This document shows positions 1 to 64,000 of a stretch of DNA of 64,000 bases, piece by piece. The notes beneath the pieces were generated by a model, which was given only the letters and a program-made list of their open reading frames with translations, did no database searches and was not told the origin of the DNA. The stretch comes from Phyllobacterium zundukense (GTDB lineage: Bacteria; Pseudomonadota; Alphaproteobacteria; Rhizobiales; Rhizobiaceae): contig NZ_CP017940.1 in the NCBI RefSeq assembly GCF_002764115.1, positions 124,001 to 188,000 on the forward strand. The letters are read 5' to 3'. Each line of letters begins with the position of its first letter. Position 1 is the stretch's first letter. Position numbers and translations under genes: made by a program.

Positions 1-1
1 T

Positions 2-811
2 ACGGAAGAGCGCCGCCGCTACCTCAATGCGCGCGCTACAGTCGGGACCTTGCTGCGGCTGAAAGCCGTGCCTGTGATCAATGAAAATGACACAGTAGCC
101 ACCACCGAAATTCGTTACGGTGACAATGACCGGCTTGCGGCACGCGTCGCGACCATGATGGGTGCGGATCTGTTGATCCTGCTTTCCGATATCGATGGGC
201 TCTATACGGCTCCACCGCACCAGAATCCTGATGCGCAATTCCTGCCTGTCGTCGAGGCGATCACGCCGGAAATCGAGGCGATGGCTGGAGCGGCTGCGTC
301 GGAATATTCACGCGGTGGCATGAAGACCAAGCTCGACGCCGGCAAGATCGCCAATGCAGCGGGCACGGCCATGATCATCGCATCGGGCACGCGCTTCAAT
401 CCGCTGGCGGCGATCGACAAAGGTGAGCGCTCCACACTTTTCAAGGCAAGCTCGACGCCAGTTAACGCCTGGAAGACGTGGATATCCGGTAATCTTGAGC
501 CATCAGGGCGGCTGGTGATCGACGAGGGCGCTCTGGTTGCGCTGAAGTCCGGGAAGTCACTGCTCGCCGCAGGTGTGCGCGAAGTCGCCGGCCAGTTCAT
601 GCGAGGCGACACCGTTGCGGTCTATGGTCCCGATGGACGCGAGGCGGCGCGCGGCCTTGTTGCCTATGATGCAGCAGATGCTACAAAAATTGCCGGGCGC
701 AAGACCAATGAGATTGCGACAATTCTCGGTTATGATGCGCGTTCCGCGATCATTCATCGCGACGATCTGGTGGTGCGTGCGGCAAGGCGCGTGGCCACCG
801 CCAAGGAGTGA
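2..811 (+). CDS. proB: Glutamate 5-kinase, 5' end cut by window
   Basis: ATP-dependent phosphorylation of glutamate to glutamyl-5-phosphate, the first step of proline synthesis in the cytoplasm. The reading frame is open from base 2, so roughly the first 110 residues lie outside the window; 269 residues are visible. Seen: the conserved [10 protein letters not shown] segment, the kinase-core motif [10 protein letters not shown] and the [17 protein letters not shown] stretch, followed from about residue 165 of the visible part by a C-terminal PUA-type domain, as in full-length bacterial ProB. It ends 3 bases before proA, so the two are almost certainly co-transcribed. Upstream genes cannot be seen. 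Confidence 0.96.
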
Positions 812-814
812 ACG

Positions 815-2098
815 ATGTTGAGACGAGTGGATGCAGAGCAATCCGTTGCGGAATTGATGGCCGATATCGGTCGTAAGGCGCGCGCAGCTGCACAGCCACT
901 ATCCATCGCGCCTCCAGACCAGAAAACGGCGGCTCTCTTGGCCATGGCCGACGCGATCGATCGCCGCAGCGCCGAAATCCTTACGGCGAACAAGCGCGAT
1001 ATGGCAAACGGCTTGGAAGCGGGCATGGCTGCTTCCCTCCTCGACCGGCTGAAGCTCGACGACAAGCGTATCGCCGGCATTTCGGAAAGCATCCGCACGA
1101 TCGCCGAGCTTAAGGATCCAGTTGGAGATATCATTGCCGAATGGGATCGCCCCAATGGTCTGCACATCGAGCGCGTGCGCACACCGCTCGGTGTCATCGG
1201 GGTGATTTACGAGAGCCGTCCAAACGTGACGGCAGATGCAGGTGCGCTTTGCCTCAAATCCGGCAATGCGGTGATCCTGCGCGGCGGCTCGGATTCGATC
1301 CATTCGTCGAATGCCATTTGCGAGGCTCTGTTGGAAGGCCTTGAAGTTTCTGGCCTGCCGAAGGATGCGATCCAACTGGTCCCGACCACGGATCGTGCGG
1401 CGGTTGGCGAAATGCTCAAAGGTCTTGGGGGCAATCTCGATGTGATCATTCCGCGCGGCGGCAAAAGCCTTGTGGCGCGTGTACAATCGGAAGCCCGAGT
1501 GCCGGTCTTTGCCCATCTGGAGGGGCTCTGCCATCTCTACATAGATGCCTCTGCTGATCTTGCCATGGCACGCAAGATCGCGGTGAACGCGAAAATGCGC
1601 CGGACGGGGGTTTGCGGCTCTGCCGAAACACTTCTCGTCGATAGGCTCATCGCGCCATCGCATCTGGTGCCCTTGCTCGAGGATCTGCGTGCAGCAGGCT
1701 GCGAAATTCGCGGCGACAGCGCAGTGACCGAGCTCTTTGCTGACGCCAAACGCGCTACGGATGAAGATTGGTCGACGGAATATCTGGATGCGATCATCTC
1801 GGTAAAGCTGGTCGACGGCATCGGCGGCGCGATCGGACATATCAATCACTATTCGTCGCATCATACGGAAGCCGTGATCGCCGAGGATTTGCATGTCGTG
1901 GAGCGGTTTTTCAACGAGATCGACTCGGCCATTCTCCTGCACAATGCCTCGACGCAATTTGCCGATGGCGGCGAATTTGGCATGGGTGCCGAGATCGGCA
2001 TTGCCACAGGCAAGATGCATGCGCGGGGGCCCGTCGGTGTTGAACAATTGACTTCATTCAAGTACCGCGTACGCGGTAATGGTCAGACGCGTCCGTGA
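815..2098 (+). CDS. proA: Gamma-glutamyl phosphate reductase
   Basis: NADPH-dependent reduction of glutamyl-5-phosphate to glutamate-5-semialdehyde, second step of proline synthesis. The 427-residue length is normal for ProA. Motifs seen: [19 protein letters not shown], the RGG loop, and the catalytic cysteine in RTGVCGSAE at residue 267. ATG is 3 bases after the proB stop, so translation is probably coupled, and the stop overlaps the GTG proposed for nadD. ProB and ProA commonly act together because the acyl phosphate intermediate is labile. The identification is secure. Confidence 0.97.
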
Positions 2099-2751
2099 TA
2101 ATAAAACAGGCGCTGCGAGCGAGCTTCCCCGGCGTCAGCGAAGCGCATTTGCGCATGCCTTTCGTTGAAAAGGGGATGACGGTCGGCTTGTTTGGCGGTT
2201 CCTTCAATCCACCGCATGCGGGTCATGCACTTGTTGCCGAAATCGCGCTGCGACGCCTGAAGCTCGACCAGCTCTGGTGGATCGTCACCCCGGGTAATCC
2301 GCTCAAGGACACACGCCATCTGGCGCCTCTGGCCGAACGCCTGGTACGCTGTGAAGCCCTCATACATGATCCGCGAATAAAGATCACTGCTTTCGAGGCG
2401 GCCCACCAAATTCGCTATACCGCGGATACGCTTGCAATGATAAAGGCGCGTAATCCGGGCGTGCATTTTGTCTGGATCATGGGGGCTGACAATCTCGCGG
2501 ATTTTCACCGCTGGCAGCGTTGGCAGAAGATCGCGCTTACTTTCCCCATTGCAGTCATCGACCGGCCAGGATCGACACTGGCGTTCCTTTCGTCGCGCAT
2601 GGCAAAGACATTCGACTACGCGCGGATCGACGAGACCGACGCACCGATGCTTGCCCGCTCGAAGGCGCCAGCCTGGACATTCATTCATGGACCAAGGTCA
2701 TCGTTGTCGTCGACCGACATTCGCAACGGAGCGGCGAAACCCAAAGGCTAA
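2095..2751 (+). CDS. nadD: Nicotinate-nucleotide adenylyltransferase
   Basis: Adenylates nicotinate mononucleotide to deamido-NAD in NAD synthesis. The nucleotidyltransferase signature [14 protein letters not shown] begins near residue 31 of this frame and the C-terminal SSTDIRNG matches the second signature of the family. The start is uncertain: GTG at 2095 overlaps the proA stop by 4 bases, but in-frame ATGs at 2155 and 2176 sit much closer to the conserved core, and the intervening residues are not obviously conserved. Position after proA suggests one transcript, with rsfS and rlmH following as in many alphaproteobacteria. Confidence 0.93.
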
Positions 2752-2914
2752 CGATTGCGTTACAAGCTGCGTATGACTTACTTCGATATGACGTCTTGAA
2801 AGTGTCATGCGACTCTGCCTATCTTAAAAGCGTGCAGTAAGAATACAGACTGCGGCGCGTTGTTCTTAAGGGAAAGGAAATACACTGAGAACAGCATTTC
2901 AGAAGAAGGATGCC

Positions 2915-3298
2915 TTGGCACCTTCAACGGCGGAGATGAACGGAATCAATTCCGTATCTCTTGCCCTCCAGTCAGTCCTTGCCAGTCTCGAAGACTCCAA
3001 GGCTGAAAACATTGTCCCCATCGACCTTCGAGGCAAGTCCGTCATCGGTGACCATATGGTTATCGCGTCGGGACGTTCGCATCGTCATGTGACGGCGGTC
3101 GCGGACCAGCTTTTGCGCGCTCTGAAAGAGAACGGGCATGGCAATGGCGTGAAGGTCGAAGGTCTAGCCAGCGGTGACTGGGTGCTGATCGACACGGGCG
3201 ATATCATCATCCATATTTTCCGCCCCGAAGTACGCGAGTTCTACAACATCGAAAAGATGTGGCAGGCTCCCGAACTAGACGGAGAGACCGTGCATTAA
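2915..3298 (+). CDS. rsfS: Ribosomal silencing factor RsfS
   Basis: RsfS (Iojap family) binds ribosomal protein L14 on the large subunit and blocks subunit joining when nutrients are scarce. The protein shows the family core: a VPIDLRGKSVIGDHMVIASGRS-like stretch, HVTAVADQLL, and GDWVLIDTGDIIIHIF followed by REFYNIEKMW near the C-terminus. The 127-residue frame begins with TTG at 2915; ATG at 2936 is in frame and equally plausible (120 residues). Lies between nadD and rlmH, the usual neighbourhood. A 163-base gap upstream suggests it may have its own promoter. Confidence 0.94.
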   Translation: MAPSTAEMNGINSVSLALQSVLASLEDSKAENIVPIDLRGKSVIGDHMVIASGRSHRHVTAVADQLLRALKENGHGNGVKVEGLASGDWVLIDTGDIIIHIFRPEVREFYNIEKMWQAPELDGETVH

Positions 3299-3422
3299 TC
3301 GAACGATCGGGACGCTCGGGCCGGGAGGCTGGTGAACGTTCTGAACGTTGACATATCTTGGGCCGGTGGCTGATCGGTTCGAATGTTTTCGGGTCGAACA
3401 GTCCCGGATACTGGAGAGTGCC

Positions 3423-3905
3423 ATGCGTATCACTGTTTTTGCCGTGGGCCGGATGAAATCTGGCCCCGAACGGGAATTGGCAGGCCGCTATTTTGACCGC
3501 CTGAAAAAGACCGGTACCCCGCTTGGCCTCGAATTCTCCTCCGTCACTGAAATTTCTGAAAGCCGCGCTCAGCAGCCGGAATTACGCAAGCAGGAAGAAT
3601 CCTCCAAGGTTCTCGAAGCGCTGGATCAGGGCGGAGTTCTTGTCCTGCTCGATGAGCGCGGCAAGACGATGCCTTCCGAAGCTTTCGCCCAAGCTATTGC
3701 GCGATTTCGCGACGCGGGCAAACGCCAGCTTCTCGTAGCCATCGGCGGACCGGATGGACACGACGCGTCTCTGCGCGACCGCGCCGACCTTGTTCTCGCG
3801 CTCGGCGCCATGACATGGCCGCATCAGATCGTCCGCATCCTTGTTGCGGAACAGCTTTACCGCACAACGACGATCCTCTCAGGACATCCCTATCACCGGG
3901 TGTGA
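3423..3905 (+). CDS. rlmH: 23S rRNA pseudouridine-1915 N3-methyltransferase
   Basis: SPOUT-class methyltransferase that methylates pseudouridine 1915 in helix 69 of 23S rRNA using S-adenosylmethionine. The ATG at 3423 gives 160 residues, close to the usual length, and begins MRITVFAVGRMK as expected; the open frame runs further upstream to 3348, but those residues do not resemble the family. Seen: the knot-forming C-terminal region with AIGGPDGHD, LGAMTWPHQ and the terminal GHPYHR motif. Last member of the conserved nadD-rsfS-rlmH block. Confidence 0.95.
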   Translation: MRITVFAVGRMKSGPERELAGRYFDRLKKTGTPLGLEFSSVTEISESRAQQPELRKQEESSKVLEALDQGGVLVLLDERGKTMPSEAFAQAIARFRDAGKRQLLVAIGGPDGHDASLRDRADLVLALGAMTWPHQIVRILVAEQLYRTTTILSGHPYHRV

Positions 3906-4073
3906 GCTCATTCAGCCCTCGTTCATACCCGGCTACCGATAACAGCGATCTGACGATCATTACGAAAATATAATGATCTCAATGCTTTTCGGGCGAACCC
4001 CTCATCTCTATTTCTTGATAACATGCATCAAGATGAGTGCTCATCGTCTGCGCAACAAGATGGAACGGGTTAG

Positions 4074-5375
4074 ATGAACGAGACAGCCAGAACAGCCAAG
4101 CCGGACAAGGCGTCGCCCGATACGTCCAATGTCACATTTATACCGGGGGCTGTTCCGCCAGGACGAAAGAAACGGCGCTCGCGTCTATGGGTATGGCTGC
4201 CTGTTGTCCTCGTCGCGGCAGGTACTGGCTATTATGCGTGGAGCCAATACAAAGCCTCTATATCGACCGCCGCGGTGGTAACGCAGGCTGTTGTGCGCGG
4301 CGACATCGAGAACGCCGTGACTGCTGTTGGGACGCTCGATTCGATCAAGTCAGTTGATGCCGGTGCGCAGGTTTCCGGACAGTTGAAGGTGTTGCATGTC
4401 GCTATCGGTGACAAGGTCACGCAGAACCAGCTGATTGGCGAGATTGATCCCGCTACTATCCAGAACCGGATTGAAATCGACCAGGCGGAACTTGCCAATC
4501 TTCTGGCGCAGCTCGTCTCCAAGAAAGCACAGCTTGTGCTGAAGCAGGCCAACATCGACCGGCAGCGTAACCTAGTGGCGACGCGCAGTGTTTCGCAGTC
4601 GACCCTTGATCAGGCCGTCGCGGATCTTGCGGCAGCCGAGGCCGATGTGAATGCCCTGGAGGCGCAGATCCGCAAACAAAAGGCGACGCTTGATGGCGAT
4701 GAGGTGGATCTCGGCTACACGAAGATCTACGCACCGATGGCCGGCACCATTGCGGCAGTTCCGGTCAAGGAAGGCCAGACGCTGAATGCGAGCCAGACCG
4801 CGCCGACCATCGTCACGATTGCCGATCTCTCGACTATGACGGTCAAGGCGCAGGTTTCGGAAGCGGACGTCAGCAAGCTCAAGATCGGTATGGATGCCTA
4901 TTTCACGCTGCTGGGTCAACCGGGCAAGCGCTATACCGGCAAGTTGCGGCAGATACAGCCAACGCCGGATATCGAAAACAACGTCGTTCTTTACTACGCG
5001 CTGTTTGACGTCCCCAATCCTGACGGTGATTTGATGATCTCGATGAGTGCCCAGGTGTTCTTCGTGCAATCGGCCGCTAAGAATGTGCTGGTCGTGCCAA
5101 GTGCCGCTATTCACTCCACGAGCGGTTCGCGTCGCGAAGCGGCCGATGGTGCACCGCGCAAGGCCGAAGTTGCCGTGGTCACCTCTTCCGGTGCGACTGA
5201 GATGCGGGAAGTCGAGGTTGGCATCCGCAACCGCGTCAATGCCGAGATCAAGAGCGGTCTGAAAGAAGGCGACCTGGTTGTCGTTGGATCGGGGAGCGAT
5301 GGCGATGCAACAACGACGACCCGTGGTACCGGCAATCGTTCGCAACGCGGCATGCGCATGCCGCCGATGTTCTAA
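4074..5375 (+). CDS. macA: MacA-like periplasmic adaptor of ABC efflux pump
   Basis: Periplasmic membrane-fusion protein that would bridge the MacB ABC transporter to an outer-membrane channel. 433 residues: a cytoplasmic tail rich in R/K (residues 31-37), one membrane segment at about 38-57, a barrel-sandwich hybrid domain split around a long coiled coil with QLVSKKAQL and Q/L-rich heptads (about 135-205), then beta-barrel and membrane-proximal domains. It ends 3 bases before the ABC gene, so the two form an operon. No TolC-like gene is nearby, so the channel would have to be encoded elsewhere. The substrate cannot be told from sequence. Family call is firm; the exact name MacA is by similarity. 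Confidence 0.85.
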   Translation: MNETARTAKPDKASPDTSNVTFIPGAVPPGRKKRRSRLWVWLPVVLVAAGTGYYAWSQYKASISTAAVVTQAVVRGDIENAVTAVGTLDSIKSVDAGAQVSGQLKVLHVAIGDKVTQNQLIGEIDPATIQNRIEIDQAELANLLAQLVSKKAQLVLKQANIDRQRNLVATRSVSQSTLDQAVADLAAAEADVNALEAQIRKQKATLDGDEVDLGYTKIYAPMAGTIAAVPVKEGQTLNASQTAPTIVTIADLSTMTVKAQVSEADVSKLKIGMDAYFTLLGQPGKRYTGKLRQIQPTPDIENNVVLYYALFDVPNPDGDLMISMSAQVFFVQSAAKNVLVVPSAAIHSTSGSRREAADGAPRKAEVAVVTSSGATEMREVEVGIRNRVNAEIKSGLKEGDLVVVGSGSDGDATTTTRGTGNRSQRGMRMPPMF

Positions 5376-5378
5376 GCC

Positions 5379-7322
5379 GTGACCGCTATTATTTCGCTCA
5401 AGGATATCAGCAAGACCTACTATAATGGCGATCTCGCCGTTGAGGTCCTGCATGGCATTTCGCTCGATATCGAGGCGGGTGAGTTCGTCGCGATCATTGG
5501 GCAATCCGGCTCTGGCAAGTCGACGCTGATGAATATTCTTGGCTGTCTCGACAAGCCGACCAGTGGCAACTATCTGCTCGACGGCGAACATGTATCCGGT
5601 TTTGAGCCAGACGAACTCGCGGGGTTAAGGCGGCGCACCTTTGGTTTCGTCTTCCAGAGCTATAATCTGATACCGACGGCCAGCGCGCAGGAAAATGTCG
5701 AGGTCCCTGCAGTTTATGCGGGTGCATCCGCGCGCGACAGGCACGACCGGGCTGAGGCGCTTCTCAGTTCGCTGAAGCTCGGCGACAGGCTGGACCATCG
5801 CCCCAATCAACTTTCCGGCGGTCAGCAACAGCGTGTTTCCATTGCGCGGGCGCTGATGAATGGCGGGCGCATCATCCTTGCCGACGAACCAACCGGCGCC
5901 CTTGACAGCCAGAGCGGCGAAGAGGTGATGGCGCTCTTGCGCAGCATGAACGAAAGCGGCCATACGATCATCGTCATCACGCATTCGCGTGAAGTTGCCG
6001 AACAGGCCGACCGGCTGATCGAGCTGCGCGATGGCCGCGTCATTTCTGACCGCACCAAGAAGCGGAGAAGCAATCCGGAGGCCGCTTCAGGACTTAAACA
6101 AAAGGCGGTTGAAGGTGTTGCAGCGATTGCCGATGTAACGGAAGCTATCAAGATGGCTATTCGTGCACTGCGCGCCAATTTATTCCGCACGATACTCACT
6201 CTGCTCGGCATCGTCATTGGCGTGGGGTCCGTGGTAGCCATGCTGGCCATCGGTACCGGGGCGCAGAATTCAGTGCTGGATCGCATTTCGTCGATGGGCT
6301 CGGACCTCCTCGTCGTTCGACCGAATATGGCCAACTTCCGGGGTGGCACAGGCGGTAGCGTCGTCACGCTGATCCCGGCCGACGCCGATGCCATTCTCGA
6401 GCTGCCGAATGTTGCGTTTGCGGTGCCGGAATTGACCAGTACTGTAACGGTACGCTACGGCAATATCGATTATCAAACCTCCGCCAACGGCACCGTGCCG
6501 CAGTTTCCGGTGGCCAAATCCTGGAAAATCGGCAAAGGCGAGTTCATCAACCAGGATGATATGGACGCGTATGCGCCAGTGGCCGTGCTCGGTCGGACGG
6601 TGGAGAAGACCCTCTTTCCCGACGGAACAAGTCCACTCGGCAAATATGTGCTGGTGAACAAGATTCCATTCCAGATCATCGGTGTGATGAGCGAAATGGG
6701 GGCTGGACCAGGCGGCAATGATCAGGACGATACGATCGTCGTTCCGTTGACGACCGGAAGCATGCGGCTTTTCGGTCAGCGCAATGTGCGTTCCATCACG
6801 GTTCAGGTGAAAGATGGCGGCGCCATCGACGCAACGCAGGAGACGATCCAAGCGCTGCTTGATCGGCGTCACAAGAAGCAGGATACGCAAATCACCAACA
6901 TGGCCTCGATACGTGAGGCGGTGACAGAGACATCCAACACGCTGAAGCTTTTCCTTGGTGCTGTGGCAGCAATTTCGCTGCTTGTTGGCGGTATTGGGGT
7001 GATGAACATCATGCTGGTCAGCGTCAGCGAAAGGACCCGCGAAATCGGTGTCCGCATGGCGACAGGCGCGCGCCAGCGCGATATCCTGTTGCAGTTCATT
7101 ATAGAGGCGCTTGTAGTTTCTGCTATCGGTGGCGCGATTGGTGTGGTGGCAGGGCTTGGAACGGGCGTGCTTGCCAAGGTCCTCGGCGCGCCGATCAGCT
7201 TCACAGTCGGACCTGTGGCGCTGGCATTCGCTTGCTCGTTCCTGACGGGATTGGTTTTCGGCTATCTGCCGGCTCGAAACGCTTCAAGGCTCCAGCCGGC
7301 AGTTGCTCTCAGCTCCGAATAG
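5379..7322 (+). CDS. macB: MacB-like ABC transporter, ATPase fused to permease
   Basis: Mechanotransmission-type ABC transporter that would drive efflux through the MacA-like adaptor. 647 residues, GTG start. N-terminal ATPase domain with Walker [10 protein letters not shown] (residues 41-49), LSGGQQQR signature, and Walker [11 protein letters not shown]; then one membrane helix near residues 265-290, a large periplasmic domain, and three C-terminal helices around [16 protein letters not shown]. This topology is that of MacB. Immediately follows macA (3-base gap). It could export macrolides, lipopeptides, siderophores or a peptide. Confidence 0.88.
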
Positions 7323-7327
7323 GCGGA

Positions 7328-7705
7328 TTAAAAGTCCAGTTCGAATTCAACGCCATCGTTTCGTCTGCGCCGAGGATAGTAATCGTCGCCACCGCGTGGT
7401 GGGTAACGGTCATCCCAACCACTATCCCTGTCGCGCCAACGTGGCCGGCCGCCTGAATCCGCGAAAACTGCTGCGCAACCTCGATCGACCCAGATTGTAC
7501 CTCGCTGAAATCCCCAAGTATCGCCGGCAATGCAAGGAGACTTCGAAAGCTGCCGTGTGATGCGCGGACGGCGCATATCAGTATCGCATTCCCTGTATTT
7601 GAATTTGCGCGATTCACATTTGACGGCATTCTGTGCCTGGGCAGGCTCCGATATGAACTGTGCGCCACCAAGGGCAATCGCAAATGCCAGGATATATCGG
7701 TACAT
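7328..7705 (-). CDS. Small secreted DUF3011-like protein
   Basis: Unknown function. The ATG at 7705 gives 125 residues starting MYRYILAFAIALGG, a signal peptide with likely cleavage after AQA; a frame extension upstream to 7813 has no signal sequence and lies before a good ribosome site (GGAGAGG), so it was rejected. The mature part contains CESRKFKYRECDTD, RQLSKSPC, and GTIWVDRGCAAVFA, a cysteine and tryptophan pattern that I recognise as DUF3011. The C-terminus is low-complexity and rich in R, D, Y and P. It faces macB tail to tail with 5 bases between. Confidence 0.72.
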   Translation of the reverse strand: MYRYILAFAIALGGAQFISEPAQAQNAVKCESRKFKYRECDTDMRRPRITRQLSKSPCIAGDTWGFQRGTIWVDRGCAAVFADSGGRPRWRDRDSGWDDRYPPRGGDDYYPRRRRNDGVEFELDF

Positions 7706-7822
7706 TTTTCCTCTCCGATATGATTCGTGCCCACCATTATGTGCATTATTTGAAGCCGAAGGGGTCAAATTTGTTCCGTGCTGGTTAATCAAATTTTTGC
7801 TTTCATTTGTCACAAGCGGTGT

Positions 7823-8704
7823 TCAGGAAAATCGGCCGGTCTCACTGTTCACCAGATCGGAAATGAAGCTGGATACGGCCGTGATGCGACGGAGTGTGCG
7901 GACGGATTCGTGATAGGCCAACCAATAGGACCGGCGGATCGTACGTTCCGGCAATACCGGGACCAGGTCGTCGTGTTCACGTGCGATGAACATGTGCAAA
8001 ATGCCAATCCCTGCACCCGCCCGCACCGCTTCGACCTGCCCAAGGGCGCTGGAAATTTCGAATGCAGGGCGCCAGTCGCGGGTGATTTCTGGTGCGTAAT
8101 TCAATGATTGACTGATGACGAGGTCGTCCACATAACCGACGAGGCGATGTTTCGAGAGTTCATCCACAGACTGTGGCGCGGGATGCTCGGCGAGATAGGA
8201 GCGGCTCGCATAGAGGCGCAGGCTGTAATCGACTAGTTTGCGTGCGACGAGACGACCTTGATCGGGCCGATCGACGGTGATGGCGATATCCGCCTCGCGC
8301 CGCGAAAGCGAAAAGGAGCGGGGGACAGGAACCAGCTGGATCTTGAGATCAGGATAGCGGGCAGTGAGCAATGCCAAGCGCGGTGCGAGGAATGTCACGC
8401 CAAATCCATCCGGCGCACCAATGCGGACTGAGCCTGAAATCGATACATCGGCGTCACCAAGCGAAGAGCGGATAGAAAGCATTTCGGCCTCCATACGTTC
8501 GGCCGAAAGCAGAAACTCCTCGCCTGCGTGGGTAAGCTCGCATCCGTTGGTGCGCCGGGTCAGGAGTTTTGTATTGAGATCGTTCTCAAGCGCTGTGAGC
8601 CGCCGTGCTACCGTGGCGTGGTTGACGCCAAGGCGCTTCGCTGCACCGAGGATTTGCCCTGAGCGCGCCACAGCCAGAAAAATACGCACGTCATCCCAGT
8701 TCAT
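7823..8704 (-). CDS. LysR-family transcriptional regulator
   Basis: 293 residues: an N-terminal winged helix-turn-helix (residues 1-60, with AAKRLGVNHATVARRLTALE) and a periplasmic-binding-protein-like effector domain. Divergent from mmsA with 132 bases between the two starts, a layout typical of LysR regulators that control the neighbouring gene and themselves. Inferred role: control of methylmalonate-semialdehyde dehydrogenase. The effector is unknown. A classical T-N11-A operator was not firmly located in the gap. Confidence 0.88.
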   Translation of the reverse strand: MNWDDVRIFLAVARSGQILGAAKRLGVNHATVARRLTALENDLNTKLLTRRTNGCELTHAGEEFLLSAERMEAEMLSIRSSLGDADVSISGSVRIGAPDGFGVTFLAPRLALLTARYPDLKIQLVPVPRSFSLSRREADIAITVDRPDQGRLVARKLVDYSLRLYASRSYLAEHPAPQSVDELSKHRLVGYVDDLVISQSLNYAPEITRDWRPAFEISSALGQVEAVRAGAGIGILHMFIAREHDDLVPVLPERTIRRSYWLAYHESVRTLRRITAVSSFISDLVNSETGRFS

Positions 8705-8836
8705 TGAGTGTCCTCCAGATATAGTGGTACTTCAATTTTCGCACAACGGATACGCTTTTGCTCGGCTTGCAATAAAGATTTTGAAGCGCGATGATAGGAC
8801 AATAGAAATCCATCAATTGCAGGGAGGTTGCTCGCA

Positions 8837-10333
8837 ATGCGTGAAGTTGGTCATTTTATCGGTGGCAAGCATGTCGCCGGAACAAGCGGTCGCACGACCG
8901 AGATTTATCAGCCCATGGACGGCACGATCCAGGGGACAGTGGCCTTGGCAACTCCAGCTGAAGTGCGTGCTGCCATCGAGGACGCAAAGGCGGCACAGCC
9001 GAAATGGGCTGCAACCAATCCCCAGCGCCGCATTCGCGTCATGCGCAAGTTCCTCGAGTTGGTCGAAGCCGAGTATGACTCGCTGGCCGAGCTTTTGGCA
9101 CGCGAGCACGGCAAGACCATTCCCGACGCCAAGGGTGATATTCAGCGCGGTCTGGAAGTGGTCGAGGTCTGCCTCGGCGCCGCGCACATGCTGAAGGGCG
9201 AGTTTTCTGACAGTGCCGGTACCGGCATCGATGTCTATTCGATGCGTCAGCCGCTCGGTGTCGTTGCAGGCATCACGCCCTTCAACTTTCCAGCGATGAT
9301 CCCCCTGTGGAAGGCCGGCCCTGCCATTATTTGCGGCAATGCCTTCATTCTGAAGCCATCGGAACGTGACCCCGGCGTGCCAATGCGGCTTGCGGAACTC
9401 TTCATCGAAGCCGGTCTTCCTGCTGGTATCTTCAATGTCGTCAATGGCGACAAGGAAGCAGTCGACGCGATTCTCGACGATCCGGACATCAAGGCCGTCG
9501 GCTTTGTCGGTTCCACGCCGATCGCCCAATACATTTACACGCGCGCTTCTGCTAACGGCAAGCGCGCCCAGTGCTTCGGCGGCGCGAAGAACCACATGAT
9601 TATCATGCCGGACGCCGACATGGACCAGACGGTCGATGCGCTGATCGGCGCGGGTTATGGTTCAGCGGGCGAACGCTGCATGGCGATTTCCGTTGCAGTA
9701 CCAGTCGGCAAGGATACGGCGGACCGTTTGGTAGAGAAGCTGATTCCGCGCGTCGAGAGCCTCAAGGTCGGTCCGTCGACCGACATGTCGGCTGATTACG
9801 GTCCAGTCGTCACCAAGCAGGCGTTGGAACGCATCCAGGGCTATGTCAATCTTGGCGTAGAGGAAGGTGCGAAACTCGTTGTTGACGGCCGCGGCTTCAA
9901 GATGCAGGGCTACGAGAACGGTTACTATATGGGCGGCTGCCTGTTCGACCATGTGACACCAGATATGCGCATCTACAAGGAAGAAATCTTCGGACCGGTT
10001 CTGGGCATCGTGCGTGCCGATACTTACGAAGATGCGATCCGCCTGCCAAATGAGCATGAATATGGCAATGGCGTTGCCATCTTCACCCGCGACGGCGATG
10101 CAGCCCGCGATTTCGCTTCGCGTGTACAGGTAGGCATGGTCGGTATCAATGTGCCGATCCCGGTTCCGATTGCTTATTACACATTCGGTGGCTGGAAAGG
10201 CTCCGGCTTCGGCGATCTCAATCAGCATGGCCCGGATGCATTCCGTTTCTACACCAAGACAAAGACCGTCACGTCACGCTGGCCTTCCGGTGTGAAAGAT
10301 GGTGCGGAATTCGTCATCCCGACGATGAAGTAA
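8837..10333 (+). CDS. mmsA: CoA-acylating methylmalonate-semialdehyde dehydrogenase
   Basis: Oxidises methylmalonate semialdehyde (valine and thymine breakdown) and malonate semialdehyde (inositol, beta-alanine) to propionyl-CoA or acetyl-CoA with NAD and CoA. ATG at 8837, preceded by GGGAGG, gives 498 residues, the usual length; a TTG at 8828 is in frame but unnecessary. Motifs: TPFNFPAMIPLWK, the nucleotide loop FVGSTPIA, and the catalytic cysteine at residue 281 in GSAGERCMAIS. An isolated gene with a divergent LysR regulator and a terminator just downstream, so a single-gene transcript is likely. Confidence 0.95.
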   Translation: MREVGHFIGGKHVAGTSGRTTEIYQPMDGTIQGTVALATPAEVRAAIEDAKAAQPKWAATNPQRRIRVMRKFLELVEAEYDSLAELLAREHGKTIPDAKGDIQRGLEVVEVCLGAAHMLKGEFSDSAGTGIDVYSMRQPLGVVAGITPFNFPAMIPLWKAGPAIICGNAFILKPSERDPGVPMRLAELFIEAGLPAGIFNVVNGDKEAVDAILDDPDIKAVGFVGSTPIAQYIYTRASANGKRAQCFGGAKNHMIIMPDADMDQTVDALIGAGYGSAGERCMAISVAVPVGKDTADRLVEKLIPRVESLKVGPSTDMSADYGPVVTKQALERIQGYVNLGVEEGAKLVVDGRGFKMQGYENGYYMGGCLFDHVTPDMRIYKEEIFGPVLGIVRADTYEDAIRLPNEHEYGNGVAIFTRDGDAARDFASRVQVGMVGINVPIPVPIAYYTFGGWKGSGFGDLNQHGPDAFRFYTKTKTVTSRWPSGVKDGAEFVIPTMK

Positions 10334-10354
10334 TATCAAACGGAATATCGGTAT

Positions 10355-10392
10355 AAAAAAGGGGCCGCAGCAGTTATGCCACGGCCCTTTTG
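10355..10392 (+). terminator. Rho-independent terminator after mmsA
   Basis: A G-run stem (AAAAGGGGCCG) pairs with CGGCCCTTTT across a short loop, followed by T-rich sequence. Placed 22 bases after the mmsA stop. Confidence 0.7.
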
Positions 10393-10587
10393 CTTGAAGT
10401 TCGGATGAAACATCCCCACGTCATATATGTAGATGGAATCGGCATTCTGGCCGGTTTTGTTGACAGGAACCGAAACTCGGAAAGGAGCGAGACGGTGCGT
10501 ACGAAACGACAAGCTGTCATCCTTCCGGTATACTGAGCGCAGAAACGCGCCTCTGTTGCCGGCTCGGAGCGGCCAAGGAGGTGCGTT

Positions 10588-10905
10588 ATGAAACGCATTT
10601 ACATCGACAGAATTATCGTATCCGGATTCGCGGCGGCATTGTTTGCCGCGAGCGTCGTGGCTGCTGATGCGCAGATTGTTATCTGCGCACCGCATGCCCA
10701 GATTGTCGAATATTTGAAGGATGAGTTCCAGGAACTTCCAGGTGCCTATGGCCTGGTTGGAGACAAGGCAATTCTCGAGCTATTTCTTGCGCCTGAAGGA
10801 GTCACCTGGACTATTGTCCTTACAGATATTTCCGGCAAGAGCTGCATTCTTGCGGCAGGCGATTCCTGGGAACAAAAGCCCGACACCGCAGGTTTGAAAA
10901 CATGA
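10588..10905 (+). CDS. Small secreted protein of unknown function
   Basis: 105 residues, not recognised. A signal peptide is clear: positively charged MKRIYIDR, a hydrophobic core to about residue 25, and a likely cleavage site after ADA (residue 28). The mature 77 residues contain two cysteines (ICAPH and KSCILAAGD) that could form a disulphide, a predicted alpha-beta layout, and no transmembrane segment. AGGAGG lies just upstream of the ATG. It ends exactly where the GntR gene on the other strand ends. Likely periplasmic; no functional link to the hydroxyproline genes can be shown. Confidence 0.7.
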   Translation: MKRIYIDRIIVSGFAAALFAASVVAADAQIVICAPHAQIVEYLKDEFQELPGAYGLVGDKAILELFLAPEGVTWTIVLTDISGKSCILAAGDSWEQKPDTAGLKT

Positions 10906-11559
10906 TCACGGCGCAAGTGTGCGCAGATGATTGATCAGTTTGGAGGCTTCATCCGCCGCCTGTTCGGGTTCCCGCGCTACTATTGCGTTGATCAAGGCCC
11001 TGTGGGCGCCTGCCGATTGCTGCAGGCTGCCAGGTCTCTGCAGGCGGAACCAGAAACGCCGGCTATGGGTTTGCAGGGGCGAAGCGAGACGGGCGGCGAA
11101 AGGGTTTTCCGCCGCCTGTCCGAGCACAGTATCAAAAATCTTGTCGGCCATAAGAAAGCTGCCAACATCGTCGGCCGCCAGGGCTGCGCTCATTGCATCG
11201 GCCGCTTCCTTCAGACGCTTATGGTGCAGCGCCGCGCCGTAATGCGCAGCGTCACGGGCGAGGACCCGTTCCACGCCTTCGCGGGCATCAAGCACCTTAC
11301 TGAAGTCCTGGGGATTGAGCGCCGCAATTGCGATGCCTGAGCGAGGGCGGATTTCCATCAATCCTTCCCAAGCAAGCTTCTGTACTGCCTCGCGCACGGG
11401 CGTGCGACCCATAGCCGTAATGTCTGTCAATGCACGCTCATTGACGATCGCGCCGGGTTCCAGCTTCAGCGTTACGATCATCTCCTCGATCTGGCGATAG
11501 GCAAGTTCTGCCAGGCTTTCGCCCGTCTGGGCAATGGTGTGGACAGCAGTTTGATACAT
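10906..11559 (-). CDS. GntR-family (FCD) regulator of hydroxyproline genes
   Basis: 217 residues: N-terminal winged helix-turn-helix with the GntR signature MGRTPVREAVQKL (about residues 50-62), then a helical FCD ligand-binding domain. It is transcribed divergently from the three hydroxyproline catabolic genes with an 82-base gap that holds a clear palindrome. By context it corresponds to the HypR type of regulator described in Sinorhizobium; inferred to repress the catabolic genes until hydroxyproline or an intermediate is present. The substrate specificity is inferred from neighbours only. Confidence 0.87.
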   Translation of the reverse strand: MYQTAVHTIAQTGESLAELAYRQIEEMIVTLKLEPGAIVNERALTDITAMGRTPVREAVQKLAWEGLMEIRPRSGIAIAALNPQDFSKVLDAREGVERVLARDAAHYGAALHHKRLKEAADAMSAALAADDVGSFLMADKIFDTVLGQAAENPFAARLASPLQTHSRRFWFRLQRPGSLQQSAGAHRALINAIVAREPEQAADEASKLINHLRTLAP

Positions 11560-11606
11560 ACGTCGAATCTTTCAATTTATCACGATTGACAGCAATGAAT
11601 GTTATA

Positions 11607-11625
11607 GATATATTTCTGATATATC
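11607..11625. promoter_or_regulatory. Palindromic operator between GntR regulator and hydroxyproline genes
   Basis: Perfect inverted repeat GATATAT-N5-ATATATC, ending 16 bases before the ATG of the deaminase gene and just upstream of its AAGGAG ribosome site. Such short AT-rich palindromes are typical GntR/FCD operators. Binding here would block transcription of the catabolic genes; it may also control the regulator on the other strand. Binding is inferred. Confidence 0.65.
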
Positions 11626-11641
11626 AAGAAGGAGCAGACAC

Positions 11642-12535
11642 ATGTGGTCAGGTGTATTCCCGGCTGTTACCAGCAAATTCACGCAAGATGATAATCTCGA
11701 TCACGGGGAAATGGAACGTTGCTTCTCTCTCCTCATGGAGGCAGGTTGTGATGGCCTGATCGTCGTTGGCTCTCTCGGAGAAGGTCCGATGCTCAGCCAT
11801 GACGAGAAGATCGAGGTTTTGAAGACGGCGCAAGGCGTGGCCAGAGGCAAGCCGGTGCTCCTGACGATCAATGAGGCAGCAACGCGTGATGGCGCAGCGC
11901 TTGCCAAGCGCGCCGCCAAGGCTGGCGCTGATGGATTGATGCTTGTTCCAAGTCCCATCTATCATACCGATCCGGAAGAGACGGTTACGACATTGAAGGC
12001 TGTTGCCGCTGCAGGTGACCTGCCGGTCATGATCTATTCCAATCGCATTGCCTACCGTGTGGATGTGACCAGCGATATCCTGGCTGAACTGGCGTCAGAT
12101 AATCATTTTGTTGCTATCAAGGAATCCTCGGATGATATCCGCCGCACCACGGATATCGTCAATACTTTTGGTACCCGTTTCGACCTGTTTACGGGCGTCG
12201 ACAATCTGGCATTCGAAGCGCTGACCGCTGGCGCCATCGGCTGGGTAGCGGGCCTCGTTACTGCCTTCCCGAAGGAAACTGTCGCAATTTACAAGCTGGT
12301 TCTCGCTGGCCGTTATGCGGAAGCGCTGGAAATCTATCGCTGGTTCCGCCCGCTGCTCGATCTCGATGTTTCCACCTATCTGGTGCAGAATATCAAGCTG
12401 GCGGAAGTGCATGAAATCGGCACGAATGACCGTGTCCGCCTGCCACGCCAGCCGCTGCGCGGCGAACGTCGTGCCGCTGTGGAGCAGACGGTCAAGGATG
12501 CGATTGCATCCCGTCCGAAGCTGCCGGTCCTCTAA
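11642..12535 (+). CDS. DapA-family lyase, probable pyrroline-4-hydroxy-2-carboxylate deaminase
   Basis: Member of the dihydrodipicolinate synthase/N-acetylneuraminate lyase family, 297 residues, TIM barrel. Seen: GSLGEGPMLS near residue 43 and the Schiff-base lysine at residue 160 in FVAIKESSDD. In the hydroxyproline pathway a family member deaminates 1-pyrroline-4-hydroxy-2-carboxylate to alpha-ketoglutarate semialdehyde. The assignment to that step rests on the adjacent D-amino-acid oxidoreductase and hydroxyproline epimerase genes; on sequence alone it could be another DapA-family aldolase. Start has AAGGAG at good spacing. The last pathway enzyme, ketoglutarate-semialdehyde dehydrogenase, is not in this cluster. 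Confidence 0.82.
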   Translation: MWSGVFPAVTSKFTQDDNLDHGEMERCFSLLMEAGCDGLIVVGSLGEGPMLSHDEKIEVLKTAQGVARGKPVLLTINEAATRDGAALAKRAAKAGADGLMLVPSPIYHTDPEETVTTLKAVAAAGDLPVMIYSNRIAYRVDVTSDILAELASDNHFVAIKESSDDIRRTTDIVNTFGTRFDLFTGVDNLAFEALTAGAIGWVAGLVTAFPKETVAIYKLVLAGRYAEALEIYRWFRPLLDLDVSTYLVQNIKLAEVHEIGTNDRVRLPRQPLRGERRAAVEQTVKDAIASRPKLPVL

Positions 12536-12552
12536 AGCCGATCGGCTGATCG

Positions 12553-13806
12553 ATGGACGCGCAGGCGGGTAAGCAGGATATAGTCATCATCGGTGCCGGT
12601 ATTGTCGGCATCGCCATTGCCGCCTGCTTGTCTGAGGCGGGACGCCGGGTTCTTGTTGTTGACCGGCAGGGTATTTGTGAAGGAACGAGCTCCGGCAATG
12701 CAGGAGCCTTGGCTTTTTCCGATATTCTCCCTATGGCCTCCAAGGGCGTCATTGCCAAAGTCCCCGGCTGGCTCATGGATCCCCTGGGTCCGTTTAGCAT
12801 CCGGCCGTCCTATCTGCCAAGACTCACGCCATGGCTTTATCGGTTCTGGCGTGCCAGTCGCACCGCTGTGCTGGAGCAAACCACGCAAGCGCAAGGCGCG
12901 ATGATGCGGCTTGCCGAACCGGAAATGCTTGGATTGATGCAGCGGGCAGGTATTCGCCACATGGTGCGCGAAGATGGGTCGCTTGAGCTCTATGAAAGCG
13001 AAGAGGAACTGAATGCCGCCTTGCCGGGCTGGGACGCTCGCAAGAGGGCTGGTGTCGCCTTCGAGCATCTGCGCGGCGAGGAACTTGCCGACAACCAGCC
13101 AGGGCTCGCATCGCGTTTTATAGCGGGCACCTTTGTACCTGGCTGGAAGACGGTCAGCGACCCCCAGCATGTTGGCAAGGGTCTGTGGAGCTACGCGACA
13201 AGCCTGGGGGCTATGTTTCTGCAAGCCGAGGTCGCGTCTGTTGCGACAAGTGAAGCTGGTGCTGCAATTCTCCTGAGCGATGGCCGAAAGATCGATGCTG
13301 CAAAGCTGATTGTCGCTGCTGGGGCATGGTCGCATCGGCTGGTAAAGACCCTCGGCGATGCAATTCCCCTCGAAACCGAGCGCGGCTATAACACGACCTT
13401 GCCTGTTGGGGCGTTTGATCTCAAGCGCCAATTGATTTTCTCAGGTCACGGCTTCGTCGTCACCCCTTTGGAAACGGGCATTCGCATCGGCGGAGCTGTC
13501 GAGCTTGGCGGACTCAATTTGCCGCCGAACTACAAGCGTTCCGACGCCATGCTGACGAAAGCAAAAACATTCATGCCCGGCCTTAAGGCGACCGGCGGAC
13601 GGCAATGGATGGGATATCGTCCGTCTTTGCCTGACACCTTGCCGGTTATCGGCTATTCAAAAGCAAGCAAAAATGTTCTCTATGCTTTCGGTCATGGCCA
13701 TCTCGGGCTGACTCAGTCGGCAGCGACAGGCCGTTTGATCACCGATCTGATTGTCGGAAAGGAACCGCCGATCCCGATTGATCCATTTTATCCGCAAAGG
13801 TTCTGA
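12553..13806 (+). CDS. FAD-dependent oxidoreductase, probable D-hydroxyproline dehydrogenase
   Basis: 417-residue D-amino-acid-oxidase-fold protein. The FAD-binding Rossmann motif VIIGAGIVGIAIA is at residues 11-23, then VVDRQGICEGTSSGNAGA; near the C-terminus GHGHLGLTQSAATGRL closes the FAD site. Expected reaction: cis-4-hydroxy-D-proline, made by the epimerase, is oxidised to pyrroline-4-hydroxy-2-carboxylate, with electrons passed to the membrane chain. It lies 17 bases after the deaminase and 8 bases before the epimerase, so they are one operon. DadA-like D-amino-acid dehydrogenase activity on other substrates cannot be ruled out. Confidence 0.85.
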   Translation: MDAQAGKQDIVIIGAGIVGIAIAACLSEAGRRVLVVDRQGICEGTSSGNAGALAFSDILPMASKGVIAKVPGWLMDPLGPFSIRPSYLPRLTPWLYRFWRASRTAVLEQTTQAQGAMMRLAEPEMLGLMQRAGIRHMVREDGSLELYESEEELNAALPGWDARKRAGVAFEHLRGEELADNQPGLASRFIAGTFVPGWKTVSDPQHVGKGLWSYATSLGAMFLQAEVASVATSEAGAAILLSDGRKIDAAKLIVAAGAWSHRLVKTLGDAIPLETERGYNTTLPVGAFDLKRQLIFSGHGFVVTPLETGIRIGGAVELGGLNLPPNYKRSDAMLTKAKTFMPGLKATGGRQWMGYRPSLPDTLPVIGYSKASKNVLYAFGHGHLGLTQSAATGRLITDLIVGKEPPIPIDPFYPQRF

Positions 13807-13814
13807 GGAGCACC

Positions 13815-14816
13815 ATGGCGCGCCATTCTTTCTTCTGTGTCGACGGTCATACCTGTGGCAATCCGGTACGCCTGGTTGCGGGGGGAGGGCCAAATCTTTC
13901 CGGCGCGACCATGATGGAAAAGCGCGCGCATTTCTTAGGCGAATTCGACTGGATTCGCACAGGCCTGATGTTCGAGCCGCGGGGCCACGATATGATGTCG
14001 GGATCAATTCTCTACCCGCCGACGCGTGACGATTGCGATGTCGCAGTGCTCTTCATAGAGACTTCCGGCTGTCTTCCCATGTGTGGGCATGGGACGATTG
14101 GGACCGTCACCATGGCGATAGAACACGGGCTGATTACCCCGAAGACACCAGGGGTTCTCAAGTTGGACACGCCCGCAGGGCTCGTTGTTGCAGAATATAC
14201 GCAGGAGGGGCAATACGTTACCAGCGTCCGCATCACCAATGTCCCGGCCTTTCTCTATGCCGAAGGACTCGAAGTGGAATGTCCGGATCTCGGAACACTG
14301 GTTGTCGATGTTGCCTATGGCGGAAATTTCTATGCGATCGTCGACCGCCAAAAGAATTTCTCTGATCTCGCTGACTATCGCGCGCTCGATCTTATTGGCT
14401 GGAGCCCTGTATTGCGCGAACGCCTGAACGAGCGCTATTCATTCCAGCATCCGGAAAAGCCGGACATCAATGTGCTTAGCCACATCCTGTGGACGGGCGC
14501 GCCCACCCAAGCGGAAGCGCACGCACGCAATGCCGTATTTTACGGTGAAAAGGCTATCGATCGCTCGCCCTGTGGCACGGGAACATCCGCCCGCATGGCG
14601 CAGCTGGCGGCCAAGGGGAAACTCAAGCCGGGCGATGATTTCGTACACGAATCAATCATCGGATCCCTGTTTCATGGAAGGGTCGAGAGAACAGTCAATG
14701 TTGCGGAAAGGCCGGCCATTATTCCATCCATATCCGGCTGGGCACGCATGACAGGATACAATACGATTTTCATCGATGACCGAGATCCCTTCGCTCATGG
14801 GTTCGTGGTTAAGTGA
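13815..14816 (+). CDS. 4-hydroxyproline 2-epimerase (proline racemase family)
   Basis: Interconverts trans-4-hydroxy-L-proline and cis-4-hydroxy-D-proline by a two-base mechanism. 333 residues with both catalytic cysteines in their family motifs: MCGHGTIG (Cys90) and DRSPCGTGTSA (Cys253). The neighbouring D-amino-acid oxidoreductase and DapA-like deaminase point to hydroxyproline rather than proline. The closest named relative I know is Brucella PrpA, described as a B-cell mitogen and hydroxyproline epimerase; whether this protein has that second activity is unknown. Last gene of the cluster; ribosome site GAGGAG. Confidence 0.92.
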   Translation: MARHSFFCVDGHTCGNPVRLVAGGGPNLSGATMMEKRAHFLGEFDWIRTGLMFEPRGHDMMSGSILYPPTRDDCDVAVLFIETSGCLPMCGHGTIGTVTMAIEHGLITPKTPGVLKLDTPAGLVVAEYTQEGQYVTSVRITNVPAFLYAEGLEVECPDLGTLVVDVAYGGNFYAIVDRQKNFSDLADYRALDLIGWSPVLRERLNERYSFQHPEKPDINVLSHILWTGAPTQAEAHARNAVFYGEKAIDRSPCGTGTSARMAQLAAKGKLKPGDDFVHESIIGSLFHGRVERTVNVAERPAIIPSISGWARMTGYNTIFIDDRDPFAHGFVVK

Positions 14817-15084
14817 GCCGTTGGGGACAGCCGGTGAAATAAGGCGCGCATAGGCAATTCGTCTAATAGGATCGAAAAGGCCGGAATTTCCGTTGCATTA
14901 CATGCAAAATTTGGTGAAAATTTCCAGCAAATCTATGCGAGCAAATGTAACGTTATTGTGTGCGCCAAAAAAGCAGTTGCTTTCTTTAACGCAGACGCTA
15001 GGTGTAAAGATATTGGGGCAAACGGGAACCGGATAAAAAAACCGGATAATAAACTTCCCAATAAAAATGAGGGGTATCGTTGCG

Positions 15085-15993
15085 ATGGAGTACTTCATCC
15101 AGCAATCGATCAATGGGCTGACACTTGGTTCAATTTACGGCCTGATCGCAATTGGCTATACGATGGTCTACGGGATCATCGGCATGATCAACTTCGCCCA
15201 TGGCGATGTTTTCATGCTTGGCGCCTTCATGGCGATGATTGTTTTTCTTGCTTTGACTACTTTCATTGGCGGTGTGCCGGTCGTTCTGGCGCTGCTGTTG
15301 ATGATGATCGTAGCCATGCTCCTGACGGGGCTGTGGAGCTGGACCATCGAGCGTCTGGCCTACCGGCCTCTGCGTGGTTCATTCCGACTTGCGCCGTTGA
15401 TCACAGCGATCGGCATGTCGATTGCGCTGTCCAATTTCGTGCAGGTCACGCAGGGTCCTCGCAACAAGCCAATCCCACCGCTGGTCAATGGCGGCATAAC
15501 GGTTTACGGCACGAACATCACCATTGCCTACAAGCAGATGGTTATCATCATTGTCACGGCGATCCTGCTTGCTGCATTCTGGTATCTCGTCAACAAGACG
15601 TCGCTCGGAAGAGCGCAGCGCTCCTGTGAGCAAGACCGCAAGATGGCGGCGCTGCTCGGAGTGGACGTCGACAAGACGATTTCCATGACCTTTGTCATGG
15701 GTGCGATGCTTGCTGCTGTCGCTGGCACGCTCTACCTCATGTTCTATGGTGTGATTTCCTTTACCGACGGTTTTGTACCCGGCGTCAAGGCATTCACGGC
15801 GGCCGTTCTCGGCGGTATCGGATCGTTACCTGGCGCAGTGGTTGGTGGTTTGCTGATCGGCCTAATCGAGGCGTTGTGGTCCGCATACTTTTCCATCGAC
15901 TACAAGGACGTTGCGGCATTCTCGATCCTGGCGATCGTGCTGATTTTCCTGCCGTCCGGTATACTTGGTCGGCCCGAAGTCGAAAAGGTTTAA
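15085..15993 (+). CDS. livH: Branched-chain amino acid ABC transporter permease LivH
   Basis: Inner-membrane permease of the Leu/Ile/Val importer. ATG at 15085, preceded by GAGGGG, gives 302 residues; an in-frame ATG at 15067 is less well placed. About eight hydrophobic segments are visible, with the family motifs [18 protein letters not shown] near the N-terminus, GMINFAHGD and, in the cytoplasmic loop, the [18 protein letters not shown] coupling region. It starts the seven-gene liv cluster after a 268-base leader and forms a heterodimer with LivM. Confidence 0.94.
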
Positions 15994-15997
15994 GCAC

Positions 15998-17395
15998 ATG
16001 GCCGATATCCAATCAACAGAACGGGATTCCGTCTTTGCGAAAGCGTTGAAGGAAGGGCTTATTGCCGGTGCGCTTGCTTTCGGGTTGTTCTCCCTGGTGG
16101 TCGGTTTCCGCACCGAACAGAACATCCGTAATGAGCTTATTCTCACTCAGCGTTGGGGTCTGCTGACGATCTTCGTACTCGTGGCAGCAATCGCTCGTTT
16201 CACCATCACCTATACAGCGCCCTGGAGAGAAGAGCGGAAAAAGACCCGGCGTGTGGTTGCCGAGGCGAAAGAGCCGTCGGCTTTCCGAAAAAGCTTTCCG
16301 AAAATCGGTCTTGGACTGCTCTTTGTTTACCCGTTTCTGGTAATCCTGATCCTCAGCGTCTCCAGTGGCTCAATCATGGGTGGCCTTCAGGGTTCGCTCA
16401 AATATGTCGACAATTTCGGTATCCAGATTCTGATCTATGTGATGCTTGCCTGGGGTTTGAATATTGTCGTTGGCCTTGCTGGGCTGCTCGACCTCGGTTA
16501 TGTCGCCTTCTATGCAGTCGGCGCCTATTCATACGCCCTGCTCTCAACTCATTTCGGTTTTTCGTTCTGGCTGTTGTTGCCGATGGCGGGTATTTTTGCC
16601 GCGACGTGGGGCGTTATTCTTGGGTTTCCTGTCCTGCGTTTGCGCGGTGACTATCTTGCTATCGTCACGCTGGCATTCGGTGAAATCATCCGCTTGATCC
16701 TGATCAACTGGACCGTTGTCACCAAGGGAACCTTTGGTATCTCTGGCATCGCCAAGGCAACGCTGTTCGGCATTCCGTTCACGCCTGGCCCGACCGGTTT
16801 CGCCGCGCTGCTTGGACTGCCGAATTCCGGCGTCTATTACAAGATCTTCCTCTACTATCTCATTCTTCTTCTGGCATTGCTTACCGCATGGGTCACAATC
16901 CGTCTGCGCCGCATGCCGATTGGCCGCGCCTGGGAAGCTTTGCGCGAGGATGAGATCGCCTGCCGCTCGCTTGGCATCAACACGACGACGACAAAGCTGA
17001 CGGCCTTTGCCACGGGCGCCATGTTCGGTGGATTTGCCGGTTCGTTCTTTGCAGCTCGCCAGGGGTTCGTCAGTCCCGAATCCTTTGTCTTCCTTGAATC
17101 TGCAATCATTCTCGCAATGGTGGTTTTGGGTGGCATGGGATCACTGGTCGGTATCGCCATCGCCGCTGCCGTCATGATCGGCGGTACAGAACTCTTGCGC
17201 GAACTGGAATTCCTCAAGCGCGTGTTTGGCAATGATTTCACGCCAGAACTCTACCGCATGCTATTATTTGGCCTCGCCATGATCGTCGTCATGGTGTGGA
17301 AGCCACGAGGTTTTGTTGGCAGCCGGGAGCCAAGCGCCTTCCTGCACAAACGCAAGACGGTGTCAGGTGAGTTTACGAAAGAAGGGCACGGCTGA
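15998..17395 (+). CDS. livM: Branched-chain amino acid ABC transporter permease LivM
   Basis: Second permease subunit. ATG at 15998, 4 bases after the livH stop, gives 465 residues. The first 110 or so residues form a charged N-terminal extension with two hydrophobic segments, longer than in compact LivM proteins, as often seen in rhizobia; the core from about residue 125 has the motifs [19 protein letters not shown] and [19 protein letters not shown] (ATPase-coupling loop). The stop codon overlaps the ATG of livG by one base, implying translational coupling. Confidence 0.94.
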
Positions 17396-18744
17396 TGGTT
17401 TCGGAAGTGCAAAAGAATACGAGCGCAATATTGCGCGTTGAACGCCTCTCCATGAAATTCGGTGGTCTTATCGCCATCAACGATTTGAACTTCGAAGCAA
17501 AGCGTGGTGCGATTACCGCCCTTATCGGTCCTAACGGTGCCGGCAAGACGACGGTTTTCAACTGTATCACCGGCTTCTATAAGCCGACCGAAGGCATGCT
17601 GACTTTGACGCGTCAGAATGGTGAGGAATATCTCCTGGAACGGATGGCTGATTTCGTCATCACAAAGAAGGCGAAGGTTGCGCGCACGTTCCAGAATATT
17701 CGCCTTTTCTCGGGTCTTACCGTGCTGGAAAACCTGCTAGTCGCCCAGCATAATCCGCTGATGTTGGCCTCTGGATTTACCGTCCTCGGACTGCTTGGTT
17801 TCCCTACCTATAAGAAGGCGGCTGTCGACTCTATCGAGAAAGCTCGCTTTTGGCTGGAGAAGATCAATTTGATCGATCGTGCCGATGATCCGGCTGGGGA
17901 TCTCCCTTATGGTGCCCAGCGCCGGCTCGAGATTGCCCGCGCGATGTGCACGGGCCCTGAGCTACTCTGCCTCGACGAACCGGCCGCAGGTCTGAATGCG
18001 CGTGAGTCAGCCGAGCTGAACAAGCTTCTGCTCGATATCCGCGCCGAAACCGGTACGTCGATCCTTCTTATCGAACACGATATGTCGGTGGTGATGGAAA
18101 TTTCCGACCATGTCGTCGTTCTCGAATATGGCACGAAGATTTCCGACGGCACACCTGACACAGTAAAGAACGATCCGAAGGTCATCGCCGCCTATCTGGG
18201 TGTCGAAGACGAGGAAGTCGTCGAGATGATCGAACAGGCTGAAGCGGCCGGCGTGGATGACATCACCGCTGCGGTGGATTTGCTGTCGACCGAGGCGCTG
18301 CACGAAATCGTGGAAACCCACCCCGACGCAAAGCCAGTGGAACTCATCTCTTCGGCCGCTCTTGTCACTGCAAAGCCTGCAAGAGCGAAACCGTCAGCTG
18401 GCAAGCTTGCCGCAAAGAAGGCGCCACCAAAGGCATCGGCGGTGACGGCTGGGATCAAAGCCGGGTCAACGTCGAACGCCCTTGCGGAACCGCGCGGCGG
18501 CAAGGCTGATCGGTTGATCCTGATCAAAGGTATCGGCCCGGTCAATGAGCGCAAGCTCAATGAGCATGGCATTTTCCACTTCGATCAGATTGCTGCGTGG
18601 AAGAAAGCCGATGTGATTGCAGCGGAAGTCTATCTGGCTTTTGACGGACGGATCGCCCGCGAAGACTGGATCGGCCAGGCGAAGAAACTGGCGAAAGAAA
18701 GCCAGGAGAAACCGGCGCCCAAAAAGACCGGAGGGCCTAAGTAA
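17395..18744 (+). CDS. livG: LivG ATPase with C-terminal helix-hairpin-helix extension
   Basis: ATPase subunit of the importer, but 449 residues long where LivG is usually about 250-300. Residues 1 to about 265 form a normal LivG: Walker A GPNGAGKTT, the long LivG-specific insertion, LDEPAAGLN, and IEHDMSVVMEISDH. After that comes an acidic segment, an A/K/P-rich linker (about 320-370), and from residue 372 a compact domain with LILIKGIGPVNERKL and FHFDQIAAW motifs ending near 436, which looks like the helix-hairpin-helix domain found at the C-terminus of rhizobial NuoE. Its role in a transporter is unknown. Start and stop overlap livM and livF by one base each. Confidence 0.93.
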   Translation: MVSEVQKNTSAILRVERLSMKFGGLIAINDLNFEAKRGAITALIGPNGAGKTTVFNCITGFYKPTEGMLTLTRQNGEEYLLERMADFVITKKAKVARTFQNIRLFSGLTVLENLLVAQHNPLMLASGFTVLGLLGFPTYKKAAVDSIEKARFWLEKINLIDRADDPAGDLPYGAQRRLEIARAMCTGPELLCLDEPAAGLNARESAELNKLLLDIRAETGTSILLIEHDMSVVMEISDHVVVLEYGTKISDGTPDTVKNDPKVIAAYLGVEDEEVVEMIEQAEAAGVDDITAAVDLLSTEALHEIVETHPDAKPVELISSAALVTAKPARAKPSAGKLAAKKAPPKASAVTAGIKAGSTSNALAEPRGGKADRLILIKGIGPVNERKLNEHGIFHFDQIAAWKKADVIAAEVYLAFDGRIAREDWIGQAKKLAKESQEKPAPKKTGGPK

Positions 18745-19475
18745 TGTCGCAACCACAAGCCCTTCTCAGCATTGAGAACGTCGAAACCTATTATGGCAAT
18801 ATCCGCGCGCTGAGCGGCGTGACGGTGCATGCCAATCCCGGTGAGATTGTCACGCTGATCGGTGCCAATGGCGCCGGCAAATCAACGCTGATGATGACGA
18901 TCTTCGGCATGCCGCGCGCGCGCACGGGCCGCATTATCTTCGACGGCAAAGACATCACCAAATTGCCGACGCATGAAATCGCGCGTCTGCGCATCGCCCA
19001 ATCGCCGGAAGGCCGCCGAATTTTCCCCCGCATGACTGTGCAGGAAAATCTGCAGATGGGGGCAAGTCTCGATAATCTTCAATTTTTCGATGAAGATTCG
19101 CGCATGGTGTTCGACCTCTTCCCGCGCTTGAAAGAGCGTATTAATCAGCGCGGCGGAACGCTTTCTGGCGGTGAACAACAGATGCTCGCCATTGGCCGCG
19201 CGCTGATGGCGCGACCACGACTGCTGCTGCTCGATGAGCCATCGCTGGGTCTCGCGCCGTTGATCATCAAGCATATTTTCGAAGCCATCAAGGCGCTGAA
19301 CAAGAATACCGGGCTGACCGTATTCCTTGTCGAACAGAACGCTTTCGGCGCGTTGAAGCTTGCCGACCGTGGTTATGTGATGGTCAACGGGATTGTGAAA
19401 ATGAGTGGATCGAGCGCAGACCTTCTCGCCAATCCGGAAGTGCGCGCAGCCTATCTTGAGGGCGGTCGACACTAA
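18744..19475 (+). CDS. livF: Branched-chain amino acid ABC transporter ATPase LivF
   Basis: Second ATPase subunit, 243 residues. Walker A GANGAGKSTL, the LivF motif ESPEGRRIFP in the form QSPEGRRIFPRMTVQENL, signature LSGGEQQMLAIGRALM and Walker B LLLDEPSLGLAP are all intact. The ATG overlaps the livG stop by one base. With LivG it forms the cytoplasmic engine under LivH and LivM. Normal length, no extension, in contrast to LivG. Confidence 0.95.
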   Translation: MSQPQALLSIENVETYYGNIRALSGVTVHANPGEIVTLIGANGAGKSTLMMTIFGMPRARTGRIIFDGKDITKLPTHEIARLRIAQSPEGRRIFPRMTVQENLQMGASLDNLQFFDEDSRMVFDLFPRLKERINQRGGTLSGGEQQMLAIGRALMARPRLLLLDEPSLGLAPLIIKHIFEAIKALNKNTGLTVFLVEQNAFGALKLADRGYVMVNGIVKMSGSSADLLANPEVRAAYLEGGRH

Positions 19476-19527
19476 CCAGAGCAAGGTGCCATTTTCCATC
19501 CGGAAATGCGCCAAGGAGAACATTGCC

Positions 19528-19881
19528 ATGCAAGGCATACTGTACGAAGAACCTTCGATCTGGCTATTTCTGCTGGTCACCTGCATCATGGGCGGCTGGG
19601 CCGCATGGATGACCGGGCGAGCGTGCGCCAGAACGTGGCGGCCCACCGCGATCCTTGTATTCTACATGCTGCTGCTCGGCATCGCCGTCCGCTTTATCCA
19701 CTTCGCGCTGTTTGGCGGCACGATGCTGACGCTTCACTACTATGTCGTCGATACGATCGTGCTGATTATCATCGGTACTCTTGGCTATCGCTACACCCGT
19801 ACCAAGCAAATGGTGCGGCAATATCATTGGCTCTATGAAAAAGTTTCCCCTTTCTCCTGGAAGGAAAGAACGAGAGCTTAA
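19528..19881 (+). CDS. Small inner-membrane protein of the liv operon (DUF6867-like)
   Basis: 117 residues; ATG at 19528 is chosen because AAGGAG lies just upstream, although the frame is open from 19405. Three hydrophobic segments are visible, at about residues 10-28, 40-62 and 68-86, followed by a basic tail. I recall small proteins of this kind (annotated DUF6867) beside liv genes in Rhizobiales. It sits between livF and the binding proteins, so an accessory role in branched-chain amino acid transport is possible, but no function is known to me. Confidence 0.72.
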   Translation: MQGILYEEPSIWLFLLVTCIMGGWAAWMTGRACARTWRPTAILVFYMLLLGIAVRFIHFALFGGTMLTLHYYVVDTIVLIIIGTLGYRYTRTKQMVRQYHWLYEKVSPFSWKERTRA

Positions 19882-20007
19882 TCAATCTCGCTGATGCGAA
19901 ATGAATCAGCGTGACAACCGCCGGGAAATCGGCAAATGTGCTCTTCAAGCGATGAAAAGGGTCATCGCGAGGGGTTTGGTAAGTACCTAGAAAATGGGAG
20001 TTTTCAA

Positions 20008-21123
20008 ATGAAGAAGTCACTGTTTTCGGGCGTTGCACTTGCTGCAATGCTCGCGTTGAGTGGTCATGCCTATGCTGATCTTTTGATCGGTGTCGGTGGT
20101 CCGCTGACCGGCCCGAACGCCGCTTTCGGCGCTCAGCTGCAGAAGGGTGCAGAAGCTGCTATCGCTGAGATCAATGCTGCCGGTGGCATCAATGGCGAGC
20201 AGGTCAAGCTTTCGCTTGGCGATGACGTTTCCGATCCGAAGCAGGGCATTTCCGTTGCCAACAAGTTCGTTGCCGACGGCGTGAAGTTTGTAATCGGCCA
20301 CTTCAACTCGGGCGTGTCGATTCCAGCATCGGAAGTCTATGCTGAAAACGGCATTCTCGAAATCACTCCTGCTGCAACAAACCCGGTCTTCACCGAACGC
20401 GGTCTGTGGAACACTTTCCGTACTTGCGGTCGCGATGACCAGCAGGGCGTGGTAGCCGGGACATACATTGCCGAGAAGTTCAAGGACGCCAAGGTTGCGG
20501 TCGTTCATGACAAGACACCATATGGTCAGGGTCTTGCTGACGAAACCAAGAAGACGCTGAACGCCAAAGGCCTCAAGGAAGCGATGTACGAAGGCGTGAA
20601 CGTCGGCGACAAGGACTTCTCCGCGCTGATCGCCAAGGCAAAGGAAGCCGGTGTTACGGTTCTCTATTGGGGTGGTCTGCATACCGAAGCTGGTCTGATC
20701 ATCCGCCAGCTCGCTGACCAGGGTCTGAAGGTCACCTTCATCTCCGGCGACGGTATCGTTTCGAACGAACTCGCTTCGATCGCTGGTGACGCTGTCGCAG
20801 GCACGCTCAACACCTTTGGTCCGGATCCGAGCAAAAACCCTGCCAACAAGGAACTCGTTGAGAAGTTCCGCGCACAGGGCTTTGAGCCGGAAGCGTATAC
20901 CCTTTATGCATATGCAGCAGCTCAGGTTATCGCAGATGCAGCAAAGGCCGCCGGATCGAATGATCCAGAAGCCGTTGCGAAGACCATGAAGGAAAAGGGT
21001 CCGTTCAAGACCGTTCTTGGCGACATTGCCTTCGACGAAAAAGGCGATCCGAAGCTTCCAGGCTACGTCATGTACGAATGGAAGAAGGGTGAAGACGGCA
21101 AGTACAGCTACTTCCAGCAGTAA
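20008..21123 (+). CDS. livJ: Branched-chain amino acid binding protein, copy 1
   Basis: Periplasmic substrate-binding protein of the importer, 371 residues. Signal peptide [19 protein letters not shown] with cleavage after AYA, then the type I periplasmic-binding fold with [17 protein letters not shown] and [12 protein letters not shown] motifs. ATG at 20008 rather than the open frame from 19936, since only this start gives a signal peptide. Followed by a terminator and then by a close paralogue of identical length. Ligand likely Leu/Ile/Val, but related proteins bind other amino acids such as alanine or GABA. Confidence 0.93.
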
Positions 21124-21146
21124 GCCTTCCATTTAATACTATCAGT

Positions 21147-21173
21147 GAATGCCCGGCCTGGTGCCGGGCATTT
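21147..21173 (+). terminator. Terminator after first binding-protein gene
   Basis: GCCCGGC and GCCGGGC arms around a 5-base loop, followed by ATTTC. The T tract is short, so it may only attenuate. It separates the two binding-protein genes. Confidence 0.6.
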
Positions 21174-21352
21174 CATAATCCGATAAATCGTTTTCTTGTA
21201 TAAATATTCTTTTTTGTGTTGCGGCATGCTCCTGCACTAAACGAACTCACCGTTCGGATGCTGGATACCTAATATTTCGTTTGGATTTAATCTTTGCACG
21301 CCAGACTTGTTGAGATGACGGGTTTTAATATTTTTCAAAGTGGAGTTTTTGA

Positions 21353-22468
21353 ATGACGAAGTCTCTTATCCCTGGGATTGCCCTGGCTGCAATGCTTATG
21401 CTTGCTGCACCGGCCGGTGCAGATATTCTGATTGGTGTTGGTGCTCCTTTGACCGGTCCGAATGCGGCGATGGGTGCCCAGATCAAGCGCGGCGCCGAGG
21501 CAGCAATGGCTGAAATAAATGCGGCTGGCGGGATCAATGGCGAGCAGATAGCGCTTGCTTTCGGGGACGACGTTTCCGATCCGAAACAGGGTATTTCTGT
21601 TGCCAACAAGTTTGCGGCCGACGGCGTGAAGTTCGTTATTGGTCATTACAATTCCGGCGTATCGATCCCGGCATCGGATGTTTATGCCGAGAATGGCATC
21701 CTCCAGATAACGCCGGCGTCAACCAATCCGAAATATACCGAGCGCGGCCTGTGGAACACATTCCGTACCTGTGGCCGCGATGACCAGCAGGGCAAGATTG
21801 CCGGCGCCTATATTGCCGAGCACTTCAAGAACGCCAGGATTGCCATTGTCAACGACAAAACCCCCTACGGTCAGGGTCTCGCCGATGAAACCAAGAAAGC
21901 CCTGAATGCCAATGGCGTTGCCGAAGTACTCAACGAAGGCGTCCATACGGGTGACAAGGACTTCTCCGCATTGATCAGTAAGGTTAAGGAAGCCGGAGTT
22001 ACCGTATTCTACTGGGGCGGCGTGCATACCGAGGCGGGCCTGATTATGCGCCAACTGGCCGATCAAGGCCTGAAAGTGCAGTTTATTTCTGGCGCGGCGA
22101 TCGTATCTAACGAACTTGCCTCAATCGCAGGCGACGCAGTCATTGGCACGCTCAATACGTTCGGTCCCGACCCACGCAACAACCCAGCTAACAAGGAACT
22201 CATCGAGAAGTTCAGGGCCGAAGGATTCGAGCCGGAAGCCTTCACACTTTATTCCTACGGTGCTGTCCAGGCTCTTGCAGCTGCGGCAAACGCTGCTGAA
22301 TCAAATGATCCGGAACTGGTGGCCAAGGCCTTGAAGCAAAACGGTCCATTCAAGACAGTCCTTGGCGATCTGGCTTTTGATGAAAAAGGCGATCCGAAGT
22401 TCCCGGGTTATGTCATGTATGAATGGAGAAAGGGACCGGACGGCAAGATCAGCTACTTCCAGCAGTAG
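21353..22468 (+). CDS. Branched-chain amino acid binding protein, copy 2
   Basis: Second periplasmic binding protein, also 371 residues and alignable to copy 1 end to end without gaps; by eye about four residues in five are identical, with differences concentrated in the signal peptide and scattered surface positions. It has its own signal peptide (cleavage near AGA) and conserves the ligand-site motifs [13 protein letters not shown] and [11 protein letters not shown] 229-base AT-rich gap and a terminator precede it, so it may have its own promoter and respond to different conditions. No sign of decay. Confidence 0.92.
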
Positions 22469-22489
22469 GTTTTCAATTTGAATTAAACT

Positions 22490-22518
22490 GTGAAATGCTC
22501 GGTTTTCTGCCGGGCATT
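22490..22518 (+). terminator. Terminator after second binding-protein gene
   Basis: Imperfect hairpin AATGCTCGG / CCGGGCATT with a TTTTCT loop and trailing TTT, the same kind of element as after copy 1 but degenerate. Confidence 0.5.
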
Positions 22519-22635
22519 TTGCTATTGGACATTTCACTGTCTTGTGATCAATATGCGTTGTTTGCACTGCAGCAATCTTAAGCCAGTTAACGCGGCCAAT
22601 TGATTTTGCCTTCGTCACGATCCGGAGTTTCCGCC

Positions 22636-25600
22636 TTGCCTATAAAGAAAATTCTCGTCGCCAACCGATCGGAAATCGCGATCCGGGTGTTTCGCGCTGC
22701 CAATGAGCTCGGCATGAAAACTGTGGCGATATGGGCGGAAGAGGACAAGCTGGCGCTGCATCGCTTCAAGGCCGATGAATCCTATCAGGTTGGGCGTGGC
22801 CCTCATCTGGCCAAGGATATGGGCCCGATCGAGAGTTATCTGTCGATCGAAGAAATCATTCGCGTCGCCAAGCTCTCCGGCGCCGACGCCATTCATCCAG
22901 GTTACGGCCTTCTTTCGGAAAGTCCGGAGTTTGCCGAGGCTTGCGCCGGGGCTGGTATCATCTTCATCGGCCCCAAGCCCGAGACCATGCGCCGCCTTGG
23001 CAATAAGGTTGCAGCACGCAATCTGGCGATTGAGATCGGTGTTCCGGTGGTTCCTGCCACCGAGCCACTCCCTGACGACATGGAAGCGGTCAAGGCCATG
23101 GCCGAGCAGATCGGTTATCCGGTCATGTTGAAAGCGTCATGGGGCGGCGGCGGGCGCGGCATGCGTGCTATCTTCTCGCCGGATGACGTTGCCCGAGAAG
23201 TCACGGAAGGCAAGCGTGAAGCCAAGGCGGCCTTCGGCAAGGATGAGGTCTATCTCGAAAAGCTGGTGCAACGGGCACGCCATGTGGAAGTGCAGATACT
23301 CGGCGATACACATGGCAATGCGGTGCATCTGTTCGAGCGCGACTGCTCGATCCAGCGGCGTAACCAAAAGGTGGTGGAGCGCGCTCCCGCTCCTTATCTC
23401 AATGAAGCCCAGCGCAAGGAAATCTCGGATTACGGCCTGAAGATCGCCAAGGCGACGAATTATATCGGTGCCGGGACGATCGAGTTCCTGATGGACGCCG
23501 ATACTGGCGATTTCTATTTCATCGAGGTCAATCCGCGTATCCAGGTCGAACACACCGTAACGGAAGAAGTGACCGGTATAGACATCGTCAAGGCCCAGAT
23601 CCGCATCCTTGAAGGCGCAACAATCGGCACGCCGGAATCAGGTGTACCCGCGCAAAAAGATATCAAGCTGAACGGCCATGCGCTGCAGTGTCGTATCACC
23701 ACGGAAGATCCGGAACAGAATTTCATCCCGGACTACGGTCGCATCACCGCCTATCGCGGCGCAACCGGCTTTGGTATCCGGCTCGACGGCGGTACGGCCT
23801 ATTCGGGTGCCGTGATCACACGTTTTTACGACCCTCTACTGGAAAAGATCACTGCGTGGTCGCCAACGGCCGACGAGACGATCCACAGGATGCACCGGGC
23901 ATTGCGCGAGTTCCGCATCCGCGGTGTCGCCACGAACCTGACCTTCCTTGAAGCCATCATCACGCATCCGAAGTTCCTGGACCATTCCTACACAACCAAA
24001 TTCATCGACACGACGCCGGAACTATTCGCTCAGGTGAAGCGGCAAGATCGTGCCACCAAACTTCTCACATACCTGGCTGACGTGACTGTGAACGGGCATC
24101 CCGAAACCAAGGGCCGCGCCATGCCACCCAAGGAAGCTGCGCTGCCACGGGTGCCGTTCATCGAGACGCCAATTCCAGACGGTACCAAGCAGCTTCTCGA
24201 TCAACTTGGGCCGAAGAAGTTTGCCGAGTGGATGCGCGATGAGAAACGTGTGTTGTTCACTGACACGACAATGCGCGACGGTCACCAATCGCTGCTCGCG
24301 ACCCGCATGCGCACCTATGACATCGCCCGTGTTGCCGGCACTTATGCTCGCGCGCTGCCGCAATTGTTCTCACTGGAGTGTTGGGGCGGGGCAACGTTCG
24401 ATGTGGCCATGCGGTTCCTGACAGAAGATCCGTGGGAGCGTCTTGCGGAAATCCGCGAGCAAGCGCCGAACATTCTGCTGCAGATGCTGCTGCGCGGCGC
24501 CAATGGTGTCGGGTACAAGAGCTATCCTGACAACGTCGTGAAATATTTCGTGCAGCAGGCTGCGCGGGGCGGCATCGATGTTTTCCGCGTGTTCGACAGT
24601 CTGAACTGGGTCGAGAACATGCGTGTCACCATGGATGCGGTCGTGGAGGAGAACAAGCTCTGCGAAGCTGCGATTTGCTATACTGGCGACATCCTGAATT
24701 CTGCCCGGCCGAAATACGATCTGAAATATTATGTCGATCTTGCCCAGCAAGTGGAAAAGGCTGGCGCGCATATCATCGCCGTCAAGGATATGGCAGGCCT
24801 GTTGAAGCCAGGTGCGGCCAAGGTGCTGTTCAAAGCGTTGCGTGAGGCGACCGATCTGCCGTTGCACTTCCATACGCATGACACGTCAGGCATTTCGGCT
24901 GCGACCGTGCTTGCCGCCGTGGATGCGGGCGTGGATGTCGTGGACGCCGCCATGGATGCGCTCTCCGGCAATACCTCGCAGCCCTGCCTCGGTTCGATTG
25001 TCGAGGCGCTGAAGGGTACGGAGCGTGATCCTGGTCTCGATCCGGAATGGATCCGCCGCATTTCCTTCTATTGGGAAGCAGTACGCACGCAATATGCGGC
25101 CTTCGAAAGCGACCTGAAAGGACCAGCGTCAGAAGTTTATTTGCATGAAATGCCAGGCGGCCAGTTCACCAATCTCAAGGAACAGGCGCGCTCGCTTGGC
25201 CTTGAGACCCGCTGGCATGAAGTCGCGCAAGCCTATGCCGACGTCAATCAGATGTTCGGCGATATCGTCAAGGTAACGCCATCCTCCAAGGTTGTCGGCG
25301 ACATGGCGTTGATGATGGTGAGCCAGGATCTTTCTGTTGCCGATGTTAAGAACCCGGACAAGGACATTGCCTTTCCGGATTCGGTCGTGTCGATGATGCG
25401 CGGCGATCTCGGGCAACCGCCAAAAGGCTGGCCCAAGGATATCCAGAAAAAGGTTCTGAAGGACGAAAAGCCGTTCACCGAACGTCCCGGCGCCTTATTG
25501 AAACCGGCCGATCTCGATGCTGAGCGCAAGGAGATCGAGGCAAAGCTGGAACGCAAGATCAGCGACCAGGAATTCGCGTCGTACCTGATGTATCCGAAGG

Positions 25601-26094
25601 TCTTCACGGATTTCGCGGTTACGCACGGAACCTACGGGCCGACAAGCGTCCTGCCGACGCATGTCTATTTCTATGGTCTGGCCCAGGAAGAGGAAGTCTT
25701 TCTCGATATCGAGCGTGGCAAGACACTGGTCGTGCGCAACCAAGCCGTGGGTGAGGCCGACGAAAAGGGCATGTGCACGGTGTTCTTCGAGATGAACGGT
25801 CAGCCACGCCGCGTGAAAGTGCCCGACCGTACGCGTGCCGGAAGTGGCGCTGGCGTCAGGCGCAAAGCTGAACTTGGAAACGACAAGCATGTCGGCGCGC
25901 CAATGCCAGGGATTGTCTCGACGGTGGGGATTTCGACCGGGCAGAAAGTCAATGCAGGTGACGTATTGCTTTCCATCGAAGCGATGAAGATGGAAACCGC
26001 CCTGCGTGCAGAACGCGACGGTACAATTGCCGAAGTACTTGTCCGTGCCGGTGATCAGATCGACGCCAAGGATCTGCTGATCGTTTACGAATAG
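22636..26094 (+). CDS. pyc: Pyruvate carboxylase
   Basis: Biotin enzyme that carboxylates pyruvate to oxaloacetate with ATP and bicarbonate (anaplerosis). Domains in order: biotin carboxylase (residues 1 to about 460; ATP-grasp loop GGGGRGM, IEVNPRIQVEHTVTE), carboxyltransferase (about 540-820; FTDTTMRDGHQS), the PYC-specific conserved domain, and a biotinyl domain with EAMKMET carrying the biotinylated Lys1118. I place the start at TTG 22636 (1152 residues), where the conserved PIKKILVANRSE begins; an upstream TTG at 22600 adds 12 unmatched residues. No in-frame ATG lies near the N-terminus. Confidence 0.97.
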   Translation: MPIKKILVANRSEIAIRVFRAANELGMKTVAIWAEEDKLALHRFKADESYQVGRGPHLAKDMGPIESYLSIEEIIRVAKLSGADAIHPGYGLLSESPEFAEACAGAGIIFIGPKPETMRRLGNKVAARNLAIEIGVPVVPATEPLPDDMEAVKAMAEQIGYPVMLKASWGGGGRGMRAIFSPDDVAREVTEGKREAKAAFGKDEVYLEKLVQRARHVEVQILGDTHGNAVHLFERDCSIQRRNQKVVERAPAPYLNEAQRKEISDYGLKIAKATNYIGAGTIEFLMDADTGDFYFIEVNPRIQVEHTVTEEVTGIDIVKAQIRILEGATIGTPESGVPAQKDIKLNGHALQCRITTEDPEQNFIPDYGRITAYRGATGFGIRLDGGTAYSGAVITRFYDPLLEKITAWSPTADETIHRMHRALREFRIRGVATNLTFLEAIITHPKFLDHSYTTKFIDTTPELFAQVKRQDRATKLLTYLADVTVNGHPETKGRAMPPKEAALPRVPFIETPIPDGTKQLLDQLGPKKFAEWMRDEKRVLFTDTTMRDGHQSLLATRMRTYDIARVAGTYARALPQLFSLECWGGATFDVAMRFLTEDPWERLAEIREQAPNILLQMLLRGANGVGYKSYPDNVVKYFVQQAARGGIDVFRVFDSLNWVENMRVTMDAVVEENKLCEAAICYTGDILNSARPKYDLKYYVDLAQQVEKAGAHIIAVKDMAGLLKPGAAKVLFKALREATDLPLHFHTHDTSGISAATVLAAVDAGVDVVDAAMDALSGNTSQPCLGSIVEALKGTERDPGLDPEWIRRISFYWEAVRTQYAAFESDLKGPASEVYLHEMPGGQFTNLKEQARSLGLETRWHEVAQAYADVNQMFGDIVKVTPSSKVVGDMALMMVSQDLSVADVKNPDKDIAFPDSVVSMMRGDLGQPPKGWPKDIQKKVLKDEKPFTERPGALLKPADLDAERKEIEAKLERKISDQEFASYLMYPKVFTDFAVTHGTYGPTSVLPTHVYFYGLAQEEEVFLDIERGKTLVVRNQAVGEADEKGMCTVFFEMNGQPRRVKVPDRTRAGSGAGVRRKAELGNDKHVGAPMPGIVSTVGISTGQKVNAGDVLLSIEAMKMETALRAERDGTIAEVLVRAGDQIDAKDLLIVYE

Positions 26095-26132
26095 GCTTAC
26101 AGGGATATTCGCATCAGCAAGCTCGTCAATTG

Positions 26133-26162
26133 AAAAAGCCTCCGCATGCGGGGGCTTTTTGT
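26133..26162 (+). terminator. Rho-independent terminator after pyc
   Basis: AAAAAGCCTCCGC stem pairing with GCGGGGGCTTTTT around a short loop, a strong canonical terminator 38 bases after the pyc stop. Confidence 0.88.
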
Positions 26163-26266
26163 CGTTTCAGCTGGCACGCTCACATTATGAAATCGGGTAG
26201 CAATTCAGTGGCGGAAGCCGAGGCCGCAACTTCCCCATTTGCCTATTTATGCATATATACGCATTT

Positions 26267-26290
26267 GATATTGCCGATATCGGCAATATC
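26267..26290. promoter_or_regulatory. 24-base perfect palindrome upstream of the DeoR gene
   Basis: Each 12-base half (GATATTGCCGAT) is the reverse complement of the other, with no spacer. It lies 36 bases before the ATG of the DeoR-family regulator, in the expected promoter zone. Most simply an autoregulatory operator for that regulator; binding is inferred. Confidence 0.65.
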
Positions 26291-26325
26291 CGCTATAGGA
26301 ACGATATGCGCAAAGGGCTGCTTCA

Positions 26326-27108
26326 ATGTTGAAAGATTTGTCGCCGGACGAAAGAAAGAGCATGATCCTCAAGAGGATCAATGAGTCCGGTCGCGTGCTG
26401 GCAAACGCGGTTGCGTCCGAATTTGGCGTCTCGGAAGACTCTATCCGCCGGGATCTGCGGGAACTGGCCGAGCAGGGTCTTGTTCAGCGGTTCCATGGAG
26501 GGGCAGCGAGAAGCAGATTAGGTCCTCGAAGTTTTCAGCAGCGTGCCCGGGATGAGACCGCCGGTAAAAAGGCAATTGCCGCTGCGGCGGCGGCCCGGAT
26601 ACCGGCGAATGCTACGATGCTTCTCGACTCCAGCACAACGGTGCTGGAATTCGTTCGTGCACTTCCTACAGACCTTCAGACATGTATCATCACCGGTTCC
26701 CCCGATATCGCCGCGGCGGCACTCGACCATCCCTGCTGCGAGGTCATCCTTCTGGGCGGAAGCCTGAACCGGCTAACGCGCAGTGCTATCGGGCAATCCA
26801 CGCTGGCTGAAGTCCAGTCCATGCGTGTCGACTATTGTGTACTTGGTGCCTGCGCCGTCGACGAAGGACTGATGCTGCGCGCTGAGAACTATGATGATGC
26901 CCGTATGAAACTGGCGTTTGGTCAGGCATGCAATGAGATCATTCTTCTGGCAACGAGCGAAAAACTTCTCAAACAAGGTCCCTTTGCCATAGGTCCGATA
27001 TCGATCGTATCCACGCTTGTAACCGACAAGACAGCAGATCGCTCAATCCTGGAGCGTATAAGCGAGGCGGGCGTCGAGGTGATCGTCGCAGGCGACAAGC
27101 TTGCGTGA
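26326..27108 (+). CDS. DeoR-family transcriptional regulator
   Basis: 260 residues. N-terminal DeoR helix-turn-helix (about residues 6-58: ILKRINESGRVL, then FGVSEDSIRRDLRELAEQG) and the DeoR sensor domain with the isomerase-like fold that usually senses a sugar phosphate (motifs LDSSTTVLEF, GGSLNR, LGACAVDEGL). Followed 63 bases later by an MFS transporter on the same strand, which may be its target. The palindrome upstream suggests self-control. The ligand is unknown. Confidence 0.88.
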   Translation: MLKDLSPDERKSMILKRINESGRVLANAVASEFGVSEDSIRRDLRELAEQGLVQRFHGGAARSRLGPRSFQQRARDETAGKKAIAAAAAARIPANATMLLDSSTTVLEFVRALPTDLQTCIITGSPDIAAAALDHPCCEVILLGGSLNRLTRSAIGQSTLAEVQSMRVDYCVLGACAVDEGLMLRAENYDDARMKLAFGQACNEIILLATSEKLLKQGPFAIGPISIVSTLVTDKTADRSILERISEAGVEVIVAGDKLA

Positions 27109-27171
27109 TCTGCCCTTTATCAGATGATCTGAATGTCTACCCAGTACCAACGTTCAACAGGTGATGAAACC

Positions 27172-28338
27172 ATGGATGCCTCTGTTTACGCCAGGAAAGC
27201 TGTTTATGGCCGATGGGCTGTGGCGTGGGCTTTCTTTTTCAACGGGTTTCTGATCGGTAGTTGGGCGCCGCAAATCCCGGTGTTCATGACGCGTCTCGGG
27301 ATCAGTGAATTCACGCTTGGTCTCCTCATCCTGGTGTTCGGCGTCGGGGCTTTGTCCTCCATGCCCTGGTGCGGCTATCTTATCGGAAGGTATGGGTCGC
27401 GTGCCGTCGTGAAAGGCTTTGCGGTGTTCTGCTCCTTGTCGCTGTTGCTCGTTGCCCTCGCTCCGAATGTCCTGACCGCAGCGCCCGCACTGTTTCTCTT
27501 CGGCGCTGTGATTGGCGGCATGGATGTCGCGATGAATGCCAATGCGGTGGAGGTGGAGAAAAAGCTGTCGCGTGCGGTCATGTCGTCGTCGCACGGATTC
27601 TGGAGCCTTGGTGGTTTTGCCGGCGGTGGCCTCGGCGGCCTTTTGATTGAGGCGCATGGTTATCTCACGCATGCTGTGGTCGTTACCCTCATCGCTATTG
27701 TGCTTGGCCTTGCGGCTTTTCGCTTCATGATCACCGAAGAAACACCGGTCGTGCATGAGAAGCAGAAGCTGGCGTTTCCAACCAATCCGCTGATTTATTT
27801 GATCGGTCTGATGGCGCTGTTTTCCATGGTGCCCGAAGGTTCCGTGCTGGATTGGGCCGCCCTCTATCTGCAGCAGGAACGTGGCGCGGATATCGCCACT
27901 GCCGGCTTCGCCTTTGCCGCCTTTTCCGGCACGATGTCGATCATGCGCTTTCTGGGAGATAGGGTGCGTGATCGCTTCGGCGCCGTAAACACTTTACGCG
28001 TTTCGGCGCTCATTGGAGCAGCGGGCATGTTGGTGGCAAGTCTTGCACCGACATCCTGGATAGCCATCCTAGCCTTTGCTTTTTCGGGTCTCGGTATTGC
28101 CAATATGGTGCCCATTGCCTTTTCGGCAGCAGGCAATCAGGAGGGGACTTCCTCGGGGGTAGCGCTCAGCATGGTCACGCTGATGGGCTATTCGGGCATA
28201 CTCGTTGCGCCCTCGGCCATCGGTTTTGTCGGCGGCAAGGCCGGTTTCGGACCGGTCTATATGGTGCTTGCCGGACTGTTGATCGTCGTGTTTTTGATGG
28301 CCAATCTCGCGAAAAGTGCCGACAGGAACCAGAACTAA
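27172..28338 (+). CDS. Major facilitator superfamily transporter
   Basis: 388 residues from ATG 27172; an in-frame ATG at 27133 would add 13 hydrophilic residues but has a poor ribosome site. About twelve hydrophobic segments. Between helices 2 and 3 there is the MFS loop motif in the form GYLIGRYGSRAV, and later GDRVRDRFGAVN in the equivalent second-half loop. Resembles the sugar/drug MFS group of the YbjJ type. Downstream of the DeoR regulator and therefore possibly a sugar or sugar-acid permease, but the substrate cannot be inferred. Its end overlaps the patatin gene on the other strand by 4 bases. Confidence 0.85.
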   Translation: MDASVYARKAVYGRWAVAWAFFFNGFLIGSWAPQIPVFMTRLGISEFTLGLLILVFGVGALSSMPWCGYLIGRYGSRAVVKGFAVFCSLSLLLVALAPNVLTAAPALFLFGAVIGGMDVAMNANAVEVEKKLSRAVMSSSHGFWSLGGFAGGGLGGLLIEAHGYLTHAVVVTLIAIVLGLAAFRFMITEETPVVHEKQKLAFPTNPLIYLIGLMALFSMVPEGSVLDWAALYLQQERGADIATAGFAFAAFSGTMSIMRFLGDRVRDRFGAVNTLRVSALIGAAGMLVASLAPTSWIAILAFAFSGLGIANMVPIAFSAAGNQEGTSSGVALSMVTLMGYSGILVAPSAIGFVGGKAGFGPVYMVLAGLLIVVFLMANLAKSADRNQN

Positions 28339-29453
28339 GCCCGCCGCGCTACAACGGCAGGCTTCTTGCGTTGCATGAGGAAATCCGTCACTCGTCTGCC
28401 AGGCTTGTGCGATTTCAGGCCCACATTCATCTCTGGCGCCAGCTCGCCCGACAGGTCGAGCGTGGCGTGTTCGCCAACCGCGTCGAAATGTTCCTCCAGC
28501 CAGTCTTCCGCGGCGGCGCGCCCCAGATCGCGCAGGTATTCGAGGAAGGCCCATTCCGCATTGATCTTGGATGACGCAGCGAGACCCGCAAGGGCTTCAT
28601 CCGCGTCGATGCGATGCATGCGGATATGGCGGTATTCGCCATGTTGAAGCCTGCCCGCGTCGATCAGCGAATTGACAAAAGCAATGGAACGGAGCTCGCG
28701 CAGGAGCGCGGCATTGAAGGTGATCTCGTCGATACGATCGGTGATTTCACGGGCCGTCTTGGGCGTGCCGCGCCGTTCGATCGGATTGATCTGTATCAGC
28801 AGGACATCTTCGCTCTCACTCGAATAGAAGAACGGGTAAAGTGCGGGATTGCCGCCATAGCCGCCATCCCAATAGGGCTCGCCATCGATCTCCACAGCCT
28901 GAAAAATATAGGGAAGACAGGTGGAGGCCATTACGACATCGGCACTGAGTTCCGATTGCGAGAAAACGCGCAGTCGCCCGCTTTCGACATTCGTCGCAGA
29001 AATGAAGAGTTTAAGCTTTGAGCAGGACCTCACACGTTCGAAATCGATCTCCTTTTCAACGACATCCCGCAGGGGGTTGAGGTTGAACGGATTGAGTTCA
29101 TAGGGTGAGAACATCCGCGAGAATTGCTCGAAGAGATTGTATCCCAAACCGTTCTCGACCGACCAGTTGCCAAAGAACCTGTCCCACGGAGAGCGTTGAA
29201 CGGGGCTGAACTGGCCGGTGCGTCCGACTGCGCGCCAGAATTCATGCAGTTTTGCCCGCGCACCCTCTGCACCATTGTGCGACCAGCCATCAGCCAGCGC
29301 CACGGCATTCATCGCGCCAGCACTGGTGCCGGATATGCCTTCGATCGTCAGTCGTCCGTCTTCGAGAATGCGGTCAAGCACGCCCCAGGTGAAGGCGCCG
29401 TGCGAACCGCCGCCTTGCAGCGCGATATTGATCGCCTTGGGTTTAGTACTCAT
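28335..29453 (-). CDS. Patatin-like phospholipase/esterase, coupled to bdhA
   Basis: 372 residues of the patatin family with DUF3734-like C-terminus. Catalytic features are complete: oxyanion loop QGGGSHGAFTWGVLD (residues 13-27), nucleophile elbow GTSAG (Ser near residue 43), and the aspartate in DGGYGGNP (about residue 196), giving a Ser-Asp dyad. The ATG overlaps the TAA of bdhA by one base, so the two are translated together. Because bdhA oxidises 3-hydroxybutyrate, a role in releasing 3-hydroxybutyrate from intracellular polyhydroxybutyrate is attractive, but a membrane lipid substrate is also possible. Confidence 0.87.
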   Translation of the reverse strand: MSTKPKAINIALQGGGSHGAFTWGVLDRILEDGRLTIEGISGTSAGAMNAVALADGWSHNGAEGARAKLHEFWRAVGRTGQFSPVQRSPWDRFFGNWSVENGLGYNLFEQFSRMFSPYELNPFNLNPLRDVVEKEIDFERVRSCSKLKLFISATNVESGRLRVFSQSELSADVVMASTCLPYIFQAVEIDGEPYWDGGYGGNPALYPFFYSSESEDVLLIQINPIERRGTPKTAREITDRIDEITFNAALLRELRSIAFVNSLIDAGRLQHGEYRHIRMHRIDADEALAGLAASSKINAEWAFLEYLRDLGRAAAEDWLEEHFDAVGEHATLDLSGELAPEMNVGLKSHKPGRRVTDFLMQRKKPAVVARRA

Positions 29454-30232
29454 TATGTTGCCGTCCAGCCGCCATCGACCGATATGGACGTCCCCGTTAT
29501 CTGGGCGGCAGCGTCGCTTGCGAGGAAGACGACCGTTGCGCCGATCTGGTCAACCGTGGCGAATTCCTTCGTCGCCTGCTTGTCGAGCATGACTTCGCGA
29601 ATGACCGTTTCACGATCCATGTTGTGTGCTTTCATCTGATCGGGAATCTGTGCTTCAACCAGTGGCGTCAGCACGTAACCGGGGCAGATTGCATTGCAGG
29701 TGATGTGCTTTTCGGCAACTTCCAGTGCAACGGTCTTGGTCAGACCGAGAATGCCGTGTTTTGCCGAGACATAGGCGGATTTGAATGGAGATGCCCTGAG
29801 ACCATGCGCCGATGCAATATTGATGATGCGGCCCCAGCCGGCTTGCTTCATGTAGGGGAGGGCGGCGGCTGTCGTATGGAAAGCCGATGTCAAATTGATC
29901 GCAATGATCGCATCCCACTTTTCAGTCGGGAACTCGTCTACCGGCGCGACAAACTGAATGCCGGCATTGTTCACGAGCACATCAACGCTACCAAAAGTTT
30001 CGGCTGCCTTGTCAATCAGGACGCGGCACTCGCCACCATTCGACATGTCTGCCTTGATATAGGCGACACCAACCCCGTGCTTATCGGCGATCTCCCCGGC
30101 AAGTGCATGGTCCTCGGGCCGGTCCGTGAACGAATTGATTACGACATTGTACCCTGCCGCTGCAAGCGCGTGGGCAGAACCTAGGCCGATGCCGGAATTG
30201 GAACCTGTAACAACTGCGGTCTTCTTGGCCAT
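29453..30232 (-). CDS. bdhA: 3-hydroxybutyrate dehydrogenase
   Basis: Short-chain dehydrogenase that oxidises D-3-hydroxybutyrate to acetoacetate with NAD, part of polyhydroxybutyrate and ketone body use. ATG at 30232, after AAGGAAA, gives 259 residues; a start at 30259 lacks support. Motifs: nucleotide loop TGSNSGIGLG, NNAG, and the catalytic YVSAK; the bacterial BDH stretch FVAPVDEFPTEKWDAI and the Ala/Gln-rich C-terminal GTSISVDGGW match family members. Probably first gene of a two-gene operon with the patatin-like protein. Confidence 0.93.
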   Translation of the reverse strand: MAKKTAVVTGSNSGIGLGSAHALAAAGYNVVINSFTDRPEDHALAGEIADKHGVGVAYIKADMSNGGECRVLIDKAAETFGSVDVLVNNAGIQFVAPVDEFPTEKWDAIIAINLTSAFHTTAAALPYMKQAGWGRIINIASAHGLRASPFKSAYVSAKHGILGLTKTVALEVAEKHITCNAICPGYVLTPLVEAQIPDQMKAHNMDRETVIREVMLDKQATKEFATVDQIGATVVFLASDAAAQITGTSISVDGGWTAT

Positions 30233-30437
30233 GACGAAAATTTCCTTTGGTTTGATCAACCGGGCGTGCGGAGGGCTCCCGGAATATATTGCATTGCAGC
30301 AAAATTGCTAGGCTTGGAGCATGAACACTTTGTCATGTAAGGCCTGCGTTATGGGCGTAGCATCCTGTTACAACGTCGCACGGAGTTGACAAACAGCGAT
30401 AGCTGCTCCACGTGAACAGCATATCTGGAGCTTCACG

Positions 30438-31694
30438 ATGTCTGAATACTATTCGCAACCCTTTGCCCGGCGGCCCTCGGTTGGAGTCGACGTGGGTGGT
30501 ATCATGGTTGGTGGGGGCGCGCCCGTTGTTGTTCAATCGATGACCAATACGGATACCGCCGATATCGACGGTACGGTGGCACAGGTGGCGGCGCTTTCCC
30601 GTGCAGGCTCGCAGATCGTTCGCATTACTGTTGACCGGGATGAATCTGCGGCGGCGGTTCCCAAAATCCGAGAGCGGCTCGACCGCCTTGGCCTTTCTGT
30701 CCCGCTCGTGGGTGATTTTCACTATATCGGTCACAAGCTTCTGGCCGATCATCCGGCTTGCGCTGAGGCATTGGCGAAATATCGCATCAATCCGGGCAAT
30801 GTCGGCTTCAAGGACAAGAAGGATGCGCAATTCGGTGCGATCATTGAAATGGCGATCCGCTACGACAAGCCCGTACGCATTGGGGTCAACTGGGGATCGC
30901 TCGATCAGGAACTTCTGACGGTCCTGATGGACCAGAACCACGCTGCAGGCGCGCCACTGACGGCGGAGCAGGTGACACGTGAGGCCATCGTCCAGTCAGC
31001 GCTTATTTCGTCACAACTTGCCGAAGAGATCGGCTTGCCGCGCTCGAAGATCATCCTGTCTGCCAAGGTCAGCCAGGTTCAGGACCTGATCGCCGTCTAT
31101 GCCGAGCTTGCGCGGCGTTGCGACCATGCACTGCATTTAGGCCTGACCGAAGCCGGAATGGGTTCGAAGGGTATCGTCGCCTCGTCGGCCGCAATGGGTA
31201 TCCTGTTGCAACAGGGCATTGGCGATACAATCCGCATTTCGCTGACGCCGGAACCGGGCGGCGATCGCACGCGCGAAGTGCAGGTGGCGCAGGAATTGTT
31301 GCAGACCATGGGTTTCCGCCAGTTCATTCCGATTGTCGCTGCGTGCCCCGGCTGCGGACGTACGACGTCGACAGTGTTTCAGGAGTTAGCGCAGTCGATC
31401 CAGAGCGACATCCGTACCAATATGCCGGTCTGGCGAGAGAAATACCCGGGTGTCGAGGCACTGAACGTTGCCGTCATGGGCTGCATCGTCAATGGACCTG
31501 GGGAATCCAAGATGGCCGATATCGGAATTTCACTGCCGGGAACCGGCGAAACGCCCTCCGCACCGGTCTTTGTCGATGGCAAGAAGGTGGCGACGCTGCG
31601 CGGCGCCGGTATCGCCCAGGAATTCCAGAAGATGGTGGCCGATTACATCGAGAACCGTTTTGGACAGGGCGCAGGTTCGCACGCGGCCGAATAA
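30438..31694 (+). CDS. ispG: 4-hydroxy-3-methylbut-2-enyl diphosphate synthase
   Basis: Iron-sulphur enzyme of the MEP isoprenoid pathway that converts methylerythritol cyclodiphosphate to HMBDP. 418 residues. N-terminal TIM-barrel with [15 protein letters not shown], and C-terminal [4Fe-4S] domain with the cluster ligands in CPGCGRTT and [11 protein letters not shown]. Faces the prenyl synthase gene tail to tail (9 bases apart), so both steps of isoprenoid synthesis are clustered but on separate transcripts. Confidence 0.96.
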
Positions 31695-31703
31695 TCGTCC
31701 GCG

Positions 31704-32624
31704 CTAATTCTTCCGCTCAGCGATAAAGTGTGCTGCATCCTTGAGCAGCGCTGCCTTTTCACCGAAAGGTGCCAGAAGATCTTCGGCTTGCGCGACCAAG
31801 CCCGCCAGTTGGCGCTTGGTCCATTCAACACTGTGCATCGATACGAGAGTGGCTTTACCGGCAGCAGCATCCTTGCCTGTCGCTTTACCCATGTTGCTCG
31901 CGTCCGCAGTTACATCGAGCAGGTCATCGGCAAGCTGAAAGGCGAGGCCAATGGCCGAACCATATTCCGCCAGCCGTTCGCGATCCTTGGTGTCGGCATG
32001 ACCGATGATGGCGCCCGCCTCGCACGCGAAGCGGATCAGTGCCCCGGTTTTCATTGCCTGCAACCGGATGATGCCCTCTTCGTCCGGCTTGACATTCGCG
32101 GCTTCAAGGTCAAGCGCCTGACCGCCGGTCATGCCACCAATCCCGGAAGCGCGAGCAAGCGCCGCAATGAGCGCGACGCGGGCTTGTGCATCAAGTTCAG
32201 TCTCCTCGCTGGCGATCAGTGCGAACGCATAGGTCAGGAGGCTGTCCCCAGCGAGAATGGCGGCGGCTTCGTCAAATTTGCGATGCACGGTCGGCTGGCC
32301 GCGCCGCATATCGTCATTGTCCATGGCAGGCAGATCGTCGTGGACGAGCGAATAGCTGTGCACGCATTCGAGTGCTGCGGCGACGCGCAAGGCAGCAAGA
32401 TTATCCGCGCCAAAGAGGGCGGCACTTTCCATCACCAGAAACGGACGCAGGCGCTTACCCCCGTTCAATACACCGTGCCGCATCGCAGCCATCAGGCGTG
32501 GCGGGCGGCTGATCTCGCCGCTTTGCGGCCGATCGGACAGCAATTCAGACAGCAGCGTCTCGACCGATGCTGTGCGTTGCTGCAGTGTGATCTGGAACAA
32601 TGAGAAACCGGAATCTGTCATCAT
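31704..32624 (-). CDS. ispA: Polyprenyl synthetase, probable farnesyl diphosphate synthase
   Basis: Condenses isopentenyl diphosphate with allylic diphosphates. Both aspartate-rich motifs are present: DDLPAMDND (first) and ADDLLD (second), with the chain-elongation region and LNGGKRLRP substrate-binding stretch. Length 306 from ATG 32624 (or 305 from 32621); the frame is open to 32660, which overlaps the divergent mtgA frame. Short-chain (C15) product is inferred from length and the residues before the first motif; a geranylgeranyl product is possible. Confidence 0.9.
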
Positions 32625-32756
32625 GTTATGGCAATGACCGGAAAATGGCTCTCCGGTCAATGGCCGTATAGGGTCGTGATTATGATTTTGCGGCGGACCC
32701 TGTGTGTAGAGTGCGGAAAATCACAGAAAGAATTCCCTTCCGAGGCTCTTTGCTCT

Positions 32757-33530
32757 ATGTCCAACGGGAGTTTTTTAGAGCGGACGGGATGTGTGACGAG
32801 GGTTCTGGTCAGAAATAAGCGGGGCAGAGGTTATCTGGTTGATCCCGGCCGTTCACCTTTTGGCCGGATCACGCGTTATTTGATTCTGATCGGAATCATC
32901 CTGATCATGCTGCCGATCATCCTGCTCAGTCTTTACAGACTGCCATTTGTCCATCCGGTTTCCACGTTGATGGTGAAAGATCTCGCGACGTTTTCCGGTT
33001 ATGACCGCCGTTGGGTATCCATGGACCAAATTTCTCCGACACTCGTCAATTCAGTGATGATGTCGGAAGATGCCAGGTTCTGTTTCCATTCGGGTGTTGA
33101 CTGGGATGCACTGAATTCCGTGGTTTCCGACGCAATCGATGGCGAACAAACGCGCGGTGCGTCGACGATCACAATGCAGACGGCCAAGAATCTGTTCCTC
33201 TGGACCAGCCGCTCCTTCATCCGCAAAGGTCTTGAAGTGCCACTCGCTGTCATTACAGACCTTATCCTGCCTAAGCGGCGGTTGATGGAAGTCTATCTGA
33301 ATATCGCCGAATGGGGACCAGGAATCTACGGTATCGAAGCCGCCGCCCAGCACCATTTCAAGGTCAGTGCTGCCAATCTTTCGCCGCGTCAGGCTGCTTA
33401 CCTAGCCGTAACCTTGCCTAATCCAATCGTACGGAATCCGGCAAAGCCAGGTCGGGGGATGCAGACATTGGCACGGGTCAATGAGCGCCGGGCGCGCGGT
33501 GCCGGTGCCTACATCGGCTGTGTCAAATAA
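32757..33530 (+). CDS. mtgA: Monofunctional peptidoglycan glycosyltransferase
   Basis: GT51-family enzyme that polymerises lipid II into glycan strands. One membrane anchor at about residues 40-62 of the 257-residue form from ATG 32757, then the GT51 domain with the catalytic glutamate in [33 protein letters not shown], and [17 protein letters not shown]. The start is uncertain: the frame is open to 32628, but that form is unusually long, and a GTG at about 32793 gives the shorter length seen in some relatives. No transpeptidase domain. Confidence 0.92.
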
Positions 33531-33707
33531 CAGCGACCAAGGTATAAATTCGCGGGATACGGCAGCCGTGACAAAAAATATACGACTCCTGCTGGTCAAA
33601 AGGTCTCAAGACGTGTATAGCCCAGCCGAACTTTCCGGAATTTTGTCCATTGTGACAGGCTCGATCGGGCCAGTGCCGGATTTTGACTGATTACTGGAGC
33701 TGGAACA

Positions 33708-33890
33708 ATGGCTGTACCTAAACGAAAAACTTCTCCGTCGAAGCGCGGCATGCGCCGTTCCGCCGACGCGCTGAAGGCACCGACATACGTCGAAGACAAG
33801 AATTCAGGCGAACTGCGCCGTCCGCATCATGTCGATCTGAAGACCGGCATGTATCGCGGCCGTCAGGTTCTGACGCCGAAAGAAGGCTGA
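33708..33890 (+). CDS. rpmF: 50S ribosomal protein L32
   Basis: 60-residue structural protein of the large ribosomal subunit. Starts [18 protein letters not shown], the family hallmark, and ends with [11 protein letters not shown] as in other alphaproteobacteria. It lacks the zinc-binding cysteines found in some bacterial L32 proteins. Followed closely by a strong terminator, so it is probably a single-gene unit or the last gene after mtgA (178-base gap). Confidence 0.97.
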
Positions 33891-33910
33891 TCTCTTCTTC
33901 GAATTCGTGA

Positions 33911-33944
33911 TAAAAAGACCGGCCCTTGTGCCGGTCTTTTTTAT
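33911..33944 (+). terminator. Rho-independent terminator after rpmF
   Basis: AAAAAGACCGGC and GCCGGTCTTTTTT arms around a short CCTTGT loop, with a run of T; strong terminator 20 bases after the stop. Confidence 0.9.
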
Positions 33945-33976
33945 TTGTGCACACGGTTTGCTGGGGAGAAGACGCA

Positions 33977-34381
33977 GTGATTTCGAACATTCCATTGATG
34001 ATAGTGCCGCTTGTTGTCTTCAATCTGGTTATCGCCGGATTGGCGGGTGTCGGCGGCGCTGACCCGTGGGCGACGGAGCTTTATTCAATGCACATGCTGT
34101 CCGGCGGCACCTGGCGCATGACTTTGGGCGACCTGATGATGGTTCTGTCGCTAGCATTGCTGTTCTTCGAGATCATGAAGTCGGCACGCACCAGCGATGC
34201 ATCGGTTATCGATCATTTGCTGTCGATATTCGTCTTCGTCGCCTTCCTCGTGGAGTTCCTGCTCGTCCCCAGCGCCTCGCACTCACTGTTCTTCATTCTT
34301 ATGGCGATGGCATTCTTCGATATTTTGGCGGGGTTTACGGTTTCCTTGCGTTCCGCTGGCCGCGATGTGAATTTCCGGTAA
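33977..34381 (+). CDS. Small conserved membrane protein
   Basis: 134 residues from GTG 33977, which is preceded by GGGGAGAAG. Not recognised beyond that. Four hydrophobic segments (about residues 5-25, 48-64, 78-96 and 98-118) with the short loops MKSARTSDASVID and RSAGRDVNFR. The frame is open to 33926, but that part lies inside the rpmF terminator region. Likely an inner-membrane protein; no partner is evident, as the next gene is on the other strand. Confidence 0.72.
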   Translation: MISNIPLMIVPLVVFNLVIAGLAGVGGADPWATELYSMHMLSGGTWRMTLGDLMMVLSLALLFFEIMKSARTSDASVIDHLLSIFVFVAFLVEFLLVPSASHSLFFILMAMAFFDILAGFTVSLRSAGRDVNFR

Positions 34382-34396
34382 ATCCAGATTGTTTGA

Positions 34397-35635
34397 TTAA
34401 TCCGGGAGCGTTCGCAACCGCTGTGCAAGAAAGTCACGCATAGCCGGATCCTCGCACAGACCGATAGCGCGACCATAGGCGATGCGAGCCTCGCCGAGGC
34501 GGCGCAGGCGTGCGAGCAAATGCGCCGCAAGTGCCCAATAGGGCTGGTAATTCCTGACAGCTTCGGCGGGAATCGCTTCAAGCTGAGCCCAACTGGCAGC
34601 GGCGCTACGTGCTTCCGCTAGGGCGGCCGCCCGGCCAACCAGGGCACCAATCGTTGGCGTATGGACAACCAGTCCCTCATGGAGCAGGGCAATCGCCTCC
34701 CAATTGGTATGGCCCGTTATTGCGCGCTGCGCATGCACCGACTGAATCGCTGCTTCCAGCTGAAAGCGCCCGACGCAACCCGATTGCGCAGCTACCTTCA
34801 GCAATTGCTCGGCTTCGCTGATCATCGGTTTCGCCCAGTGCTCCGTATCCTGCTCTGAGAGTGGTACATAGGCTCCAGTGGAATTGCGCCGCGCTTCACG
34901 TCGCGATTCACAATGCAGCATAAGTGCAAGGAGCCCCCGGATCTCCGCCTCATCGGGCATGAGCCGCAGAAGCATACGGCACAGGTCGATTGCTTCAAGC
35001 GCCAGACCCTTGCGGCGTGGGTCAGCACCGGCCACGTCATCCCAACTGCTACCATAGGCGGCGTATATGGCCTCCAGCACAGCTTCAAGACGCGCAGGTA
35101 AATCCCTCGCCATAGGCACTTCGAAAGCGATACCTGCATCACGGATCTTGCGCTTTGCCCGGGCCAGGCGCTGGCCCATGGCGGCGGGCTGTATCAGAAA
35201 GGCGGAGCCTATGCGTGCTGCATCCAGTCCGAGCAATATCTGGAGCATGAGCGGCGTGCGCGCAGTGGGTTCGATCGCTGGATGGGCGCTGATGAACAGC
35301 AGTTTCAGCCGCTCGTCAGGAAATGAAATATTGGCGTCTGCTACAGCATGGGCCTCGTCTGCTATCATGAGCAAGGCTGGCAACGCTTCTGTTCTTACAC
35401 GGGCATGGCGTCTGGCATCAGTCATCCGATTACGCGCGACAGTCAAAAGCCATGCCTCGGGCTTGTCCGGTATGCCATTGCGCGGCCAGGATTCCAGAGC
35501 CGAGGCAAAAGCGTCGGCGAGCGCGTCTTCGGCTGCTCCAACGTCATGCGAGCGAGCAGCGAGGAATGCGATCAACCGGCCATAGGAGTCACGCGCCGCC
35601 ATTTCGATAACGCGGCGCGCGTCACTATCTTCCAT
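34397..35635 (-). CDS. ECF42-like RNA polymerase sigma factor with C-terminal TPR-like extension
   Basis: 412 residues, twice the length of a minimal ECF sigma factor. Residues 1-90 hold sigma region 2 (AAEDALADAFASALESWPRNG, AWLLTVARNRMTD), with region 4 following near 120-175 (AFLIQPAAMGQRLARAKRKI), then a long helical C-terminal domain with TPR-like helices and LALMLHCESRREARRN. This architecture, plus the adjacent YCII/DGPF gene, matches the group known as ECF42, which lacks a classical anti-sigma factor and may use the C-terminal domain for control. It starts 1 base after the YCII frame ends. Confidence 0.88.
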   Translation of the reverse strand: MEDSDARRVIEMAARDSYGRLIAFLAARSHDVGAAEDALADAFASALESWPRNGIPDKPEAWLLTVARNRMTDARRHARVRTEALPALLMIADEAHAVADANISFPDERLKLLFISAHPAIEPTARTPLMLQILLGLDAARIGSAFLIQPAAMGQRLARAKRKIRDAGIAFEVPMARDLPARLEAVLEAIYAAYGSSWDDVAGADPRRKGLALEAIDLCRMLLRLMPDEAEIRGLLALMLHCESRREARRNSTGAYVPLSEQDTEHWAKPMISEAEQLLKVAAQSGCVGRFQLEAAIQSVHAQRAITGHTNWEAIALLHEGLVVHTPTIGALVGRAAALAEARSAAASWAQLEAIPAEAVRNYQPYWALAAHLLARLRRLGEARIAYGRAIGLCEDPAMRDFLAQRLRTLPD

Positions 35636-35636
35636 A

Positions 35637-35997
35637 TCAGCCTGGCATCTGAATATTGGGCCTCACCTCGACCACGCCACCAGCGATGGCTGCAGGGCAG
35701 CGGGCTGCCCAGCCAAGCGCTGTGTCGAGATCGGGGACGTTGATGACGTAGAACCCGCCCAATTGCTCCTTCGTGTCGGCATATGGTCCGTCTTGAACCA
35801 TGCGCTGGCCATTATGCAACTTCACCGTCGTCGAGGTGTCGGGAGCCTGGAGCCCGGCGCCGGTAACCATTATACCGGCTTCGCGGAGCACTTGCGAATA
35901 AGCCATCCATCCGGCGCGATAGTTTTCCTGCTTGCTGGGATCGGTTCGGGCTGCGTATGCGTTCTGCTGTTTCGTAAGCCAAAATCGTGTAGTTCAT
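35637..35997 (-). pseudogene. YCII/DGPF-domain protein with +1 frameshift
   Basis: The natural partner of ECF42 sigma factors. From ATG 35997 the frame begins MNYTILAYE, the usual start of the family, then goes out of frame. In the +1-shifted frame the expected protein continues as QQNAYAARTDPSKQENYRAG and then MAYSQVLREAGIMV through the family motifs VQDGPYADTKEQLGG and AARCPAA to the end. Dropping one A from the AAA at 35970-35972 would restore a single 119-residue frame. The intact ATG at 35906 could still give an 89-residue fragment lacking the first two strands. Either a real mutation or an assembly/sequencing error. Confidence 0.85.
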
Positions 35998-36100
35998 GGC
36001 AGTTCCTTTCGGGTTTAAAGCGCGAAAGACATGCGCTCGATGCAATGACGGCTTATCAGAACGCATTTTGACACGAATTGCAGAGATTCTTTGTGCGAAG

Positions 36101-36382
36101 CTATTTCAGCTCGATTTCGATGAAAGCATATTCGCCATCATTGGCGTTGATGACATCATGCTCGACGCCTTCCGAGCGGAAATACGGCACGCCCTTCTTC
36201 ATGTCGGCGAAGGCTTCGCCTTCGTTCGTCAAGAGCTTCACGCGGCCATCCGTCAGTGGGACGACGACATAGTCATGTCCGTGTCGGTGCCAGCCGGTGT
36301 TGTCGCCAACGCCAAAACGATACTCGGTAACGATGACCCGATCATTGTCAATGAAGACTGTAGCTTTGGCCGATCCCGTCAT
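36101..36382 (-). CDS. Small cupin-domain protein
   Basis: 93-residue single-domain cupin. The first cupin motif is seen as GWHRHGHDYVVVPLTDG and the second region as SEGVEHDVINANDGEYAF. The histidines would bind a metal. Such short stand-alone cupins have varied or unknown functions, so no reaction can be assigned. It lies between the GlcG-like gene and the YCII frame, all on the same strand, with spacings of 60 bases to the former and 103 to the latter. Confidence 0.75.
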   Translation of the reverse strand: MTGSAKATVFIDNDRVIVTEYRFGVGDNTGWHRHGHDYVVVPLTDGRVKLLTNEGEAFADMKKGVPYFRSEGVEHDVINANDGEYAFIEIELK

Positions 36383-36442
36383 TTTCGTTCCTTGCCTGGT
36401 GCGTTCCCTCGGACAATCCGAAGGAACGCTCGATGAATAAAT

Positions 36443-36880
36443 TCAGCTCTGGCCGCCATCTCCAACAAAGCCCGCAGCCTCAATGCCAGCAATTGCTGCC
36501 ACTTCATCATTGTCGGATGTGTCGCCAGTAATGCCGACGGCACCAAGAATTTCGCCCTTGGCATTTTTCACGAGAACGCCCCCGGCCACCGCAATAACAT
36601 GCCCGCCGGACGCGGCAACCAGACCTTCCACGAAATGCGGACGCTCCTTGGCAAATTTTTCCACAGTGCGCGAACCGGCGCCGATGGCGAGAGCGCCGAA
36701 GGCCTTGCCGAAGGCAATTTCAAACCGCAGCATGGACGCACCATCCTGTTTCTGGAACGCCTTGAGGTGACCGCCTGCATCCAGTACGGCGACCGATAAA
36801 GGGCGCAACCCAAGTTCCGTTCCCTTGGCAAGGGCGGCCTTGATGATCGTGTTGGCTTTGGAAAGTGTAATCTGGGCCAT
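36443..36880 (-). CDS. GlcG/HbpS-family protein
   Basis: 145 residues from ATG 36880 (an upstream ATG at 36895 adds 5). The GlcG/HbpS family includes heme-binding proteins and proteins of unknown role linked to glycolate or diol use. Seen: LSVAVLDAGGHLKAF, FGALAIGAGSRTVEKF, and GGVLVKNAKGEILGAVGITGDTSDNDE, all family hallmarks. No signal peptide, so it is probably cytoplasmic. It is upstream of the cupin on the same strand and may share its transcript. Function in this organism is unknown. Confidence 0.85.
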   Translation of the reverse strand: MAQITLSKANTIIKAALAKGTELGLRPLSVAVLDAGGHLKAFQKQDGASMLRFEIAFGKAFGALAIGAGSRTVEKFAKERPHFVEGLVAASGGHVIAVAGGVLVKNAKGEILGAVGITGDTSDNDEVAAIAGIEAAGFVGDGGQS

Positions 36881-36962
36881 GATGTTCTCTTTCATGCTTT
36901 CTATTGCCCGCGGCTGCCGAAGGCGGCGCCGGGTTTTGTGTCACGCTGGTGATGCTTGATCG

Positions 36963-37574
36963 TTATTTGTCGAGAGAGTCGAGCTTGCGCTGCATGGCAG
37001 CGATCTGTTCTTTCAACTCATCCAGCCCGGTATCCCTGGTTGGCTTTTCAGAGACGGGCGCGTCTTCAGATTCTGTCGCTCCGCCAGTTTTGCCAAGCGG
37101 GAAAGGTGTGAACATGCGCATCGCGTGCTGCAGCATTTCCGTATTTCGGCGAACCTGTTCCTCGACAAGCTTTATCGGAGCGCTGACATTCATCATATCC
37201 ATTGGTGTCTTGCCAAAGGCTGCTGTCAACTGCTCGCGCATGCGCTCCTGCTCCTTGGCAAAGGCAGACATGGATTGTTCAAGGAATGTTGGCAGCACGA
37301 CTTGCATCTGATCGCCATAATAGGCAATCAACTGACGCAGGAACGGGATTGGCAGCATGTTCTGCCCCTCCTTGTTCTCCAATTCAAAGATGATCTGGGT
37401 CAGGACTGAATGGGTGATGTCTTCGCCGGTCTTTGCATCCTGTACCGTAAAATCCTCATTCCGCTTCACCATATCGGCCAAATCTTCGAGCGTCACATAG
37501 GTGCTGGTGCCGGTGTTGTAGAGACGCCGGTTGGCGTATTTCTTGATGACGATATCGCCAGTTTTACTTGCCAT
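36963..37574 (-). CDS. phaR: Polyhydroxyalkanoate synthesis repressor PhaR
   Basis: DNA-binding repressor that senses polyhydroxybutyrate granules. 203 residues: the N-terminal PHB/PHA accumulation regulator domain with IKKYANRRLYNTGTSTYVT and DFTVQDAKTGEDIT, followed by the PHB-binding domains with LTQIIFELENKEGQ and LRQLIAYYGDQMQ, and a C-terminal Q/K/L coiled segment. Divergent from phaA with a 261-base gap that contains TGC-rich repeats. In rhizobia and Paracoccus it represses phasin and often itself. It may act on phaAB here. Confidence 0.95.
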   Translation of the reverse strand: MASKTGDIVIKKYANRRLYNTGTSTYVTLEDLADMVKRNEDFTVQDAKTGEDITHSVLTQIIFELENKEGQNMLPIPFLRQLIAYYGDQMQVVLPTFLEQSMSAFAKEQERMREQLTAAFGKTPMDMMNVSAPIKLVEEQVRRNTEMLQHAMRMFTPFPLGKTGGATESEDAPVSEKPTRDTGLDELKEQIAAMQRKLDSLDK

Positions 37575-37675
37575 TGCTCAACTCCCCCAACCTCATGCCT
37601 ATTACCGAATTTGCGTGCCGGCTTACGGATAGACCTCGGAGGATAGGGGCAAAGTGCTTCAATTCAAAGCGATTT

Positions 37676-37720
37676 GTGCAGCGCATCCAACGCAGTGCAT
37701 GGGCGTCTATGCTGCAGTGC
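37676..37720. promoter_or_regulatory. TGC-rich repeats in the phaR-phaA gap
   Basis: GCAGTGC occurs at 37692-37698 and again at 37714-37720 (22 bases, about two helical turns apart), and TGTGCAGCGCA precedes them. PhaR is known to bind TGC-rich sites in Paracoccus, so this is a candidate operator controlling phaR and phaAB. Inference only. Confidence 0.45.
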
Positions 37721-37805
37721 GAAATGGATAATTTCGCCTTAGACTTAAATGGGCCTTGTCAAACGGTTGCTGGGAGGGAATTCTGTCCGGGAATGTGCTG
37801 TATGA

Positions 37806-39020
<1,215 letters not shown>

Positions 39021-39030
39021 TGATCATTTC

Positions 39031-39063
39031 AACCGGCTCAATTATGGTTGAGCCGGTTTTTCA
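39031..39063 (+). terminator. Hairpin/terminator between phaA and phaB
   Basis: AACCGGCTCA and TGAGCCGGTT-type arms with a TTTTT tail 10 bases after the phaA stop. It could limit read-through into phaB and thereby set the PhaA:PhaB ratio. Confidence 0.75.
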
Positions 39064-39155
39064 GCGGCGGGTGGTGGCATTGCAACCATACCGTGCACTT
39101 CTATCCTTTTATCACCACACTTCGTTTGAGAGAAATCCGTTTAAGGGAGGGCACA

Positions 39156-39881
39156 ATGACAAAAACGGCAATCGTGACAGGTGGAACACGTGGTATTGGC
39201 GCTGCCATTTGCGTGGCTTTGAAAGCGGCTGGCTACAAGGTCGCGGCAAACTACGCCGGCAATGATGACGCGGCGAAGAAATTCAGCAAGGAAACGGGAA
39301 TCGCTACCTATAAATGGGACGTATCGAATTATGAGGAATGCGCTGCTGGGATTGCCAAAATAGAGGCCGATCTCGGCCCTGTAGCCGTGCTAGTGAATAA
39401 TGCCGGCATCACCCGGGATGCGATGTTCCACAAGATGGCCCCGGGTCAGTGGAGCGAAGTGATCAATACCAACTTGACCGGTCTCTTCAACATGACCCAT
39501 CCGGTTTGGACCGGCATGCGCGATCGTAAATTCGGGCGAGTAATCAACATCTCTTCCATCAACGGGCAGAAGGGGCAGGCCGGACAGGTCAACTATTCGG
39601 CGGCGAAGGCTGGTGATATCGGGTTTACAAAGGCGCTGGCGCAGGAAGGCGCACGCGCGGGAATTACCGTCAATGCCATTTGCCCCGGTTACATCGGAAC
39701 CGAAATGGTGCGGGCGATCGACGAGAAGGTGCTTAACGAGCGCATCATACCACAGATCCCGGTCGGGCGTCTGGGCGAGCCCGAGGAAGTAGCGCGCTGT
39801 GTCGTGTTTCTCGCTTCCGACGATGCGGGATTCATCACTGGCTCGACGATCTCGGCAAATGGCGGACAATATTTCAGCTGA
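39156..39881 (+). CDS. phaB: Acetoacetyl-CoA reductase
   Basis: NADPH-dependent short-chain dehydrogenase that makes (R)-3-hydroxybutyryl-CoA for polyhydroxybutyrate synthesis. ATG 39156, after GGGAGGG, gives 241 residues; the frame is open from 39048, but that segment overlaps the terminator. Motifs: TGGTRGIGAAIC, NNAGIT, NINLTGLF-type NTNLTGLFNMT, catalytic YSAAKAGD, and ICPGYIGTEMV. High similarity to PhaB over FabG-type reductases is judged from SSINGQKGQAGQVNYSAAK. Pair with phaA. Confidence 0.94.
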   Translation: MTKTAIVTGGTRGIGAAICVALKAAGYKVAANYAGNDDAAKKFSKETGIATYKWDVSNYEECAAGIAKIEADLGPVAVLVNNAGITRDAMFHKMAPGQWSEVINTNLTGLFNMTHPVWTGMRDRKFGRVINISSINGQKGQAGQVNYSAAKAGDIGFTKALAQEGARAGITVNAICPGYIGTEMVRAIDEKVLNERIIPQIPVGRLGEPEEVARCVVFLASDDAGFITGSTISANGGQYFS

Positions 39882-39897
39882 TCGAAGACCAGATATG

Positions 39898-39935
39898 AAG
39901 CGCCGCTCATCCCAACGATGCGCGGCGCTTTTAAC
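39898..39935 (+). terminator. Terminator after phaB
   Basis: AAGCGCCGC and GCGGCGCTT arms with a CATCCCAACGAT-type loop and TTTT tail, 17 bases after the phaB stop. Confidence 0.8.
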
Positions 39936-40091
39936 TTTCTGTTGACCCTGAATTACCAAATCTGGGGAGGAATGCTGGTAAAGGATCAAATGAATCTTGT
40001 CCTAGCCGGGCTCGCTCTCCAGCCGGTTTCTATGATTCTTGGAGCTTCGATGCAAAATGTGACGGTGAACAAAGCATGAAAATTCACCGGG

Positions 40092-40115
40092 CGCTGATTC
40101 GTCGCCGATTCGTTC
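40092..40115 (+). repeat. 24-base direct repeat with paired GATTC, copy 1
   Basis: Matches 40362-40385 in 22 of 24 positions. It contains two GATTC sites starting 11 bases apart (40096 and 40107), one helical turn. GTGAACAAA lies 26 bases upstream of the repeat start, as in copy 2 (27 bases). Confidence 0.85.
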
Positions 40116-40361
40116 CGGTTTTGATCAAAATGTTGACGGAGTTGATGGCCAAAAGCAAACATCCGTTAACTAACTATAAGTAATCGTTACGATTTCATTA
40201 ATTTCTCAGTCAGCAGCAACAACTTTGCGAGATCAAAATTTCAAAGGTTAAAATGGGCCAGATAATCACACCGGCATGCCAATCGGCGATTCAGCATGTA
40301 GTGCGACTCCGGTCGTGAAAAGCTACATATGGCCGTGAACAAATCAGGAATCTCCTCCTAA

Positions 40362-40385
40362 CGCTGATTCGTAGCTGATTCGTTC
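40362..40385 (+). repeat. 24-base direct repeat with paired GATTC, copy 2
   Basis: Second copy, 270 bases downstream of the first, with GATTC at 40366 and 40377, again 11 bases apart. GTGAACAAA is at 40335. It lies about 170 bases before the helicase start, where promoter control is possible. Confidence 0.85.
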
Positions 40386-40553
40386 TGCTCGCGTTCTATT
40401 TCCTAATGGAACACTCCGTGAATCAGTTCGCGATTGTTTATCTGAAGGGTCCCGCATACTTTCTGTCGGATGCTGAAAATGCTATTCGGAACGCATGCCC
40501 GGCTCGCCTCGCTCGTTTGGTCAGGCCGTCGCGCCGGTATTGGAATGTAATTG

Positions 40554-43500
40554 ATGAACCTTATGCCCACTCCCGAACTTCCCCTCGTTTTGACGGGCCG
40601 CGATGTCACAGCCGTCCTGGGGCCGACCAATACAGGGAAAACGCATCTCGCCATCGAGCGGATGCTGGCGCACCAGACAGGCATGATCGGCCTGCCGCTG
40701 CGGCTTTTGGCACGCGAGGTTTATAATCGTGTAGCGGAACGGGTGGGAGTAGCGAATGTTGCGCTGATCACAGGCGAAGAAAAGATCAATCCGCCTGGTG
40801 CCCGCTACGCAGTCTGCACGGTCGAAGCCATGCCGCGCCAGACAGATATGGACTTCATCGCGATCGATGAAGTGCAGCTCGCGAATGATCTGGAGCGTGG
40901 CCATATCTTCACCGACCGGATTTTGCATCTTCGCGGCCGTCAGGAAACCTTGCTGCTTGGCGCCGCTACCATGCGTGGAATTCTGGAGAAGCTTTTGCGG
41001 GGGATTTCAGTCATAACCCGCCCCAGATTATCAAACCTGGCCTATGCAGGGTCGAAGAAGATCACCCGGCTGCCCCCGCGTACAGCTGTTGTCGCCTTTG
41101 CGGCTGAAGAGGTTTATGCGATTGCCGAGCTTATTCGGCGGCAGAATGGCGGTGCGGCCGTTGTGATGGGTGCGCTTAGTCCGCGCACGCGTAATGCCCA
41201 GGTCGATCTCTACCAATCGGGTGACGTCGACTACCTGGTTGCGACTGACGCTATCGGCATGGGTCTTAACCTCGATGTGGATCACGTCGCCTTTGCTCAA
41301 GACCGCAAGTTCGATGGCTATCAGTTTCGGGATCTGTCGCCAGCAGAAATCGGTCAGATCGCTGGTCGCGCCGGCCGGCATTTGCGTGATGGCACATTCG
41401 GCGTGACCGGCCAGGTGTCTGGCTTCTCCGACGAACTGGTACAGCGCGTCGAAACACATGCGTTTGATTCCGTCAAAATCCTGCAATGGCGAACGGCACG
41501 TTTCGACTATTCCAGCCTCGATGCGCTGAAGCGATCTATCGATACACCCGCACCGATTGAAGGGCTAACGCGGGCTCTCCCGGCTGTCGATCAGCAGGCA
41601 CTTGAGTTTTTGTCGCGTGATCCCGACGTGGCACCACTTGCCAGCACGCCGGAACGTGTGGCACTGCTGTGGGACACCTGCGCGCTACCAGACTATCGCA
41701 AAATCGCGCCGGCGCAGCACGCGGATATCATCGCGTCGATCTATACCGATCTTGCTGAGTCGGGGCATGTGAATGAGAACTACATGGCCGAAGAGGTCCG
41801 CAGGGCCGATTCCACCGATGGCGATATTGACGCGTTGTCGCGGCGCATCGCCCAGATCAGAACCTGGACTTTTGTGTCTCATCGGCCCGGATGGCTGGCA
41901 GATCAGGCACATTGGCAAGAAAAGACGCGTGAAATAGAGGACAGATTATCAGATGCACTGCATGAACGGTTGACGAAACGCTTCGTAGACCGCAGGACAA
42001 GCGTGCTTATGAGGCGCCTGAGAGAGAATACAATGCTAGAAGCCGAAATTAGCCCTGCCGGGGACGTTGTTGTCGAAGGGCACCATGTTGGACGTTTGGA
42101 TGGGTTCCGTTTCACGACGGATGCCCAAGTCGATGGAACCGATGCGAAAGCCATTAAGGCGGCCGCACAGAAAGCCCTGGCGACGGAGTTTGAAACCCGT
42201 GCAGAACGCTTTGCCGCTTCGGCGAATGGCGATTTTGCTCTGGGCTCGGACGGGACCTTGCGCTGGATCGGCGCTCCGGTTGCGTCTGTCGTTTCGGGCG
42301 AACAGGCACTCAAGCCCCGTGCGGTGTTGCTGGCCGACGAGCAACTGACCGGTCCGGCTCGCGACAAGGTTGCGGCGCGGGTCGATCGTTTCCTGGCACA
42401 TCACATCGAATCCGTGCTGAAGCCGCTTGTCGATCTCGCCAATGCCGACGCACTCATCGGCATCACCAAGGGTTTGGCCTTCCAGCTGGTCGAGAATTTC
42501 GGTGTCTTGCAACGCCGGGACGTTGCGGAAGATGTCCGCGATCTCGATCAGGACTCTCGCGCGGCTCTCCGCCGCCTTGGCGTCCGTTTTGGTGCGTATC
42601 ATGTATTCCTGCCTGCATTGCTCAAACCCGCTCCAGCGGCGCTGCTGACGCTTTTGTGGGCGCTCAAGGAAGATGCAAAAGATCGTCCGGGCTACGGCGA
42701 TGTGGTGCAAGTCCTGTCGGCCGGCCGTACATCTGTTGTGACTGACCCGGGCTTTGATCCAGCTTTCTATCGTCTGGCCGGTTATCGGCTCCTTGGACGG
42801 CGAGCGGTACGTATCGACATTCTCGAGCGCCTGGCGGATCTTATCCGGTCCGCACTCGCGTGGAAGCCCGGTACGGGCACTCGGCCGGATGGTGCCTATG
42901 ATGGCACGCGTTTTGTGGTCACACCGGCGATGATGTCAATTCTCGGTGCGACTGCCGACGATATGGAAGAGATCCTGAAAAATCTCGGCTACCGCCAGGA
43001 AGCTACCGATGCGGCGATCGTTGCCGCGAAACTCTCCGAACTTGATATAGCACCAGCGCCTGCCGTTCAGCAGGAAAGCGATGAGGCCGCGACGGAAACG
43101 GTGTCTGTGGAAGCTGGTGCAGAAGTATCCGAAGTATCGCCGGCCGTACCGGAAACTGCGGAAATAACCGCTGGAGCCGTGCCAGAACGAGTGGTCGATA
43201 CCAGCGAGCCCACGGAAGAACCTGCCGTTATTGCTCCCGAAGTCCTTGAAGACACGCCAAAGCCGATACTACTCTGGCGCCAGGCGCGCTTTGAAGGCCG
43301 CAACAATCGGGGCAATCACGAAAAGCGCGAACATCCGAGAGGCGGTCAGGCACGCAATACTCAGGGCGAGCAGCGAGCACCCCGGCCGGAGCGAAATGCA
43401 AACCAGCAGAATGAACGCGGTGAGCGCAAGGAGCATTTTCGCGGCAAGGGCAAGCCAGGTGGCAACGAGCGGTTCAAGCAAGACGGTAGCAAGCCCACAG

Positions 43501-43613
43501 GCAAACCGCAGATCCAGGCTAAGCGTCCTGAACGTGAAGAACGCCCGGTCAAGATCGATATGGATTCGCCCTTCGCCAAGTTGCTGGCGCTGAAGGAACA
43601 ACTGAAGAAGTAA
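40554..43613 (+). CDS. SUV3-like DExH RNA helicase with long charged tail
   Basis: About 1019 residues from ATG 40554 (TTG 40551 and ATG 40563 are alternatives). The helicase core resembles mitochondrial SUV3: Walker A GPTNTGKTH near residue 22, DEVQ box IDEVQLAND, and motif VI IGQIAGRAGRH. A middle region of about 500 residues with no obvious motif follows, then an acidic tract from about residue 833, a basic R/G/N/Q-rich tract from about 912 that would bind RNA, and a conserved-looking end DSPFAKLLALKEQLKK. Likely acts in RNA turnover or ribosome assembly. The next gene encodes an S4 RNA-binding protein 15 bases later. Confidence 0.88.
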   Translation: MNLMPTPELPLVLTGRDVTAVLGPTNTGKTHLAIERMLAHQTGMIGLPLRLLAREVYNRVAERVGVANVALITGEEKINPPGARYAVCTVEAMPRQTDMDFIAIDEVQLANDLERGHIFTDRILHLRGRQETLLLGAATMRGILEKLLRGISVITRPRLSNLAYAGSKKITRLPPRTAVVAFAAEEVYAIAELIRRQNGGAAVVMGALSPRTRNAQVDLYQSGDVDYLVATDAIGMGLNLDVDHVAFAQDRKFDGYQFRDLSPAEIGQIAGRAGRHLRDGTFGVTGQVSGFSDELVQRVETHAFDSVKILQWRTARFDYSSLDALKRSIDTPAPIEGLTRALPAVDQQALEFLSRDPDVAPLASTPERVALLWDTCALPDYRKIAPAQHADIIASIYTDLAESGHVNENYMAEEVRRADSTDGDIDALSRRIAQIRTWTFVSHRPGWLADQAHWQEKTREIEDRLSDALHERLTKRFVDRRTSVLMRRLRENTMLEAEISPAGDVVVEGHHVGRLDGFRFTTDAQVDGTDAKAIKAAAQKALATEFETRAERFAASANGDFALGSDGTLRWIGAPVASVVSGEQALKPRAVLLADEQLTGPARDKVAARVDRFLAHHIESVLKPLVDLANADALIGITKGLAFQLVENFGVLQRRDVAEDVRDLDQDSRAALRRLGVRFGAYHVFLPALLKPAPAALLTLLWALKEDAKDRPGYGDVVQVLSAGRTSVVTDPGFDPAFYRLAGYRLLGRRAVRIDILERLADLIRSALAWKPGTGTRPDGAYDGTRFVVTPAMMSILGATADDMEEILKNLGYRQEATDAAIVAAKLSELDIAPAPAVQQESDEAATETVSVEAGAEVSEVSPAVPETAEITAGAVPERVVDTSEPTEEPAVIAPEVLEDTPKPILLWRQARFEGRNNRGNHEKREHPRGGQARNTQGEQRAPRPERNANQQNERGERKEHFRGKGKPGGNERFKQDGSKPTGKPQIQAKRPEREERPVKIDMDSPFAKLLALKEQLKK

Positions 43614-43628
43614 CTGGAACGGCCTTAA

Positions 43629-44033
43629 ATGACGGGAGCGGAAAGGCAGCGCATCGACAAATGGCTGTTCTTCGCGCGGGTCGTTAAATCCCGGTCCTTG
43701 GCCGCCAAGCTTGTGTCAAGCGGTAGCGTCCGGTTCAACAAAGACAAGATCGATCAGCCGTCACTGGGTGTGAAGTCCGGTGATGTGCTGACGATTACCC
43801 TCGATCGGCGCATCCTGGTTTACAAAGTCTTGTCAGCCGGAACGCGCCGCGGTCCGGCTGAAGAGGCGCAGACATTATATGAGGATATGTCTCCTCCCCC
43901 TCCACCGAAAGACCACCTGAACCGCCTCGATGGGTTGCCCAAGCGCGACTCCGGCAGCGGCCGCCCGACGAAGCGTGAACGGCGGCAGGTAGATCGTCTG
44001 ATGCTGGGGGATGATGACAATTCAGATGATTAA
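43629..44033 (+). CDS. S4-domain RNA-binding protein (HslR-like)
   Basis: 134 residues. The S4 fold is at residues 8-70 (RIDKWLFFARVVKSRSLAAKLVSSGSV), as in HslR/Hsp15, which recognises stalled 50S subunits carrying peptidyl-tRNA. The C-terminus is charged, with a RRGPAEEAQTLYEDM segment and a P-rich stretch PPPPPKDH, ending in acidic residues. Directly downstream of the helicase with 15 bases between, so an operon is likely; both would act on ribosomal RNA or damaged ribosomes. HslR function itself is by similarity. Confidence 0.88.
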   Translation: MTGAERQRIDKWLFFARVVKSRSLAAKLVSSGSVRFNKDKIDQPSLGVKSGDVLTITLDRRILVYKVLSAGTRRGPAEEAQTLYEDMSPPPPPKDHLNRLDGLPKRDSGSGRPTKRERRQVDRLMLGDDDNSDD

Positions 44034-44350
44034 GATTGCGCGTTTGCGAAAATCAGGGCTTTCGTCGAAATAATCTCCAATATTGACCACCAGCCTAAAA
44101 TATTATTTCACAATATGCGCTAGCAAGGGACAATGATTGCTTGTCGCTCAGGCATCGCAATGCGATGAATGGCGCCGTGAGTACTTGGGTAATGGCCCAT
44201 GTCGGGTGTGACGAAGACCAACTTCGGCGTTTGGACATGATGCAGGCCGCGTTCTGGTGCCGCAGCTTATTTTCCCCCCTTGTCAGCCCGGCGTCAAATC
44301 GTTACCTCAACCGCTGACACGCTGATAGTGGTGTCTTCAGGAGCCAGTAA
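44034..44350. other. Gene-free leader before fdxA
   Basis: 317 bases between the S4-protein gene and fdxA with no credible coding frame. AT-rich at the start (around 44080-44120), mixed later, and no strong repeat or terminator was seen. It probably holds the fdxA promoter. Confidence 0.5.
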
Positions 44351-44689
44351 ATGACTTATGTTGTGACCGACAATTGCATCCGCTGCAAATATATGGATTG
44401 CGTTGAGGTCTGTCCCGTCGATTGTTTTTACGAAGGTGAGAACATGCTTGTCATCCATCCGGATGAGTGCATCGATTGCGGCGTGTGCGAACCTGAATGC
44501 CCGGCCGAAGCTATCAAGCCGGACACCGAGCCGGGCCTCGACAGCTGGTTGCAGTTGAACTCGGAATATGCAGAAAAATGGCCGAACATATCTGCAAAGC
44601 GCGACGCGCCCGCCGATGCCAAGGAGATGGACGGTGTCGAAGGCAAGTTTGAAAAGTTCTTTTCGCCGGCGCCTGGTGAGGGCGACTGA
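44351..44689 (+). CDS. fdxA: Seven-iron ferredoxin FdxA
   Basis: Small electron carrier with one [3Fe-4S] and one [4Fe-4S] cluster. 112 residues. The N-terminal part [18 protein letters not shown] and the second motif [12 protein letters not shown] follow the pattern of Azotobacter ferredoxin I. The C-terminal 60 residues (with [18 protein letters not shown]) are the extension found in alphaproteobacterial members. Lies between the S4-protein gene and carD with long gaps on both sides, so it probably has its own promoter. Partner enzymes are unknown. Confidence 0.94.
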
Positions 44690-45047
44690 AATATTCTTCG
44701 AATCTGAACATTGCCAAGCTTGATTTGTCTCAATATGCAAGTCTTGCAATCAGCCTATTTTTGAGCAAGTGCAGCAAAAAGTTGATTCTAATCACTTTTC
44801 GTGTTATTGTGCCGGGATATGTTGATCATTGGACGTCAATTTCGTGGCGCTAAAGCATAAATCACCAATCGGCTAGATTTTTTTCGGACCTATCAGTTCA
44901 GGGTATGGTTGTTTGTTTTTCCATCCCGCTGCTTTGTCCGGATTGCTTTTGCGTGAAAATATTGGCGGCCGACAAACCGGGTTCCGGTTTCCAGTGATTG
45001 GTTTAGCCGGTGCGTTTTGCCGGGCGCAGCAAGGAGTAATTAAGCGC
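44690..45047. other. Gene-free leader before carD
   Basis: 358 bases with no credible gene. It is AT-rich between 44700 and 44900. A frame open from 44913 runs into CarD, but those 45 residues do not resemble the family. AAGGAG at 45031-45036 is the CarD ribosome site. The long leader may carry promoter control of this essential regulator. Confidence 0.5.
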
Positions 45048-45650
45048 ATGACAGCAGTTCAGCAGAAAAAAACCGCCCAGCGTATTGGATTTAAGACGGG
45101 CGAGTTTATTGTATATCCGGCACACGGCGTAGGTCAAATTGTCAATATTGAAGAACAGGAAGTTGCGGGCCACAAGCTGGAACTGTTCGTTATTGATTTT
45201 CAGAAGGACAAGATGCGCTTGAAGGTTCCGGTTGCCAAGGCAACAGCCATTGGTATGCGCAAACTTTCCGAGACAGACTATGTCGATCGTGCATTGAAGG
45301 TGGTGCAGGGTCGCGCCCGTATCAAGCGCACCATGTGGTCCCGCCGTGCGCAGGAATATGATGCGAAGATCAATTCAGGTGACCTCATCTCGATTTCGGA
45401 AGTTGTCCGCGATCTTTTCCGCGCTGACAATCAGCCGGAACAATCCTATTCGGAACGCCAGCTTTATGAAGCAGCGCTTGACCGTATGGCCCGTGAAATT
45501 TCCGCCGTCAACAAGATGTCAGAAACCGAAGCTGTACGCCTGATCGAAGTTAATCTTGCAAAGGGACCGAAGCGCGGTGCCAAGACTGAGGCTGACGCAG
45601 AAGCCGATGCCGACGTTGTCATTGAAGACGAGCAGGAAGAAGCCGCATAA
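45048..45650 (+). CDS. carD: CarD-family transcriptional regulator
   Basis: RNA-polymerase-binding regulator of rRNA and other promoters. ATG 45048 with AAGGAG upstream gives 200 residues. Seen: FKTGEFIVYPAHGVGQIVNIEEQEV (RNAP-interaction Tudor-like domain), then a helical C-terminal domain with RTMWSRRAQEYDAKINSGD and YEAALDRMAREISAV, and an acidic tail of E/D/A repeats (from about residue 178). CarD is known to stabilise open complexes; in rhizobia and Caulobacter it is called CdnL and is important for growth. Followed by a strong terminator. Confidence 0.94.
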   Translation: MTAVQQKKTAQRIGFKTGEFIVYPAHGVGQIVNIEEQEVAGHKLELFVIDFQKDKMRLKVPVAKATAIGMRKLSETDYVDRALKVVQGRARIKRTMWSRRAQEYDAKINSGDLISISEVVRDLFRADNQPEQSYSERQLYEAALDRMAREISAVNKMSETEAVRLIEVNLAKGPKRGAKTEADAEADADVVIEDEQEEAA

Positions 45651-45670
45651 TAGCGGATTCATCCAATCCA

Positions 45671-45702
45671 ATAAAAGAGCCCGGCATTGCCGGGCTTTTT
45701 TA
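45671..45702. terminator. Terminator between carD and the M48 protease gene
   Basis: AAAAGAGCCCGGC and GCCGGGCTTTTTT arms around a short loop. It lies between converging genes and has A and T tracts on both sides, so it may act on both transcripts. Confidence 0.88.
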
Positions 45703-45705
45703 CTG

Positions 45706-47217
45706 TCATTCGCTGATAATCTTGACTTTGTCGCCGACCGAAACGGTGCCGCCGGGCGGCAGTGCGTTGATCAGACGGAAGAGATCAAGCTTGCGGTCTG
45801 TCCCCATGATCTGGCTCGACAGGGTAACGAGGGTATCTCCGGGTTTTACTGTAACAACACGGATGCGCAGAGGCTTGATGCTGGCCTTTTCCTGGGATGT
45901 CAGCAGTCGGAAGCTCTGGATGACCGTTTGCGAGGCAGGCGTCAGCGCGGTACTGCCCGTTGGCGCCGCGGTAAGGAAGCGATAGATTCGATTGCCGGCA
46001 TTGACGACAAATATGTCGAACTCCCAGCGGTCAGCCCTGGCCTTGGCACTTGCTGCAGGCATGCCATTAAAGGTTGTGGCCGTGACGCTCGCCTCATCAA
46101 GACCCGTTACCCAGCCGCTGCGCATGTAGTCCGTCATTGAAGGGTTGCCGGAGACTTGCGTTCCATCGAAGCGGATCGCGACTTCGCCCGGTCCGGTTGC
46201 CATGACGGCATCAGCACTATTGTCGATGACGAACCCGTCGGGGACGGTAAAGCTCACGCCAAGTAGCGGGTGAACGAAGCTTCGACCGCGCACATAACCT
46301 TCTTCGGGAGTATCGCCGTAGAGAATGCCATCGATGCCTTGCAGGAAGGAATCGCGATCCGTCGTGCCAACACCCGGAGCACCGATACGACGGGCATGGC
46401 CGCGCGCGAGTTCGATGCGCTGGGGTGCCGAAGGGTGGCTCGCAAGAAAGTCGAGGCTGGCATCTGTTGCGCCGGAGACATTGCGGAAGTCAGCATAGGA
46501 GGCCATGGATTGCAGGAAGCGCGCAGCAGCAAACGGATCGTAGCCCGCCTCGCCGATCATCTTGATGCCAATGGCATCCGCCTGCAGTTCCTGATTGCGT
46601 GAGAACTGCGCCATGCGCAGCTTGCCGCGGATCAAGGCTTCACGTCCGGCACTGTCATCCTGCAGAACTTCGGAGACAACACGGCCGGCAATCTGGGCTT
46701 CCTGTTCGCGTTGCTGGCGTTCGATGCCGTGATTGGCGATCACATGGCCCATTTCATGCGCGATGACAGCAGCAAGTTCGGCGCTGTCATTGGCAAGGGC
46801 AAGCAAACCGCGGGTTACATAGAGATAACCGCCGGGCAGAGCAAAGGCATTGATGTTAGGCGAGTTCAGAATGGTGATGCGATAGGTATGGGTCGGATTG
46901 TCGGAGACGGTGGTCAGATTTCCGACGACCTTGGCGACCATGCGTTCGAGTTTGGCGTCCTTGTACTCGCCGCCATAGGTCGCGAGAATGCGCGGATGCT
47001 GTTCCGCGCTGAGTTTTGCCAACCGGTCGTTCTTCGTGACATTGTCGACGGTTACCGGGTTGGACGAGGGCCCCAGCCCATCTTCCTTGCTGATGTCGAG
47101 CACCTGGCAGCCCGACAAAAACGCAAGCAGTAGTGTCGCCGAGACAAGATTCCTAGCGCGTGCGGCTGGATGAAACCATCCGTTGCTTGTGGGGGAATTG
47201 TGCGAACCCAGAATCAT
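45706..47217 (-). CDS. M48 metalloprotease lipoprotein with C-terminal LysM-like domain
   Basis: 503 residues. A hydrophobic segment and lipobox LLAFLSGC (Cys near residue 37) mark it as a lipoprotein. The zinc motif HEMGH is near residue 153, with a second glutamate-bearing segment (LQADAIG, about residue 214) that supplies the third zinc ligand. The last 55 residues contain VKPGDTLVTLSSQ, a LysM-type cell-wall binding motif. It would act in the periplasm, in the manner of BepA or YfgC family quality-control proteases, but without the TPR domain. Confidence 0.88.
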   Translation of the reverse strand: MILGSHNSPTSNGWFHPAARARNLVSATLLLAFLSGCQVLDISKEDGLGPSSNPVTVDNVTKNDRLAKLSAEQHPRILATYGGEYKDAKLERMVAKVVGNLTTVSDNPTHTYRITILNSPNINAFALPGGYLYVTRGLLALANDSAELAAVIAHEMGHVIANHGIERQQREQEAQIAGRVVSEVLQDDSAGREALIRGKLRMAQFSRNQELQADAIGIKMIGEAGYDPFAAARFLQSMASYADFRNVSGATDASLDFLASHPSAPQRIELARGHARRIGAPGVGTTDRDSFLQGIDGILYGDTPEEGYVRGRSFVHPLLGVSFTVPDGFVIDNSADAVMATGPGEVAIRFDGTQVSGNPSMTDYMRSGWVTGLDEASVTATTFNGMPAASAKARADRWEFDIFVVNAGNRIYRFLTAAPTGSTALTPASQTVIQSFRLLTSQEKASIKPLRIRVVTVKPGDTLVTLSSQIMGTDRKLDLFRLINALPPGGTVSVGDKVKIISE

Positions 47218-47336
47218 GTCCTCGTTGTCGTCGCGTGCCAGCAGACTCGTACGTCTCTGTTCTTGCTAGCCCGACAAGCAGCCTTGAGCAAGAATTTGAT
47301 TGTTTTTCTTAATGAAGCCAAGGCGTCGAAAATATG

Positions 47337-48089
47337 TCAAAGGCCAGAGTCTTTTGCACCGAGGTATTTCCGCAACAGCGAAGGCCCTCTGTCCAACAAC
47401 AATTCTTTCGCTGGGCCTGAGGCGACAATTTTGCCGTTTTCGAGAAAAAATAGCGTTGAAGGCAGACGCAAAGCATCTTCGGGATGGTGCGTTACCATGA
47501 CGACTGTCATGCCCGTTTCCCTTTGCAAGTCGCCGACAAGATCAAGCATTTCGTGCCGCAAGGCCGGACCGAGCGATGCAAATGCCTCGTCGAGCAAAAG
47601 CACGGGCCGGTTGCGCACAAGGGCGCGGGCGATCGCTACGCGCTGGCGCTCGCCGCCGGACAGCGCTTCCGGCTTTCGCTTTTCCTTGCCGGCAAGACCA
47701 GCCTTGCGGATCGCTTCGCCTACGGCAGCGTGGTCCGCATCACCCAGTCTGAGATCAGGCCTGCGGCCAAGTCCGATATTGGCGGCGACATCGAGATGCG
47801 CGAAGAGATTGTTTTCCTGGAAAACCATGGAGACGGGGCGTTGGGCCGGCGCAACATGAGTCATATCTGCGTCGCCGATCAGAATCCGGCCAGCCTTCGC
47901 GGGTTCAAACCCGGCGATGAGATTGAGCAGCGTCGATTTCCCCGATCCACTCGGGCCAATGACTGCGGCGATCGTCGATGGATCTATGGTGAAATCGAAA
48001 TGCATTGCCATATCGCCAAAATCGAAATTCACAGCGTCGAGCCGGATCGAGGCCCCATTGCCGGCCTGAGGGTTGGAAAGCTCAGGCAT
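47337..48089 (-). CDS. thiQ: Thiamine ABC transporter ATPase ThiQ
   Basis: ATP-hydrolysing subunit of the thiamine/TPP importer. 250 residues from ATG 48089; the frame extends to 48137, but inside thiP. Walker [11 protein letters not shown], signature [15 protein letters not shown], Walker [13 protein letters not shown]. Small size (about 230-250) and no regulatory C-terminal domain are typical for ThiQ. It overlaps thiP by 8 bases, the last of three genes in thiBPQ. Downstream of it the 119 bases before the M48 gene contain nothing notable. Confidence 0.93.
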
Positions 48090-49716
48090 CGTTTCCAACC
48101 TCTTTTTTCGCCATCGTGTTTGCACCCCTGTCGGCAATTATCATCAAAACCAGGCACAGCAAACCGAGGATCAGAGCCAAGCCAGCCGCGTCGTCGGTGC
48201 GATAGCTTCCCATTCGCTGCAACAGCAGAAACGGGAGTGTCTGGATAAAGTCATTGCCGAAAAGAGCGATGGTGCCAAGATCGCCCAGCGACAGTGCCAT
48301 GGCAAAGGCAAAGGCAACGCCCAACGGCCGCTTGAGCCCCGGCCAGTCAATGAGCCGAAACCGGTTCCATCCGGTAATGCCGAGCTGTGTACAGAGCCGG
48401 TTGTGACGGCTTGCAGCCGTATCCCAGGAAGGGCGCAGAATGCGGAAGGCAAAAGGGATCGCCATCGCCGCATTGACGCTCACGACCATGATAGGGGCGA
48501 GGCTGAACGGATCGACGAAATGGCGCGACAGGATGAACCAGCCCGCGCCGATCACGATAGGCGGCACCACCATGATCAGGCTTGCGCCGAGATCGAGCGA
48601 ACGCTCGAACAGTCCCGGCGGCGCATAATGACGTTTGCTGGACAGATATTCGCGGGCCATCACCAGTGCGAGCGATACTACCAGTGAAATCGCTGCAGCG
48701 CCCGCGCCGAGGACGAGGCTGGTCACAATTGCCCGCCAGACAAGGCTTTCGCTGAGAAGCCGGGAGAGATCCGCGGCCAAGCCGGAAACAACGGTTCCAG
48801 CCATTGGCAATCCAACAAACAGCAGTCCAAGAACGATCAGCACCCCATTGACCAGCTTTGCGCGGCGCGATGGCTGGTGAAAGCGGCGCGTTGCCGTATG
48901 CAGGCTGAAGCCTTCCTCCGCAGGCCGCCCTGTCCGGCTTAGAAGGAGCAGGACAGCGATGGTCAGGCACAATTGTACCAGGGTCAGGGATACCGCACGG
49001 GCAATATCGAAGTCGAAATGCAGCGACTGGTAGATTGCAACCTCCAGTGTTGTCGCACGCGGTCCGCCGCCAAGCGTGAGGACGATGGTGAAGGAGGTGA
49101 TGCACAGCATGAAGATCAGGCCCGAAATGCCGGAGAGGTTGCGCAGGATCACTGGCCATTCGATCAACCGGAACCGTGCCCAACCTCGCATACCCAGCTG
49201 CGACGAGAGTTTCCAGTAATCTTCGGGAATGGAATCAAGGCTCGAAAGGATGAGACGTGCCGCCAGCGGCAGATTGAAAAACACATGGGCGATGAGAATG
49301 CCGGTCAGGCCATATATATTGGGAATGACATCGAGGCCGAGGCCACGGAAAGCTGCAGCGAGCAGACCGTTGCGACCATAAATGCTGGTGATGCCGAGGA
49401 CCGCGACAAGTGCGGGCAGGGCCAGCGGCAGAGCGAAGAGCCGCAGGATCATCGCGCGTCCGGGGAAATCCGGATGCGCGTGCAGCGCGCGGGCAAGCGG
49501 AATGGCAAAGGCCACCGAGAGCAGCATGGAAAGGATCGCCTGCAGCAGTGTGAAGCGCGCGATCCTCCACAAATAACTGTCGAAGGCGGCGAAACCTTCC
49601 GTGCTGCCACGCAATGCTTCCATTGCAAGACTGAGCAACGCGCCGCCCGCGAGCACGGCCAGGAATGCGAGGGCGAGGGCCCCCGCCAGGGGTTTCGGTG
49701 AGCGGGCGGATATCAC
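48082..49716 (-). CDS. thiP: Thiamine ABC transporter permease ThiP
   Basis: Large permease of 544 residues with about 12 membrane segments, a duplicated permease fold carrying two coupling EAA loops ([20 protein letters not shown] and a matching [18 protein letters not shown]), as in ThiP. GTG start at 49716, four bases after the thiB stop. Functions as a pseudo-dimer in the inner membrane with ThiQ. Neighbours thiB and thiQ and the upstream riboswitch make the assignment secure. Confidence 0.93.
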
Positions 49717-49720
49717 AGCG

Positions 49721-50737
49721 TTACAGGCTCATGGCAGACAGCCATTCATCGATCCAGGCCTTGCGGTTCCTTGAGACTTCCTCCGGCGAAAAGATTAATG
49801 TCTTTTCCGGTTTTACCAGCGTTTCAAAAGCCGGATTGAGCGGCGCGCTTGTCTTGGCGGCCGGGAACATCCAGTTGTTTTCCGGGATCGCATCCTGGAA
49901 TGCGGTGCTGGTGATGAACGCCAGGAACTGCGCCGACAGCGGATTTTTTGCGCCGTTCACTGTTTGCGCGGCTACTTCCACCTGCAGATAATGACCCTCT
50001 TTAAATGCGGCAGCCTTGTAGCGTTCAGTCTTCTCCGCAATCAGATGATAGGCGGGCGAAGTGGTGTAGGAGAGAACAAATGGCGCTTCACCCTTGGTGA
50101 ACAGGCCATAGGCTTCCGACCAGCCGGGCGTTACCGTCAACACGCGGTCCTTCAGCTTGCCCCAGGCTTCGCCAGCCTTGTCGCCATAGACCGATTTCAC
50201 CCAGAGCAGCAGGCCGAGACCGGGTGTCGAGGTGCGCGGGTCTTCGATGACGATCTTCTGTTTCGGATCGCCTTCGACCAGTTCTTTCAGACTCGTGGGC
50301 GGATTTTTCAGTTTTTCGGTGTCATAGATGACGGCGAAATAACCATAGTCATAGGGAACGAATGTATCGTCCTTGTAACCTCCAGGAATGGCGATCGCAC
50401 TGGTGTCGATGCCATGCGGTGCAAAGAGACCGGTTTGGCTGGCCTCATAGGTCAGGTTCGTGTCGAGGCCGAGAACGATATCGGCCTTTGTCGACGCCCC
50501 CTCAAGTTTCAGCCGGTTAAGCAGCGCAACGCCATCGGTGACTGCCACGAACTCGACGGTGCAGCTGCACTGCTTCTCGAAAGCGTCCTTGACTTTCGGA
50601 CCTGGACCCCACTCTGCGGTGAAACTTTCATAGGTATAGACGGTTAGCTTGCCGTCGGCCTTTGCCGGGGCTGTCAGGCCGAGCGCCAGCGCGCCAACCA
50701 GAATTGCTGATTTCACAAGTGTATTGAACGGCCGCAT
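49721..50737 (-). CDS. thiB: Thiamine-binding periplasmic protein
   Basis: Substrate-binding protein of the thiamine importer, 338 residues. Signal peptide to about residue 27 ([12 protein letters not shown]). Motifs [36 protein letters not shown] and [12 protein letters not shown] match TbpA/ThiB. It binds thiamine, its monophosphate and diphosphate. First gene of thiBPQ, 60 or so bases downstream of a TPP riboswitch. Confidence 0.94.
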
Positions 50738-50794
50738 CGGCGTCTCCTATGGTTACAATTCAAAAGGATTGATGCGCCGGCTTTTCCTGCCGCG

Positions 50795-50900
50795 TCTAAT
50801 CCCTCCGCCGGTACAAACCGGATCAGGTTCCGCGGGTTGGCAGGATTTCTCCCAAAGCCTCTCAGCCTGTCTCAGTTGGACAGGCACCCCGTTAGAGCGT
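50795..50900 (-). promoter_or_regulatory. TPP (THI-box) riboswitch upstream of thiB
   Basis: On the minus strand the conserved elements occur in order: GGGGTGCC at the 5' end, GCTGAGA, ACCC, GAACCTGATC and GGCGGAGGGA at the 3' end, with the P2, P4 and P5 helices of the class. It lies about 57 bases before the thiB ATG. No long poly-T terminator follows it, so control of translation (ribosome site near 50743) is more likely than termination. High thiamine diphosphate would shut off thiBPQ. Confidence 0.92.
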
Positions 50901-51014
50901 TGCAAACATTAAAGATAAAGCTGCAGCGGCGCAAGCAGGGTTACCTTGCTGTCTAACGATATACGCCTCCTTTGCCACGCCCGCCTTTGCGTCTGGCCAT
51001 TGAGTTGGTGGGAA

Positions 51015-51350
51015 AGACGGGCGGTCGTCGAAGCGCGTCTTTTGGTAGTGATATGCGATCCGAAGACCGCCCGTCCGGCGTTTTTCTATCGCATCCGTTC
51101 CGCGTCGCGACGGCAGCGGCCGGGCTCGTAGCCCTTACCTGACCCACCGCCCCTCACAGTGCTCGTCCAGCACGCACCGGTCCTAGTACCGGCAGGGGAA
51201 CCCTTGGACGCAACTTCCCCGGACAGCGGGTCATCCGTTACCCGCCATCGGAGGCGCCGATCCTCTCCCCGCTTCGAACGGCTCCGGAAGCAGTTCCCCG
51301 TGGAAAGGACCGAGTTAGAATAGCTGAGGTTGGAGGGTGTTGGATAAGTT
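51015..51350. other. Hairpin-rich segment, candidate structured RNA
   Basis: Perfect short stems occur at high density. GACGGGCGGTC at 51016-51026 pairs with its complement at 51064-51074. Then come GGGCT-CGT-AGCCC (51121-51133), TGCT/AGCA around 51159-51171, CCGGT-CCTAGT-ACCGG (51178-51193) and GCGGGT/ACCCGC (51226-51245). Hairpins with few mismatches suggest a folded RNA. I compared it by eye with RNase P, tmRNA, SRP RNA and cobalamin riboswitch cores and found no match. Strand is unknown. Confidence 0.4.
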
Positions 51351-51421
51351 GGCGGGAATATTTGAAAGCGGTGGGATCGTGCAAGGTTCGACCGGCACCT
51401 TTCTTCTCCAACAATGCAGGT

Positions 51422-51636
51422 GCCTCCCTCTCCGTCATCCTCGGGCTTGACCCGAGGACCCATGGCAAAGGGGCGAGAATTTATCCACCATCCCGACGCG
51501 ATCCAGGGAACGAAACCGTCAACGCAAACGGCCATTGGGAATTTCACTTTGCTGGAATGCGTTGCGTGCCGTGATATCTCAGTCCTTCTCAACCGTGGGT
51601 CCTCGGGTCAAGCCCGAGGATGACGGAGAGGGAGGC
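51422..51636. repeat. Composite palindromic repeat with 41-base inverted arms
   Basis: Arms at 51422-51462 and 51596-51636 are exact reverse complements over 41 bases, with a 133-base spacer. Each arm contains its own hairpin, CCTCGGG-CTTGA-CCCGAGG. Single copies of this CCTCGGGCTTGACCCGAGG type are common between genes in rhizobial genomes in my recollection. Two in inverted orientation resemble a REPIN or MITE-like unit. There is no coding capacity. Confidence 0.8.
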
Positions 51637-51766
51637 GCTTTTCGATCACGGCAAGATCATCGCGAAACGATCCCTCTCTTGAATTTTCCAAGGATCACGT
51701 CGGGATAGTTTCGGTCCCGCTCCATCAAAGCTATGCGGCTGACCTTACCCATGCTATGGGCGATTC

Positions 51767-52402
51767 ATGAGCAAATTCGTTATTCTTCTCGGCGGAATCG
51801 TCCATGTTACCGACCGTCTCCGGCAGCTCGTAGCCGGGGCCCGGGTTCTGGCGGCAGACGGGGGTATTGCGCATGCCGAAGCGCTGGGTCTCACACCGGA
51901 GCTCTGGCTTGGCGATTTTGACTCGACATCTCCTGAGCTCGATGCCCAGTACGCTGATGTGCCCCGTTCGGTTTTCCCCGCAGCCAAGGACATGACCGAT
52001 GGTGAGCTGGCACTGAATGAAGCCTGGCGGCTCGGTGCCACCGAAGTCATCCTCTGCGGTGCGTTCGGCGGTCCGCGCACCGATCACACACTCCTGCATT
52101 TGACGATGGCGACCCGTTATGCGGCCGAAGGACGAAAGCTCGTTCTCTCCAGTGGCAGCGAGGAGGCGCACCCGCTGGTTGCAGGTTCCCATGACTTCGA
52201 TTTTGCCGACGGAACCCCCTTCAGCATTGTTGCATTTACGCCATTGCAGGGGCTTTTTATCGAGGGCGCGCGCTGGCCTTTGGAAAATATGGAACTTTTT
52301 TTTGGTTCATCCCTTACAGTATCGAATGCTGTGTGTGGAAATCTCCACGTATCGCTCCATTCGGGTAAAGCAATCCTGATTGCTGCCCCGCAAGTTGCCT
52401 AA
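51767..52402 (+). CDS. thiN: Thiamine pyrophosphokinase
   Basis: Converts thiamine to thiamine diphosphate using ATP. 211 residues with the family motifs ADGGIAHAEALG (near residue 30), LGDFDS, and GAFGGPRTDHTLLHL (about residue 105). It is divergent from the thiBPQ importer, which fits a salvage route: imported thiamine is phosphorylated directly. No thiamine synthesis genes are seen in the window. ATG 51767 is well placed. Confidence 0.9.
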   Translation: MSKFVILLGGIVHVTDRLRQLVAGARVLAADGGIAHAEALGLTPELWLGDFDSTSPELDAQYADVPRSVFPAAKDMTDGELALNEAWRLGATEVILCGAFGGPRTDHTLLHLTMATRYAAEGRKLVLSSGSEEAHPLVAGSHDFDFADGTPFSIVAFTPLQGLFIEGARWPLENMELFFGSSLTVSNAVCGNLHVSLHSGKAILIAAPQVA

Positions 52403-52495
52403 CGCTTGTAAAACAAAGCGGAAAGTGTAATTGTTGCGGCACAGCATTGGGGACGCAAGCTGGTGAGTTTGGTTTTTAAACGGGAGAGGTCTTCC

Positions 52496-52780
52496 ATGTT
52501 GAAAAGTTTGTCTACGATCGCAGTTGCAGGGCTTTTGGCACTTTCCGTGGCCGGTTGTACAACAAGTGACCAGCGTATAGCAGGTTACGGCGTTGGTGGT
52601 GCCGCATTGGGTGCATTGGCCGGTGGTGCAATCACAGGTAGTGGCCGCGGCGCTCTCGCCGGTGCTGCGATCGGTGGTGCTTCGGGTGCTGTCGTTGGGG
52701 CCGCAACCAATCCTCGATCCAGCGGCTATTGCACTTATCAAAATCGCTATGGCGAACGTTATCGGGCTCCTTGCCGCTAA
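52496..52780 (+). CDS. Glycine-zipper lipoprotein, copy 1
   Basis: 94 residues from ATG 52496, preceded by GGGAGAGG. Signal peptide with lipobox LSVAGC (Cys near residue 20), followed by a glycine-zipper stretch of about 45 residues rich in GGA and AGG (GVGGAALGALAGGAITGSG). C-terminal end contains two cysteines, SGYCTYQNRYGERYRAPC. Similar to the 17-kDa surface antigen/YMGG family of outer-membrane lipoproteins. A tandem relative follows. Confidence 0.85.
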   Translation: MLKSLSTIAVAGLLALSVAGCTTSDQRIAGYGVGGAALGALAGGAITGSGRGALAGAAIGGASGAVVGAATNPRSSGYCTYQNRYGERYRAPCR

Positions 52781-52799
52781 TGATCAGCTGACGTTCCGA

Positions 52800-52835
52800 A
52801 TAAAACAGGCCGGGCATCTCCGGCCTGTTTTATTT
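52800..52835 (+). terminator. Terminator after glycine-zipper copy 1
   Basis: AAAACAGGCCGG and CCGGCCTGTTTT arms with a short loop and TATTTT tail. The same stem sequence recurs after copy 2. Confidence 0.9.
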
Positions 52836-52925
52836 TGGAGGTGGCACAGGGCTGTGCAATCTTTCTTCTGCCGCATTAGCGAAGCAGGGTCGTGCCCTCA
52901 ATATTGTGAAGTGAGAGGATTGATT

Positions 52926-53297
52926 ATGAAATTTCGTCTGACCGCCATAGCGGTTTCTGCCCTGCTGGCAGTGTCTGTTGCCGGTTGTGCGACAAGTGAA
53001 CAGAATCAACGTGCCGGGACGGGCGCCTTGATTGGTGGCGGTGTCGGTGCGCTGGCCGGCCAGGCTCTCGGGCGTGATACGAAGAGCACGATTGTCGGTG
53101 CTGCCGGTGGTGCGCTGCTTGGTGCGGCTGTCGGAACAGTGACGACGCCGCGCGGACAGGAACAGAATCTGTGCCGTTACCAGCGCCGGGATGGTTCGAT
53201 TTATACGGCCCCATGCGAAGGCAATGGCGGCGGGGCCTATGATGGCGGCGGTTACAGCGGCGGTGGCGGCTATAGCAGCGGCGGCGGCGGTTACTAA
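52926..53297 (+). CDS. Glycine-zipper lipoprotein, copy 2
   Basis: 123 residues from ATG 52926. Lipobox VSVAGC with Cys near residue 21, and a glycine-zipper core (GALIGGGVGALAGQALG) that parallels copy 1. The C-terminal pair LCRYQRRDGSIYTAPC resembles copy 1 and is followed by a tail of GGG, GGY and SGG repeats missing from copy 1. A duplication with later divergence is likely. Surface or envelope role is inferred from the family. Confidence 0.84.
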   Translation: MKFRLTAIAVSALLAVSVAGCATSEQNQRAGTGALIGGGVGALAGQALGRDTKSTIVGAAGGALLGAAVGTVTTPRGQEQNLCRYQRRDGSIYTAPCEGNGGGAYDGGGYSGGGGYSSGGGGY

Positions 53298-53320
53298 CCG
53301 CAGCTTTGCTGAGTTAATTC

Positions 53321-53350
53321 AAACAGGCCGGAATTTCCGGCCTGTTTCAT
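53321..53350 (+). terminator. Terminator after glycine-zipper copy 2
   Basis: AAACAGGCCGG and CCGGCCTGTTT around AATTT, with TCATTT following; the stem is the same as that after copy 1. Confidence 0.85.
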
Positions 53351-53443
53351 TTGACAGCGGCGGCATTCTCGCCGACAAGGCCACGTTCGGGCGCCGTGAC
53401 CGGTTTCCGATCGTTGCTCCAATTCCCAGAACTGAAAATTTCC

Positions 53444-55261
53444 ATGGCTCCACCTCTTCTTCGCCTTGACCGGATCGCACTGACATTTGGCGGCACACCG
53501 CTTTTAAGCGATGCGGCCATCTCCGTCGGTGAAGGCGATCGCATCGCGCTTGTCGGGCGCAATGGATCGGGTAAATCGACGCTGTTGAAAATTGCCGCCG
53601 GCTTCATTACGCCAACCGATGGCGAAGTGTTCAAGCATCCGGGTGTAACGGTACGCTATCTGGCACAGGCGCCCGACATGGAAGGTTTTGCCAACGTCCG
53701 GGATTACGTCGAAGCGGGTCTCGGGCCTGCCGACGATCTGTACCGCGTCAGTTATCTGCTCGAGCATCTCGGCCTGACCGGCGACGAAAAGCCCGACAAT
53801 CTTTCCGGCGGCGAAACGCGGCGTGCGGCATTGGCCAAAGTCCTGGCACCGCAGCCGGACATTCTGTTGCTCGACGAGCCGACAAACCATCTCGACCTGA
53901 CGACGATCGAATGGCTGGAAGATGAATTGCGGCAGATCCGCTCCGCCATGGTGGTGATCTCGCACGACAGGCGGTTTCTGGAGAATGTCAGCCGCTCGAC
54001 GATCTGGCTCGATCGCGGCGTCACGAAGCGCCTGGACCAGGGTTTCGGCGCCTTCGAGGAATGGCGCGACAAGGTCCTCGAAGAGGAAGAGCGCGACCTG
54101 CACAAGCTCGGGCGCCAGATCGTGCGCGAAGAGCATTGGTTGCGCTATGGCGTGACAGCCCGGCGCAAGCGCAACATGCGCCGGCTCGGCGAGCTTCAAT
54201 CCATGCGCAGTGAGTTCCGCAATCATCGCGGGGCTCAGGGCAAGGCAGTGTTGAAGGCGAGCGATGCAAAGGAATCCGGTAAGCTCGTCATCGAAGCGGA
54301 ACATCTAGTCAAGGCCTATGGCAGCAATGTGCTTGTCAACGACTTCTCCACGCGGATCCAGCGTGGAAACTGCGTCGGCTTCGTCGGTCCGAATGGTGCG
54401 GGAAAGACAACGCTTTTGTCGATGCTGACCGGGGTGCTTGCCCCGGACAGCGGCTTCGTCAAGCTCGGCACCAACCTCGAGATCGCCATCCTCGACCAGA
54501 GGCGCGACAGTCTCAATCTCGAACAGACGCTTTCGGACTATCTGACCGACGGGCGCGGCGAGAATGTCATCGTCAATGGCGAACAGCGCCATGTCGCTTC
54601 CTATATGAAGGACTTCCTGTTCCAGCCCGAGCAATTGCGCACGCCCATCCGCGAACTCTCCGGTGGTGAGAGAGCGCGCCTGATGCTGGCGCGGGTTCTC
54701 GCCCGCCCGGCCAATCTGCTGGTCCTCGACGAGCCGACCAACGATCTCGACATGGAGACGCTCGATTTGCTGCAGGAGCTGGTGGCGGGTTTTGCCGGCA
54801 CCGTGCTTCTCGTCAGCCACGACCGCGATTTCCTCGACAGGACGGTGACCTCGGTCATTGCGCCCGAAGGCGATGGCCGCTGGCTGGAATATGCGGGTGG
54901 CTATACGGACATGCTGGCGCAGCGCAAGGAAGCGCTCGCAACGCGCAAGGATCTGAAGAGCGCCAAGCCGCAGGCTGTCGCAGGTACGCAGCCGGAGAAG
55001 GTGCAGGTGCAGCGCGAGGAGAAACGCAAGCTCTCCTACAAGCAGAAATTCGCGCTTGAAACGCTGCCGGGAAAGATGGAGGCATTGCACGCCGAAGTTG
55101 CGGCGCTTGAGAAGAAGCTGGCGGATCCCGACCTGTTCAGTAAAAACCCGGCCCTCTTCAACAAGACCGTCGAAGAAATCGGCAAGAAGCGGCACAATCT
55201 TGAAACAATTGAGCACGAATGGCTGGAGCTCGAAATGCTGCGCGAGGAGATCGAGGGCTAA
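53444..55261 (+). CDS. ABC-F family ATPase (Uup-like)
   Basis: Soluble translation-associated ATPase without membrane segments. 605 residues from ATG 53444; the open frame begins at 53351 but the first 31 residues are not conserved. Two ABC domains: Walker A GRNGSGKST with LSGGETRRAALAK, and GPNGAGKTT with LSGGERARLMLARV; both Walker B motifs (LLLDEPTNHLDL and LVLDEPTNDLDM) are intact. The linker has the arm-like basic helix, and residues 520-600 form a coiled coil (KLSYKQKFALETLPGKME), as in Uup. Stop overlaps the zapA stop on the other strand. Confidence 0.9.
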   Translation: MAPPLLRLDRIALTFGGTPLLSDAAISVGEGDRIALVGRNGSGKSTLLKIAAGFITPTDGEVFKHPGVTVRYLAQAPDMEGFANVRDYVEAGLGPADDLYRVSYLLEHLGLTGDEKPDNLSGGETRRAALAKVLAPQPDILLLDEPTNHLDLTTIEWLEDELRQIRSAMVVISHDRRFLENVSRSTIWLDRGVTKRLDQGFGAFEEWRDKVLEEEERDLHKLGRQIVREEHWLRYGVTARRKRNMRRLGELQSMRSEFRNHRGAQGKAVLKASDAKESGKLVIEAEHLVKAYGSNVLVNDFSTRIQRGNCVGFVGPNGAGKTTLLSMLTGVLAPDSGFVKLGTNLEIAILDQRRDSLNLEQTLSDYLTDGRGENVIVNGEQRHVASYMKDFLFQPEQLRTPIRELSGGERARLMLARVLARPANLLVLDEPTNDLDMETLDLLQELVAGFAGTVLLVSHDRDFLDRTVTSVIAPEGDGRWLEYAGGYTDMLAQRKEALATRKDLKSAKPQAVAGTQPEKVQVQREEKRKLSYKQKFALETLPGKMEALHAEVAALEKKLADPDLFSKNPALFNKTVEEIGKKRHNLETIEHEWLELEMLREEIEG

Positions 55262-55623
55262 TTCGCCTTCGGCGCGAGCTTGGTTGCAAGCGTCTCAATA
55301 CGGGACGTCACCTCTGACAGAACGCCGGTGATCGCTGCATCGTTCTTGTCGGCCTTTAACAAGGCTTCGTCACGGCTCTTGCGCAGCGCTTCGGCCTCGT
55401 TTTCAAGTCCCTTGACACGCATTTGCAGTTCGTTGAGCTCGTCCATCACCATGATGCCGGCCATGACGGTCAGGCGCAGATCGCCGATCTCGCCAAATGA
55501 TGATTTGAGATGGGTGACATAGCGGTCGAAGCGCTCGGCGAGGCCAGTCAGATGCTGTTCCTGGCCCTCATCGCAAGCCATTCTGTAGGCTTTGCCATCA
55601 ATCGTAACGGTTACAGTGGCCAT
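55258..55623 (-). CDS. zapA: Cell division protein ZapA
   Basis: FtsZ-ring stabilising protein, 121 residues. N-terminal beta-strand region VTVTIDGKAYRMACDEGQE and C-terminal helix that dimerises through a coiled coil (LQMRVKGLENEAEALRKSRDEAL). Length and layout match rhizobial ZapA. It is downstream of the DUF4164-like gene, with 18 bases between, so they are likely one transcript. The 6S RNA often found after zapA is not visible here, because the end overlaps the ABC-F gene. Confidence 0.9.
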   Translation of the reverse strand: MATVTVTIDGKAYRMACDEGQEQHLTGLAERFDRYVTHLKSSFGEIGDLRLTVMAGIMVMDELNELQMRVKGLENEAEALRKSRDEALLKADKNDAAITGVLSEVTSRIETLATKLAPKAN

Positions 55624-55641
55624 GCTCGTCTCTTCCCAGCT

Positions 55642-55914
55642 CTATCGATCAAGTACAGTCCGGATGGATTCCATCGCGGCCACAAGACGGCGGGAGACCT
55701 CCTTGTTCGCCGCTTCGAGACGCTCGGCCCGTCCTTCCGACGCATCGAGCTCCTGGGCCAGCTTGCGCCGGTCCATGTTCATGCGCTGGACCTCTTCTTC
55801 GGCTTCGGCAAAATCGCCCTCATGTTCCAGGCGCATTTCAACCGCATCCTCAAGGAGGGTCAGGGCTTTCCCCAATCTTTCAAGAACCTGTTTGAGGGTG
55901 GCTTCCGATGCCAT
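55642..55914 (-). CDS. DUF4164-like coiled-coil protein
   Basis: 90 residues from ATG 55914 (the frame extends to 55980, without support). Nearly all helical, with E/R/L heptads: LERLGKALTLLEDAVEMRLEH and LAQELDASEGRAERLEAANK. I recall small coiled-coil proteins of this type (annotated DUF4164) next to zapA in Rhizobiales. Likely co-expressed with zapA, and may act with it in division, but that is not shown. Confidence 0.75.
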   Translation of the reverse strand: MASEATLKQVLERLGKALTLLEDAVEMRLEHEGDFAEAEEEVQRMNMDRRKLAQELDASEGRAERLEAANKEVSRRLVAAMESIRTVLDR

Positions 55915-56229
55915 TTTCAACGTTTCCCCATGTGTTACTCTTTTACGCGAATCGCAAAAAGAAGAACAGCTTATGTTCAAGAGTCTAGAGGTTACATCAA
56001 CGCCGCGTCAATCAATCCGCGTTGTCATCGTTCATTCATGCACTGATAATAATCCTTTGCGACGATTGACCTCGCTTTTCTACGGAGCCGAATTGACCGA
56101 TATTACCGCGTGTTCATCCGGGTTTTATTGACTCCCTGATGACACCTGCTATGTGTCGCGTGCCTTTTGGATTTGGTCTGACCGGCTTCCAGAAACGGCA
56201 TCTCCTTTGCTCCTCGAAAGACGGTAAAC
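55915..56229. other. Divergent promoter region between the DUF4164-like gene and tkt
   Basis: 315 bases between divergent starts. No credible gene was seen; frames here are short and lack family resemblance. One GANTC site (GAATC, 55952-55956) lies near the DUF4164-like start. Likely holds promoters for both directions. Confidence 0.5.
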
Positions 56230-58215
56230 ATGACCAATTCTGAAAAATCCAACCAAATGGCCAATGCAATCCGCTTTTTGTCGGCAGATGCAGTGGAGAA
56301 GGCCAATTCGGGCCATCCGGGCCTGCCCATGGGCGCAGCTGACATTGCGACCGTCCTTTACACCCGCTTCCTCAAATTTGATCCCAAGTCGCCGCACTGG
56401 GCGGACCGCGACCGTTTCGTGCTCTCGGCCGGCCATGGCTCGATGCTGCTCTATTCGCTGCTGTATCTTACCGGCTACGAAGACATGACCATCGACGAGA
56501 TCAAGAATTTCCGTCAGCTCGGCTCGCGGACGGCGGGGCATCCCGAATATGGTCACGCGTCCGGCATCGAAACGACGACCGGCCCGCTCGGCCAGGGTCT
56601 TGCCAACGCCGTGGGCATGGCCCTGTCGGAGCGTATCATGAACGCGCATTTCGGCGATGATCTGGTCGATCACCATACCTATGTCATCGTCGGCGACGGC
56701 TGCCTGATGGAAGGCATCAGCCAGGAGGCGATCGCTCTCGCCGGTCATCTCAAACTGAATAAGCTCATTGTTTTCTGGGACCACAACAACATCTCCATCG
56801 ATGGTCCGGTTTCATTAGCCGACAATACGGATCAGTGTGCACGCGTCGAGGCTTCCGGCTGGAATTCCCTCCAAGTCGACGGCCATGATCAGGATGCCAT
56901 TGCCGCCGCAATCGAGAAGGCGCAAAAGTCCGACAAGCCGACGCTGATTGCCTGCAAGACGACGATCGGTTTCGGCGCTCCGACCAAGGCCGGTACCAAC
57001 AAGGTTCACGGCTCACCCCTCGGCGCCGAAGAGCTGGCCGGTGCGCGCAAAGCACTTGGCTGGACCTCGGAACCCTTCGTGGTTCCCGCTGACATTCTGG
57101 GGGACTGGCGCGCCGCGGGTCAGCGTTCCGCCAAGGACCACACGGCATGGCAGCAGCGTCTCGAAGCCAGGGATTCAAACACCCGTTCGGAATTTGAACG
57201 CCGCATTCGCGGTGATCTGCCCGGCAATTTCGAAGCGGCAATCACCGCCTACAAGAAGAAGCTGTCCGAAGAAAAGCCGAAGGTAGCGACCCGCAAGGCT
57301 TCCGAGATGGCGCTCGAAGTCATCAATGGCATTCTGGCCGAAACCATCGGCGGTTCAGCAGACCTGACGGGTTCCAACAATACGAAGACCAGTCAGACCC
57401 AGAATATCACTCCAGAGGATTACGGTCAGCGTTACGTGCATTACGGCATTCGCGAGCATGGCATGGCGGCTGCGATGAATGGTATGGCGCTGCACGGTGG
57501 TCTCATTCCCTATTCGGGTACCTTCCTGACGTTCTCCGACTACGCCCGCGGTGCGATGCGTCTTTCCAGCCTGATGGGCATTCGTGTGATCTATGTCATG
57601 ACGCACGACTCGATCGGCCTTGGCGAAGATGGTCCGACGCACCAGCCGGTCGAGCATCTGGCGGCCTTGCGCGCCATTCCGAACAATTATGTGTTCCGTC
57701 CAGCCGACGTTGTTGAAACGGCGGAATGCTGGGAACTGGCGCTCAAGTCACGCAAGACACCCTCGACGATTGCCCTGACCCGCCAGAACCTGCCGACCGT
57801 TCGCACCGAACATGTCGACGAGAACAAATGCGCCTATGGTGCCTATGAGCTTGCACCGGCAAACGGCAAGGCGGAAGTCACGATCTTTGCAACCGGTTCT
57901 GAAGTCGAGATCGCACTCAATGCGCGTACGCAGCTGGAGCAGAACGGTCATCCGGCCCGTGTGGTTTCGGTTCCCTGCTTCGAACTCTTTGAGCAGCAAA
58001 GCGATGAATACAAGCGCACCCTGATCGGCGATGCGCCGGTGAAGGTAGCAGTCGAAGCTGCCATTCGCCTCGGCTGGGACCGCTTTATCGGTCTCGATGG
58101 CATCTTCGTCGGCATGACCGGCTTCGGGGCCAGTGGCCCGATCGAAGCGCTGTACAAGCATTTCGGGATCACCGCGGACGCAATTGTCGCAGCGGCAGAA
58201 AGCAAGTTGAAATAA
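56230..58215 (+). CDS. tkt: Transketolase
   Basis: TPP-dependent enzyme of the pentose phosphate pathway and Calvin-type sugar shuffling, transferring two-carbon units between sugar phosphates. 661 residues, the usual length. TPP-binding motif [13 protein letters not shown] (near residue 156), sugar-phosphate residues in GHGSMLLYS, and the pyrimidine-domain motif [18 protein letters not shown]. First of three genes tkt-gap-pgk, a common alphaproteobacterial cluster. Confidence 0.96.
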
Positions 58216-58275
58216 TCTACGGATTTCCCGCACAATCCAGGCAAGGGCTCGGAAATACCCAAGGAGAAGATAAAA

Positions 58276-59283
58276 ATGACAGTTCGCGTCGCAATCAACG
58301 GATTTGGCCGCATCGGCCGTAATGTCCTTCGCGCCATCGTGGAATCCGGCCGCACCGACATCGAAGTCGTTGCGATCAATGATCTCGGTCCGGTCGAGAC
58401 GAACGCTCATCTGATGCGTTACGACAGCGTTCACGGCCGTTTCCCGGGAACCGTGACCGTTTCCGGTGATACGATCGATGTTGGCCGTGGCCCGATCAAG
58501 GTCACTGCGGTTCGCAACCCGGTGGAATTGCCGTGGAAGGAACTGAACGTTGATATCGCGCTGGAATGCACCGGTATTTTCACGGCCCGCGACAAGGCTG
58601 CGGCCCATCTTGAAGCTGGGGCGAAGCGCGTTATCGTTTCGGCGCCCGCCGAAGGTGCTGATCTCACGGTCGTTTTCGGCGTCAATGATCACAAGTTGAC
58701 CAAGGAGCATATGGTCATTTCCAATGCTTCCTGCACGACCAACTGCCTTGCACCGGTTGCCTATGTGCTGCATGAAGCCGTTGGCATCGATCACGGTTTC
58801 ATGACCACGATCCATAGCTATACCGGTGATCAGCCGACGCTGGATACGATGCACAAGGATCTCTATCGCGGCCGCGCTGCGGCGCTGTCGATGATCCCGA
58901 CCTCTACGGGTGCCGCCAAGGCTGTCGGCCTTGTTCTGCCGGACCTGAACGGTAAGCTGGACGGGACCTCGATCCGTGTCCCGACCCCGAATGTATCGGT
59001 TGTGGATTTCAAGTTCATTGCCAAGAGGTCGACAACGGTTGCCGAGATCAACGATGCCATCAAATCAGCGGCCAATGGCAAGCTGAAAGGCATTCTCGGC
59101 TACACGGACGAACCGAATGTTTCGATCGACTTCAACCACGATCCGCATTCTTCAATCTTTCACATCAGCCAGACCAAGGTCATGGAGGGCACGTTCGTGC
59201 GCGTTCTGTCCTGGTATGACAATGAATGGGGCTTCTCGAACCGCATGGGCGACACTGCTGTTGCCTTCGGCAAGGTGATCTGA
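58276..59283 (+). CDS. gap: Glyceraldehyde-3-phosphate dehydrogenase
   Basis: NAD-dependent oxidation and phosphorylation of glyceraldehyde-3-phosphate. 335 residues. NAD-binding [14 protein letters not shown] at the N-terminus and the catalytic cysteine at residue 153 in [12 protein letters not shown], with HSYTGDQ and STGAAKA substrate motifs. It is 60 bases after tkt, with AAGGAGA before the ATG. Together with pgk it serves glycolysis and gluconeogenesis. Confidence 0.97.
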
Positions 59284-59320
59284 GACCTTCGATAAATCCA
59301 GCCTGATGGCCATCTGATGC

Positions 59321-59385
59321 GATTTTCTGCGCTTCCGGTGCTCATGGACCCAAAAGTCCACCGCGCTCCGGTTCTCGAAAACCAC
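59321..59385. repeat. Palindromic intergenic element between gap and pgk
   Basis: The two halves are GCGCTTCCGGTGCTC at 59330-59344 and GCGCTCCGGTTCTC at 59363-59376, around a small hairpin TGGAC-CCAAAA-GTCCA (59345-59360). The pattern resembles a dispersed element I recall from rhizobial intergenic regions. No coding potential. Confidence 0.5.
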
Positions 59386-59440
59386 ACCAGCTGACTCATC
59401 AGACTGAATTCCTCATAAGGTCTCGCGGCGATCCAATTTC

Positions 59441-59473
59441 GATGGCGGGTCGACAACACCCGCCATTTTTGTT
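59441..59473 (+). terminator. Terminator between gap and pgk
   Basis: GATGGCGGGT pairs with ACCCGCCAT around a CGACAAC loop, followed by TTTTTG. It lies about 160 bases after the gap stop and suggests pgk has its own promoter. Confidence 0.8.
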
Positions 59474-59541
59474 TGTGATAGAATATCCGGACCATCTGGC
59501 TTGCTGGCCGATGTGTACCATTTCAAATGAGGGTGATGACG

Positions 59542-60735
59542 ATGCCAGCTTTCAAGACGCTCGATGATGTCGATGTTGCGGGAAAACGCGTTCTGGTACG
59601 CGTTGACCTGAATGTTCCCGTTGCCGATGGCGTGGTGACCGACGCAACCCGCATCGAACGAGTGGCGCCAACCATCCTTGAATTGTCCGACAAAGGTGCG
59701 AAGGTGATCCTGCTGGCGCATTTCGGCCGTCCCAAGGATGGACCTACGGCGGAGTTTTCCTTGAAGCCTATTGCCCATGCGGTCTCAAAGGTGATCAACC
59801 GGAATGTGCATTTTGCCGAAGACAGCATTGGCGAGAAGGCGGCGGCGGCGGTTGCGAAGCTGAACAACGGCGACATCCTCCTTTTGGAAAACACCCGCTT
59901 CTACAAGGGCGAAGAGAAGAACGATCCGGTCTATGTGGCGGCCTTGGCGGCCAACGGTGACATGTATGTCAATGACGCGTTCTCCGCTGCCCATCGCGCC
60001 CACGCCTCGACCGAGGGACTGGCTCGCGTGCTGCCAGCCCATGCCGGCCGCACCATGCAGGCTGAATTGCTGGCTTTGGAAAAGGGCCTTGGCAATCCGG
60101 AGCGCCCTGTCGTTGCTATTGTTGGTGGCGCAAAGGTTTCTTCCAAGCTAGATCTTCTCGGCAATCTGGTTCAAAAGGTCGATGCGCTGGTGATCGGCGG
60201 TGGCATGGCCAATACGTTCCTTGCTGCCCAGGGCGTCAAGGTCGGCAAATCGCTGTGCGAACATGACCTCGCCGCGACTGCCCGCGAAATCATGGCCAAG
60301 GCCAACGCTGCCAATTGCACCATCATCCTGCCCGTCGATGCGATCGTTGCCTGGCATTTCGAGGCCAATGCGCCGCATCGTGCCTATGGTCTCGATGCCA
60401 TACCGGACGACGGAATGATCCTCGATGTGGGTCCGCAATCGATCGAACGGATCAAGGGCGCGATCGACGATGCATCGACGCTGGTCTGGAACGGGCCGCT
60501 TGGCGCCTTCGAACTGCACCCTTTCGATCAGGCGACTGTTGCTGCCGCGCGCCATGTAGCGGCACGGACCAAGGCCGGGCATCTCGTCTCGGTTGCGGGC
60601 GGCGGCGACACGGTTGCGGCGCTCAATCATGCCGGCGTGGCCGACGATTTCAGCTACGTGTCGACCGCAGGCGGGGCTTTTCTGGAATGGATGGAAGGCA
60701 AGCCATTGCCGGGTGTCGATGTCCTGAAACGATAA
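59542..60735 (+). CDS. pgk: Phosphoglycerate kinase
   Basis: Transfers phosphate between 1,3-bisphosphoglycerate and ADP. 397 residues from ATG 59542 ([20 protein letters not shown]); ATG 59527 would add 5 residues and is less likely. Substrate motif RVDLNVP near residue 21, FGRPKDGPT, and the nucleotide-site GGGDTVAAL close to the C-terminus. Last of the tkt-gap-pgk group, and convergent with the type I secretion adaptor gene 40 bases later. Confidence 0.96.
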
Positions 60736-60746
60736 GAGGCAGGCTT

Positions 60747-60772
60747 TTGATCCGCCCGCGGTGGATCAAGGT
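60747..60772. terminator. Hairpin between converging pgk and secretion adaptor genes
   Basis: TTGATCC and GGATCAA arms around GCCCGCGGT, with a T-rich tail on one side and the converging gene on the other. Weak as a terminator; assignment is tentative. Confidence 0.45.
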
Positions 60773-60775
60773 CTT

Positions 60776-62272
60776 TCACCGTTCCTTCATGGCTTCTGAC
60801 GAAATCTCTGCCAGCGGCGAAAACAGATATTCAAGAATGCGGCGTTTGCCAGTTTTCACCTCGATGGTCACCGCCATTCCAGGTGAGAGCGGCATGGCCT
60901 TGCCGTCGACATTGATGGAGCTCTTGTCGGGGGAAATCGTCACCGGGAAGACCAGATTCTGCACGCGCTGCACGCGCTGCACGTTGCCAGTGGGGATAAT
61001 GCTTTGCAGTTCCTTCGCAGCTGCCGCTTCCAGCTGCTGCGCGTCGGGTTCGGGGATGGCATCGGTGGCAACGCGGGTGACCTCGCCTTCGACGACACCG
61101 AAGCGGGTGAATGGAAAGGCTTCGACCTTGATCACCGCCCTTTGCCTGGCGGCGACAAAGCCGATATCGCGGTTGGGGAGGTAGGCTTCGACTTCGAGCG
61201 TCCCGTTGGCCGGAACGATACGCATCAGCTCCGTGCCCGGAGAGACCACCTGGCCGATCGTGGTGATGGCCGACGCCTGGACAATGCCGTCAGTTGGACT
61301 GATGATCGTCATGGAACTGCGACGCTTTCCCGCCTTGATCACCTGTTGTTCGAGATCGTCGACCCGGCGCGCTGCTTCCGACAATTTCTCGACATTATCG
61401 GCGAGGAAATTATCCACCAGCTTTGCCGCCTCGCTTGTTGTGACATCAAAGGCAGCGTGGGCCTGGGTGAGTTGGCCGGTCTGTGTCGCCAGCGTGGCGG
61501 CAGCCGACTGCTGCGACTCCATGGCGTCGATGACCTGCGCCCGTGATCCGGCTTCCGAAGCGATCAGCTCCGAGCGCATGGAAACGCGTTCGGTAAGCGT
61601 TGAGACTAAAATCTGCTGGGCAGCGATGGTTTCAATGAGTCCGTCGATCTCGCTCTGGCGCTGTTTGCGTTGCGCATCAAGATTGCCGAGTGAAGATCGC
61701 AGTTGCGAAATATCCGCCTTGTAAACCAGTTTCTCGCGCTGGCGAATGGCCCCGGGGATATCATCGGGGAAGACCGGGCTTTGATTGGTGACCTGGCCCT
61801 CGGCGCTCCAGATCTTCTGCTTTTGCCAGTCGGCGACCGTCGAAAGTATGGCGTTGCGGCGCACGATTTCGGCGCGGTACGCCTGCAGGCCGGCAATATA
61901 ACCATTCTCCTCCGCGCGAATTTCAGTGTCATCGAGCTCGACGAGAATGTCACCGGCCTTGACCGCCATGCCATTATGGACCGGAACGGACCTGGTCTTT
62001 CCCATCCCGAGAGACTGGACCACCTTGACGCGGCCGACAGGCTGGATCTTGCCCTGCGCCGTGGAGACGATGTCGAAAGTGCCGAGCCAGGTCCAGACCA
62101 GCGTGCCCGTCGCCAGAATGCAGATAAACCAGATGAAGGCAGTCCTTATCGGCGAAGCAGGTGTTTCGAGAATTTCGAGCGCGGCGGGCAGGAACTCATT
62201 GTCGGCCCGCGGGCGCTTAGAGGGCTCTGCCTTGGCTCCCGGTGATTTCGGTGGGGTATTTTGAACGTTCAT
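60776..62272 (-). CDS. HlyD-family type I secretion adaptor
   Basis: Membrane fusion protein of a type I protein secretion system. 498 residues from ATG 62272; an upstream ATG at 62299 lies in the exporter frame. One membrane segment at about residues 43-63 ([16 protein letters not shown]), a barrel-sandwich hybrid ([17 protein letters not shown]), long coiled-coil hairpin (about 150-330), and C-terminal beta-barrel. The ATG overlaps the stop of the exporter gene (ATGA), so they are co-translated. The outer-membrane partner and exported protein are not in view. Confidence 0.9.
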
Positions 62273-64000
62273 TGTTGCGAACCCGACTGAAGTTTCCACA
62301 GATGGGCGTAGAGGCCGCCCTCACGTTCGAGCAACGTCTCGTGCGTTCCCTCCTCGACGATCCTCCCGTCCTTCATGCCGATGATGCGGTTGCAGTGACG
62401 CACGGTCGCAAGGCGGTGGGCGATGATGATAACGGTCCGCCCCCGCACGATCTCGCGCATACTGGCAAGGATGATCCGCTCGCTCTCATAATCGAGCGCA
62501 CTGGTCGCTTCATCCAGAATGAGGATCGGTGGATTGGTCGCGAGCGCCCGCGCAATCGCCAGACGCTGGCGCTGGCCGCCGGAAAGATTGGCGCCGCGCT
62601 CCTCGATCAGCGTATCGTAACCGCGCGGCAGTTGGCGATAAATTCATCGGCGCCTGAAAGGCGCGCCATGACCATCGCGCCTTCGCGCGACATTCCCGGA
62701 GCTGCCAGCACAATATTGTCGTGGATCGTGCGGTTGAACAGCATGTTTTCCTGGAGGACGACGCCGATCGAGGACCGCAGCCAGGCCGGATCGATCTGGG
62801 CGATATCCTGCCCGTCGATAAATACCTGGCCATCATTGGGACTGTAAAAGCGCTGGACGAGTTTGGTCAGTGTGGATTTGCCCGAACCGGAGGGGCCGAC
62901 GATGCCGATGACTTCGCCGGGTTTGACGGAAAAACGAATATCCCTGAGAACATCCTGGCCGTGCGGTGAATAGCGGAACGTGACCTGCTTGAACTGAATG
63001 GCACCCTTGGGGGGAGGTAGAGACATCGCGATGGCCGGCCTCGGCTCCTGGGGAGCGTTGAGAATATCGGCGAGCCTGGCGATCGATACCTGGACCTGCT
63101 GAAAATCCTGCCAGAGCTGCGACAGGCGCAGGATGGGCTGCGACACCTGGCCGGCGATCATATTGAATGCGACCAGGGCACCGACGGTCAATTCGCCATT
63201 GATGACGGCCTGGGCGCCAAACAGCAGAAGTGCGGCGCTGGTGATCTTGCTGATATATTGAATGAAATTCTGCCCCTTGGCAGCAAGCATCGTCGCTGCA
63301 AACGAAGCGCGGACATAGGCGGCGAGGCGCTCTTCCCATTCGGCGGCGACAACGGGTTCCACGGCGGAGGCTTTCAGCGTCTGCACGCCAACGACGGTCT
63401 CCACCAGCAATTGCTGGGAGAATGCGCCACGATCGAACTTTTCGTCGATCCGCTCTTTCAAAAAGGGGCGGATGAAAAAGCCGATGGCAAGATAGAAGGG
63501 AATGGAAGCCACGACGATCCAGGCGAGTTTTGTCGAGTAACAAAACAGGACGAAGATGAAGACGATGGTGAAAAGGAAATCAAGACCGGAAAACAGCCCT
63601 TGCCCGGTCAGAAAATTGCGGATGGTCTCGAGTTCGCGCATGCGTGCCACGGTCTGGCCGGCGGCGCGCGTTTCAAAATAACTGAGCGGCAGATTGAGCA
63701 GGTGGCGGAACAGCCGGCGCCCGAGTTCCACATCTATACGGTTAGTGGTGTGCGACAGCGCATAGGTTCGCAGATATTGCAGGAACACATCGAAAAGGCC
63801 GATCGCCGCAAGACCGATGACAAGCACGATCAAGGTCGAGTAGCTGCGATGCGCCAAAACCTTGTCCACTACGACCTGAAAGAACAGGGGGGTGACCAGC
63901 GCAAACAGCTGCACGAACAACGATGCAAGCAGCACATGGCCGAATGCCTTGCGATAACGCCAGATCGATGGCAGGAACCAGCGGAAGCCAAAGCTCTCCC
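62269..64000 (-). pseudogene. Type I secretion ABC exporter (HlyB-like) with one-base deletion, 5' end beyond window
   Basis: HlyB-type permease-ATPase. The frame is open from the right edge of the window; visible membrane segments include FVQLFALVTPLFFQVV. Walker [10 protein letters not shown] is intact, but after DEFIAN the frame shifts and stops at 62607. In the next frame the expected sequence continues as [31 protein letters not shown] and [11 protein letters not shown] to a stop at 62269. A single missing C in the AACCTGCCG context (near 62630) explains it. As given, the protein would lose the ABC signature and Walker B. Either a real recent mutation or a sequencing error. Confidence 0.88.

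Follow-up and report, generated by a model that had tools for sequence, protein, structure and literature searches.

A tandem GANTC-containing module upstream of a predicted helicase gene in Phyllobacterium and its order: a possible composite of GcrA/CcrM- and LexA-type sites

The window analysed here is a stretch of 64,000 nucleotides from chromosome C1 of Phyllobacterium zundukense, in which an intergenic interval separates a phaB-type acetoacetyl-CoA reductase gene from a gene for a Suv3-like helicase of the MgpS type. Both neighbours had been named correctly in a first-pass annotation made from the sequence (TIGR01829 and PF22527, respectively). The solved structures closest to the helicase are Suv3/SUPV3L1, and the protein is 93-94% identical to those of P. 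myrsinacearum and P. pellucidum. In Sinorhizobium meliloti, phbB is presumably SMc03878. The gene SMc03877 of the same species is mgpS, listed among the RNA helicases raised under acid stress (PMC4941405, in part), and would be the orthologue of the Phyllobacterium helicase gene. Just past phaB, an inverted repeat with a short run of T behind it is likely the phaB terminator, judging from its sequence, and is absent from the output of our terminator scan. At the other end, a conserved block past the second module copy is a possible core promoter of the helicase gene; the promoter scan did not report it and gave a single hit in the interval, at 40225-40254. In Rhizobium, the helicase promoter is probably the conserved block about 60-80 bp 3′ of the proximal copy. 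The features of the locus are as follows.

39156..39881, + strand: phaB-type acetoacetyl-CoA reductase gene, the upstream gene (open reading frame; TIGR01829 above cut-off)
39898..39930, + strand: inverted repeat, then short T run, just past phaB (14-nt arms, 93% complementary)
39992..40424, no strand: stretch with ten GANTC sites (site count against chromosome background)
40051..40142, + strand: module copy 1, distal, "up" type (R1 profile 67.4 bits, E 2.6e-20 in the window)
40067..40081, + strand: copy 1 left arm, GAAC-N7-GAAA (sequence; alignment A1)
40095..40101, + strand: copy 1 central TGATTCG, the YGATTCG core (sequence; GATTCG invariant in A1)
40106..40112, + strand: copy 1 second site, CGATTCG, 11 bp past the first (sequence)
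40112..40126, + strand: copy 1 right arm, GTTC-N7-GATC, off the LexA consensus (sequence)
40166..40180, + strand: TTAA-N7-TAAG, weak CtrA-like motif (2 of 8 bases off TTAA-N7-TTAA)
40288..40303, + strand: GATTCAGCATnTnGTG, conserved, some 35 bp 5′ of the GAAC arm in copy 2 (genus and family alignment)
40321..40412, + strand: module copy 2, proximal to the helicase gene (R1 profile 61.0 bits, E 2.6e-18 in the window)
40337..40351, + strand: copy 2 left arm, GAAC-N7-GAAT (sequence; alignment A1)
40365..40371, + strand: copy 2 central TGATTCG (sequence; alignments)
40376..40382, + strand: copy 2 second site, TGATTCG, 11 bp past the first (sequence)
40382..40396, + strand: copy 2 right arm, GTTC-N7-GTTC, the alphaproteobacterial LexA-box consensus (exact match)
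40420..40424, + strand: GAATC past copy 2 (seen in the alignment in 19 of 20 genus loci)
40434..40460, + strand: candidate helicase core promoter, TTGTTT ... CATACT (conserved block past copy 2)
40554..43613, + strand: Suv3-like helicase gene, MgpS type (PF22527, 1.6e-27; Suv3/SUPV3L1 structures)

The interval had first attracted attention through ten GANTC sites within 433 bases, and all ten lie where they were reported (39992, 40034, 40096, 40107, 40288, 40305, 40348, 40366, 40377 and 40420). The 1.7 sites then given as the chance expectation is a uniform-base value; the real background, sampled as 20 stretches of 20 kb from the same 3.95-Mb chromosome (C1), is 734 GANTC per 400 kb, or 0.79 per 433 bp, which makes the cluster even stronger than proposed. 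The richest 433-bp stretch in the 400-kb sample holds 6 sites, against 10 here, and the Poisson probability of at least ten sites is about 1e-8 per stretch, or 7e-6 when the density is doubled for intergenic DNA. Across the window, GANTC is depleted, with 121 sites observed against 319 expected from dinucleotide shuffles, a depletion that is consistent with CcrM methylation. The cluster is also kept in relatives: over 126 distinct regions, the 650-700 bp before the helicase gene contain a mean of 9.5 GANTC sites, against 0.42 in roughly the first 700 bp of the gene itself. Five of the ten sites fall inside two copies of a longer module, and a sixth lies in GATTCAGCATnTnGTG, whose GATTC is kept in 20 of 20 genus loci and which also occurs before the proximal copies of the family.

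What the first-pass annotation had not noticed is this module of about 90 bp, tandem, with GAAC/GTTC arms and tied to one gene across the order. In the interval it appears as a direct repeat of 64 nt, 75% identical and 270 bp apart. The module was defined from 20 genus genomes, 80 named loci and 30 loci fetched by its core, and its consensus runs, in order, CNANATNTNG, GtGAACAAA, GAA(t), GTCag, CGATTCGTC and GATTCGTTC, followed by a type-specific end, which is GTTCc in the helicase-proximal copy and TTTG-tC with gTTAA in the upstream copies. In alignment A1, the half-sites GAAC (columns 20-23) and GAAY (31-34) face GTTC (65-68) and GTTC (76-79) and share one symmetry centre (20+79 = 31+68 = 99), at which lies the GATTCG of columns 49-54, invariant in A1. 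Of 79 proximal copies, 77 have a YGATTCK core, as have 87 of the 92 distal ones, counts for which the anchor used to collect copies (up to 3 mismatches allowed) itself selects for the core columns. The outer GTTC was found in 71 of 79 proximal copies, against 12 of 92 distal ones, and the left arm mostly ends in GAAT or GAAA, with a GAAC end in only 6 of 48 family copies. At the level of order and class, GATTCG is the most constant element, with variation in the second GATTC and in the outer arm.

Of 151 family genomes, 87 contain the exact core GATTCGTNNNYGATTCGTTC (62 of 106 genera) and none contains a reversed control pattern; a looser module pattern gave one match in 400 kb of control sequence on both strands. 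Beyond the family we used R1, a sequence profile built from family copies, with stricter filters at order and class level. Within the order, 115 of 150 genomes (67 of 87 genera) matched the profile; the class yielded 19 matching genomes out of 192, 3 of which are the own genome or belong to the same order. For the own 6.2-Mb genome, the R1 searches list two matches, copies 1 and 2, on which ground a dispersed repeat was rejected; plasmid copies were likewise rejected, blastn giving no match to the 691-bp interval. The open literature, as far as its parts were covered, contains no description of a module of about 90 bp, which is no proof that it is unpublished, and the covered parts of the papers on methylation and GcrA do not name the locus.

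In most loci examined, the module precedes the same predicted helicase gene. Among loci fetched by the helicase alone, 95 of 100 carry one to five copies (20 of 20 in the genus, 75 of 80 named loci), the five without a copy being L055, L060, L105, L112 and L128. This is a fairer figure than 125 of 130, which includes 30 family loci that had been retrieved through the core itself. Some of the 130 loci are probably one genome counted twice (L023 and L049, for example; hence the 126 distinct regions of the upstream counts). Of the 130, 5 have no copy, 50 have one, 41 two, 25 three, 7 four and 2 five; the gap from one copy to the next is 200-290 bp in 102 of 120 cases. When loci were instead fetched by the module, all 30 family loci had a helicase motif downstream, as did the best 30 order-level loci by score (25 of them outside the family) and 16 of 18 class-level loci; the order-level loci inspected, these best-scoring 30 plus further chosen stretches, are a subset of all matches. 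The genes upstream of helicase loci fetched by the module differ from locus to locus. At the class level, 115 of 133 genomes with a helicase match lack the module at the threshold used, and an unfiltered scan of 19 module-less helicase loci added two weak matches.

The core of the module, upstream of the helicase gene, matches the extended GcrA/CcrM motif, for which a YGAKTCK/YGATTCG form has been reported (PMC7987155, in part). GcrA is encoded in the own genome (E 2.1e-61) and was found in 40 of the 40 module carriers tested, out of 131. Among the genomes drawn from the class, a GcrA match is present in all 19 carriers, against 106 of 173 non-carriers (Fisher 1.7e-4, for lineages that are not independent). 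ChIP-seq of GcrA in Brucella abortus gave peaks with a 4.4-4.7-fold enrichment of GANTC, and lexA and uvrA are among the targets (PMC6813329, in part). As to the arms, the LexA box of alphaproteobacteria is GTTC-N7-GTTC (PMC12700426, in part) and can readily overlap GANTC sites (PMC7987155). The right arm of copy 2 is an exact match (G000:C1:164382-164396, window 40382-40396); the distal copy 1 has no LexA box there but GTTC-N7-GATC instead. LexA was found in 39 of the 40 carriers tested, and in the own genome the same box stands before lexA and between ssb and uvrA (genes identified by Pfam). Genome-wide, GTTC-N7-GTTC is not enriched, with 219 matches against 217 for the reversed control. In L297/L209 (genome G364) and in L264, a perfect GAAC-N7-GAAC box lies in the module interval beside a divergent radical SAM gene, and in the own genome a radical SAM gene also has a TTTGTTC-type box.

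Taken as a whole, the evidence for a GcrA motif core together with that for a LexA-box arm favours a composite module. Our main reading, to which we give a tentative probability of roughly 40%, is that the predicted helicase gene is controlled through the module as a composite switch, in which a GcrA/CcrM-type centre is flanked left and right by LexA-type half-sites; that GcrA or LexA would bind there is inferred from the motifs. In such a switch, CcrM would methylate the central YGATTCG, the passage of a replication fork would leave it hemimethylated, and GcrA would read the methylated site and aid RNA polymerase at the core promoter just downstream. Until DNA damage occurs, which is perhaps an input to the switch, the module would be covered by LexA or by another protein that recognises GAAC/GTTC half-sites at 11-bp spacing, and extra upstream copies would raise the local occupancy of these factors. 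The helicase would then be expressed in step with the cell cycle and more strongly after damage. The earlier suggestion of a promoter or switch that reads methylation thus receives partial support: the cluster is exceptional and conserved, its core is of the GcrA type and the idea is plausible. Confinement of the module to one locus in its own genome is unlike a regulon motif and stands as a point against.

A simpler explanation is a GcrA/CcrM promoter only, in which the arms would serve as a GcrA-RNA polymerase site or bind another activator and LexA would play no part. It draws on the constancy of GATTCG at order and class level, compared with a variable second GATTC and outer arm, on the presence of GcrA in all 40 carriers tested and on the GANTC richness of the Brucella GcrA peaks (PMC6813329). 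However, it leaves unexplained both the conserved GAAC/GTTC half-sites at 11-bp spacing and the fact that R1 lists no second locus in the own genome, and we consider it rather unlikely.

Copies away from the helicase bear on a second alternative. In 14 further order-level stretches, mostly secondary sites, the helicase is present in 5 and absent in 9. Genome G190 has three tandem copies beside a DUF3108 gene, with the helicase gene elsewhere and accompanied by one copy, whereas in its relatives G261 and G288 the DUF3108 gene, the copies and the helicase lie together. When L304 and L305 are set against L316 and L317, a rearrangement in one family is seen to have split the locus, the helicase having kept one proximal copy. 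G312 is split like G190, with three copies, and its neighbour gene has no Pfam match. Two copies in G284 lie where a pyruvate-dehydrogenase-E1-like gene and an RNase T2 gene converge, and G309 has two copies in an arrangement that resembles that of G284 (loci L308 and L309). In G355 a copy lies beside an acyl-CoA dehydrogenase gene and a helicase match is absent. In G480 (L300) a distance of 4.7 kb separates the module from the helicase; this gap is occupied by mer-type genes (MerR and heavy-metal-domain genes) and, by eye, a partial copy of the helicase start. Neighbour genes to which no Pfam test was applied (for example in L309 and most class loci) were read from the sequence.

Several further arrangements were seen. 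G245 has two module-like copies about 1 kb from parB (L313 at 1788 and 2101; PF17762, PF02195), a position that would fit a chromosome-related role. In several family loci, opposite-strand genes separate the distal copy from the helicase; in L064, L069 (Pfam-checked), L073, L075 and L085 these genes are small, of the glycine-zipper kind and, by eye, lipoprotein-like, and they separate the distal copy from the proximal one as well. One genome has near-identical copies at L310 (position 2084) and L311 (position 834), one among genes that look phage-like by eye and the other at the helicase locus, suggesting recent copying.

Some copies thus persist without a nearby helicase, an observation that speaks against a pure promoter role and that, together with the module-less helicases of the class, leaves room for an array function beyond helicase transcription. 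The module could then be a chromosomal site array with a job of its own, as a sink or a sensor of replication state, its placement before the helicase being mostly historical. Tandem copies kept at other places than the helicase locus (some in convergent intervals, one pair close to parB), a carrier without a helicase match and the regular spacing (102 of 120 gaps) all point that way. Nevertheless, 95 of 100 helicase-fetched loci carry the module, module-fetched loci sit before the helicase in 30/30, 30/30 (best-scoring) and 16/18 cases, and the proximal copy has its own consensus, with the outer GTTC, directly 5′ of the conserved promoter-like block. We therefore regard the array as unlikely. 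Stated for the order at large, as a methylation-read Rhizobiales control site, often tandem and independent of the helicase, with CcrM sites framed by LexA-type arms, the idea appears to us decidedly unlikely, and the same holds for its further content, a sink or replication-state sensor for which the helicase promoter would be just one output.

It is very doubtful that the copies are small RNA genes or the promoters of such genes. Tandem intergenic copies, some before no recognised gene, are indeed what duplicated small RNAs look like. Rfam, however, gave no match at E<=1, no consensus RNA fold emerged over 50 copies, and single folds of four strands did not clearly outdo shuffled sequences (z between +0.83 and -1.49). 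The terminator scan reported one terminator-like site past copy 2, at chance level. In nine Rhizobium loci, mean identity per 20-bp block is 0.34-0.64 in the stretches between copies and mostly 0.7-0.98 inside the copies. Small RNAs were accordingly rejected on the Rfam, fold, terminator and conservation results. A leader peptide read from GTGAACAAA was also rejected, its constant bases falling, by eye, on third codon positions and its variable bases on second ones, with differing stops.

A replication origin or DnaA-type control site is extremely improbable. An origin-like control region had been raised in the first-pass annotation, and the locus is AT-rich and GANTC-dense, with CtrA half-sites nearby in relatives. 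However, of the 20 stretches sampled, the nine at positions up to 1.6 Mb have a positive GC skew and the eleven from 1.8 Mb onwards a negative one, so the switch lies near 0/3.95 Mb and not at 164 kb, and no DnaA box with at most one mismatch to TTATNCACA occurs in 39990-40430. An origin of replication was rejected on these two grounds. The near-consensus CtrA motif described earlier exists at 40166-40180 and is similar in 11 of 20 genus loci, but it is weak, and the full motif with at most one mismatch is not enriched, with 3 occurrences in the window (one at 40187-40201) against 6.0 expected. The CtrA half-sites TTAACCAT/ATGGTTAA occur in 36 of 126 family upstream regions, against 2.5 in base-composition shuffles. 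Without a consensus fold, an Rfam match or a DnaA box, and with lower conservation in the DNA between copies than inside them, the module behaves as a set of protein sites on DNA.

A chance cluster without function, for which nothing speaks beyond the general excess of GANTC in intergenic DNA (PMC3973325, PMC8725594, each in part), has practically no probability left, being already ruled out by conservation, with site positions conserved in the genus alignment and the module present across the order.

Returning to the composite switch, its interest lies partly in its stability. Targets of GcrA/CcrM are reported to be rewired even between close relatives (PMC7987155), and a GANTC-centred module that is tied to one gene across the order and can be followed outside it would therefore be an unusually stable part of the network. 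Should LexA bind the arms, a single DNA element in front of the helicase gene would link the SOS response to cell-cycle methylation. Natural copies that lack one arm or one GANTC provide ready material for testing the parts.

Among known systems, datA, DARS and crtS are chromosomal control sites. Like them, the module is one small non-coding locus per chromosome and could act apart from genes; unlike them, it is linked to a helicase gene, has no DnaA boxes and has a putative function. Dam-overlapping switches (Lrp, OxyR, Fur; PMC3973325) resemble the module in that protein sites overlap a methylation site, so that binding and methylation could compete. The module differs from them in its CcrM-type GANTC and in the proteins concerned, and it shows no sign of phase variation. 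With LexA (SOS) operators it shares the exact GTTC-N7-GTTC of the proximal right arm, and its left arm, GAACAAA-N4-GAAY, is similar to the ssb/uvrA box when that box is read as its reverse complement. Unlike such operators, its two arms are inverted around a methylation site, the left and distal right arms deviate, and it lies upstream of a promoter-like block and not over it. Caulobacter-type GcrA/CcrM promoters have in common with the module a methylatable GANTC of YGAKTCG form in an intergenic position upstream of a gene, in a genome that bears GcrA. In contrast to these promoters, the module is tandem, extends over about 90 bp with several GANTC sites and flanking GAAC/GTTC arms, and occupies one locus in its own genome while being tied to one gene over the order.
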